Assembly: GCF_964355755.1 (NCBI RefSeq)
Contig: NC_092673.1
Coordinates: forward strand, 21,891,001-21,955,000
Reading direction: 5' to 3'
DNA length: 64,000 nt
Origin: Antedon mediterranea
Lineage: Eukaryota; Echinodermata; Crinoidea; Comatulida; Antedonidae
The first letter of the stretch is position 1. Every line of letters begins with the position of its first letter. The position numbers and the translations under genes were made by a program. The notes below the pieces were generated by a model that did not search any database, had not been told where the DNA came from, and was given only the letters and a program-made list of their open reading frames with translations. This document shows, one piece after another, positions 1 to 64,000 of this stretch.

Positions 1-540
1 TCATTTTGACATGCCTGGTACAAACTTTGACAGCAAAAGGTTAGTTAATTCAAGTTACAGATTTCATTTTGACATGCCTGGTACAAACTTTAACAGCAAA
101 AGGTTAGTTAATTCAAGTTACAGATTTCATTTTGACATGCCTGGTACAAACTTTGACAGCAAAAGGTTAGTTAATTCAAGTTACAGATTTCATTTTCACA
201 TGCCTGGTACAAACTTTGAAAGCAAAAGGTTAGTTAATTCAAGTTACAGATTTCATTTTGACATGCCTGGTACAAACTTTGACAGCAAAAGGTTAGTTAA
301 TTCAAGTTACAGATTTCATTTTGACATGCCTGGTACAAACTTTGACAGCAAAAGGTTAGTTAATTCAAGTTACAGATTTCATTTTGACATGCCTGGTACA
401 AACTTTGACAGCAAAAGGTTAGTTAATTCAAGTTACAGATTTCATTTTCACATGCCTGGTACAAACTTTGACAGCAAAAGGTTAGTTAATTCAAGTTACA
501 GATTTCACTTTGACATGCCTGGTACAAACTCTAATAACCA
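1..540 (+). repeat. 63-bp tandem satellite, about 8.5 units
   Basis: The same 63-bp unit recurs with starts near 1, 64, 127, 190, 253, 316, 379, 442 and 505, with only a few substitutions. The last unit decays at about 530. Because 63 is a multiple of three, one frame stays open for 182 codons (11-559) with a 21-residue repeat beginning MPGTNF. I read this as a by-product of the period and not as a protein. It lies directly upstream of an internal SLU7 exon, so it probably sits in a SLU7 intron. Confidence 0.9.
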
Positions 541-629
541 AAACATGTACAGTAAATGATTCATCTTTTTCCTTTGGCTCTAGTTGAAGGCGTTTGTTGA
601 TAATAACAGCATTTTATTTATAATTTTAG

Positions 630-3600
630 ACGTATTACAGTGAGAAATCTGCGTATTCGTGAAGACACAGCCAAATATTTGTACAATTTAAACCCAAACT
701 CTGCGTACTACGATCCGAAAACGAGATCAATGCGTGGAAATCCATTCAAAGACACCGGCAGGCATCCTAATGAGTAAGTCTAGCATTTATTCTGTTCTTA
801 CAATTTAGTTTCTTTTTGTTCATATCCTTACAGTTAAACTTTCTTTCAAGTTGTTCATATTGTAAATTGTTTTAACCATTGCTACTATCAATCCTAGGCT
901 AACCAGATAACTTGTAGGTCTTGTACTCATCGGTCATTGTTAATTCAAAATCGTAATGAAGAATATACTGTTTAGGTTCACCCTCTATAAATAAAGTGAA
1001 ATTAAAAAAAAAATAAATAAACTCAAAATAATATTTAATCATGTTGTGTTATATTTGATACAAGAAGGTGCAGATCATTATCAATAGAAAAACAATGTTA
1101 ATTTCCTTGTTGTATGTTTCAGTTTAAAATATGCTGGTGAGAATTTTGTTCGCTCAAGCGGAGATACTGGAAAAATGGCCAATGCTCAATGTAAGTTCGC
1201 TTAGTGTGTCAAAGCTCTGTCTACACTATCAAACTAATTTGACAAAAAAAGTGTGATGTGCCCAAATATGGTACTAATATGCCCAATAAGGTAGCGATAT
1301 GACATCATCATGTCCATATATGAGCACATCACATTTTTTTTGTCACATAAAGTATGATAGTGTAGACAGAGCTTAAAGCACTTTTACAGAATACAAAAAT
1401 AAATAAAAACTTATTTTGAGGCTTACAGTAGTAGCTAGTGAGAAAATCATGATAATGAGTTCGGGCTAGGATTTGAACCAAACACATTGGGTTTGGTAAC
1501 TTTAAAGATGTATTGTCCCGCTGAAAAAATAATTCTTAACAAAATTTTGTTGAATATTCAATTTTAATGTAACATAATAGTTATCCACTTTGACCAAAAA
1601 TTGTATAAAAAAAAAAGTATTTAAATGAAAACACTGTAATTTAAAGCAAAAAATGGCCAAATTGGCTGCCAGCCAGTGGGTTTTTGTTGAATTGAACCAT
1701 TTAATTTGTCAATTTATAGGTGAAAACATTTTTTTTCCTTTATTTTTTGTATGTAAGTAATTAACTTTATTAAAACTACAAAATAACATATTCAAAGTCT
1801 GATTTAATTAATTTTCATTTTTCATGTTTTTGGGGGACAATATATCTTTAAGAAAGCAGCCTATAGATTCCTATAAGTAACGAATATTCCTTGTGGGTAT
1901 TTTGCCAAGCTACTATTTTTCCCCACTACAAATAAACTGAGGGCTTATAGCAGTGTCAGTAGGGTTATTACACTATATTCATCTGCTTTGTATATTTCAG
2001 TATTTGCATGGGAGGCAACAGATAAGGGTACTGATGTACATTTACAAGCAGACCCGACCAAATTGGAATTGCTCAACCGTGAATTTGAAGTAAAGGCCGA
2101 CGATTTTAAGAAAGGTCAAAAGAATAGCATCTTAGATAAGGTATATTATTTTCATTTTTTGAGATTACTACATTGTAGTATCGTTTGTATATTTAATTGT
2201 TCAGACATAACAATTTACATGTGTAATGGTCGTGTGTAGTGTAAATTTGCTGTTTCAAAAACCCAACTCGTGAGGTGGATTTTTTAATTACACCTTAAAT
2301 CGCAAGCTGATTAACCACAAGATAAGGAGCAATTTGACCATACTAGTGTAAAAAGAAGAATGAAATATTACCTTGGTGGATAATTTGAACGAACGATCAC
2401 TGATTTATCTCTAAAGGTTACACATGTAATTGATTTTACGTGCGAACACAGCCTATGTCTCTGTTGTTGAATAATTCACAAACATAAGAATAATAGAATA
2501 AGAAAAGAAAGTTAATTGATTAAAATAATATTTTATTTTCGACACGAATGAATAGTCACCAGCACCAGAAATGAGATTCTACCTCGCTTCATATTAGCAA
2601 GTTTTTGTGGTGGAAGGAAGAAAACGATAATTAAATCAAAAGATTAATCTGCGTGTTTGTAGAAGCCCAGTGTACATCATCTTCATTATCTGCACTCTAT
2701 TTGGTAGATTTGATATTTGACCTTCGTCTATATTTAATATTACTTATTTTTTTACAGTATGGAGGACAAGAACACTTGGAAGCTCCTCCACAGCAACTGC
2801 TCATGGCACAGACGGTAAGTTCAATAACCACAGTGCTTCAGATTAAATATTTAGCTGTCGGTCTAATTCTAAACTATCTTGAAAGTAGATAATTAAATTA
2901 CTCTTAAATTTAAAATGTTAATTAACATTGTACACTACAGACTGTTTAATTAAAATGCTTCAGATTAGATATTTAGCTGTCGGTCTACTTCTAAATTAAC
3001 CTGTGGACATGTGTTTATATATTGAAAGTATAATAACTAAATAGATGATTCAAGTTAAAATTTCAACATTATATTGTACACTGCAGACTGTTTTATTAAA
3101 TTGCTTCAGATTAGATATTTAGCTGTCGGTCTAATTCTAAACTATCCTGTAGACATATATATATTGAGAGTAGATAATGAAAAGGACTCAAATTTAAAAT
3201 GTTAACATTATATTGTAGACTACACAATCATATGCTATACTTTAAATTTCCAAATTGTCTTGAAGTACTGTGATTTGTTTTCTTGTATTTATAGGAAGAT
3301 TATGTAGAATATTCAAGGCAGGGTAAAGTGATCAAAGGTCAGGAAAAAGCTGTGGCAAAATCAAAGTATGAAGAAGATGTGTATTTTAGTAATCATACAG
3401 TGAGTATAAACAAAAGAAATCTTCTATCATATCAAGTTCAATATTGAATATCGAAACGTGGCAGGCTACTGGGCGCTTGACCTTTGACAAGGTCGCCTAA
3501 AATGTATAATTTAAAACTATGGTACTTAGTATTGTATATCTAAATTAACTGTTTTTCTAACAAATATCAAAAGTCATGTCTCGGGTTCATTCTATGCTAC

Positions 3601-6578
3601 ATCAGAAATGTAATGAATGGATGGCTAGTTGGTGACAAGAACGTTAGTTGATCATACCCAGTACCGTTTTGATTTTATGATCATTCACATTAACAGCATA
3701 GTCATCCTAGTGGCAATGACAGCAATAGCTGCTATTATACTGAATACACTATCCAGAGGATAACTGTATGTGTAAAGCTCTGTCTACACTATCAAACTTT
3801 ATATGACAAAAATATGTGATGTGCCCATATATGGACATGATTATGTCATACCACTACCATATTTGAGCATATCACAACCATATTTGGGCATATCACAACC
3901 ATATTTGGGCATATCACTAACATATTTAGGCACAGCATACTTTTTTTGTCAGACTAATTTGATAGTGTAGACAGAGCTTATCACTATAACAGTGCATACT
4001 TGGCTATGTTGATATATTCTTAAGTAAAAACAGCTGTAAATCTATTGACAATTCTATGAGGCTGAATTACTTACTGTATACATTTTAAACCGAAATTGAA
4101 TGGTAATGGTAAAACATCATCAAATTTTGTATTTAGTTTATATAGTATAAGTTTTTTGTTTTGGTGTAAATATTGTATAAATTATTGAGTGAGATTAAAC
4201 ATTATTTATGGGATATACTCGGTTTGTATAATAATAATATTGTATAAATTATTGAGTGAGATTACTCGGTTTGTATAATAATAATATTTTTTTAATTGAA
4301 TATTACACTACAGACTGTGTGGGGTTCATTTTGGCATGAGGGCCGATGGGGCTATCACTGTTGTCATTCATTTGTCAAGATGTCGTACTGCACAGGAGAA
4401 GTTGGTAAAACTAGCTTGGCGTCAAGTGGCGCCCTCTCTATGATGGGCCAGGACAGGTTAGAACAGATTGACGATGGCAAACAGAAATCATTAGTTGAAG
4501 TAAGATCACATTTATTTATTTTTTTTTATTAGTATTTATGTTCAACGATTTATATCTTGCGGTAACATCATGTCATAAATCTTAAACTTTGTTTAACCAA
4601 ACAATACATACAAGTATTATAGCAAGCATTGTAATACATGGAAATGTGTTTCATCTGTTGATATAAATGATGAAATTGATAAAATACTAATATATATTAA
4701 AGATGTATTGTGCCCCTGAAAAAATAATGTTTAATGTCATTTTTATATTTCACATAATATTTATCCACAAAAAATGAATCGGAAAACATTTTTATTTTAT
4801 ATACCTGCAAAAAATGTAATTTAAAGCAAAAAATTGTCAAATTGGCTGCAAGCCAATGGGTTTTTGGTTAAATTTGACTATTTATTTTGTCATTTTACAT
4901 TATTTTGGTTCGTTTTTTTTCTCTGAAAGTGATTAACTTTATCAAAACTACAAAAGAACCTATTCAAAGTCTGATTTAATTATTAATCTTTATTTTTGGG
5001 GGACAATACATCTTTAATGTAATTTATCCATTAAATAATAAGAAGATAGCTAAATGAGTTTTACCTTTTGTTGAAAATGATATATGTAATAATCAATAAT
5101 AATTGTTTTTTGTTGTTGCTGTATTAGAGCATTTTTCAAAGCTTATTTATTAAATGGAGTTGTCATGTGATTGGTCTCACATTTGTTACTAGGAAACGGA
5201 AATGGTTTTGTACGTCATGATGAGCAAGTTATATAAAAAATCGTTAAACTTTATGTAGAATGTGACGTTTATGGCAAATTATAAAATGATGGATTGATAT
5301 GTTAAAAGTGGATGACCATAATACAAATATTGAGTATTTCTTTGTGATAATTTCGAAGGATATTTAGATGTCAACTCATGGTAAAACTAAGAGTTTCTAA
5401 TCTAACATTAAAATACAAATTGCCAATGCTAATTTTAATTTGAAATTAATTATCCTAAATGTTTATCATAGCAGTATTTTATTTCCCTTTCTATCTACTC
5501 TTTAATAATCTTATTAAAATGGCTTATAATTTTATGTACTTGGTGGTTCCTTTACAGCTTCAGCAAAAGATTATCTGTATACAGTGTGTAGAATAATAGG
5601 AATGACAAATAAAATATTTATACAGTAATATACACTAAAAGAAATGTTATGGGATATACTGACTGTATAATACAGTATAGCCCATTTCCACTCGTATCAA
5701 TTATTATTTGTATAATACAGTATTATTATTATTATAAATGATACGAGTGGAAATATCAATATTATCTACATTCCAAGAATACAACTCCATAATTATTTGT
5801 TTTATAAGACATCTATTTTACTCAATGGTAAGAATACATTATAATAAATTATATTGTTTACAATTCAAATTGCAGCAACACAAAGAAAAAATTCACACAG
5901 AAAAGACAGAAAGAAAAAGAAAGAAAAAGAAGAAACATAGCAAAAAGACGGATGTAAAATCAAGTGAAGATGAAAGTAGTGAAGACGAAGAAGAAATAAA
6001 AAAGAAAAAATTAAAGAAGGTAAAAAGAATAGAACCATTTTATTTTGGAAAAGTAGGTTGGGAAAAATTCTCAAATGTTCTGTTTGTTCATAAAACGAAA
6101 AAAAATTTTTGTTTTTGTTTTGCATGGGTTTTAAATATATGTATATTTTAAATATAAATATACATTTATATTTTTTTAACATATTTTTTTCTTCTCATTT
6201 ATGTTACAATGTTAAAATTAGTTGCAATAAATTGTCATTTGCTTATACTGTATATACAAACAATAATTGATTTATTATTTCACATTTTTAAAAAATTAAT
6301 TAAAATATAAGTAACAAAATGGCAGTGGTCATAATTCTATTGTGTTCAGGTAGAGAGGCTATAAACTTAAACGAAAACATCATTTTTTTCAGGCCTTGAT
6401 AGCTGAGGTACTTAGACAGAAAGAAGCAGATAAGATTCTTGCAATGGACGAGAGAAAGAGGACATATAATAGCATGCAAACGATGGGCCAGTACAAAGAA
6501 CCAACAGAAGAGGAAATGGAGGCTTGGAGGCTGCTGAAGCAGCGGCAAGAAGACCCTATGGCACAATTTATTTCTTGA
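630..6578 (+). CDS. SLU7: Pre-mRNA-splicing factor SLU7, C-terminal part (5' end outside window)
   Basis: SLU7 is a spliceosomal factor of the second step of splicing that helps choose the 3' splice site. Eight exons join in phase: 630-773, 1123-1190, 2001-2140, 2758-2814, 3295-3399, 4314-4499, 5876-6019, 6393-6578 (TGA), each bounded by AG and GT. They give about 342 residues, matching the last part of the roughly 586-residue human protein. Family landmarks, in order: [105 protein letters not shown], a Lys-rich stretch followed by acidic Ser residues, and near the C-terminus [10 protein letters not shown] and [10 protein letters not shown]. The zinc-knuckle N-terminus must lie upstream. Introns hold MITEs and tandem repeats. 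Identification is very secure; the donor and acceptor choices agree with reading frame throughout. Confidence 0.96.
1212..1375. repeat. MITE family A, complete copy (SLU7 intron)
   Basis: A palindromic element bounded by AAGCTCTGTCTACACTATC and its inverse. The interior carries GATGTGCCCAAATATGG, a central TGACATCATCA and the inverted partner. Fourteen copies or fragments of this family occur in the window. No open reading frame is present. The flanks often read TTA or TAA, compatible with a PIF/Harbinger-type 3-bp target site; that is inference. Confidence 0.88.
1501..1851. repeat. MITE family B copy (SLU7 intron)
   Basis: Bounded by TTAAAGATGTATTGTCCC and, inverted, GGGGGACAATATATCTTTAA, with a symmetrical AT-rich interior that contains GGCTGCCAGCCAGTGGG. 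The same element recurs near 4697, 7400, 33498, 38367 and 60340. Confidence 0.82.
2832..3225. repeat. Three degenerate tandem units of about 130-150 bp (SLU7 intron)
   Basis: The block GCTTCAGATTAGATATTTAG followed by CTGTCGGTCTA appears three times (near 2838, 2958 and 3102), each followed by a related stretch ending in ATTGTACACTACAGACTG or a close variant. It begins just after the donor of the exon ending at 2814. Confidence 0.8.
3775..3980. repeat. MITE family A, copy with internal expansion
   Basis: Ends in AAGCTCTGTCTACACTATC and its inverse. The internal unit CATATTTGGGCATATCAC is repeated about four times, making this copy longer than the others. Confidence 0.87.
4145..4290. repeat. 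Short tandem duplication in SLU7 intron
   Basis: The stretch containing ATTGTATAAATTATTGAGTG and GGTTTGTATAATAATAATAT occurs twice in succession just upstream of the acceptor at 4313. Confidence 0.7.
4697..5017. repeat. MITE family B copy
   Basis: Starts TTAAAGATGTATTGTGCCCC and ends GGGGGACAATACATCTTTAA. It keeps the internal GGCTGCAAGCCAATGGG. It lies in the SLU7 intron between 4499 and 5876. Confidence 0.82.
5684..5754. repeat. Inverted repeat (hairpin) in SLU7 intron
   Basis: ATTTCCACTCGTATCA is answered by TGATACGAGTGGAAAT about 40 bp later, with an AT-rich loop. It may be a tiny foldback transposon; no other function is visible. Confidence 0.75.
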
Positions 6579-6620
6579 ATTATAAACATAGTCCTTTTTT
6601 TAAAGAGTCCAGTGTACAGT

Positions 6621-6822
6621 CAGTGGCGTAACGACTATGAGCACTCATTGACTAAACCCAGGGGCCCCTGAGCTTATAAGGCCCCTGAGCAGTGCCTAGA
6701 GAAAAAAACCTGAGGTATTCAAATATGTAAAAATAGGCTAGAAATGCCTAAGGCCTCCATGGTTGGAGGGCCACTTAGGGTTTCTAAATCAGGGGGCCTC
6801 AGGTCTTTATGTTACATCACTG
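6621..6822. mobile_element. hAT-like MITE, family G
   Basis: Begins CAGTGGCGTAACGACTATGA and ends in ATCACTG. The flanking octamers TGTACAGT and CGTACATT look like a worn 8-bp target duplication. The interior carries AGGGGCCCCTGAG-type sequence shared with copies at 50350 and 53548. It lies 43 bp after the SLU7 stop, so it may form part of the SLU7 3' UTR. Confidence 0.78.
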
Positions 6823-7399
6823 CGTACATTACCACTAAACCAAGTGTGCGTGGGAAAACATCGTTTATATGTCACAGGATATTGTCAATTATGATCAAGA
6901 TGTTGACGTCTTTGCAATAATTTTAAAAAAAATATTTATCGAAGAGTTCACATCACGAAATACAGGTTTAGCAACAAGGTGCCTCTGGTAAAAGTTAACA
7001 ATAATATATGTCACTTTAAAAATGAATAAAACATTATTAAAAGAACTAAAAACAGCTAGAATACAATTTTTATTATTACCAAGAAACTGTCGCTCTATTT
7101 TTATCAGAATATTTTAAAGGACAGCTGATTAATTAATTTCTATCAATCCCTTTTTCAGTATTTTAATATTATTCATGAAATTTTGTCAATATTAGACCAG
7201 TGTAATTAAGTTATATTGCTGATATCAAGTTTTACATATTGTGAAGGCTGGATTTAATTATCAGTATGCAAATTGATTCATTCATTCTAAAACAAGACAC
7301 GATGAAAATAAAAATAAAGAATAAAATCAACATTTCAATAAAGCTATTCATTTTTTTAAAGTAATGAATTCAAAAATAAATAATTTTATTTAACTAGAA

Positions 7400-7718
7400 A
7401 CTCATTGGCAATTTTTGGTCAAAATGAATAATTTGACATTTTTTCTAATTTATTTTTTTGTGTGGACTATATCTAACTCAGACTTTTAATAGGTCATTTT
7501 GCAGTTTTAATAAAGTTATTCACTTTTGTAGGGAAAAAAATCATTTCAAAACACAAAATAAACGGTTAATTTTAACCAAAAACCATTTTCTGACAGACAA
7601 TTTAAGTATTTTTTGCTTTAAATTACATTTGTTCAGGTAATATTATGCGAAATTCAAATTGCATATTAAACAAAAAAATGTAAATTTTTTTTTTTTCATG
7701 GAGACAATATATCTTTAA
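7400..7718. repeat. MITE family B, decayed copy
   Basis: Retains CAGTTTTAATAAAGTTATTC, TATTTTTTGCTTTAAATTAC and the terminal GACAATATATCTTTAATT; the 5' end is lost or diverged. Confidence 0.7.
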
Positions 7719-7731
7719 TTTGAACATTATA

Positions 7732-8149
7732 AAGGCCCATTTACACTAGAATGATAACGATCGACGATCAAAATTTAAGCATGCATTTTTATTACATAAA
7801 ACAAAAGAAATTAGAAAGTTTTTCGTTCTACAACTAATAGGATAAACATTTATGCTGTCTTTCTCTAATATTTTTTTAAAATTCTAATTAAATGACGTCA
7901 TGATAAATAAAAACAATAATACTCTTGATAATACAACGATTTTATTCATGACGTCATTTGATTGGACGGGTGGAAATATCATTTTCATCAAAGGAAGCAT
8001 AGATGGTTATTCTATAGTTCAAGAATGAAAAGTTTTTTATATTTCTTTTGTTTTATGTATGAAAAATGCATATTTGTATATTTATCGTCGATCGTTATTG
8101 TCCTATGTTAAATCATGGAGGAAAAAATAATAATTAATAATGGGCCTTA
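7732..8149. repeat. MITE family C, copy 1
   Basis: Left end AAGGCCCATTTACACTAGAA followed by a GATAACGATCGACGAT core; right end ATCGTCGATCGTTATTGTCC and, further on, GGGCCTTA. The interior contains paired TGACGTCAT and ATGACGTCA blocks in inverted order. A second copy is at 27543-27906. Confidence 0.83.
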
Positions 8150-8596
8150 AGGTAAAAATATATACAGTATTCAAAATGATAGACTGCAGCCACACAGGAA
8201 AACGAACGGATGCACACAGCTGAGTGTTTGTAAGCCTGTTGAATGGCCTTGGATTTATCAAATATCATTTAAATTATCATTTATAATAAAGGTTATTGTG
8301 TTGGCTTTCATCTATGCATATCAACATCATGTTAATTAAAATTCAAGCTATAATATTCTGAATAGAACACCTGCCTAATTTAAGAAATCGATTTAGTATA
8401 GGGCCTACTAAAAAATGTTTATTATGAATGTATTTTGAGCGGACTATTAGGCCTACTGTACTTATTTATATAAGGTGTCAGTAAATTTGATTTTAACATT
8501 AACATTGCTATTTATATTGCATCTTTACAAGGATCTTTATAATATAACAACCGATCATCTGGTGAACATTATTTTTTTGGGGAAAAACAGTACATT

Positions 8597-8700
8597 GTAG
8601 TTGTAGCTTGGTAGTTAGCTTGTCTTCCAATCCAAAGGTGCCAGAGTTTGTAACTCACGACACTTTCAACTCCACTCCCTTACCTAAACCTCAAATTAGA
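8597..8700 (+). repeat. Degraded tRNA-derived SINE fragment
   Basis: GTAGCTTGGTAGTTAGC resembles a Pol III A box and matches the head of the SINE at 36855. A B-box-like AGAGTTTGTAACTC and the body CACTTTCAACTCCACTCCC follow. Confidence 0.45.
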
Positions 8701-8996
8701 CTTTTTAAGCACGATAAACTATAAAATAATTTTCCATTTTATAATTGGCTAGTTACTGTTGGATGCGTATGAAATAAAAATGTTTCACTGACGTTGAATT
8801 GAGTATTATTTTAGTGAGGTTATTTCACGTAGTCGAGCCAATTGAAAATTAATGTTCTTCGCTAGATGATCGGTGAACATGATGAACGTACAGTTTGGTA
8901 ACATTGAGTTCAGACCTGATTATTCTGTGTGTTTACATATAATAGTAACAAACAGTTACTATTACCAGGATAGGCAAATGCAATATCAGTATTAAA

Positions 8997-9132
8997 CTCT
9001 ACCTAAAACGTCATGCGACAAAACATATGATGTGCTCATAGGCCTATATGGACATAATGATGTCATATCACTACCGTATTTAGGCACATCACACTTTTTG
9101 TCAAACTAGTTTGACAGTGTGGACGGAGCTTA
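8997..9132. repeat. MITE family A, 5'-decayed copy
   Basis: The right half (ACCGTATTTAGGCACATCAC, then AACTAGTTTGACAGTGTGGA) is well kept; the left terminus has diverged. Confidence 0.75.
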
Positions 9133-9699
9133 GTAAATCATTTTATTTTATCATTGAGACTATTGAAAGGGGAAACTTAAAAAATCGTCCGTCTTATACC
9201 CCTTTCAGATTGCATTGTAAATCGTCGGAGTTTACACACAGCAGCGACGTGTTTTGTTTGTTGTGTGTTTATTAATGTTTTGCTAGGCGATTTGAAAGCA
9301 GTGTATTACACAATGAATAATTTAAATGCATACATTTTTAATGAATTTGCGTAGTCTGTTTCAATTAAGTACTTTGTATGGAATAATTGATGAGTTTGCT
9401 ATAACAACATCATTGATTTTTTAAAGACAGATTTTGTTACGTCAACACTTTTGAATACATAAGGCCATTAATTTTATATGGAACAAAAAAAGATTGAGTT
9501 TGTATGTACCGTATGCATCTAACGGGGAATTAAAGTTATTTTAGTGTTTTCTTTCGTTTTATTGTCGATTATAAACAATGAATATTTTCATTTTGTCCAT
9601 TTCTTAGTTCATGGCTAAATAGTATAGCTCATGAGAATTTTGTTTTACCAAATTTACCAAATTATCGGACGTGAAACGTATAGTACTGACCCATCACAG

Positions 9700-9820
9700 A
9701 GTTTAGTCGACTTCTTTGCATTGGCTTTCTCGATCCTCCGCGTTAAATTTAGTTTGGGCGCGCGCGGATCACAAGGAAGACGACTAGAGACTACACTGGA
9801 CGTAAACAGAGATTACTATT
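9700..9820 (+). promoter_or_regulatory. GC-rich patch with strong splice donor; possible promoter or first exon
   Basis: In otherwise AT-rich DNA, TTGGGCGCGCGCGGATCAC is followed by GATTACTATT and then GTAAGT at 9821. This could be a transcription start with a non-coding first exon. I cannot link it to a downstream exon, and no TATA box or protein match supports it. A decayed transposon is the alternative. Confidence 0.25.
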
Positions 9821-10164
9821 GTAAGTCTTGTTTACTTACGATTAGTGAGTGAATTAATTTGACTAAGATTTACCTTGGGAACGCTTATTATGTTCATTAA
9901 GTGACAATAGAAGAAGATTCTCATTTCTCATATTAAAGAAGAAAGTCATGGTTACTTGTTTGTTTAAGAACATCGTTTGAAGACAGAATACTTTAAAGCA
10001 AAAATGAGCCAGAATTGTTAAATTATGAAAATATAGAAATTACAATAGAATTCCACTAATAAGGCAAATTGATATTTTAGGTTGTTTTTGTGGGGGTGAT
10101 TTATTGCCTGGTGAAATTATTTCTCTTTTTAAAGTAAATGAATGAATAATAATGTTGGGACCCG

Positions 10165-10298
10165 AAGTGTTGCCTTAAGGGGTGTCCATTGAATAAGGGT
10201 TGGCTATAGTGTTAAATATAGGGGGCTGGGAAAGTGTTGCCTTAAGGGGTGTCCATTGAATAAGGGTTGGCTATAGTGTTAAATATAGGGGGCTGGGA
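10165..10298. repeat. 67-bp tandem duplication, two units
   Basis: AAGTGTTGCCTTAAGGGGTG opens each of two virtually identical 67-bp units at 10165 and 10232. The near identity points to a recent event. Confidence 0.88.
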
Positions 10299-10459
10299 AA
10301 GTTTTGTCTTAATAGGGATGTCTTCTTCGATTTAGTATTCACAAAAAGATTTATGCTTATAGAATTGAAATGCTATTAAATTTAATAACGATTGTGCATT
10401 GTTAACCTTTTAACTTTGAGCAATTGTATGTCACATGAATTTCCGTATGGACAAATAAA

Positions 10460-10497
10460 ATGAATTATGAACTATGAACTATGAACTATGAACTATC
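10460..10497. repeat. Microsatellite of ATGAACT-type units
   Basis: Four to five successive heptamers ATGAACT, with no other feature nearby. Confidence 0.8.
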
Positions 10498-12670
10498 AGC
10501 GCATTATTACCTCCTTTCGCGCTTAGTTCATCATCCCCATTAGGATGAAGCATTGCTATCGCCTAGGTGATATAATAGAAGAGAAGAGTGCCAATACAGC
10601 AGCATGTCATGCTGGATACTCTGAAGATAGTAAACACAAATTAGAGATATCTTCATTGTATAAATGAGTTAAAATTTCAGTTCTCATCTCACTGTAACAT
10701 ATCGAGGTTATTTTAAACTTTAGGAATGAAAAAAATTGTCCGAAAATTATGATGTAATTGCTTGAAGTAGGCCTATAATCACTCTTTGAGAAGTGAACAT
10801 TTTTAGTGACATTCACTCATTTAAACGTGGTCCTTTAATCCTCAAAAAGGCAATAACTGATTCTAGAGTGGATTTTCACTGTTTTATAATTGGCTATGGC
10901 TATGGTACCTACATAGTAATAAACTTCACTCGATTTCTAGTATAGTATTAACACTGTTTTAATCTTTCCACTTGAACCACGGCGCATATTGATACAAACG
11001 CTAGCCTTTATACAAAATCATTTTTTACGACGTTTGCATTATTTTGTCGTGGGGGGTTGTAATTGCGATTTCTGTTTACAGAAATCAATCATTAAAAATC
11101 TCTTATTCTGTTACATACAAAGTGAGCATATAAAAAGAAGCACGTTTGATATCAAACATGACAACCACCTCAAATAACAATTCTCATTATTTTAACATTA
11201 AAGTTATCAATACATTATTTACACGTTATAATTCAAACATTTTCAGTAAATATAGATTAAGTCGTGTGTCATTTCTTTACACGCAGATATTTGAATTATG
11301 TAGAAAGTCATTATGTATCATGTCAAATATTATTCTACTGCAGTTACTGCAGTAAATACGGTATGTTTTGTCTATTCTTTAACTTGTTACTCTTACGAAT
11401 CTTTTCTCTTTTGAGGGTAATCACACACACTGTTGCACTGTTGCAGTGACCGCCTTATTAATAAAGCTAAACCCATACGTTATCATAACAGTATACAGAA
11501 TGTTTTTATTGCTGCAGTAACTGCAGTAAACAATTGTTGACATAATCCCCAATGAGCTACCAACAACGACAGAGTTTCTGTATTCTGGATATTCATACTG
11601 AAATGTGTGTTGATATTTACATTTAGTGTACAAAAATAAACTAATTTAGGTGAACATTTTCATTCATGTGCTTCAATATATACAGTATGTTACTATGCAT
11701 AGTAATACTGAGGAGGTGCGGAATTAAATATGATGTCACATACTATTTACAATACCGCGTATTCGGCATATATGCATAGCTGGCCTACACACTAAAGGTG
11801 CGCAATCACGTTCATGTTATGGTGGTAAACATTTTCTGTTAATGTTCCTTAACTCGAGCACGGCGGAATCTTGGACGGAATTATTAACTACTCATTCTTA
11901 AATTAGGATTAAAAACATTAAAATTGTACAATATACAAGTAGTACAGATTTTTTTACAACCTAATTTCTGTTATAACATAATAATAATAATAATAATATA
12001 ACAAATTAATAATTCCAAATAAAAAACTTGATTCAAAATTTGCATAAAGAAAATGTGTTTTGCCTTAATTAATGTTTTTAAGTTGATATATCCACAACAA
12101 GATAATCAATATTAAATAATAATAATTACACTTTTATATCATCCTTATTTATCATACTTTAAGAATGTTATACATAATTTAATGCCTTTTTCATATCACA
12201 TTCGTATCTAATGAAGTCACTGTATAATATTAGGCCTATAAGTATTATATAAACACATTTTAAATGGAAAGAAACAACATATGCAATAGTAAAATAAATA
12301 TTATATATTCGATATATCATCATGAAGTTTCCCGATTTTTCAATATATATCGTCTCGTTTCCATAGTTACGAATGTGTGTTTTTATGCTATAACTTAAAA
12401 GTGTCGTCATGTGCCCTGTAAATAACAATCATATTATATTGAGGCGGAGCTTGTAACATAGACTTCAATATCACACAGTTTAATTGCTAATATAAAAGCA
12501 TTCTTCATTAATAAAAATAAATTCATCTATTATATTGAACACAAAAATTCATTGTGTATATCAAGAACCAGTGAAATAAAGTAATAAAATATTGTTCTTC
12601 GCGTTGATAATTGTTTAAAAAATTTAAGACAGGAAATCAATGAACCTAATTAAAATTAAGTATTGTAACT

Positions 12671-12850
12671 CAGGCAACTTGGACAGTACATGTCAGCCCT
12701 AGGCCTAGATGAAGCGGCTATCGATCAGACAACTTGGACAGTACATGTCAGCCCCTAGGCCTAGATGAAGAGGCTATAACGATCAGGCAACTTGGGCAGT
12801 AGGCCTACATGTCAACTCCTAGACCTAGATGAAGCGGCTAACGATAAATG
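12671..12850. repeat. About 57-bp tandem repeat, three units, overlapping a 3' coding end
   Basis: CAACTTGGACAGTACATGTC and CTAGGCCTAGATGAAGCGGC recur three times (about 12675, 12729, 12787). On the minus strand the rightmost unit contains the last codons and stop of the secreted-protein gene; the other two units lie in its presumed 3' UTR. Confidence 0.82.
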
Positions 12851-14979
12851 ATAATGCCAATACTACCAAGCTTATTTGTGATACGAAACCTGCAAAATAT
12901 AATAAAAAAGATTATAAATCAACGAATAAATTATCATAGGTAATTAAACAAACAACCTCCATATCCTTTTTTATAAAAAATATTCCTTCATCTGAATTTT
13001 TTAATAATGTTTAAACAATTTTAATTTCTTTCCAGGTTTAATACCAATGTTTTTTTCGAAAAACGTTCGTCTTCACGTTAATGAAATGAGACACTTAAAT
13101 GGTTTTTTTTTTTTTCAATTCATTCAACATTTATTTAGAAACAGAAATAAAAGAAGCATACATTTACATTAACTTAAATGGTAACAATAATTTAAGAACT
13201 GTTTCTGGGATCCGAAAAAGAAGTAAAAAAACTTGTCTAATATATCAACCCTTAAACAAAAGCAAAAAAGCAACTGCATGACAAATCATTAGCTTACCTC
13301 GACACTTAAGATTTCCAGTTTTACTGTCAGAAAGGTCTCCTAATTCTACGCAATAGTGGTTGTTGGTTGTTACCGCATCAGTATTATTAGAGTTTTCGTT
13401 CGTAATCACCACACACGTATATTCAAAGTCGTAACAGTCAGCGTTGGCCTCTGGTACATTGATGACGGATACGACCCCTGTAACGCTGATGCTACCTCCT
13501 GCACTTATTCCTGCGTCCGTATTGTTAGCATCCGATAGATCAGTTACAAATTCTAACGTAGTAGCGTCGTCTGCTGTCGGGTCGTCTGATCCACTTAATA
13601 CAATTTTAAAACTCCAGTTGTCGCCAGATGATGCCTCTTCTATATCCGTCCCACCATCATTTGTGATCTGGATGGTGTAAGTTACGTATTCGTCAGCATC
13701 AACGTAGAAGTCAAGATCAGAGGAAGGGTTGGTGATCGTTAAACCGACAGCCTTTGTATCTAAAGAAAAACAAATAGGATAACCATCATCTCAAATCACA
13801 TTGTAGTTAAGCGTGGTTCTCACTAGCGACGCAACGCAAGGATGTAACGCAACGCAAGTGAATTGACCAATCACAAGCGATGGCTTATTCGCTTGTGATT
13901 GCTAACTGTCTATAACTTCGCTTGTCATTGGTTAAAACGCTTGCGTTGCGTTTACGTCCTTGCGTTACGTTCTAGTGGGAACCAAGCTTTAGGCCTACTG
14001 CAGTCTATAGAAAAATAGTCTACAGAAAATCTAACTTGCTAACACATTAAACTTACCGCTGGGTGCTGGAGTAGTTATAACAGTCCTCATCTCTGTTGTA
14101 GGTCCTGTAGTGATAGCGTCTGTCGAACCTGTAGTGATCGCGTCTGTCGAACCTGTAGTGATCGCGTCTGTCGGACCTGTGGTGATCGCGTCTGTCGGCC
14201 CTGTAGTAACGACGCCTGGAGTAGCATCGGTTGTTAGACTCGTAGTAATAGCATCTGTCGGATCTGTAGTAATAGCATCTGTCAGACCCGTAGTAATAGC
14301 ATCTGTGGTAGACATCTCTGTAGTGGACATCTCTGTAGTGGACATCTCTGTAGTGGACATCTCTGTAGTGGACATCTCTGTAGTGGACATCTCTGTCATC
14401 GTCTGCCCACAAACTTAAAACAAATATACACATGATTATAGGCCTATGTATGATATTTAAGGTTATAATAGGTAAGTATGCCTAGGCCATAATAGGTCAT
14501 GGTATCAAACTTCTATGATTATAAAGTTATGTAGGATACGTTTTGCATGCTAAATACAACAATAATTGAGTAAAACAAAAGCTAAAAAGGTTAATTTATA
14601 TACACAGGTGACACAACGGTTATAAACTGCATTATGATATACAATAGCCTACAAAAAATACATTAGTATCATACACTTCATGATAAACAACATTCTACTT
14701 CATAATCGAATAAATTATCCGAACATTTTTATATTTATATTATAATATATTACATTTTAACTCAATATTTTTATTTACATTCTTTATTTTAGATTACTAA
14801 GAGACTAATTGATTTCGAAATGTTTAGCAACTTTTTATTTACAATTAAACGGAACTCTGAGTCATAGACTATTATAGTGAACTATATGCTTTAACAGGTT
14901 GTCATTCTAATTGTCACTTACCTTGGGTCACACATGTGACGAAAAGAATCAAATTTACTATAATTAAATCGCAATTCAT
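12825..14979 (-). CDS. Small secreted, probably GPI-anchored, Thr-rich repeat protein
   Basis: Four exons join in perfect phase: 14922-14979, 14057-14413, 13298-13759 and 12825-12889, giving 313 residues. Residues 1-19 (MNCDLIIVNLILFVTCVTQ) are a signal peptide. Next come six copies of TEMST and then about ten degenerate copies of DAITTGPT, a mucin-like O-glycosylation region. After PAPSD comes a domain of about 150 residues, predicted beta-rich (YVTYTIQITNDGGTDIEEA), with four Cys. The last exon gives LVVLALSFIV followed by SRFI and stop, a hydrophobic tail typical of GPI-anchor signals. Donors at 14921, 14056 and 13297 read GTAAG. The acceptor AG lies directly before the ATG, so a 5' UTR exon upstream is likely. 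I do not recognise the domain; a CARDB/DUF11-like beta sandwich is a guess. Gene structure is well supported by phase; function is not. Confidence 0.8.
13809..13990. repeat. MITE family D, palindromic, intronic
   Basis: Left arm AAGCGTGGTTCTCACTAGCG, right arm ending CTAGTGGGAACCAAGCTT; CGCAACGCAAG blocks appear inverted in both arms. It sits in the second intron of the secreted-protein gene. A relative lies at 32085-32240. Confidence 0.85.
14105..14400 (-). repeat. Two coding minisatellites: 24-bp and 15-bp units
   Basis: Unit of 24 bp (GTAGTGATCGCGTCTGTCGG plus four bases on the plus strand) at about 14105-14300, then six 15-bp units GTAGTGGACATCTCT at about 14308-14397. On the minus strand they encode DAITTGPT-type octapeptides and TEMST pentapeptides. 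Both periods are multiples of three. For that reason the opposite strand also has an open frame of 102 codons here, which I regard as a shadow. Confidence 0.92.
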
Positions 14980-15558
14980 CTAAAAAGAAAGAAAGAAACT
15001 AATGATTAAAAAACGTATACATTAAAGATAAGTAAACAGTTTTAAATGACGTAATGAGAATAAAATACAATAAAAAAAATACGACACTACCGTGGCAAGA
15101 ATGTATTGGAGAAATTTCACGCGAATCGCAATTCTTAAAACTCGACTCTTCGTAAATAATTCGCAGTAAAGACTGTATGATTATCGGAAGCTCTGATTGT
15201 TCTGAGCGACAAACCACATGAATCTTGTTGTTACCACGGTAACATCTTAAGATTGTGTCAACGACGTTCATTGGCTATGAGATACAACATAGCAGGTTAT
15301 TTGTGGATTTAGTTGATCCGGTATGAGATTAAGAACGCGCTACATAAAGTTGAAAATAATTATCTCTACGAATGTAAATATTCACAATCTATGGTTATCG
15401 TCCAGTTACTTCATAGTACTTTAACCAATATTACAGCGGAGAACGCGGCACTAGATTATATTATTATTACACTGTAAAGATAGTGTTTAGATCTTAAACA
15501 TCTATTTTGTACCACATTTTCTACACATTTCTTTGAAACACGTAGTTACATATTGTTT

Positions 15559-15620
15559 AGCATGTAGATATAAACACGTTTAGGTTTTAAAAAACCTAAA
15601 CGTGTTTATATCTACATGCT
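15559..15620. repeat. 62-bp near-perfect palindrome
   Basis: AGCATGTAGATATAAACACG is followed by TTTAGGTTTT and then by the exact inverse ending at 15620, with almost no spacer. Such foldbacks can extrude as cruciforms. No TSD is evident. Confidence 0.9.
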
Positions 15621-16479
15621 GTTTTCCTCCACTCGTTAAGCAGTCAACATGTTACTATATTTAAAAAAAAAAATTTTTGTTATTAACATTAACTATTATG
15701 TTCAGTCAACATGTTTAGGTACGTGTTTAGCGTTGCGTGCATATGATTTTACTGTGGCGGAAAAAAGCTCCACACATGAGCTCTACACATGGCAAATAAA
15801 CAAGATATATAACAAAGTATGGCCACGTTATACAATTAATCGTCCTCCAATTATTGTTAACTATGATAATAAATTTATATGATTTGTATGTACCGATTAT
15901 CACCTTTTATATCTTCACAAAAATTACATATATTTCGTTAAAAACAAATTAAAAGTTTTTTGTTTGTTTCGTTCTTTTGATGTGCTGCATACATTTTTTA
16001 ATGTATTTTCATTATTAGAATGCACTACCGATTGGGGTTTGGTAGCAAAAACTAACGACGTGAATGTACAAAGAACAAATCACGTACGTACGCGTCGTGA
16101 TGTTTGCTCTCAAAACCCTTCCCCTCATGCGTCGCGCATGCTACTTGCGATATAGCCCTACCATTTGCGGAGGACCATTTGTCGTATTCGAGTGTACTAC
16201 CGTTGAGTAGTTTTTCCGTTGAGTACTTCTTTAACGGAGTGTTTTGAGCGTTGAGATTGTTCTTAACGAAAAAGCCTTCGTTGTCAGCGTTTTCTATTCG
16301 AATGACTTTCTGTTGAGCACAAATTTACAATTCGAATACAAAAAGTACTCAACGAATCTCTACGTTGACAACGAAAGTTCCCAATCGAATACAACAATTG
16401 TCTACCCCTTTATCGAACAGATGGAAACGGTACAAAAGCTGACTTTTCACACACTATTGTTTGTGGATCATAACAATAG

Positions 16480-16720
16480 CAGTGGCGTATCCAGGATGTT
16501 GAAGTCGGGTGGGGGGGGGGGGGGGAATTGCCAATTTGCTTACAAAATCAATGTCATTACCTGTACTGTCATGCCTAGGCCTACACATCAATATATGTTC
16601 TAGGATTGCATAGTCATGTTGTCTTATATAGGGATAACGATGCAAAATTAAGACCAAATTAAACATTATCTGTACTTTTGTTTGCCGACGGACGTGGCCC
16701 CCACACTGGATACGCCACTG
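16480..16720. mobile_element. hAT-like non-autonomous transposon with 8-bp TSD
   Basis: Terminal inverted repeats CAGTGGCGTATCCAG and CTGGATACGCCACTG, flanked by the perfect direct octamer AACAATAG at 16472-16479 and 16721-16728. An 8-bp duplication and CAGTG ends are hallmarks of hAT elements. The interior has a run of about 15 G and no transposase. Confidence 0.93.
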
Positions 16721-17299
16721 AACAATAGTATAGATTCCTTTGTTTATGAAAAGGATGTTATCAACACATAATAACATTTAGATAAAAAGAATAGAGACCT
16801 CAAGGCCCACTATTACACCTATCAACTGATTTCTCCATGGTTACATGATACGTCACACTCAATATCATAGAAGAGCTTATATAGGCCTATTGTTTTTAAA
16901 TTCACAGTTTCTAACACGAATTTTTTTTGTTATAATTTCTTTTTAAATTTTTTTAAAGAAATAAAACCCACTTATGTGACATATCTATGTTTTTTCATAA
17001 TTTTGTATTAATTTAATTTAAATAATAAAAGGAATCATCTCCTTCTCTACCTATTACCAATTTTACAATGTGTCCATTAATAGATTTGTTCGAGTAAATT
17101 TTTATCGTAAAACGTATTCTTTATTTTTCGAACAAATTGTGGTTAGGATCAGGGGAGAGACAATCAGGATTTACCGAATAAAACGAATTCAAAACGTAAA
17201 TTGTATCTATCTTATCTTGTGCGTTTGTTAGCCTAAAGCATATTATTGAAAATAATTATACAGTATAAAAAATACTTTGCCGAGATATAAAAAGAAGCT

Positions 17300-17530
17300 A
17301 TAAGGTGTTTGTAACCCACGGACATTTAGGCCACTATTGTCAAAGAAACCAAATAATATAGGCATAGGCCTAATGTACCTTAATAAAATAATTTATCATT
17401 GAAGTAAAAACTCAACATAAGGTGTTTGTAACCCATGAACAGTTTGGCCTATCATTGTCAATGAACATAAATAATGGGCCTACTATGTACCTAAATCAAA
17501 TCGTTTATCATTGAATTGAAAATTCAACAG
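17300..17530. repeat. About 117-bp tandem duplication, two units
   Basis: AAGGTGTTTGTAACCCACGG at about 17301 and AAGGTGTTTGTAACCCATGA at about 17418 open two diverged units that both end in ATTGAA followed by AATTCAACA-like sequence. Confidence 0.75.
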
Positions 17531-17889
17531 GAAATAAGTTGATTAAAATTATATCATTGTTTCTTCACAATCTAAAGATTTTGTTAAATTAAAAAAACGA
17601 GCGTTTACGCGTAAATGAAGCTGTGACGCAGGTGACGGTTTATTAATTTACATTTGCAAGCAAATTGTTCATCTGAAAAACATACTTCGTTAATGAATGA
17701 AATGCTTTTCTAAAACATTAGTTTCTACAGTAAATTAATTAAACTTTGTAGGTTATAACGATCTTAAATAGGTAAATCTAACATTCTTAAACGAAATAAA
17801 TCAACGAATAATTTTTCTTTTTCTTTAAATATTAAAGGATAGTTTATGAAATATTTTATTCGTATTTTTTCCTCGAAAGACCAATGATA

Positions 17890-17930
17890 AACATGGAGGA
17901 AATATATATTTATATATATTTCCTCCATGT
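17890..17930. repeat. 41-bp palindrome
   Basis: ACATGGAGGAAATATATA, a short AT centre, then TATATATTTCCTCCATGT. Perfect arms of about 18 bp. Confidence 0.88.
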
Positions 17931-18897
17931 GATAAACAATAGTTTTCTGTTAAATCTAAATACGCTATGTAAATTAATTATATTTTTAATGTAAAATTGC
18001 AATATTTTTACTTACTTTTAATTTAATTTTTGTACGGAGATTTCCACGAATTTCCAAGCAAAAAAATGGCGCAGAGATATTTTGTTAAAACGGTAATGCG
18101 TCGGCGTGAATTCAATTAATGCCAGTTCACTGAAGGCTCACGCTTATTCTATCCATTTATTTCACAATGTTGTTCTGTTACTATGGGTTACTACAGATGC
18201 TGTGGAAATTAAGTATTGACGTCTCCAAAGCAACCGATTTTAAAATCTGCAGTTGAAACAAAAAATTTACATAAGTATTATTATTAGATCTACTCTGAAA
18301 GGGTCTTTAATGCACCATTGGGTTTTAGTGGATGTGTGACGCAAATTACAATTGGATTTACCATGTATTTACGATCTAATTAATCCAGTGAGTAGGCCAC
18401 TGTATCAGGTTGTTGATACACTCCAAAAAAGTGTATGGTACTTCAAGTAGTAGGCCTGGATATAAAGGTATAATAAAGTATACGAAAGTATGTAATAAAA
18501 AAGGTAAAAGAATACAATATATAACATTTTATTTGTACTGCTGACAAGTTATTTACTTAAAAAAGTTACCGTCAAGCCAAGGCGAGGCTAAGTACACACT
18601 GGTAGGTACTGGTACAACGAAAGCATGAAATAAAAATCGTGTTTTCTGAAGTGGTTTTAAAAATGAGTATTGTTTAATGACATTAAATGCAAAATAAATA
18701 AAGATTATGTATAGGTATTGATAATATTAACATTTTGTGTATTCATAATTTTGTTAGACATGAAGTCTCTGTCATGACATCAAATGTAAATATTGAGTTT
18801 TCAATAAAAACAACACAATTAAAATGTGCATGAATACATTCATACTATGAACAAGGCAATATTATGTCGTTTCAATAAATATTGCTGCTACGTTAGC

Positions 18898-19204
18898 GTA
18901 GGGAGTGCGTGTTGCGCAGTGTGTTGGACGTTGGACTACCGATCGTCAGACCTAGGTTCGAATCCAACTCTCGCCGCATTGCTTGTATCCGTAGGCAAGA
19001 TACTTTACTTACGTTGCCTCTCTCCACCTAGGTGTATAAATGGGTACCCAGTTAGATCTAGACACAACTGCGCTGGTTACCGGCTGCATTATGGGAGTAT
19101 GTTTCCATACGTGTTTGATCCCAAAAAATACTGGGGTAATAATGCTTGTAAAGCGCCTTTGAGCATGATTACTCATGAAAAGGGCGCTATATAAATCTGG
19201 TATT
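18898..19204 (+). mobile_element. tRNA-derived SINE, near full length
   Basis: A Pol III A-box-like stretch (TTGCGCAGTGTGTTGG) is followed by the B box GGTTCGAATCC at 18955-18965. The body contains TATAAATGGGTACCCAGTTA. The 3' tail reads AAGCGCCTTTGAGCATGATT, then GGGCGCTATATAAATCTGG and a TATTATTAT run, as in many marine-invertebrate SINEs. A 122-codon ORF across it is fortuitous. Confidence 0.8.
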
Positions 19205-19361
19205 ATTATATTATACGATTCTATTTTAACGTACGATGCTGATGGATTAAAATCCTCAGTTTATTGTGAATTGGATAGATTTGTTTTTGTTGTTTCTATG
19301 GAGCTAAGTTGCACGTAAGAATCATAACAAAAGATTAATTAATCAACAAATACTTGAATAT

Positions 19362-19516
19362 AAGCTCTGTACATCAAACTTTATGTGGAAAAAAAATGTG
19401 ATGTACCATATATGAACATGATGATGTCATATCACTACCATATTTAAGCATATCACTACCATATTTGGGTACATCACACTTTTGTCATACTAGTTTGATA
19501 GTGTAGACAGAATTTA
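19362..19516. repeat. MITE family A copy
   Basis: Left end TAAGCTCTGTACATCAAACT (a few bases lost), internal CATATATGAACATGATGATG, right end ACTAGTTTGATAGTGTAGAC. Confidence 0.82.
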
Positions 19517-21951
19517 GGCTCTTATTTAATTTCTGGAAAATTTCCACGATGCTGTGTGGTGGTTCGACATTTTCCCGAAGACAAGTTTGCCAAATATTAG
19601 TTTGTTCGCAAAAACGAGAGTTGTAGACATGTTTAATAATGCGGATGTCTTATCTAATAATACTATTATTTCATCAAGTCACGCTGTAACCAAGGTGAAA
19701 ATTGAAAATAAATAAAAAATACAAAAGCATCCAAATTGCATAAAGAACCCGGATCTCATAAAAATAATCATTAATTATTTCACTAACAAAGTAAAAATGT
19801 ATCACTGTGACAAAAATAAATTTAGAAAATGTACGGTAGTTCTCCGTAGAAAGTGTGCCTACAAATTGTTCTACAAGCCACTATGGATCAATAGCGAGAA
19901 CTCATGCCTATATAGGATAGTCCTAGACTTAGGACCCATATTAAGGGAAACATTCGGGACCCGGAATAAAGCCTCTTATTTAAAAGATGTTTACCCTGAA
20001 TAGGGTCGTCGTAAGAATAAACAAATAATTATGATTTCCACTCTTTCGGTTCACAGGACGGTCACTTAATAATATAATAAGTGTGTCCCTTAAAGGCCAG
20101 GTACGGGCAAAAAATTCTATTGATTATACATTAAAATAATTATCGATCTCTAGTTTCCCCTATGTTTCATAATTTTTGGGATTTTATTCATTTGTGTTAC
20201 ACAAGCTTGTTAAAAATAAGCACTTTCTTATCAGTGGGGGGATAGTTCAAATTACACAGCAAATCATTCTTTTGTACACAAATGTTGTAAATAGAGAGGC
20301 ATTTTTTAAAAATGATTAAAAATAAACGGTGAGGTAAAAAATGTTATCAGATGACTAAATATACGTTTATTTTCATGCTATAACAAAAATTATCCACCGT
20401 ATATCCACCATGTTATTACATTAGGTTAAACTATACCTTCTTCCTGGTTTTTATGCTAAATTTTGTATTTGAACATTTTAAGGGAGGAATTAGGCCTAAT
20501 GTTTTTTCGTCTTGATTTCTATTACAAATATTTGATTTTTGTACAATTAACTAGATATTATATTTAAAATTCAAGCTTGTACCTGAGCTTTAAAGACTGT
20601 ATGTTGCAAACCAATAGGCCTAAGTAAGGATAAATTCTGTTTCAAAGTTGCCAGGTTAAGAATACATCACAAAACAACAACAACAATATGTAACCAAGAA
20701 GTTGATGCCAAAATCGATCACTATTGTCTGTCTAAGTGAAATATCCTTCTTATTCATACTGTTTTTATTCAATCGATTATCAAGTGAATACTTAAAACGT
20801 TTTTATCTCTCATGGCGGCTGGCCGGCCAAACACTATTATTATCATTATTTTACATTATTCCGAGACAAGATTCACGCTGTTCTTCAATGTTTATGGGGG
20901 ATTTATGGTTATTATCTTCAGTTTAACAACTCTACATCTGATTTCATCAGTGTATAGGCTAAGAATATCTCAAAATATATATTTTAATTATGATAATAAA
21001 TAGCACGACTAGATTTAGAAACAAATTGTTGTTGTGGACAGAGGAACGGACATCGCCGTTTGGTGGCATCATTCGAAGGAAACCTTGGGGAAAAAAAATT
21101 GTGGTATGTGTCGTCCACATCTGTGCTGCGCAGTTAATTGGCTGCAAAGTCGCAGATTATTCCTCCTATTTAGGCCTACATTTACATTACATGCTTGGAT
21201 TGTATGTTTCAAGAGGAACAAGTTGAATAATACATTTCTTGCAAAAATATTAAACAGAATGATTCAATACATTGGAGAATATAAAATGCATTTACATTGT
21301 ACATTTATCAGTATGGCAATAATGACCTTCATATTTAAATCCCGATTGTCCAGAGTTTGATGGAGTTATCGATTTAAAACAATTTCAACCTAGAATGTAA
21401 TTGAGTAAACAGATACATGACACCCCTGCCTGTAGTGGGGATCACCCAGAGCAGCTCCGTTGCATCCAAGAAACCCGGCCTATTGGATCTGCCTACAAAC
21501 GTACGACGTAACATGGTGGTTATTTAAATACGGACATCAATGGTTCGACCTTTAAGAATATCCCGAGAAGTAGGGCGCGCCAGAAGTAGCTTATACCAAT
21601 TTAAAGCTGAGAATCATCGACACGTTTGTTGTTGTTGTTGTGTTTAGTTGAAAACAATACATCACAATAATAGATATATGGATTGGAATCGATATCAAGT
21701 AGATACCAGAAACGCGTTTCAATGGATAAAGGAACGCAAGTGGAACACGCAATCGGAACTAAATTAACTTTGAATGCGTTCTAGGATATTAACGAAACAG
21801 ATATTAATATTATTGGTAAAAGTAAAAAGGAGACACTCACAATTATTTATACTTGGTTGAACTAATGGAACGCGTTACAATGGGAACAGGTTCACGCAAA
21901 CAGCCAAACAAAGCAATTATCTAAGTTTGATGATGTTTTGTACAACGGATC

Positions 21952-22272
21952 ATGTCAAGAACTAGAAGACAAAAGACGGCATCAACAAATTATGCCATAA
22001 TGGCTGAAGCCAAAACAGATTCTGATTGCGCTGATGAATATAAAAGTACTTCGAATGTCTCCCGACTAAGTAGAACAAACTTAAAAGTTTTTGACAATTA
22101 CTATGGTAACAAGGATGACAAGGTTTATCGAGATAAACAGGGGTGGATACGGAACTGGTTAGAGGAATTAAGAGAGAGAAGAGAAGCAAATAAATTTAAA
22201 CAGGCGCGAAAGTTATACCATTTACCTCCCGTTGACGGAGGTGGGGCAACAAGGAATGTATGGACAAAGTGA
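21952..22272 (+). CDS. Unrecognised single-exon protein of 106 aa
   Basis: An open frame from ATG at 21952 to TGA. The protein is hydrophilic and charged: a Ser/Thr-rich N-terminus, then NLKVFDNYYGNKDDKVYRDK, then a likely amphipathic helix (WIRNWLEELRERREANKFKQ), then a short tail with HLPPVDGGGATR. Unlike most nearby ORFs, it has ordinary coding composition and a plausible helix. Two short upstream ATG frames (from 21678 and 21865) end before it. No family is recognised; a lineage-restricted gene, or an exon of a longer gene, is possible. No signal peptide or membrane segment. Confidence 0.5.
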   Translation: MSRTRRQKTASTNYAIMAEAKTDSDCADEYKSTSNVSRLSRTNLKVFDNYYGNKDDKVYRDKQGWIRNWLEELRERREANKFKQARKLYHLPPVDGGGATRNVWTK

Positions 22273-23432
22273 TACCGACATGCAAGGTGGGAAAACGCGG
22301 TTGAAAGCATGGCAGACTGTATAAGAAATACAACAAGAACACTATAGCCTACTAGTAGACACTTTTAAACACGATGAAATATCATTGTGCCGTCTGTGTT
22401 AAATATGAATAATTAGGAGATATTTATTACAAGGCAATTTCAATTTCCATCAATCACCGAAGTGAATATTAAATTATAGGCCTATTAAATCTATAAGAAA
22501 GGCCTTGATCGCCACACAATGTTAGTGTTCTTTCCTTTTGTTAAGACATAATGCGAGAGATTGCCATAATTTTTCATAATCAATGATCACAACACGTATG
22601 ACAAGACAAAATACGAAAAGTGCATAAACAGTAGACCTTCGCTTCCTATATAATGTTATTGTTATTGCATCATTTATAATCTTTAACATTCATTAGAAAG
22701 GGCGTTATCAATATCACATGCTTTAGAATGATAGAAAAAAACTCTTTTGTCGCCAACTGGTGGATAAGAGATCGGAGAGGGCGAGAGATAAGAATATAAA
22801 AATGTTCCGTTCTTAATGATGTAGCCCTCTATAGTTGAGGTAAAGCTTGTTCTGTCTTTGACTAAAGATATAATATACTACTACTACTAGTAATAAGGGT
22901 GTCAGCCATATATTTGTACTGTACTTCAAAAATTACACTCCAGTAAATATATTTGTTGGTAATACACAAATTGCTATGACTTTATTTCTACATTTTATTA
23001 ATGATTATCACCATTATTTATAGGTAAATGTAGTTACTGCAGTACTGTGGTCCCGACTGCAGTATAACACGATACCAAGCAAATAAAACATAATTAAAAA
23101 CAGTTCATCAGTTTTAATGATCACTTCAGTTCGTCGATTGGTCAAAAGTTTACTCATATCGATCCAATGCGCACACTGCATGCGCATGCTATTCTTTTTT
23201 TAAACGAGAAATGAATAGCGCCCCCAATGTTTAGTAAAGCTCCAGAACAACATTACAGATCACTCTAAAACTTAGTACGAAAACTTTCTCTCTATAGCTT
23301 TGTTCACCTATTACCTATGCATGCCATGTTTCAGAGCCGTCAGACGACGCGTAAAGAACTAGTAGCTTGAAAGTTGGCTCAATAGTGTCCAGATGGAAGA
23401 AGAAGAAGAGTAAGAGAAGATGAGTCCCAGTC

Positions 23433-23558
23433 CTGTGATGTGCCCATAATAATGGACTTGATGATGTCATACACTACCGTATTTGGGCATATTTCACCAC
23501 CATATTTGGGCACATCACACTTTTTTGTCAAACTAGTTTGATGGTGTAGACAGAGCTA
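23433..23558. repeat. MITE family A, 5'-truncated copy
   Basis: Starts within GTGATGTGCCCATAATAATG and ends AACTAGTTTGATGGTGTAGA followed by CAGAGCT. Confidence 0.78.
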
Positions 23559-24607
23559 AAGAGAGAGTACAGTATATGAATATATTTTTTACTAAAACAA
23601 TAAAATATTTGATGATGTTTACAGTACCAGCTCCGATTGGAGAGCGCTCGCTTAGCTTGTGAGAGAATCATCGCCCGGGGTTTCCAATAATTTAGGTCAA
23701 AGTTTATTACTGATAGTGATACTGTTATTTTTTTCCTGAGATTTCTTTATATTTTTTCGTTTATTCGGTAATTTTTTAATACAAAACTCATTTTTAGTGT
23801 TATATTATAGCACACTATTAAAACTAATCTGGGTTCCAGACGGAGTTTTGTCTTAATATTAGTAAAAAGATAAATATTTTGGCACATATGGCGTTTTAGA
23901 CGTATACTACTTGATTTTGGATACTACTGTATTTTCAGACAAAAATCGCGGTCGAAATAAAAACAAATAAATAAAAAAGACAATACAGACTTGAAGCAAG
24001 TCTATAAAACATGCAATTGAAAATACTATAGGCCTATATTCTATACAGAATTAGTGGCATTGGAAGAAAAAACAAATAATACAAACTAACAATAACATGC
24101 ACAAAAATTAATAATATAGTTTATTAATTCACAATTATTTTTGTAGTTTTTAAAAGTTAATTCATATCATTAATTATTATTAATACTAAATACTGTACAA
24201 ATATTGCATATTAATTAATTAAAATATTTAAAAACAATTATCTCATGACATGACATACATACTAAATAGAAAAGGTCTTTGGTCTTACATACATTGTATT
24301 TATTCCTATCCGTATCCGTGATATACAAAAAGGGATCAGCACCGAGGAGAGACAATAGCTGTTGAAAAAAACTATCGCCAAAAACTGTTTCTTCAACTCA
24401 GGACAATCAAACATTGCAAGCTAAAATATTTCTGGGGAGAATTTATATTTTTATACAAATTGTTACAAACAATATTAACATGTCATACAATTATAACAGG
24501 CTTAATTATTCGTATTTGATTTCCTTTGTGGGCTTGTTCCACTTTTATTGTATAATATAATACCTATTACCTAGTATAAATCCAAAAGTTTATTTGAAAA
24601 AAATTTT

Positions 24608-24865
24608 ATAGATATTTCACTGATGATACTGTAGTAAAATTTAATAATAACATAATTATTATGTCTTATATATGGAGAGAGCAGGTTCTGGAATTTTTCC
24701 TTTTAATCAATCTTTTAATTTAATTAATTTTTGTAATTAATCATAATATTTGATTTGCTTATTAAAATGTTTTACTGATGATGTACCAATAAAGTTATAA
24801 ATTCATAATCATAATGTCTCATATATAGAGAGCAGGTACCGGAATTTTGTTAACCTTTTATTAAT
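24608..24865. repeat. Duplicated block, two diverged copies
   Basis: Both copies carry TGATGAT, a TAATAAC/ATAATCATAAT stretch, TGTCTTATATATGGAGAGAG or TGTCTCATATATAGAGAGCA, and GCAGGT(T/A)C(T/C)GGAATTTT. Confidence 0.6.
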
Positions 24866-25013
24866 CAAAATTATTATTAATAATATATGAAAGTAAAAAA
24901 CAAGGTCAAAACCTATTAATTGAAGGAAATATCTACATAATTTTTATTCCAATTCATTGTATACTGTAGTAGGTCTAATATTAATTTTCGTACTATTATA
25001 ATAATATAGTATA

Positions 25014-25019
25014 TTTAAT
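25014..25019 (-). promoter_or_regulatory. Candidate polyadenylation signal ATTAAA of the TREX-like gene
   Basis: ATTAAA on the minus strand, 16 bases after the stop at 25035. It is the nearest such hexamer; the region is AT-rich, so chance occurrence is possible. Confidence 0.4.
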
Positions 25020-25034
25020 TAACAGTAATGTAAA

Positions 25035-26092
25035 TTAAACTTGTAATTTTTTAAATTTATTGGAACATTTTCCTGGAGATGGGGCATAATACAGCTTAAT
25101 ATTATTCCATGGCTTAGCATTTTTATCCATCCAATTACATATTTCAACTCCATGATGGTGGCACACAATTTGAATCAATGTGACCACATCAGCCTCAGCA
25201 TTGTGAACATTTTCTGGTAGTTTTCCAAATGTTCTTTTATATATTTCTGCCAATTTATAAGACACCTTTCTCTTCTTGGAAGGACTGTGTTCATTGGACG
25301 TTGACGACATAACTGGCAATGTATTGTTGTTACTTGTGGGTGAAGAACTGGAAGGTTTGCTCAAAATATCTGGTTTTCTGGTCTGGCTTCTAATTTATCA
25401 TCAATGTCTTGAAATGCTATCAAGGAATCCACACAGAGTACGTCACACGGCAGCGAACAATCAATGTAATTCAACTCAGTTTTAAGTAATGGGAAATCAA
25501 ATCGTTCCCCATTGTGTGCGACTAGACATACAGGTTTTGTCTGTCTATTAAGGAAGGCGTTGATACAATCTACAAGATTACTGTCAAAGCCTTTTTTCTC
25601 ATTCTCCAGAAGAATCGAGTTATCTAGACCGGTCATATCACCTGAATGTATTTGCTTGTTAGGGTATAAACACAGTGTCATCTTATCAACCACCCTCGGG
25701 ATGACAGGAGGACTTGATGTGCTACTTGTTGAACCATTAATGCTTGATCTGTGAACAGCTATCAAGCAAATCTCAGTAATTTTTGGTCTTTCACACGGGA
25801 GTAATGCAGATGACTCTAAATCCAAAAATACAAACGACTTAATTACATTTACATCTCGTTCGATATCAAGCTGTTGCTTACTGGTACTAGCCCTGCTACA
25901 CGATTTTTCGCTAGTAGGCATCGGCCGACAAGAGTAGGAGCTTTCATCGCCGCCAGACCCGGCGTCGTCGTTCGAACTATCATCAATTGTTAATGCCCCT
26001 TCTACTACTAGGCCTAGCATCCGACGAGATCTAGGTGGTGGACTACCTAGGCCTAGAGAGTGAGACGCAGATTTATCTTTAATACCAAGCAT
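25035..26092 (-). CDS. TREX-like 3'-5' DNA exonuclease, intronless, one frameshift
   Basis: TREX1/TREX2 degrade DNA from 3' ends and limit cytosolic DNA sensing. The first frame (26092 to stop at 25361, 243 codons) has an N-terminal low-complexity extension of about 85 residues. Then come Exo I FVFLDLESSALL (D91, E93), PKITEICLIAVHR, RVVDKMTLCLYP, and Exo II LVAHNGERFDFPLLKTEL (D199). The frame shifts by one base in the window 25361-25395. The second frame runs to TAA at 25035 and holds Exo III: SYKLAEIYKRTFGKLPEN, then VHNAEADVV, with catalytic His and Asp. All five DEDDh residues are therefore present. Homopolymers AAAA (25374-25377, minus) and TTTT (25363-25366, minus) are candidate sites. 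No intron signals fit. No C-terminal membrane anchor like TREX1. An assembly error, a polymorphism or an early pseudogene are all open. Confidence 0.85.
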
Positions 26093-27542
26093 AGCGGGAT
26101 CGTAACACTTAAATGTAAAGTCAGTCCTTAATTATAGGCAAAACATTAAATAGAATACGCCACTATCATCTGCTAGGCCCAGGGCGTAATAACGGTAGTC
26201 GAGTTTCCTCTCTTCTTTCTTTGAGTGAGTGAGTGAGCGAGTCGAGTCGAGTAAGTTGGTATTTTCCGCTTGATTGCACACACAAAAAACATGTCCTGGT
26301 GGTCCGTCCCCCCCCCCCCCCCTGGCGGCCTATTTAAGAAACGCCTAACAGCGGTAACCACAACAAACAAACAAAGATGAGATTTGAGTTGGTTGTGTAA
26401 AATAAAATGCATTTTTGGAAAATTTCAGTAAATCTAAACAAGAAATACTTCTTACAAAAAACGTCGCTTGGTTGTTGACGTAACAGTTTTAAAGATATTG
26501 ACCTTAGCAATAATACTAAGTGACAGAAATCGAGTTAGTGGTCTAAAATTGGCTTTAATATTATTTAGACATCATTTTTATTTAAATTATTTATTAATAA
26601 GCACATCATCCTTTACAGATTTATTTTTTCGCGCCGCGGCTCTAGCCAGCTATGTCCCAGGAGGACACATTCATTAATAAGCTGTTTCATAGCGGTAGCT
26701 TTAGTATCTAAGGCTGACAGTTTTGTGAATTTGGAAACTCGACTATAATTTATAGGTAGCTGCTGGACCCAAAAAACGTCCGGGAGAAGAGAGTCTATAT
26801 GAAAGCCTTTGCTGATAATACATATTATTGAGATGTAGACGGAAATCTGTAAAATCTTGTTTAATAAAATAACTTCGTTTTTGCTGTCAACCAGGCCGGT
26901 ATTATAATAAGTCACTGTCAAATAATCATTCGATAATGGTCAAAACTTTATTTTGGCTCTGTCAACATAGGCCTAAAGGGAAGTATTTACAATGACTTTC
27001 TTTTTTATGACTGTCAATCTAGGTCAATGTTATAATAATACGCCGTCAGATATTAAATCATTGAAACAGTCCTGGTAAATTTTTGTTTGGTTATCAGATG
27101 CCGTGGGGTGGGGGGGGGGGGGGTAGGTCTAATCAATTATCGTCAGAAGGTGAACAATCAGTCTAGGTAGCAGCAGCAGATTATTAGGAACGCCTGCTCC
27201 ATTAATTAATCCAGAAAAAGAAAAAGGTTTGTACATTATCTATTTGTTTATTAGCCTTCTCCTAGCACAATTATATTTTCTTTAAAAAAAGGTTTTATAA
27301 GTGGTGTCAACATTTATGATAGTAATGTCACAGTTCTGTGTCTGGACGCAAGTTCATAGACCTACTAGTTATATTATTCATATTAACTGATACTTACTCT
27401 TCATTTACCGTAAAGTTCAGTTTTAATGAAATATATAATATAAATTGGCTTCGTAACAATTAATTAGTGTTGAAAAGGTTAGTTTTTTGGTGATAGGTGA
27501 AAATGGCATGTAACTTCGTAATCAATTTATTTTTTTTGTATA

Positions 27543-27906
27543 AAGGCCCAATTACACTATGACGATAACGACGGACGATAAATATATAGCATGCATTTCT
27601 TTTACATAAACCAAAAGAAATTAGAAAGGTTTTCGTTCTAGACCTATAGGATAATCATTTATGCTGTCTTTGATAAAAATAATGTTTTTCAAATTCCAAT
27701 CAAATGACGTCATGATAAATAAAAACAATAAAATCGCTGTATTGTCACGATATTATTGGTCTTACTAATCATGACGTCATTTGATTGAACGTGTGAAAAT
27801 ATAATTTTCATCAAAGAAATTTTTTATATTTCTTTTGGTTTATGTATTAAAAATGCACATTTGTCTATTTATCGTCGATCGTTATTGTCCTAGTGTATGG
27901 GCCTTA
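27543..27906. repeat. MITE family C, copy 2
   Basis: AAGGCCCAATTACACTATGA at the left, ATCGTCGATCGTTATTGTCC plus TAGTGTATGGGCCTTA at the right. Paired ATGACGTCAT blocks lie inside. Clearly homologous to 7732-8149. Confidence 0.87.
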
Positions 27907-28189
27907 TGCTGTAAATGTTCAATTAATTGATCATTCCGATTTTATTAGTTGGACTCTTGCACAGTTGCTGTCTAATCGTTGTTGTGTAATATCATTTCGA
28001 ACCATATTAAAATCATAAAGAGATTCATATTCCTTAACATGTGGCTGTGCATGGAAGTCTGGTCTACACAAACTCGGGCCCGGGCCTGAAAGTGTTGGTG
28101 AATTCATAATTATACTTAATATTATATTTATAAATATATATATATATATATATATAATTATTTTTATTATACAATTGAAAGCAAAACCC

Positions 28190-29690
28190 GTTGAATCTCA
28201 AATCATTAGGACTAGAAATTTGGCTTATCAATCAAATAAATACTTTCGTTCAAAATGAAACTCCAACCTCTCTAATCAAAAGATTGAACTCGAAAACGGA
28301 CCGTTTTTTTTAATTGGGTATGTTGAAACATTTCAATATTCATTTAAAAAAGTACATTAATTATGGTATTGATCAGTGGCCGGCTATAGTAGAGGCGTAA
28401 AAACCCTCGGTCAATATCATGTAAAATGCACTGTGGAAGGGTCATTATTAAGACTGCAAAATTGGGCTTATCAACAAATAAATACTTTCATTCAAAATGT
28501 AAAATCAAGGCTGAAAAATTGGGCTTATCAACAACAAAATATTTTATTATTAGACGCGATATAACATCAAGGATAATCAGTATAATCATTAATATAGCCA
28601 CTGTTACTAGTTTTATTCTACATGCTAAAGTAAATAAAAATCCACTAGAAAAAACAAGCAAGTCTGAATGTTATGCTTATTAGCCATGTTATGTTTGTTA
28701 CTGTAGGCCTATGATTGTTTGCAATGTCCACATATTATTTCCGTGGGCATATCCATAGTTACAAAAAAGACGTGTGAGGTTCTTTCTTTAGATTTTGAAG
28801 AATGATTTGTGTTACAGGTTGACACAAGGGTCAAATGCTCAAGATATCGGCTAACGCCATGGGACCCTTGGCTTATCAATGAATAATAAATATAGTACGA
28901 CTTTCGTTCAATTGAAATCGGAATCTGACCGTTTCATTAAATTGGGTGTGATTAGGCCTAAACATATAATAATTTATTAAAAAGGTACAATAAAAACAAA
29001 TGCATCAGAGGCGTAAAGAACCCACGGTCAATATCATGTAAAATGTATATGGTAAGCACTGTGGAAGGGGTCATTATTATTAAACTGGAAAATTCGGCTT
29101 ATCAACAAATAAATACTTTCATTTAAAATGTAAAATAAGAATGCAAAATTGGGCTTATCAACAAATAAATACTTTCGTTCAAAATGTAAAATAAGACTGC
29201 ACAATTGGGCTTATCAACAAATAAAATACTTTTTTTTCAAAATGTAAAATTAAGACTGGAAAATTGGGCTTATAAACAAATAGATACTTTTTTTCAAAAT
29301 GTAAAATTAAGACTGGAAAATTGGGCTTATAAACAAATAAATACTTCCGTTCAAACTGTAAGAAAACATTTTTAAAATATAATCCTTAAGCTCTGTCTAT
29401 ACTATCAAACTAAATATGATGTGCCCATATAATATAGACATGACGATGTCATATCACTACGATATTCGGGCATATCACTACCATATTTGGGCACATCACA
29501 CCTTTTTTGTTAAACTTGTTGGGACAGTGTAGACACAGAACTATGTGATCGAAACATAAGTCGGAATTGGACTGACGCGATTGATTTAATTGGGTATTTT
29601 TTATTAATGTAATGATTCATTAAAAACTATAATACCGATACGCGTTTGGTATTGATCAATGGTGCAAAAAACCCTGAGAAATAATGTTAT
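28190..29690. repeat. Diverged segmental duplication with 56-bp satellite
   Basis: Blocks with GAGGCGTAAA, AACCC and CGGTCAATATCATGTAAAAT recur at about 28395 and 29008, with a weaker trace at about 29660. Between and after them the unit CTTATCAACAAATAAATACT (56-bp period with AAAATGTAAAAT and AAAATTGGG) is repeated about six times at 29085-29360 and twice at 28440-28560. Small ORFs here are repeat artefacts. Confidence 0.8.
29388..29543. repeat. MITE family A copy, inserted at the edge of the satellite
   Basis: TTAAGCTCTGTCTATACTAT at the left; a degraded right end with TTGTTGGGACAGTGTAGACA. Confidence 0.78.
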
Positions 29691-30686
29691 TACGCGATTT
29701 GGTGATAGCTTAGCAATAATACAACCCATATACTATTATTATAAATACCTATTACAAATCCATTCATATAACTTTTCATCGCGAACCGAAAATGTATAAA
29801 TGTTATTCTACAGACAGTAATTATATATTCAAAAGCCATATTATTATTATTATCAATACCTAAATGCGATAGTAATAACCACATACATTATTCCCAATAC
29901 AAGTTTGTGCGTTTAATTCTAGAAAGAAACGACTGTGCTGACCGGCCAATGACATAAATCACAATTAGTAAAGTCCCAATTGTTCACTTGCGTTTTGATT
30001 GGCCGACCTATTATATTAGATTAATGAAGACTGTTCTTACAACTGTCCAGTCAAAAAGTTACGCGGCGTTTTTTGTAAGAAATATTTCTTGTTTATTTTT
30101 CAATTTCAATTGCACAATTATCACATATCAAAGTATGAATTCTTTTTCTATTTTACTTCAAATTTTGACTTCAAATATAAAAGTTATGATCACTTTCGTA
30201 ACAACAAAATAATAATTATTCAATCAAAAATAAATGAATGAAAAATGAAAAATATTTGTTTTTTCAAATTTGTTTTTGAATGTGTCATTTTATTGTCACA
30301 TTAGTTATTCATACGCTCAAATCTGTGGGTTAGAGCAAACCTAATCAATAACAGATTCTCAAACTGAACCACGACAAAATATATAAAATACATTAAACTA
30401 TAGCATTTATAATTCAACTTACGAATCAATCAGAATGGCATAGAAAAGGTTATGTCCAGTTCAGCGTGCCATAGTTGGCTCACTCGACCGCACTAAACTT
30501 AACTGTGTGGACGTGCATTAGCGTTTCAGCATCATGACAACCAAAACCGTGATTGCAAATGTTTATTTGTGACAAATGTTTTTCTTATGGAAATTTAAGA
30601 ATTTAATACTCGTTTAAATATTTAGTATTTCTCAGCTTCAACAATTGGCAATGTAGTTTCAGAGTAAGGTAAGAGTAGCGCCTAAA

Positions 30687-33600
30687 ATGGCTCTTAATTG
30701 GCGGAGGAAGGAGTATTTCAAGTTATTGATAGGGGATGCGGACGAAGCTCATGGAGCCCTGGAGCTACTTGTCGATGACCTGCATAAAGACAAGCCTAGG
30801 ACGGTGGCTACTTTCTTGGAGCACTGTGGATCCGAAGACTTCTTGTGGGGCTTGATCAGCATGCTTCGTCATAATAGCCCAAGGTAGGTATTACGTAACA
30901 TTAAAATAATAGAAATTACTGCATGAAATTCAGTTTTCAAATGACAAAGGTTCAGCTTTAAATAATAATAAGTTTAAGAAAAGTTTTTTATTTAGAGTTA
31001 GGCCCCCCTAGTTAGGCCTACCTAGCTAGGCCTAGTCGGCTGTAGTAATTGATAATATAAATAATAGGCCTAATTAATTATAAAATTTAATAATAAATCT
31101 TTATTTTTGCAACGGAAAAACTCGTTGACCAAAAATGTGTTTTTCAACGAGGCCGTAACAAAAAGTATTAAAATAAAAGTTTTTTTATTAAATAATGTTA
31201 AATATTGTTAGTTTTCCAGGGCTGCTTTATTAACTTGTTTTTGGTTATTCGTATATAGCCACTAAGTTTGTATCCCTTGTCCAATTTGAAATTGCGCAAG
31301 GATTTTCTTGCAAATTGCGCTGCGCAAAACACGAAGTAACATATTTAATAATTAGTTACAAATTACTACTGTAGCCTGTGTTTATGCCTAGTACTATTCG
31401 GCACTTGAATATTATTTTATTATGATATATATATTTTTTATTTTACAATAATACAATACATTATTTTACACTACAGCTGCTTCGCAGTTGATTTTGCATT
31501 AAATGTAGCGGCAGCAGTATTATACATTAAATGTAGCGGCAGCAGTATTTTGCATTAAATGTAGCGGCAGCAGTATTATACAAATGTAAAATGAGTGCAT
31601 ACCGAGATCATTAGAAATGTTCAAATTTAAAATTGTAAGCCTACTTAATTTGTGTAAGCATTTTTGCTCAGCGTGATGGCAATTAGCAAATAAACAATGA
31701 ACAACCTGAAGACATTTAGTAACTTAGGTCCTGTTTCTGCTTCATAAAAAAATAACTGGTTATAAACGGTGTGAAAATATTAACTCCAATTTCTTGGGAG
31801 CAAAAACAGGACAATTTAGGACGCCATTTAACTGATTATTGCTGAGCAACTTTTAGCTGAAACACAAAATAACGTTTATTTGCTGACCTCTAGTCAACTA
31901 CACTGCAGTAACATTTGGGTAAACGATTTTTGTCAATGACCACTCACTGATTTTTTATTTATTTTGGAGCAAAAATTTAGCAGAAATGCAGTCCATATAA
32001 AAATTGCATTTAGAAAAAAAAAAATTGGTTTTCAATTAATGTTACAGCAGGGTCATTTGCATGGTTGATAAATTCTTTTCACATTTCACTTGGATGCAAC
32101 ACAATGACGTACTTACAGTAAGCACAAGTAATTTGAACAATCACAATTATATAGATCATCTGAACTGTCGATAATGATTGGTCATCTCACTTGCGTTGTG
32201 CTTGCATCATTGTGTTGAGTCCAAGTGAGAACCAAGCTTAAAGACATTGGACCTATGTTGTTTTGGGGTCACACACTACATGTAGGACTTATAACGAGAT
32301 TTTTTTTCGTCTTTAAACTGTTAAAAATGTGAAAAATACAGCAATTCTTATAATTTTAACGGCCTGTTATAAATCCCAATATGCATTGTGTGCGGATTGA
32401 TATTTTTTACCTCCGCCAAGGAGGTATATGTAATCGGTAGCGTGTTTGTTAGCAGGAATACTCAAAAAGTAATTACAAGATCTTTACCAAAATGAATATA
32501 CAGATATGTGATCAAGGACCATTCCATAAAATTTTGGGATCATTTGGGACCACGGTCACAATTCTGGACCACTTTTTAGTATACTTTTCAGACCTGCTAG
32601 TGTTAAAAGATAGGACAGAATTTTTCAAAGGCCGGCAAGCAGTCTTAAAGTAACAAGTAAACTGAAATTGCATTTTCTCGAGAAATACTTGTCCAAAAAA
32701 CTTCATTTTTGTACAAGAGGCAAGAGTTATAATTTGTAAAATTTCATTTGCTGAATAATGTACACAGTTTAGGAAGTACATTAACTTTTTGGCAACATTT
32801 TTAATATAATTTATTTCTTAATATTAATGTCCTTGAGTAAACAACAGGACTTCTATGATTCAATCAATGTGGTAAAAACTCAAGTTCTAAAGTACCATTA
32901 TTATTTGATGGACAGGTATCACATGACACTAAACATTAATGTTGACTGACTGTCATTTATTAAACGTGATCCTAAACATACAGTACACATTTTCTTCTTT
33001 AAATTTGTATTATTTTTTACTTTGAACAGTAAAATACTATTTCATGCCTAGCTTACCTGGATAAACCAACATTAGCCTTTCTTCTTTAAGAGCGAGATAT
33101 AACTTGAAAAGTAGAAGTTTTCATTGAATCCCCCTCTCCACAAATGGTATAGTCCATGAATTATGCCCTCGAATGGGAGCCTGCCCACAAACCACCATCA
33201 TCATTTCTTTTCGAGACATGAAAGAATTAACATGTCTTCAAAGAGCTTGCACAGTGTCTTGCTGTTGCAATAATGATTGTAACAACATCATTAGTAGCTT
33301 GAATGTTAAAATGCTGTCCCCTTATCTCTATTCAAATCAAAGTGATTTCAGTTTTAGTGTTTATGTTATCATAAATTTAATCATGAGTTGATGCTTATCA
33401 ACATAAAATGTTAACCCAGCCCAGTGTGATAGTGTGACTTCTACAGTACTGTAGGTTTTGTTCGTGTCCGATCTCTATCATTTATTTCTGTTTGATATTA
33501 AAGATATATTTTCTCCCTGAAAAATATATATTTTTACAAATTTTTTTGATGAATATGTCATTTTAATGTTACATAGTAGTTTATTTACCTGAAAAAAAAT

Positions 33601-36600
33601 GTAGTCTATATCGTGCCTAGCTTACCTGGATAAACCAACATAAGCCTCTCTCCCCGACGAGAGGTAAACATTAGTTTTATTTTTGTTTTTTTTTCTACAG
33701 AAGTGAATAACTTTATTAAAACTGCAAAATGGCCTATTTAAAGTCTGATTTTATTAATCTTCATTTTTCGTGTTTTGGGGACAATACATCTTTAAATAGG
33801 GTCAAATAACTTCTCTCGATCTAATTTAATCTAATTGATCATGTCAAGACATCACTTTTAAAACTTTTACAGGGTTGCTGGAAATTCTGCATATATTCTT
33901 GGGACATTAGCAGAACATCATGTTGGACAGACACGAGTATTGGCGCTCATCTATGGCCAACATGAACACAGCATCCTTGTTGATCTCTGTAACATGCTAG
34001 AATATGATGATTCTGAGTCCGTGATGAATGCAGCTGGTACCCTAGGCACATTGGTAAGAAGGATTGAGATCATGATAAAAAGCGGGGCAGGGTTGGCATT
34101 TATCAATATTTGCTAATACTTTTGCTTAAGCTGAAATATTTAACTTACGAACTTACAGTAAGCTTATTTATCAAGCAGAAAAATTGTCTTAAAAAAATGT
34201 TTACTTGGCATGTGTGAAAAATGGAACACTAGAGGGCAGAAAATTTTGTCTTAAGACGAAAGATCTTTGCTTACGTGTATACATTGGCTTTTTCTATTAG
34301 GGATGGCGGCGCTATAACGTTTTATCTTCACATTTTCACTCCCAACAAGAGAGGGTTCATTCTGGTTACTATGCTTTTTAAGATAGAGAAATAACACAAA
34401 AGTCAGAAATACATGAAAATCATTATCATATTAATCAAGGATTTAAGGCAAAGTTATAAAATTTGTTATGCTAAGCAAGTTTGATCAATCCGGCCCCTGG
34501 CAATGTTTGAAGTATTGTTGTATGTAAAAATTAAGCTAAATAAATTGCTAATAATAATTATAAATATTTTTATTATTTTAAATTTTATCTAATTCAATTT
34601 TAATTATTTGATAATGGTGAGCAATCAGACTTGTTGGTTATTTAGAAATGAAAACAAATTCACCAAGTGCCACCGCAGCATTGGCTCTTGCGTGTAGTAA
34701 AACTATTAACATTATGATTATCACTGATCATAATCACTGTTGTTTATAGCAACTATGGAATGTATATGATTACTTGATCTATAGTGTTTATTGACTTCAA
34801 TGATTGTATCTGTTGACAAGTTACTAAAATTGTGGTAATTTGGTAGTTAATATTGCACAATATTTATTTAACCTTATTTTAAGTCAGAAATTTGTTCTGA
34901 TAAAATTTAACAGTAGTATTACAGGTGATAAAAATATCAGAATAATACTTTAATGATGTGCTTGAATAATATTAAGCTACTGTACCTATCCTATTTAGGT
35001 CCATAAGGCTCTGTCTATGTTATTAAAGTAGTTTGACAAAAAAAGTTTGATGTGCCTAAATATGGTAGTGATATGCCCAAATATGGTAGTGATATGACAT
35101 CATCATGTCCATATATGGGTACATCACAATTGTTTGTAACATAAAAGTTTGGTAGTGCAGACAAAGCTTAAGGCTGCACATTTTCTTTGTCTCCAGTGAA
35201 CACAGTCTTTGGCCAAAACTTTGCATTGTTCCAATATTCCCATCCCAATGCCAATTCTCTCCCTTTCCACCGTCTATCCTAATATCAAGTGATCTTCCAT
35301 CCACTGCTAAATGTGCAATTTGTTCAGTGTTTGATAGAAATATCCCTGATATTGTATTGCATACATTTACAGTTCAGGCTCAAATCTACCTATATTGCAT
35401 ACTTGATACCTATTGTTCAATCGACTTATAGCACCGGTACTATCCAATGTTCAAAAGCACTTGATAAAGTTATACAGGAAATGTTTCTGTGTACAATTGT
35501 GTTTTAAGACGTAATTTGAAGATATTGATGTTTTGTGATGTCTTTATGTTTACTAAAAAGCATTCTTATTGGTTTGGCCATTCTTAATAAAGATGATCAT
35601 TTTTTATTTAAAGTTTTAACATTTTTCTTTTATATTTAATTTTCATTTCGATGATGATACACAGGCAGAGACAGCAGAGGGCCGAGCCTGGATGCTATCG
35701 GAACAATGCATGGACACAATGATTCACAGAGTAATGGCGTTACTAACATCTGAAAGCATGTGGACCGCAAGCAATGCTGCCCTCGTGTTGGCCAGGTTGT
35801 CTATTTCAGAAGAAGGTTGCCATCATTTACTTCATCATCAACAATCACATCAACTTCTCACTCGGCTAATACAATCACTCGGTGTTGATGAAGCTGGTAA
35901 GTATACAGATCATGTATTTTTGCATTCGTTAATACACATCGGTATCAAAAAATATAATACAATATCAAGTGCAACCAAAAAGTTGAATTATGCCACTCAT
36001 TTGAAATTGGTAAATGACAGAGTGTTTGGTGTGTTAATAAAAAATATTGGTAAGATATGGTATGGGACTCTTGCCAAATCTGCTCGTGGTACTGTATGAT
36101 CAAAATTTCCATATTTCTTCTCATTGCGAGTTGCATGTGGTTTAGGAAACCACTACCATGTTTCGGCACATCACACTTTTTTTTTCAAACTAGTTTGATA
36201 GTGTAGACAGAGCTTAAGACTGCTGAATGATTGTGTTTCATGTTGGTTCTTTGTGTTTTTCCATCCTGTTGTGCTTTAAATTCAATTTCTATTTGGTATA
36301 CTAGGTACAGGCATGAATGCTGCATTCGCAGTTGGAAGAATTTGTGACACAGAGGAAGGACGAGAGAAACTCATAAAACACCAAGATATTACAAAAATGG
36401 TAAATAGTTCTATCAGAGAAACTGATGCCTTATACTGTAACTGGGCACATGACCTAGTGTGGTGGTAGGGTCATTTCACCCGTTTGTGTCAAGATCTATG
36501 TTTCTGAAAACGATTTTCTAGTCCATTTCGTGCTGTTATCTATCAATTTTTGTTTTGGCCTTATGAATAGATTTAAAGACTCAAATTAACACCATGTTTA

Positions 36601-39600
36601 ATATTAAATTTTAAACTTTTAGATTTCTGTTTTAACTGATATGTTGTCCAGTAAAGATCCTGGTTGCAGTAAGAACGCTTGTTTCGCAATAAGCTGCCTT
36701 GCTGGCAACGAGGAAGGGCATGCGCTACTGCTCAATCATCTGCGATGTGATATCATGCTGAGGCGTCTTGCGGAACAACTACACTCAACAGACCAAGAGA
36801 CATCCTGGTTTGCTGCTATGTAAGTTACTATTAAAAAACATTGTTAAAGTAGTATAGAGTGGAGCTGTAGCTTGGTGATTTAGATGTTCAGCTACCGATT
36901 ACAGGGTCCTGTGTTCAAATCCTGTCAGATTCTTTCTCATGACAGAACAACTCCGCTCCCAAAGACTTTGTTTTGTTTGTAGAGCATCTTGTGTATACTA
37001 TATGTTTGTCTTTGTGATTATTTAAGCCACTTTATTAGCTAATAGCCTTAACGGCTACATGTGGCTATCTGGCCCCTCCAGGAGACTTGTCTCCAACTGT
37101 CATAAAATAATTTAACAAAATAAAATAAACTTATATATCTCAGAAATACTGCCTAAGGTGGACACATCAGACTCATCCTACATACATACAAGATGAGTCC
37201 ATTATATTGATTCCACTTTGAAAATGTAGACATACTTGATCATCAACAATCACTTTTGTGAATAATCAAAGCATGTGTGTGCCGACAGCTTCCCCCAGTT
37301 GATATAAAGGGCACTTCCTTCACATGCTTTCACCTAAACCCCCACCGAAAATTCTTGCTGGAAAAGTCAAACGGTTGCATTTGAAAAAACAAAGGCTGTG
37401 TAGAATACTGTTACTTTCTGATGCTGCCAAGTACTAATTTTAAACTCGTCTATTCCTAAATCAGGAGAATCCTGACAATTGCCTACTTTGTAGGATTCCC
37501 ACCTTAACTCTTTGACAACCCTGATAACAGTTTAGAAACCTGAGCAATATACGTTTAAAGGTTCTGTAGAATCTCTATACTTGTTCTGAATTCATTCTGA
37601 TATTTTCTGTTCTTTCAGGACCCTTCGAACACTTGCAAGTAAAAAGAAAGGTTGTTTAGTACTACGTGATCATGTAGTCATTGTACCTGCATTACAGGTA
37701 TAGAGTCTATTTTTAGACAGCATTTGTTTTTTCTTGGTAGCTTGAATAGCTCAATGCAGTATCACTCAATCAGGGATGTAATCTATGTAGCCATAGCCTG
37801 TACTTAGGGGAAGGATACTACAGAAACAAAATCTTACAACTTAAGTGTTTAAAAAAAGTACAGTATATAAATTCACACTCTACAAAGTTGCAATAGAACT
37901 CAAAACAAAGCTTTAATTTCAGTCAACTAAAGAATTCAGTATAGACTTCAATCGTCTTCACAATTACTCTTATAATCATAAAAATAATAAATAAAAAATA
38001 AAAAAAACTTGTTTTCTATAATGGGTAGAAAGACAAAATATTGACATTGATGTTAGTAAACCAACCAGTGGTAGAAGACCTGGTTACATTTTGGAAAATC
38101 TTTTATTTCTTTACTTCAACAATATTTTTTTATAGGAAATTAATGGAGCAAGTGGAATTTCCAACGACCTTCAGGATGAAGTTGTTTTGACATTAGAGCT
38201 TTTGAAGAAACTTGACAAACCAAATCCACCAGTGCTGGAGGTCAAAGGTCCCAGGGAGCTTATGGTGACCTGGGATATAACAACACTCGAGAGTGGACTT
38301 GACATCATTTATATGCTTTACTTAGGTAAAAATAAAGTTTTACCTGAAACCTACCTGCATACAATCTTTAAAAGATGTATTGTCCCCCAAAAACCAAAGA
38401 TTACCGTAATAAAATCGGACTTTGATTATATTATTTTGTAGTTTTAATAAAGTTGATTACTTTCGTAGAAAAAAAAACAGAAAAAATATATGTTTTTACT
38501 TATAAAATGACAAAATGAATGGTTAAATTCAACGAAAATCCCATAGGCTGGCAACCAATTTGACCATTTTTTGCTTTAAATTATAGTTTTTTAGGTAAAT
38601 ACTTTTTTTTTTGGATCCAATTTTTGGTCAAAGTGAATAACTATCATGTGACATTAAAATGGCATATTCAACAAAAATTGTTTTTATAATGATTTTTTCA
38701 GGGTGACAATACATCTTTAATTGCAGGAATATTTTTGTTGTCTTTCTTGTGAAACAAATGGTCAATATGACTATAACCTACCTCTATTTAGGGACCAGGA
38801 CAATTTTTAGTGTGCCAAATAAATCCATATTAACTTTAAAAATTATTAAAAACATTTTTGACAGATAATACGGTGCTCTACAAAGGTGCTGAGACCAGCT
38901 TTTTGGCAACCAACCTCAAACCAAATACTTTATATAATCTACAATTGCAATTGAAGACAGAAGGTGATGAAAGTCAGCTGAGTGACCCTTTAGAGGTCAC
39001 CATGGATCAATGTGGTAAAAAGTTCATTTTTATAACTGATGCCTTAGTCTCCCCCAACCTTAAGCTCTGTCTACACTATCAAACTTTATGTGAACTAAAA
39101 TGTAATGAGCCCATTTATGGACATGTTGATGTCATATCACTACCATATTTGGGCATATCACTACCATATTTGGGCACATTACACTTTTTTTTAAAAACTA
39201 GTTTGATAGTATAGACAGCATTAAAGATAAAATCACATCCAGTTTATTTATACAAAATGCTAACAAGCAATTTTTATATTTTTTAAAGAAATATTATCAT
39301 TCAATTTATATAAAATAAAAGGTCAACTTGTCTAAATTTTCTAGCTCTAGTGATCTAATCTAATAATTAAGTATTTTCTGAATTCATATTTTAAAATTAA
39401 TAGTGAACTCGAGTGCCATATTTTGTACCATAGACTTTGTTTATGTAGAGCATCTTGTGTATATGTTTGTAGGGTAAACAGGATTGCCACCTTTGAGAAG
39501 GATAGTGAATGAATTAGCAATTTGCCTAAATATACAACCAAACAAAACAAAAAATGATCACATGTTGTTGGTGGGCTTATACCTGAGACCAGGTTTATAC

Positions 39601-42600
39601 TGGCTGGGCTTATACCCGCATCAGTATGGTACAATAAAATATTTGTAGCACTAAATTTGTGAATAATCATTCGAATTCACAATTTAATTTTCTTAAGAAT
39701 GAATTATTAAATAGGTTCATAATTTTTTATACTAAAGCACCTGATGCCCCAGAAGATTTGCGAATCCTAGCGGTTTCAACATCACAGATCAGAATAGGCT
39801 GGTCACCCCCAGCAGCTGTTAATGGCGGGTTAAAAGGCTACATAGTTTATAATGGTAAACAGCAGATTGAATCCACTACAGAACTATGCAGTATACTCAG
39901 CTCTCTTGCGCCCTCTACAAAGTATGATATTTACGTAAGTATTGCGGTCGGAAATCAAACAAGCAAACTTCATCTTAACTATGAAATTGAAAAAAAAAAA
40001 TTGAAAAACTATGAACTTTTTATGTTTTTACGTCTATGTTTGTGTATCTTGTAGATTTGAAAAAACCCCAGATCCAAAATAACCTTGCACATTTTGCACA
40101 TGATAAAGTCTATTCCATAAGACTGCTTTAATTTATAAAATCTCAGTTTTTCACTTAAGCACTTAACTATTTTGACTTAACCAAAAAGACTCATAAATAT
40201 CAGCCCTCTTTTTTTATTATACCATGCTATTGATATACAACTTACTGTATATAAAGTATTTAATATAGAATATATTAAAATTAATATTTGTCATTACTAT
40301 CCACATACAATCAAATTAAAAATATATATACTTGTCAAAGAGATTTTTTAAAATTTGTTGTTTTTCGCCATTTTTATGTGGAATATACTTTTTATTTTAT
40401 AGGTGTGTGCCTTTAACCACAAAGGAAAAGGACATAAAGCCTGTATCTCAGCAGCTACCAGTGAGCTAGGTAGGCAGTATATTGCAAATCCCCAATGTCC
40501 TAATCTCTATCAAGAATGTTTTTTTTTCAGACATAAAATAAAGTGATGAATATAACTTTTTTAAATGTATAATAGCTCATTTCCTGTAAGGAAGAATACA
40601 TAAAAAGGTTAACCATGAGTCTAAGCTTTGTCTACACTATCAAACTAGTTTGAAAAAGTGTGATCTGCCCAAATATGGTAGTAATATGGTCAAATATGTT
40701 AGTGATATGACATCATCATGTGGGCACATCACATTTTTTGTCGCATAAAGTTTGATAGTGCAGACAGAGAATTACAAGGCTTTGCATAACTAAGCTCCTG
40801 TAGTCCACTCAATAATTCATAGTATTAGCAGAAACAAGCATACCACTGGCACTTACAGATATTGCCTGCTTAGAGGTAAAATATAAGATTTGACATCCCC
40901 AAGGGAATATTTTGCTCAAAGGCTGAAGGAAATATAATTCTTGAGAGCAAAATATTATTTCCCGAAAATTAATTAGTCAATATCATCATACTCAAGGAAA
41001 TATACGATTTACGATCCTCGCAGCAGTAGTCATGTGATGTGATGGTTTCAACCAATCACGTTTACGTATTTACGTAATATAATTTTTTATTTACCATAAA
41101 ATGTTTCTTCTCTGTCAAGGTGGTTATTTTTTTTCACTTGCTAAACTCTGTTTCTGTAATAAAGGTAAACATGCACCTGGCAAGCCAATACTGAATGTCA
41201 GAGGTCGTAATGAGATTCATCTAACATGGTCTCCACCCGAATCTCCTATTGGTCGTTTGCACAAGTTTGAGATATCTATCAATGGAAAGGTAGTTTACTC
41301 GGGCACAGAGCTCTGCTTCACGGCTCGTAGGCTTGTGCCAAACACCGATTACACATTCAAGGTAAACATTTTCATTTTGTATTCAAGGTTTGTATCAATC
41401 TAAATATATTAAAGAAATAATTAAATAGACTGTTACATAATATTTGTAATCTAATCTTGTTAATGCACCAATCAAGTCTTTAACCATTAAGCTGTCACGC
41501 TGATTAATGTAAATTGATCGGTATTAATATACAAATAATGAATGATTATGAGATAGTGAGAATATTTCATGAATTAAAAAATGTACTGCTTTATTTTTAA
41601 CGAAGCGGAGTCAAGTTAAAAGTAGAGAAATCAATTTTTCATTGAAAAAAATTTTTGTAAAAAACGTGGGTATATTGTAGGTGTACATCAATTGTACTGT
41701 ATACAGTATACATATTTATGTCAAAACAAATCGAAATCTTTTTGAAAAAAATTTTAAACATTGTATTTTAAACTTCATTAAAGGTTATAGCAGTGACAAG
41801 TGAAGGCAGGTGTGAAAGTGAGCCTGCACGGAAGAAAACTCCTAAAGATGAATGTAAGTGTAACTTTACATTATTAAGGGGACAGGCCCTTCATGCACTT
41901 GTCAATTATATGACCCGCTATACGACCCCTAGGAAATGTGCGTCATACCTTTTGAATACCATGACGCACCCCTGTGTCAAAAAAGTGACTTACCTTCAGG
42001 TGACCATGATGCACCCATTTTGAAGCATTGAGACCATTGTTCATGATATGATGGGTGTTTGTTGATGTTGATTTTGTTTCTTTTAGTCACTCCTGCATCA
42101 ATAATTATTTGTAAATGATACACCCATAACACACCTCTCTTGGGGGGTTGTATAGTGGGTCATACAATTGACAAGTGCATAATAGAGGTGTCTCCTGAAT
42201 AATATAAGGGTGTCTTGTGAATAGATTTCCCAAATGAGGAGGAGGAGTTTTACTGTTATAAATTATTCATTTATATTACTGAGAATGATTCAATATTCAA
42301 TATGTAGTAGGTCACTTGTTAAAATAGAAATGTTCTGGTTGCCTTTAATATTGTGTTGAAGTTTGTTGTTTAATTATCATACATCAATATAATATTTTAA
42401 AAATCATGTTGTTTTTTACTGTAGATAATGTACAATCAACAGCTCCCATATTCTTTAGCCATCCACACAAGATTACGGATCAAGATACAGGTACAATTTT
42501 TTTCTGCCATAATTATTTTGCATAAATAAATAAATCAGAATCCTTTAATGTTTCCCCTAGATGAAGTATCATCATTAATTTTAGAATTGTATTATCTCTA

Positions 42601-45600
42601 CTTTATTTTGTGATTTTGTTTCCTCTTTAAAGTAAGCAATTTAAAAATTCTTCATTTTCTGATTTCATTGGTTATCCTCACGGCGAAAGACCATTGTAAT
42701 TGTTTCCTTAAAACTGCCAAGTTTGTTATTTAATTTAAACTATATTTTATTATAAATGTCTCTAAAGATAACTGTGTGTGAATATGTTTTAATGGGTTAA
42801 GTGGGTAAGTTAAAGCCCCATTCCCTACGTTTTTTAGATCTAATTTAAGATCACAAACTATATTTAATGTAAAAATAATACTATATGGTCCTATTGCGAT
42901 AACTTTTTTCGTCTTTAAACGGTTAAAAATGTGAAAAATAAATCGATTCTAATAATTATAGCGGCCCGCTATAAATCCCAAAATGCATTGCGCGCAGATT
43001 GATATTTTTGTTTTTCACCTGTAATTCGCCCACTTTTCGATCGATCGTGAAGCCAAAACAAATGGAAGACTCCTAACTTTTCAGCGAAAATACCGGGTTT
43101 TCCCCAATTTGTATCAACGGAGTCTGGCAAAAATAGAAAGACAATTAATGCAGCAACTATACAACGTCAGGCTAGGTATATAGCTAGCGTACGATGTTCG
43201 TACGTTATCGATGTTTACCAGCTAGGCCTACAAAACTAAGCCTAGCTAGGCTAGGCCTAAGACCGTCCACGAGAGGTCGATTGCTGCGAGCTACTTAGGT
43301 AGTGCATTGTTTCTCACTTTTTATCATAATTTACCATAAAACGTACATTTAAGACAAGGAATGACATGGTTTAATGTTTTTAAAGTGATATATATGTATT
43401 ATTTTCCAAAAAACGTCCAAAATTGCAGGGAAGGGGTCTTTAAATGTGTAAAGACTGGTTTTGTGACAATATGTATCTTTAATACATCAAGATATAATAT
43501 TTTAGATTTTTCTTTGTTAGCCTCTAAACAAATAAAACTGCCACAGTCTAAGGGCAACCGCATTAAGACTCCATTACTGCATAAGGTAGGTTTAACGTTG
43601 ACTTAATGTGAACATTAATGCTGTAAGATCAAGTACTGGAAGCTTAAAAGCCTTTTTGTTGTGGAATATCATAGTACTAAGATTGAAGTGGCCTACACTG
43701 AACACTATACAATGCTAATAAAGCTCATTTGGCTTTTTATGCTAACATTTTATTTTCCATAATTAATTATCAATTGTGTTTCATGTGGTTTTTATAGAAA
43801 CTTAAGCTAAGTCTACACTATCAAACTTTATGTGACAAAAAATGTCATATGCGGCCCATATACAGTATGGACACTACCATATTCGCGTACAGTTAGTGTA
43901 AAACCATTTTAGATGTGTGGTTAGTCTCATTTACTTTATCCCCAGGATGCACCATGTAGCTTTTAGTCTAACAGTCATTCTGTGCATGTTTAAATGTTTC
44001 TGAGCATGTGCAGAATGACTTTTTGACTTGACAACTGTGCATCATAAAAACAAGATACAGGTACAATTTTTTTTCTGCTATAATTATTATTTTGCATAAA
44101 TAAATAAATAAATCAGAATCCTTTAATGTTTCCCCTAGATGAAGTATCATCAGTAATTTTAGAATTGTGTTATCTCTACTTTATTCTATGATTTTGTTTC
44201 CTCTTTAAAGTAAGCAATTTAAAAATTCTTCATTTTCTGATTTCATTGGTTATCCTCACGGCGAAAGACCATTGACCATTGTAATTGTTTGCTTAAAACT
44301 GCCAAGTATATTATTATAATTTACTTTACCCTCATGATGCTATGTAGCTATTTAGTCTAACAGTCATTCTGTGCATGTTTAAATGTTTCTGAGCATGTGC
44401 AGAATGACTTTTTGACTTGACAACTGTGCATCAGAAAAACAGGTTGCTATTAACTGAATAATGATAATCCTAATTGATATCTTTTGTATTTCTAGCAAAG
44501 GCATCTGACCTCATCTCCCTGTGAATTAACAGAATCAAGGCCATCTACAGGTTTGTAGAATAAATTCATTATTAAAAAACAGGTATAGTTATCTATTTAT
44601 CTAATTATTGTTCTTTAAAATATCTGATTTTCATTATTTGCATTGTAGGTATTAGTTCATCAGAAAGTAAATCCAGTTCAGATGAATATAGATCAATCCA
44701 TAATGGAAATAACAATGTTGAGAATACTGCTATTAATAACATGACATCTGGTGAATCTAAGAATTTACAACATGGTGTCCTCTCTTCCACGCATCCAAAT
44801 AAAAGCGCTACTGTTTATCAGAATGATGATAGTGATAGTAATGATAGTGAAAACTCAGAGGAAGATGACCACATTTTGAATCGATTGAAAGTTGTAATTC
44901 ATTCCAAAGGGGATACTAAAGACTCCAGGAATCATTTTCCACCTCTTGAAAATCATACACTGACGCAAAACAGTGGTGAACCAAGAGCTAAAACTGAGGT
45001 TAGTAAGACCCAGAAACATACTGAACTGAATCAAAATCAAACACCGGTACAAAACAGTGGTGAACGAAGAACTAAAACTGAGAAAGAAAAGACTCGGAAA
45101 CATGCTGAACTGATAGAAAGAAAGTATAATGAAAATAAACAAATTAGGAAACATTTAAGTGATCAAGGAACTAAACCACATAATAAACATAGGAAGGATT
45201 ATTATACATCAGGGAGAAGCACTACTACAGGTTTAAGATCATTAACTAAAGGCACAATATCTGATAACTTTGATAATTCTGATAGCTTGCAGAAAGGATC
45301 AGCTTTAGGTATGGATGAAACAGAGCAAATGTGTGGAAGAGATAGAAATCCAAGGAATCATATCGATGATGTTCAGAAGATTCCAGTAGCATGTGTAAAA
45401 GATGGATCAGCAGATAGCTCTCATTATAGAGAAAGACAAAATGCTTCTATAAATAGAAAATATACAGAAGTTAGACAAAGACAGTTCACAGACACTGACC
45501 TGCAGTCAAGGAAACAAGACAGGAAAAACAGAGCTTTTAAAGGCAGTGTGCAAGTGAAAAAAACATCAAGACTTCAGTCTTTGAACTCTGCGCAGGAAAG

Positions 45601-48600
45601 CGGTCTTCAAGCAGGGTTTAACCGACGAGGGTCGAATAATACAGCTAAATTCATTCCTGCGATGACGTCCAGTTATCGTTCAGAATCAAACTCATCGGAT
45701 AAAATAAGTGAAGATGTTGACAATACTGGATTTGTACTCTCATCAAATGGTAGAGTTGTTTATTCAGAGGGAGAATCTCCAAATCTAAGGTCAAAGGACA
45801 AACATTTTAGCATTGAAGAGAGAAATAAACAGCAGATGGTTGTAGACGAGGGCAAATATATGAGCAATGCATTGTTCAAAGGCAAGGAACCAATAACGAA
45901 AAGAACACCAAACTTATTCCCCTGGGAAAGAGAAGGTGCATTCTTTTCTGAATCATACGAAAGGTAATTTTTTATTTTTATATTGGTTTTAGAAACAAGA
46001 CAATAGTCCCACCCTTTATTAATAAAAACAAAAAGCCATTAACGACCTTAATGACCTATTGAAAAGGACAAGTGAATTGAGCAATTACTCAACTCCTTGA
46101 TGACGTCTACAGTAGTTAAATACAATAAGGTTTATCGCAAATAGCTTGATTTCGTGAGGAACATCATTACACAATGCATGATGGGAAGGTTTTGGGAGCA
46201 ATAGCACTGTATAATAAAAAGATCTTTGACTTTATATACTGGTGGTGGCGCTGTTGCTTCCAATTCCTTCCCATCATGCATCGCTCGAGCTGTTTGCGAT
46301 AAACCTTATTATATTCAACTCGTAAACATTCATTATTATACAAATGCTCCAAAAGAATTTCAATACAAAATACAAATTTTATTGGACAAATGTTTAATTT
46401 GAATCCAGGTATTCAGAAGCAGACAACATCTCAAAGAATATTGCAAATCTGCAGAAGACGTACTCAAAACCGGTGAACTGGAACTCAATGATTGACCCCT
46501 TGCATGACAAACACAGTTGCTCAGATCGTTCAGCATTCTACCAAAGAGCTCAGACTTTTATGAGCAGCCACAGGTGACAAATCATATGAGACTTTTTCGT
46601 TATTAAGAATTATTTCCAAATTCGTTTTTCTCCAATCAAGCCGGCAAAACTGTGAACGGCCCATGTGTACCAATTTTATTTGGTCAAATTATTAGAATTT
46701 GTTGATTAAAGAAACTTAACTGGTCGCAACTCAACGCTGCCAAAAAAAATAGTTTCCCAAAACCACAATTTTCTTGCTTCTCAAAATATTTTATGCTATT
46801 TAAAATTGTAATTCTAATCCTAATTTAAAGGATGTCCAGTTTTAGGAGATTTGACTGCATAACACAATTCAATATAATATTGTTATTGAAAGGGCAATGT
46901 TACAAAGATAAATTTACGCTAAACAAGGTTAAAAGATTGTTTATTTTTAATTGTTATTTTGAACATAATTTAATGCTTTATTTTTCTCAAAAAGACCATT
47001 ACTAAAGAAGACTTTAGAGAAATTGCCACCTCATGGACCACTATTCACTCAAACAAGCAACGCTGGCAATGTGGAGTTGCCGCAGCAGCCAAACATGTCC
47101 AATAATCGTTACCAATTTATACCAATGCAGTTCAGAACACAGCCTCTTCACATGCCAGGCCCCCCTCTGCATCCAGGAAACCCTAATGCTAACCTTTACG
47201 ATAAAGGTAAGTTATTTATTATGTATAGGAAAGATTTTAATGTACAAACCGTTGTTATATTCTCAGTAGTGTATGTTTTTCTGTTATAACTTCAACACAC
47301 ATTTAACAGCAAGTACATAGATTAGGATTAGTCCCTGTATGGACACACAATAGTCACAGTGCAAGGCATTTCATAGACTACAGGAGCTGAGATGTACCAG
47401 TACTTCGATGAAAGATGCACTTTAATGTGTACACATTAAGCTAGATGTGTTCACTAGACGTCCTCTTTTAGGTTTTTAATCGAGAAGACTTATTCTACCA
47501 CCGGAATGATGATCAAGGAACCTGAGCCATTTTTATGGATATGGTTTGCGGCACCCTTGCCTTAATGACTCGACTGTACAGAGTACATGCGTGCACAGTG
47601 AACGAGCAACATTAGGAAGGTTTCGCAACGCTACGAATATGTCACGTTTGTGAAACTTTTGAACTGATCCCAATTTCATATTTGTAAAGCGTATTCGTGT
47701 TGAGTTTTAGCAGTCCTTACTTGCTTTGATGTTATGCTAGGGCTAGGCAGCCAAGCAACACGTACCTGCCCTTCGTCAAAATTTACTGCAGTCATATTTT
47801 GGACGGCGCCCTCAATATTTCGTTGCCATGCGAAACAGATTTTTACTGGCTTACGAAAAACGAATACGTGTGTGTGACGTGTCCGTTTTCGTTATTGTAC
47901 TCGTAGCGTTGCGAAACCTTTCTATTGATCAGATTTGCCAACAATACAATACTTTATTTTGATTTGCTATGGAATTTGTATGCTTAATCTTTTCTTCCCC
48001 TTTTCTTGTGCTTGTTTATATATGGATCCGTTTATATTTTATCTTCTCTTACATGCATTATCACTGAATATAGCATTTTATCTGGAGGAACTTGACCAAC
48101 GTCCAATCTTCTTACCCCGGTCTTACACCTGCCCTTCCCTTGACCGTAAGCTATGTGTCTTTTGCTTCGAATACTGCATATATATTTATTAGTATCTATA
48201 TAATTGTATTCACTTTTATATCTTCATTTTCTAATCCATTTTATATTATTTTGTAGTTAATAGTTTAATATTTTAGTAAACATGTAATAATTATAATTTA
48301 TTATTTTCACAAAACGTACATTGTATCTTGATAAATGTTATTTAAAAAAATATTATTTTGGCCTTTTTTATTTAAATGTATTGTTGTTTATTGTTTATTC
48401 TGTACTCTTCATAGTTGTAGTTGATTAGTACTGTCCAACATTTGAATTGATTATATTAACTAAAAGACAGTAAAACAAGTTTAAACACCAAATTATATTA
48501 TTAAAATACAAATAAATTTATGTAAAACAAATCAGATGTTGTGACTTCATCATATGGCCAGTTGAACTAAAAACTTGGATTTTAATCTTTTGCGTCATAG

Positions 48601-50721
48601 ATTATCACATTTGAAAGAACGCGCACCTTGATTCTACATTTGCTTTTTTGTGTGCGTTCAACAAATTATTGCTCTATGCAGCAACTGAGTATTTGATTTG
48701 AGTATATGGTGACTCAATTCTGTAATATTGCAGATATCTATTTCTTGTCTAAGCCTTTAACCCAAACTCAATACATTCTCTATATTTTCTTAGCATTAGT
48801 GACTCGTTCTCTTCCACCTATTAACACTGCTCCTGAATGTAAGTCTGTGTGAGCTTGGCAACATCAATTTCCCCACTTCCTTTAAAATATAAAATTTAAA
48901 AACAATCCCTCAGAAAAATGCTTTTGCCATTATTTTTTTGTCATCACTTTAGATCCTCTTTGAAGCTTTTAAAAATCAAGAATTTCATTGTCATCACTAG
49001 TAGCATAACAACCAAAACCATACTTCAGACCTCCTGGTGTGATGGGAGTCTCCCGATATTTTGAGTCATCTCCTGCTATCCCGCTAACATGCAATTTCTC
49101 CTGATATTTTGAATATAATAAGTTGCCAATGCATTTTCCGCCTTCAGCACACATTATAGATGCCAATATTTTAAGATTTTCACAGTGCCCTCTATAGTTT
49201 CATTAAATCTCTCGATATTTGTTTCCAAGTTGGGATCAGGTCTGATACTTTAATTCTATTTGGGAAGACATGGTGTACCACAAACCTTCACTACCTATGA
49301 CCTTAGACCTATGACCTTACATGTGTTTTTACAGTTCAAACAAATTATTTAAAAACATGGAGATGTAATTCTGAGCAATGATTTTGCAAATTCACTACAA
49401 ATATTGAGCTTTCAGAATATTAACAGACAATTGGCTCCAAATTGATCTTAATATTGCAATAGTTCTTTGTTGTGTCACCCATATCTATTATTATGTGTTT
49501 ATTAGTTTTTTTATATTGCACCAGAATTTTACTGGGAAGGTTTTAAACTACATTTGAAACTCAACCTGAGCCAACTTATATTATATGCTTTTAGAATTTA
49601 GACACTTGTATACACATATTATAATGCATACATACACAGTCTATATATTTCAACATTATTTATTCTCATCCTCATACCATATTGTTCCACCATAAGACAT
49701 GGCCTTTAAGGCTTATGTTTTCAGTAGTAGCATATAGTGCAGTCAAGTCAACTCTCCCAAATGCCTTGAGTTGGCCCAAAATGATGTAAGAGTTGTTGGT
49801 TTTTAGGGAGTTGACTGTATTGGTATTTTGCATGACTGTTGTACCTTAGTATACTGCATATTGTTTTACATATTGGAATAATAAAATAATAATTTAGCAT
49901 TTTAACAAATGTTTTTAAAAATAATGTTACTAGTTTTATTAGAAATAAAATAGTCATGTTGTGACTGATGACTATTGAGCTTCAAGCTAATCTTTTAAAA
50001 GAAAAGAACCAATTGTTAATCTATGATGTAACTTGTAAAAGTTACCCTATGTGCATCATTTTAATTATTATACCTGCAATCTACCTGTACAAAACTTGCT
50101 CCATGCTTGATTTTCCTGATTAATATATGATTTATACTCTATATATTCAATGCTAATTTACATTTTTGTATACAGGTGCCTATGTGAGGAAGTTGGAAGC
50201 AATGTCGTATCTATCAACACAAAAGAAACAATCAGCATCAGCATTGACATCGTGTCGCCAACCAGCCATGAGGTATTCACATCGTGAGAGCCCGTAAGTA
50301 CAGTAGATTTACCTTTGCATTGGAGAAATAATAAAATCTCTATTCTATGCAGTGCCGAAACGCAGAGGCCCGAGGCCCCTGGTTTAGGAACTATAAGTGA
50401 CCCTCCAACGTTGGAGACTTTGAAATATTTCAATGCCTTTTTTTTCCTCTAGGCACTGCTCAGGTGCCCCATAGGCTCCTGGACCCCCTGGATTTAGCCA
50501 GTGAGCGCTCATAGCCGATACGCCACTGATTCAATGCTGAGACTTTAAAGGTGTATAATATCGTATATTGTCAGCTTTGGTTAATGGTATATTCTTTTTA
50601 AATACCAATTTTATATAAATTATATTTTCTGTTTTTGTTTTTTTCCATTAACAGTAGCATACAAGTGGAATCACCAAAATCTCGGAGTGCCTCAGGTCTG
50701 CTTACTGATGCAGCACATTAA
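30687..50721 (+). CDS. Armadillo-like and fibronectin type III domain protein, 22 exons
   Basis: Exons: 30687-30883, 33873-34053, 35665-35896, 36305-36399, 36623-36819, 37619-37697, 38136-38325, 38865-39014, 39738-39934, 40403-40469, 41165-41361, 41784-41853, 42425-42490, 43521-43585, 44496-44550, 44649-45963, 46409-46573, 46995-47206, 48074-48145, 48794-48838, 50176-50293, 50655-50721. All phases match and the total is 1343 residues. Residues 1-327 are helical armadillo-like repeats (VAGNSAYILGTLAEH, WTASNAALVLARLS, GMNAAFAVGRI, SKNACFAISCLAGNEEGH). Residues about 355-617 form three FN3 domains with the Trp (VTWDI, GWSPP, TWSPP) and LxPxTxY motifs (LKPNTLY, LAPSTKY, LVPNTDY). Residues about 640-1344 are disordered, Ser/Lys/Asn-rich, with one 1315-base exon. 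No signal peptide or membrane segment, so probably cytoplasmic. Exons 19 and 20 (72 and 45 bases, both phase 1-1) could be cassette exons. I do not know its name. Kozak context AAAATGG supports the start. Confidence 0.87.
31497..31580. repeat. 28-bp tandem repeat, three units (intron 1)
   Basis: CATTAAATGTAGCGGCAGCA plus eight bases, three times in a row with one or two changes. Confidence 0.9.
32085..32240. repeat. MITE family D relative (intron 1)
   Basis: TTGGATGCAACACAATGACG on the left is answered by CATTGTGTTGAGTCCAAGTG and AGAACCAAGCTTA on the right, parallel to the ends of the copy at 13809-13990. Confidence 0.7.
32255..32400. repeat. Interspersed repeat family F fragment (intron 1)
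   Basis: Shares TTTCGTCTTTAAACTGTTAA, AATGTGAAAAATA and CCTGTTATAAATCCCAATAT with the longer copies at 42820 and (inverted) 52500. Confidence 0.72.
33498..33795. repeat. MITE family B copy (intron 1)
   Basis: ATTAAAGATATATTTTCTCC at the left and GGGGACAATACATCTTTAAA at the right. Its middle has been replaced by CTTACCTGGATAAACCAACA, a segment also found at 33050. Confidence 0.72.
35005..35170. repeat. MITE family A copy (intron 2)
   Basis: AAGGCTCTGTCTATGTTATT, internal CCAAATATGGTAGTGATATG twice, and terminal GTAGTGCAGACAAAGCTTA. Confidence 0.82.
36151..36215. repeat. MITE family A, 3' fragment (intron 3)
   Basis: Only the right half is kept: TTTCGGCACATCACAC to AGTGTAGACAGAGCTTA. Confidence 0.75.
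36855..37110 (+). mobile_element. tRNA-derived SINE, second family (intron 5)
   Basis: GAGCTGTAGCTTGGTGATTT is A-box-like and TGTTCAAATCC is a B box. The body runs through CAACTCCGCTCCCAAAGACT and GTAGAGCATCTTGTGTATAC to an A-rich tail TAACAAAATAAAATAAA. A body fragment recurs at about 39428-39475. Confidence 0.65.
38367..38720. repeat. MITE family B copy (intron 7)
   Basis: TTTAAAAGATGTATTGTCCC at the left, inverted TGACAATACATCTTTAATT at the right, GGCTGGCAACCAATTTG inside. It starts 42 bases after the donor of exon 7. Confidence 0.82.
39062..39223. repeat. MITE family A copy (intron 8)
   Basis: AAGCTCTGTCTACACTATC starts 47 bases after the donor of exon 8. The exon frame stays open through it to 39214, so intron retention would append MITE-derived residues. 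Confidence 0.87.
40623..40771. repeat. MITE family A copy (intron 10)
   Basis: AAGCTTTGTCTACACTATC at the left and AAGTTTGATAGTGCAGACAG at the right. Confidence 0.83.
42487..42722. repeat. Source copy of a 240-bp duplicated segment, including the exon 13 donor
   Basis: This segment begins with the last bases of exon 13 (ATACAG, then GTACAATTTTTTT) and runs to AAAACTGCCAAGT. It is almost identical to 44049-44310. Confidence 0.85.
42820..43250. repeat. Interspersed repeat family F (intron 13)
   Basis: Contains TTTCGTCTTTAAACGGTTAA, GGCCCGCTATAAATCCCAAA and AAATACCGGGTTTTCCCC. The same sequences occur inverted at 52500-52880. No coding frame. Confidence 0.75.
43803..43890. repeat. MITE family A, 5' fragment (intron 14)
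   Basis: TTAAGCTAAGTCTACACTAT and TGTGACAAAAAATGTCATAT; the right half is lost. Confidence 0.7.
43930..44450. repeat. Nested segmental duplications in intron 14
   Basis: A block of about 115 bp with AGTCATTCTGTGCATG and its inverse CATGTGCAGAATGACT occurs at about 43930-44049 and again at about 44322-44445. The 240-bp copy of the exon 13/intron 13 junction (44049-44310) lies between them. Confidence 0.85.
46114..46320. repeat. Inverted-repeat element (intron 16)
   Basis: AATAAGGTTTATCGCAAATA at the left and TGTTTGCGATAAACCTTATT at the right, with inner inverted GCATGATGGGAAGG blocks. MITE-like; only one copy seen. Confidence 0.8.
47614..47922. repeat. MITE family E, copy 1 (intron 18)
   Basis: AGGAAGGTTTCGCAACGCTA at the left and TAGCGTTGCGAAACCTTTCT at the right; GGCTTACGAAAAACGAATAC inside. 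The second copy is at 61314. Confidence 0.83.
50350..50528. mobile_element. hAT-like MITE, family G, with TSD (intron 21)
   Basis: CAGTGCCGAAACG at the left and CCGATACGCCACTG at the right. Flanking octamers ATTCTATG and ATTCAATG differ at one base, which fits an 8-bp hAT target duplication. Confidence 0.85.
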
Positions 50722-51065
50722 CAGTTGACGTGGACATTATTATTTCAAACTGCTATATAACACAACTGCCCTAAAATTTATTTATTGTACTTCACTGTAA
50801 ACATTGTACAAGTGAAAGTGTCCCTTCACTGTAATTGTAAAAGACACGCTGAACAAGGCATAATTTCACGGTCCACACACAAAATGTATTGAGCAATTGG
50901 CTTGATTTGTACATGTATGCATGCATGTTAACAATGTCCAACAACACAATATTGTTTATAAATACCTCATTGTTATTATTTTAAGTTCTTTGAAAATCCT
51001 GCTTGATCTGAAGGCAAAAGAGAACCTTCAGTACATCTTTTATGTTTAAAACAGCCCTAGTCGTA

Positions 51066-51139
51066 AATAAAGCCGACTCCACTGATATCCCTTTTCCTAC
51101 TCTCTGCCCCTTCTTATTCCCATCCTCATCACCAATAAA
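51066..51139 (+). terminator. Candidate polyadenylation signals of the ARM-FN3 gene
   Basis: AATAAA at 51066-51071 and at 51134-51139, about 345 and 413 bases after the stop. Choice between them cannot be made from sequence alone. Confidence 0.4.
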
Positions 51140-51540
51140 GATACATCCATGTCTCCTTTGCGTTATCTAATGAAAGACTGAGGCAATATACATGGTATAC
51201 ACCACCTCCCATTCCAGTTTTTTTGTGTCAACTGATAAATATGAATTGGTAATGAGTAAATATTTGTTTGAGATAAGTATTCCAATACACACACTATGGA
51301 GTGTGCCCAGGTGTGATGTGTTCTAGTGGAACTGCAATGGTATTGATTTGAATAAGCTCCAGTGTAATTGCACAAGTTTTGATATGTGATGGTTTGATGG
51401 TAAAAAATTGAAAATATAATTTTGTTTGTAATATTTTACTGTAGGTGTATAAACAAAATCATGCAAGCAACTCGGAGGAGTTTCAAATATAGAATCGTGT
51501 ACAGTGCCATTCTGTTCTTGTTTAAATAACCAATCTGTAC

Positions 51541-51618
51541 TCAAAATGTGATGTCATATCACAATCATATTTGGGCACTTGCCTAACTAGTTTGATAACT
51601 AGTGTAAACAAGGCTTTG
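51541..51618. repeat. MITE family A fragment
   Basis: GATGTCATATCACAATCATA to AACTAGTTTGATAACTAGTG; both termini eroded. Confidence 0.6.
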
Positions 51619-51891
51619 CAGTACAGATAGTAGTGTTATTGTAAATTTAATTGTATGAAGAATTCGTTGATGTGTATGTGTTTGATTGTTAGTACAAATC
51701 CCACACCAATGATACCTTGATGTTTAGAGGCTGTATGTTTTTATGTGTAAATAGTCTAAATACTGTATATTTTGGATAAAATTGTGTACATGACCTTGAG
51801 TACATTTACTATATAAAATTGACTATTAACCGCAGGCTGAACTATTACGAGGTAAGAATAACCAGTGTTTATGTACAGTATGTATGTTTTA

Positions 51892-52017
51892 AAGCCCTGT
51901 CTACACTATCAAACTAGTTTGACAAAGTGTGTTGTGCCCAAATATGGTAGTGATATGACATGTCCACAGGCACATCACATTTGACATAAAGTTTGATGAT
52001 AGTGTACACAGAGCTTT
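51892..52017. repeat. MITE family A copy, internally shortened
   Basis: AAAGCCCTGTCTACACTATC at the left, AGTGTACACAGAGCTTTA at the right. Confidence 0.82.
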
Positions 52018-52499
52018 AGAGTACGCTCAATTTATAGACAGTTAAATGAAAATTAAAAAAAGTATATTTTATAGAGTAATAAAACCAAAGATATATTACA
52101 CCAGACAAATAAAATCTTGATATCTCTTTTTTATAGAAAATGTTGGTGATGTAATACTTAATTTATATCAGTATATTATATTATAAAATTACATTAAAAA
52201 AAATATTTTGTCGCACAAGTCAGTTATTCACAGTTTCTTTTATAAATATGTTCCATTATTGGTACAAATTATGTTGATATGCTAATTAGCATGGTGCTTA
52301 ACACCTTTACCAAACCAGGTATTCCTACATAAAATAAATGTATTTAAAATAAGTTGTGGTTGTTCTTTTACTGGTTTCTCATTGTTTTTTTCATTTCAAA
52401 ATTACAGAATGTATCACAGAATAATTAAAAGACACTAGACCTGCAATATTTGACTGCATACTGTATACATATATAATTGTAAAAAAATTAAACCAGGTC

Positions 52500-52880
52500 A
52501 TTTCTTGTCTTAAATGTGCGTTAAAAAAAACAACAAGCAGCTTACGTAGACATTTCTAGGCCTAGCTTAGTTGGGCTTAGTTTTGTATTCCTGAGTGGTA
52601 AAGAGCACAGAATTTGTTAATACAAATGGGGAAGACCTGGTATTTTCTCTGAAAAGTTACGGTTCTTTTATTTGTTTACCCTTTCACGCGATCGGTTGAA
52701 GTGGTTGCATTAAATCACAATATGAAAATATCAATCCTCACGCGATACATGTTATATATAAATAATCAACTTAATTTTCACATTGTTCACATAACCGTTT
52801 AAAGACAAAAAAATATCACAATAGGTCCATATAGTGTTTATTTTTACATAAAATGTAGTGTATGACCTTAAATTAGGTAA
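52500..52880. repeat. Interspersed repeat family F, inverted copy
   Basis: Carries AATGGGGAAGACCTGGTATT, AACCGTTTAAAGACAAAAAA and CATATAGTGTTTATTTTTAC, the reverse of the copy at 42820-43250. Confidence 0.72.
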
Positions 52881-52969
52881 AAAAAAAAAGATGCACTTCC
52901 CCCTCAAAATGACAATTAAAAGATGAAATGCAACCTTGTGTAAAGTTCGTTCTCAAGAACCCTCTCAGT

Positions 52970-55900
52970 TCAGATTACAATCACTAAACGTCCCAGAGTG
53001 GGCTTATTACTTATGACGTCTTCATGAGCCTGGCTAGCCTCTTTCATTGTGTACTCCTTGCCAATAACCGGCTTAATCCAACCCTGCTCCATGCCTGGCT
53101 GTATTGCTGCATTTACTTGCTGCTTTTCCTCCTATAAACAAATAATTATTTTATGCTGGAATTATTTTTATGAGGTCATTTCGTCCCAATTTCAAGTTTC
53201 CACAACCTACTAGCCATCTGGGCTTAAAAGGAAGGTACTTTGGATAGCCCAGAGCTCTTTTTACTTGCCATTGTACGCCGAGATAGTACCAACTGTGATT
53301 TTTATAAATTCAATAGTAATACCAATGCATGGTTGGCAGGATATTCTAGGTTTTACATACCTGTTCCTCCCCCTAATACCCATTTCATAATATATAACCT
53401 CATTTCATAGCCTACCTCAGCGCCTGGTGGAAACAGTACTCCTACTATACTCGTCTCCTTTACCATTGTCAAACGTGGATTTATCTCAATGTTTCCTCGA
53501 TTGCCTACAACCTTCAAAACAATCAATGCAATGTTTTACTCAAAATTTCAATACTTAGGAACCCTAAGTGGCCCTCCAACGCTGGATGCCTTGAGCATTT
53601 TTTGTTATCCCTTTTCTACACATTTTAATGCCTGTTTTTTTCTCTGGGCTCTGCTCAGGGGCCCTAATAAACTCCCAGGCCCCTGTATTTAGCCAGTGAG
53701 CGCTCATAGCCGTTATGCCACTGTAAGACAGCTGTTTACACCATATATGGAAAACAAATATATATACAATACCATGAAAGCCCCAGTGGTCTAATGGTTA
53801 GGACATCTGCATATCAAGCAGGCGGTCCGAGTTCGAATCTCGGTTGGGGCGACTTTTTCTCATTCTCACAGATTTCCTCATCTTTATCGTTTCAAATTAT
53901 ATTAAATTTCAGTATATCACCGGGTGGTTTCGAATTAATGTTCATTGCCTGCTGTGTTTATATATATATATATATATCCAATCTGCAGACAGTACTGTTT
54001 CGATCTTATTAGATCTCGTCAGTGCAGCTCGGGTTTCGAAATAAAATGTACCGCAGAACTGGCACAATATATAGGCTGAGCCAGGTATGCGGGACATGGT
54101 ACACTGATTATGAACACAAAGAGTGCACAAGCTCAATGAGCGTGCTTTGCAAAATGCTAATAGCATTCACAACAAAATTGCACCGTTTTGAACTGAAGAA
54201 TGCTCTACAATATAGCAGAAAGTAGAGGAGCGTAATATCTATAGATGACATTATGATGGAAAACATAGAGTAAAGGTAAGTTCACTTTTCATCTCATCAG
54301 TTTTCTGTAATAAAGTGGTAGGTTGTTTAGCTAACATGGACCCATAACACCAGGGTACAGTAGACAGTGGGAAAGTCTGTAGAGTAAAGATGAAAAATGA
54401 CAGATCTTGAGACAGGTATCAACTTACAGCAACAGTGCCTCCACGAGCCAGTAATTCCAAGTCTTTTTGTAGATTTACATTAGCCAACATCTCTATAATA
54501 ATATCAACACCCAATCCACCTGTAGCTTCCTGTAGTTGCAAAGAAAATACAAACAATGTGATTAACTGTTTTCCTTTATTCCATTTTTCATTTCAATTTG
54601 TTTTTCTATTTGACTGTTATAAAATACTAATAAACAACCAAAGGTTGAAATAAAGAGTTTACAATAATTCAGAATGCCTAAGATTTTTATTTGGCATCTC
54701 AGCATGAACATAAAAAACATAAATATAGAATAAATATAAAAGCAATAAAATACCATAAAAACAAATAAAAAAGGTGGGGTAAATGAAGTCAAAATGGATG
54801 TACAGGACAACTTGCTGTAGTTGCATTAGTAATTATAGTTTTGAAAAAGAAGAAATAGAAGGGTCATATAAGCTATTTAGCTTGTTAAAATATCCGACCC
54901 ATTAACATCAAGCATTAGTATGCTGCTAAATGCCAGTAACAATCTAACGATATTTATTGGGAAATATATCCTGTTTAAATAGACGGAGACACGCTTCTTC
55001 CCTGATTCATTTTGTGTTTATAACAGCTTGTATTCAAGTAGTGGAATCGTAATTACATAGCCATAACATCGGCAAGGGTTCGAGGCTACCTCGCTCCATG
55101 GTTCTGGCGGTAAAACAATTCTTCTCGGATATAAGGACTATAAACAGAAGGTCCAGTGCACACAGCTCAAGAACCTAGTATATCTTTCGAGTTGAGTAGG
55201 GGGTTACCGCGGTGTACTAGTACATAACTGGGCGCTTTGGGTCAATTCAACCATGTACTCAAATAAGGTTCTGCACAGTATAGAAAGATGAGGTGATGTA
55301 CAGTGGAGTCTCTCAATACAGACTACCCTTGGTACGATCGACTTCTGAAATTTGGTTTGCAGAATATATTTCCCAAGCCTACATAGGCCAAGTTAGGGCT
55401 ACCTTTTCAGGCCCTTACAAAGTTTTATGAACTTAAGTTATGTTGAATAAATGTGTGTAAGTAGTTAAATAAAAATATAACAATATATACCATAATTTTA
55501 TCTGTGTATCCAGGTTCCTTGTGATTAAATACATTCCTTGCCCCAATATTGCTGACAAGTTTTAAGCCCTCTGAACTCCCTGCTGTTCCATACACGGTCA
55601 TTCCGTAAGCTTTTGCTAGTTGGACACTTGCAATACCAACCTACACATTCAAAAAGTTTAAAGTAATATTATTATTCTTTAATTTTTATTTCTATTTTAT
55701 ACATCAAGGCTGTAGCGAGAGGTTAAAAACAAGGCAAATCTGCTTTAAATATAATTATTATTATATAATATGATGATCTGTGCTGGGGAATTTGGTTGGG
55801 TAGTGAAAATTTCTCATCTGCCTCATGCTGACTACTGCCCTGTGCATTCATATAATAACCATAATTTATTATTAATTTAATAAATATACAGTTAAACAAT

Positions 55901-58739
55901 ATCTGATGCAGCGTTCAAACATAACAATAGTCTATGTTTTCAAGGTTCGAACAAACCTTCTTTTTCCTGAAGATTTACCCTTTTAGACTACACCTACAGC
56001 AGAGTGCTAGTAAAGATTTTTGAAAAAAACTAACCAATAAGCAAATTGGAAATAAATTAAACTATGCTTTAAGGATATGAATATTCTCATTCATCCAGGT
56101 AGTATTGACCTACTCTGCCTTGACCCCGTCACTGACCAAACACCACAATTCCATCATTTGGTCTGATGACCTTGATAGATCGTGAAATGTCGCTGTTTAC
56201 TATCTTTCTAAACTACTGTATGCCTTCACTTACTGAGCCACTTGCACCATGGACTAGCACTTTTTGCCCAGCTTTTGCTTTTGCTCTGTAATAAAAGAAA
56301 AACATTTAAATTCAATTACTCTGTATAGTCTGTTAGTATTTTCTGTTATACACTCTCAAATACAATGCATAGAAGAGTATCACAACTCATTCTTGAATTG
56401 ACTCAAAAACAATGCATAGAGTAGAATCTTATTCTTGAATTCACTCAAAAACAATGCATACAATTAAGACAATGAAAGGCAAAACTGAGAAAGCTGGTGG
56501 AGGAAAATGGAATACTAAAGTCTATGAAATTTTGTAAAAATATATTTTTTTTTAATTTTACAGAGGTTACTACTAGCCTAGAGCCAACCTAGGCCTGCTA
56601 CTAGCCTAGAGCCAACCTAGGCCTGCTACTAGCCTAGAGCCAACCTAGGCCTGCTACTAGGCTAGCATAGGTAGGCACTAGATCCGTGTCTGAATAGGGT
56701 ATAATTTAGTTTCACATTACTTTCATCCAAATTCATGTTATTGTTTATGTCTCAAATTCACCCATGCTACGTGACTGAACAAGAATAAATACACAATATC
56801 TAATGAAATGTTTATCTAAAGATGATAATTACGAGACCTTAATATAAGAGCACGGTAAGCAGTGAAATATGGAATGCCCATTGCTGCTCCTTGCTGAAAT
56901 GAAAGCTCTGACGGCAAGTTAAAAACATCATTCTCATTGGCTACTGTGTACTCTGCATATGAACCACTCACAGTCTTGTATGTAAATACTCTATCACCTG
57001 GCTACGAAATATACAAAATAACAATGTTAAACCTGGAAAAAGTTTAATTAAAACCATAGAGATCTCTATGGTTTTAATTAAACTTTTTAAAATCAACTAC
57101 TGTAGGTAACAGCTATTAGTGATGCGAACAGGGCAGAGACTTCCCAAAATCCACCATATATCTGTTTTTTTATTCGTTAATAATAAAAACAACACATATG
57201 TTATACCTGTCAAAAATATAATAATTCAGTGTCCAATCCAATGTGTGAGACATTAAATCAAAATTGTATATAGCACCCCTTATGTTATAATAACTCAAAA
57301 TAATCGCAAAATACGCCCTCTATGTTTAATTCTTTGCCAAAATAAGTTTTGCTTTCATGTACTACCTCAACCATAAATACAAATACATAGGCTAATTATG
57401 CTAAAATTAATTAAATAACGTGTACTCCTAGGCCAGTTAATTTCAAAATAATGTTTTTCTGAATATTCTTTATGGATGCGCAAGAAATTTAAAATCGGCC
57501 CTCATGCGCGACATCTGCACATAATGCACAAGAGCTGACAGGTGTAATATTACGGCAGTAGGCCCAGAATTTTGGAAAAAAATTGGCAACATGAATTAAT
57601 TCTTGGTAAAACTTTCCAGCATAACAATTTCATCCTTACTTTGAATTTTGTGACTTCACCACCAACTTTTTCAACAAGACCAGCGCAGTCGTTACCTGGT
57701 GTCCATGGCAACGCTGGTTTAATGTGGTAAGTGCCTTGCCTCAGATACGTCTCAACAGGGTTAACTCCCGCAGCATGTACTCTTACTAATATCTAATGAT
57801 ATTATTAAAGATTTTGACATAATATGTACATTACATTAGCTAGTGTTGGATACGCATCCTTACGCCCGTATTCTTAAACCTGACTTTAGTCGTAGTTCGA
57901 AGTTCGACTTGAAAAAGTCGTAGTTCGAGCTATTACTTCAAATTCGATTAAAAAACGATGTAGTCGAAGTTTGCAGTTCGACTTAATGAAGTCGAGCTTC
58001 TAGTCGAGGTTACAATGGCTGGTGCAATACGTCTAGTAAATAACCAATCAGACAATCTTACGAAGGGCGACGACCCTGGATATGCCCCTGGATTTACTGA
58101 AGCGCAAAATATAAACATTCGCCGCGATAGGCCTAGGATACCTTTTTTATGTTTCACCGTGTAATTCAAAATGCAACAAAAGTGATACGTTTATTCACGA
58201 CACGTTTTTTATAAACTATTTAGTCGACCATTTAGCCTGCCCCCTCCAGGACTAAAAAAATCGATCAAAATCCGTCTCGATTAAGTCGAGGTTGGCCTGA
58301 TTTAGTCGGTGATTTAGTTGAAGTTCGGTTTATGAATTAAAATGACGTCATTTTTTTAGTTTTAGCTCGAACTACGACTAAAGTCCGGTTTAAGAATACG
58401 GGCGTTAGTCCCGGAAAAAAGTATACAAGACGAGAGATGAGATGTCACATCACTACCATATTTGGGCATATCATCACCATATTTGGGCACACCACACTTT
58501 GTCAAACTAGTTTGATAGTGTAGGCAGAGCCTCATACTTTGATCCCTGTCGGTAATTGCTATATTCTCTACCTCCTGAAAAAAATGGAATGCAAAATGCT
58601 CAGGTATGGCATGGTGACATGCATTTATAATTGATAGCTGGTTCCAAACCTGTTTTTCTTTTGGTTTGGGTATTGCTACATCTGTATCAAGACGTAACAC
58701 TTCAGGCCCACCAAACGCATGCACTCTAACTGCTCTCAT
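52970..58739 (-). CDS. CRYZ: Quinone oxidoreductase / zeta-crystallin
   Basis: An NADPH-dependent quinone reductase of the medium-chain reductase family, lacking the zinc sites of alcohol dehydrogenases. Seven coding exons: 58650-58739, 57640-57792, 56838-57001, 56234-56285, 55491-55640, 54428-54529, 53416-53511, plus the last, 52970-53131 (eight in total). All phases fit and give 322 residues (human 329). Landmarks: [76 protein letters not shown], the nucleotide-binding [11 protein letters not shown] split over two exons, [42 protein letters not shown]. The start MRAVRV at 58739 is favoured: GCCACAATG is a good context, directly after an acceptor-like CTTCTGCAG. An upstream in-frame ATG at 58772 would add [11 protein letters not shown] but abuts a transposon end. 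It converges with the ARM-FN3 gene. Confidence 0.94.
53548..53723. mobile_element. hAT-like MITE, family G, 5'-truncated (CRYZ intron)
   Basis: Shares AGTGGCCCTCCAACG, TTTAGCCAGTGAGCGCTCAT and terminal GCCACTG with the copy at 50350-50528; the left terminus is missing. Confidence 0.8.
53780..53851 (+). tRNA. tRNA-like gene, anticodon ATC (Asp-type or pseudogene)
   Basis: A full cloverleaf of 72 nt can be drawn by eye: acceptor GCCCCAG with TTGGGGC, D stem GTCT with GGAC, anticodon stem TCTGC with GCAGG, loop ATATCAA, four-base variable loop, T stem CCGAG with CTCGG, loop TTCGAAT, discriminator G. The A box (TGGTCTAATGG) and B box (GAGTTCGAATC) are intact and TTTTT follows two bases later, as for a Pol III terminator. 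The anticodon reads ATC, which would decode GAT; eukaryotes normally use GTC for Asp, and position 32 is A. It could be a SINE head or a tRNA pseudogene. It lies antisense in a CRYZ intron. Confidence 0.7.
55030..55270. mobile_element. Possible tRNA-derived SINE (CRYZ intron)
   Basis: GGGTTCGAGGCTACC is B-box-like. The body GTGCACACAGCTCAAGAACC, GAGTAGGGGGTTACCGCGG and TGGGCGCTTTGGGTC is GC-rich and unlike its surroundings, and resembles invertebrate SINE bodies. Ends are not clear. Confidence 0.4.
56568..56665. repeat. 28-bp tandem repeat, three units plus a partial (CRYZ intron)
   Basis: CTACTAGCCTAGAGCCAACC followed by TAGGCCTG, identical in three successive units. It is rich in the CCTAGG/TAGGCCT motif that recurs throughout the window. 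Confidence 0.93.
57037..57088. repeat. 52-bp perfect palindrome without spacer (CRYZ intron)
   Basis: AAAAAGTTTAATTAAAACCA then TAGAGA and the exact inverse, centred on GATC. It starts about 35 bases upstream of a CRYZ exon acceptor. Confidence 0.95.
57862..58405. mobile_element. 544-bp inverted-repeat element (CRYZ intron 1)
   Basis: ACGCCCGTATTCTTAAACC at the left and GGTTTAAGAATACGGGCGT at the right; GTCGTAGTTCGA and TCGAACTACGAC continue the arms. Flanking TTA on both sides fits a 3-bp target duplication. The interior has several further GTCGA-rich inverted blocks and no transposase. Confidence 0.88.
58441..58532. repeat. MITE family A, 3' part (CRYZ intron 1)
   Basis: GATGTCACATCACTACCATA to AACTAGTTTGATAGTGTAGG, directly next to the element ending at 58405. 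Confidence 0.78.
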
Positions 58740-58777
58740 TGTGGCCTGCAGAAGGTTTCGACTAACTTGCATTGGGC

Positions 58778-59655
58778 CCGTTTCTGCTGCCAACCCAAAA
58801 TATACCGTATAAATATACCGTATAAATATACCGTATATGAAATTCGTGCACCGTTTCCGCTGCACATACTTCGTGGGTGGGTTGTAAAAAAGTTGGCTTT
58901 CATTACCCAAAATGCATTTCGTGAGACGGAAGTATGGATTGACCTAGAGTCTCATGTAGTGAGGTTACATGACAGCATTGCTTTCTATTTTAAATCTAAT
59001 GAGCAGAAGTGGCAACGAATTTACACCGCACATACAAGCACAATCTAGAAATGTCACTATAAATAAACTCTGTTATTCAAATTGAGTTTATATTATGCTA
59101 TATTATCCTATATTGCCGTTTTAATTTCCATTTTCTATTATACAGTATTTTACCATGATTTTACATCACGTTGTTGTCGTGTAAGAACATTCGATTTATG
59201 GTAATTAAAATCTCGGTATCTCTTCTGTTGCCATGCAGTCTCCCCCCCAACCTTCGCTTCCCCCCACAATTGAATTGCAAAAATAGTGATTTGTTCGGTC
59301 CACAGTGACATTTTGATCTGTTGCTTGCTTTTACACGTGTGTTTCAACTTTCAATGCAGCAGAAAAACCAAAACAAACGCGTCGCGCTCTGTTAGTTTTT
59401 GACCTCGTGTCACGAGTCGGGTCACATTTACGGTATATTTTGAGTGCAGCAGAAATGGGGTACGAAATATACGGTATATTTTGGAATATACCGTATAATA
59501 TCCACAAACGATGGGGATATTTATACGGTATATATACCGCATATATATACGGTATATTTTTTATGAGACCCATTTCTGCTGCCAAAAAATATACCGTATA
59601 TAAAATATACCGTATATATACGGTATATTTTTGGCAGCAGAAACGGGGCCATTGA
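58778..59655. mobile_element. Composite inverted-repeat transposon region with TATACGGTATAT arrays
   Basis: Ends read CCCGTTTCTGCTGCCAA at the left and TTGGCAGCAGAAACGGGG at the right. Inside are many ATATACCGTATA palindromes, and GCAGCAGAAA also recurs near 59352 and 59445, suggesting nested insertions. The final 59567-59652 portion is a near-perfect hairpin by itself. No transposase frame; ORFs with IYRIYTVYF repeats are artefacts of the palindromes. Confidence 0.8.
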
Positions 59656-60035
59656 TTCGTCAGAACAGACTGACCCTTTGGATGAACCTAGATTTGAAAA
59701 CAAACACAAATTAAGATTTCCAAAGAAATTCAATGATCGCCTTAATTATTACTGTATAAAAGCCGCTAAAGATACCGATGTCACAAGCTTCTCACCGTGT
59801 ATACAAATTTAAACACTGAGGCATTTCAAATTTCGCAGGAATATTTATAACATTTCTGCTTTATACTGAATACTAGTAGGCCTACTAGGCTATCCCCTGA
59901 GCCTAGCAATGCTACTTGTTTAGTAATAGTAGGCCAACTCTAACTCTCTGGGCCTAGTCTAGTCTAGATAGGCCTACACTTTGATTGATGATTTAATATC
60001 CATGCGACGACGACTTGGCCTAGATGTTGTCTTAC

Positions 60036-60108
60036 CTTCACAATAATCTGAAGAAGACACGATAAATATAGACAAGACCAGTGAATAAATGAAAACCGAA
60101 AACTTCAT
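60036..60108 (-). other. Candidate first exon, signal-peptide-like ATG frame or CRYZ 5' UTR
   Basis: On the minus strand, ATG at 60108 opens MKFSVFIYSLVLSIFIVSSS plus DYCE, then the strong donor GAAG|GTAAGA at 60035. CCAAT (read ATTGG on plus) lies about 110 bases upstream at 60215. Spliced to the acceptor before GCCACAATG of CRYZ, it would form a 5' leader with a short out-of-frame uORF. Alternatively it starts a separate small secreted protein; a phase-compatible acceptor at about 59692 leads into GSSKGSVCSDESM and then transposon sequence. I cannot decide. Confidence 0.35.
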
Positions 60109-60339
60109 CAAAAGGTAATAAACCACTTTCACGATGCTACACCAATTAGAAAATAGAGCGCTTGTGCTGCATGCATGCAGCGTGTGGATGAATCCAGGTC
60201 AGCCAGTTCGTGATTGGTTGCTGAGACTTCCAAATACAGTTACGTAAGATAATTTATCCATGATAAATTTAGATTTTAATAATAATAGGCCATGAATTTA
60301 TAGTAAATTTAATGTGGATCACTTTTGCCAAACAAATTA

Positions 60340-60485
60340 AAGTTATTTTTTAAACATTTTTTGTTGAATATGCCATTTTAATGTTACATACCAGTTATTC
60401 ACTTTGACCAAAAACATATTTAGGCCTATATTTATACAAAAATATTTTTCAGGTTTTTATTTTGGGGGACAATATTAAATCTTTA
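60340..60485. repeat. MITE family B fragment
   Basis: TTGTTGAATATGCCATTTTA, CAGTTATTCACTTTGACCAA and a terminal GGGGGACAATATTAAATC. Confidence 0.65.
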
Positions 60486-61313
60486 AGAAAAATAATATAG
60501 GTCTTCCAGTCTTGAATATATGTTTATTTAAATAACAGTTTTATCAGGTGAATATTAATTATTTTATTAAACTCAGCAGACACAATAGAAAGGAAAAATT
60601 GAACTATTCGCTCCAATAGTGGAAAGTGTAGCGCAATTTTTTTTTTTACCAGAACATTGGATTTGGTGAAGAAATTTATCTAGTGGAAAACAGCAAGGCC
60701 TACCAGCCTCTTACATACCAGGACCCACATTATAAACAACAGCAAAATTAAAACAAAGCACAATTTACTTAGGGAAGTTTTTATTCATCAAATGTACAGC
60801 TAATTTAGCAAAGCATATAAGTGTAGTTTACAGTTGTGTTACCTGCAACAACAAACAATTAGGATTTTTAAAAAATGCTTAAGCGACTTTACTAACATTA
60901 CTACGATTATCAACCAATATTTAAATAAAAAAGTACATTAAAAAATAGTTTTCACAAAAATTAGGACCAAATTGAAGTGGAGTATTTATTTATACATTAG
61001 AACATCCAACCCCCATCTACTTTAGTTGTAAAGGTATGCTAAAGTAGCAGCCCATATAAGTGATTTGATTTGCATTAAAGGTACCGTAACACCACTGTCA
61101 TCTTGATAGAAACTTATCAAGTAGATTTAACATTACTAAATAGTAACGGAAATGTCAATGCAGATAACATGTTTAATTCTTTTAAAAAACGAAATATAAA
61201 ATCATTGTTTTCTAAATTGTCAAGAACTTGTATTAATGTAATTTACTGCATATCTGTGACCACTCAAACATGATATACTAGATACATAGGTTATTATTAA
61301 ATTGTTAACAATA

Positions 61314-61464
61314 GAGAGGTTTCGCAATTTTACGAATACGATAACGAAAACGCCACGCACACGTATTCGTTTTGCTTTAGCCAGTAAAAATCTGTTTCTG
61401 GCTTACGAAAAACGAATACGTGTGCGTGACGTATCCATTTTCGTAAGATTGCGAAAACTCCCTA
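61314..61464. repeat. MITE family E, copy 2
   Basis: AGAGGTTTCGCAATTTTACG at the left, CGTAAGATTGCGAAAACTCC at the right, with GGCTTACGAAAAACGAATAC inside as in copy 1. A family-typical inverted ACGAATACGTGTGCGTGACG lies in both arms. Confidence 0.83.
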
Positions 61465-62047
61465 TTAAGACTGAGTATGTCGTGGCTATCAAATCACACA
61501 TACAAAACAGATATATTACATATACATGTATAACAAAAAACAACAATAATTTCCTGCTGTATTTAAATGCAAAATTGTTTACACAGATATCGTGGGTCAG
61601 TTTTGGAAAACTTGATAGATTCATTTTTGTAACACTTACAGTACATGTTTTTAATAGTATGTTTGGGTAAGTACTTTAGTAATGAGGACAGAGTCATATC
61701 TACATTATTTATTTTAGAGTAATTAACAACACTTAAATTATATTTAGCAATAATTGGGTCATTAAATGAATAGATAATATTGTAAAATATGTAATATTAA
61801 TTACTTTAATTACTATGTCAACCAGACTGTTAAATTAAAATTAGCAGGAAAGGTATCTTATCTATATCTTGTCTTTTAACGTTAACTTGCAGAGGAAAAC
61901 AGTTTAACCTTGACATAAATTGACATTACAGATTTGTGAACACCTCCTATTTAATCTTAATATAAAAATGGAATGGTGTTCCTCTAAATATTAAAAAACA
62001 ATATCAGTGATGTTTGCTATTATTTCCGTCGGAGAGGCAATTACTTT

Positions 62048-64000
<1,953 letters not shown>

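Follow-up and report, generated by a model that had tools for sequence, protein, structure and literature searches.

The TREX-like gene of the crinoid Antedon mediterranea poses the question of whether the animal carries a broken copy of this exonuclease gene, or whether the break belongs to the assembly or is bridged during expression. The gene lies on the window's minus strand, the window being the whole stretch of 64,000 nucleotides analysed here (C4:21891001-21955000), and two open frames share the enzyme. ORF1 (25361-26092) runs from an ATG at 26092, the first in an open frame that spans 26131-25361 overall, to an in-frame TGA at 25363-25361, and encodes 243 residues including Exo I (D91 and E93) and Exo II (D199). 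ORF2 (25035-25394) is in the -1 frame relative to ORF1 and encodes 119 residues, comprising a Ser/Asn-rich linker, Exo III with the catalytic His64 and Asp69 of the VHNAEAD motif, the C-terminal end and a stop. Both frames are open over a 34-nt frame-change zone (25361-25394) that contains the ORF1 TGA. Between them, the two frames hold all five catalytic residues, and no single continuous frame carries the three motifs or encodes the full enzyme. The sequence-only reading had given the same residue numbers and taken the catalytic set as complete across two frames, and it was also right that one frame could not encode the enzyme, ORF1 stopping at 25361. It had the frames abut at 25361-25395, which places the site correctly, though the frames in fact overlap.

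Similarity search against the PDB using phmmer revealed that ORF1 residues 84-235 match TREX1/TREX2 chains with a best E of 2.5e-37, and that ORF2 aligns with the subsequent part of these chains, with a best E of 1.6e-10. The homology extends over the exonuclease domain in both frames, with the DEDDh residues found in Exo I, Exo II and Exo III, which bears out the initial view of a TREX-like gene whose frame breaks once, after Exo II and before Exo III. When the local sequence was simulated 200 times, no open frame attained 256 residues, and 119 residues were attained in 30 of the runs; the ORF2 call therefore rests on homology rather than on length. Judged from these alignments, the locus is a TREX-family gene by descent, which we do not file as a functional enzyme, and the gene itself is of an ordinary, known kind that would encode a 3'-5' DNA exonuclease.

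Compared to mammalian TREX1, the gene has its five catalytic residues placed in matching motifs, and the first part of its exonuclease core (25388-25843) is 46% identical to the mouse core; it differs in the break that separates Exo II from Exo III, the lack of a C-terminal anchor region, an 83-residue N-terminal extension and the DLESSA sequence of Exo I. This last motif, at 25805-25822, has one residue extra relative to the DLEATG common to mouse TREX1 and PDB 9l8a. The N-terminal extension (25844-26092) is of low complexity and has no homologue in the phmmer search against the PDB, the matches starting only at residue 84. ORF2 continues for 11-15 residues beyond the end of the alignment, lacks a hydrophobic tail, and so has no anchor of the mammalian TREX1 type. 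The sequence-only reading had counted both ends of the protein as departures from mammalian TREX1, which carries less weight in the light of the wider family. Placental mammals, marsupials and monotremes each have TREX1 C-terminal domains of their own, and the nearest mollusc homologues of the mammalian protein align with its N-terminal part only (PMC12206365), so that a missing anchor is no peculiarity of this gene. Likewise, extended invertebrate TREX homologues exist, such as a scallop protein of 538 residues (PMC12206365), and a long N-terminus is not odd by itself.

The best match is PDB 9l8a, deposited as exodeoxyribonuclease III and TREX-like, which is 49% identical over the first part of the core (E 2.5e-37) and also matches the Exo III part, but is a single continuous chain with a short linker. 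TREX2 has the same catalytic core and, like the window gene, no C-terminal extension, with E values of 4.7e-35 for ORF1 and 5.4e-10 for ORF2; TREX2 is a mammalian paralogue, and we assign the window gene to the TREX1/TREX2 family and not to either member. In addition, the DEDDh nuclease of the KolobokD transposon has been described as TREX-like (PMC9587614). In contrast to that nuclease, the window sequence has no other copy in the genome, and no transposase was found among the adjacent open frames included in the scan; its single-copy state speaks against a transposon origin of the KolobokD type. No relatives of the gene were found in viral contigs or phages.

The sequence-only reading had proposed a search for a second TREX paralogue, which was run on the genome (354 Mb, 18 contigs) and found none. 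At the DNA level, the only match to the TREX locus was the locus itself. Neither protein half found a further copy (E <= 1) apart from a weak match on contig C7, in a search that treats each exon separately and can overlook weak matches. The C7 match was rejected as a TREX paralogue, the translation of its frame being unlike an exonuclease. The profile PF00929 detects other DEDD nucleases but not the window gene, and hence is no test for TREX copies. On these sequence comparisons, a second TREX is likely to be absent from the genome. The same genome contains a tandem cluster of about seven STING ligand-binding domains (C1:19073747-19107246), as well as an expansion of Mab-21 (cGAS-like) domains with about 44 matches, clustered on C1, C3, C5, C7 and C10.

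The window has several further features. A tandem array of a 63-nt unit occupies positions 1-530, with 8.4 copies at 98%. A long hairpin at 27540-27910, whose inverted arms are nested at 27553-27897, represents a foldback or MITE-like repeat that has amplified recently; it is present in at least 40 genome copies at 98-99% identity and in over 1000 first-look candidates. A 21-nt unit (CATATCACTACCATATTTGGG) is dispersed on both strands as single or short tandem copies, with 21 window matches against 0 expected; it occurs at 1261, 3847-3930, 9064, 19428-19469, 23490, 29450-29491, 35055-35096, 39133-39174, 40668-40709, 51555, 51937 and 58446-58487. At 62048-63388, a U2AF65-like splicing factor with RRM domains is encoded by one unbroken open frame of 446 codons, which has no strong genome match except itself.

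Apart from the single break, the TREX gene has the appearance of a constrained one. Beyond the ORF1 stop, no further stop or frame change was found over about 350 codons, and simple modelling predicts a further lesion (95%) within 2-3% neutral divergence in a gene free of constraint. Odd-one-out changes, counted at alignment positions where the other two of the three proteins share a residue, number 14 in the window protein, 21 in mouse TREX1 and 15 in 9l8a over ORF1, and nine, 11 and eight, respectively, over ORF2; the window protein shows no excess of unusual substitutions relative to the other two. With neither a second lesion nor an excess of unique changes, general decay of the gene is rejected, and both halves would have been constrained until very recently, or are so still.

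We propose that the animal has one TREX-family 3'-5' DNA exonuclease gene, namely this one, which would have been under normal constraint until very recently, and that a single small difference, lying after Exo II and before Exo III, changes the frame in the assembled haplotype. The product of the assembled gene would be a protein of 243 residues that stops before the catalytic His and the final Asp and misses the closing part of the fold. Lacking these, it should be inactive, as we infer from the positions of the motifs. That the assembled break is a real and recent null allele of the sequenced individual appears to us marginally probable, and both the reality and the recency of the lesion are drawn from the arguments on constraint and assembly quality rather than read directly from the locus.

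The strongest competitor is a base-level assembly or consensus error, with the gene intact in the animal and encoding an ordinary TREX exonuclease, to which we give somewhat less than an even chance. Such an error would leave behind a conserved single-copy gene with undiminished constraint on both halves and without a further lesion, as observed here, and these observations fit it just as well as they fit a recent null allele. Moreover, the presence of STING and Mab-21 families would lead one to expect that TREX is kept. The sequence-only reading, which had left lesion and error undecided, was right to do so. Its suggestion that the lengths of the A and T runs at the junction favour a simple indel does not hold, as the zone contains only A/T runs of four, and 0.83 runs of at least four are expected in any 34 nt of the window. 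Runs so short and so common favour neither reading by themselves, and lend an assembly error no support. The window also shows A/T runs that extend smoothly to 13 and G/C runs that reach 15; such smooth long homopolymers give no sign of homopolymer compression, which counts toward a real lesion.

As a control for frame breaks elsewhere in the assembly, we used the 7tm_1 receptor family, which has many single-exon members. Among its 148 matches, 15 suspicious ones were read. A frame change was seen in two of them and an in-frame stop in one, and these three belong to a single tandem array on C3 (31.57-31.60 Mb); the others were intact or resembled exon ends. The array itself (C3:31557034-31654124) is probably made up of real pseudogenes, with two frame changes and at least one in-frame stop among them. 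The lack of breaks in the receptor genes read outside this array gives a slight lean to a real allele without proving a lesion, for the control rules out only error rates that exceed a few per 100 kb of coding DNA and its top-scoring matches are biased to intact genes. Altogether, we lean slightly towards a real allele over a base-level assembly error.

A short intron that joins the two frames and leaves the gene intact is very unlikely. At about 40 residues, the linker that connects the halves would exceed those of mouse TREX1 and 9l8a, and the shorter linkers of these PDB homologues would be compatible with the removal of an intron, as would the codon statistics, which do not prove the linker to be coding (frame-2 score of 1.0, within the non-coding range, when frames 1 and 2 are compared). 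One non-consensus GC-AG join (25387 to 25275) would give an open protein with a short linker. Nevertheless, among all GT or GC donors and AG acceptors enumerated near the junction, no plausible intron was found. The last GT before the ORF1 stop falls inside CVDSL, a motif conserved in mouse TREX1 and 9l8a, so that its use would delete the motif, and no GT lies between CVDSL and the stop. The sole donor that keeps CVDSL-AFQDIDD is the GC site GAA|GCCAGA, which scores -1.2, far from consensus, and the acceptors are weak. The linker (25360-25271) has 43% GC, compared to 20% and 38% in its two flanks, which is unlike an intron of an AT-rich genome.

Programmed -1 ribosomal frameshifting, which would yield the full enzyme from the assembled sequence as a regulatory step, is scarcely credible, for in spite of the -1 frame relation and the 34-nt overlap, neither the slippery heptamer nor the stable structure of such a site is found: no X XXY YYZ heptamer occurs in the ORF1 frame within the overlap, the downstream RNA folds no better than shuffles (z 0.35), and to our knowledge no TREX uses programmed frameshifting.

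The break would matter most if the real allele, which we slightly prefer, were also common. No report of TREX loss in invertebrates was found in the literature searched. As the STING cluster and the roughly 44 Mab-21 domains are kept, a true fixed loss of TREX would be interesting. It is unlikely, though worth considering, that in an animal with these expanded families the only TREX was lost very recently or is now being lost, which would make it a natural TREX-null lineage or the carrier of a common segregating null allele. If the break is an error or a rare allele, the locus adds one more single-copy invertebrate TREX gene and serves mainly as an annotation warning. If the break is real and common, A. 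mediterranea would be a natural TREX-null animal whose genome has many STING and cGAS-like genes, and would offer a test of how invertebrates tolerate cytosolic DNA without TREX.
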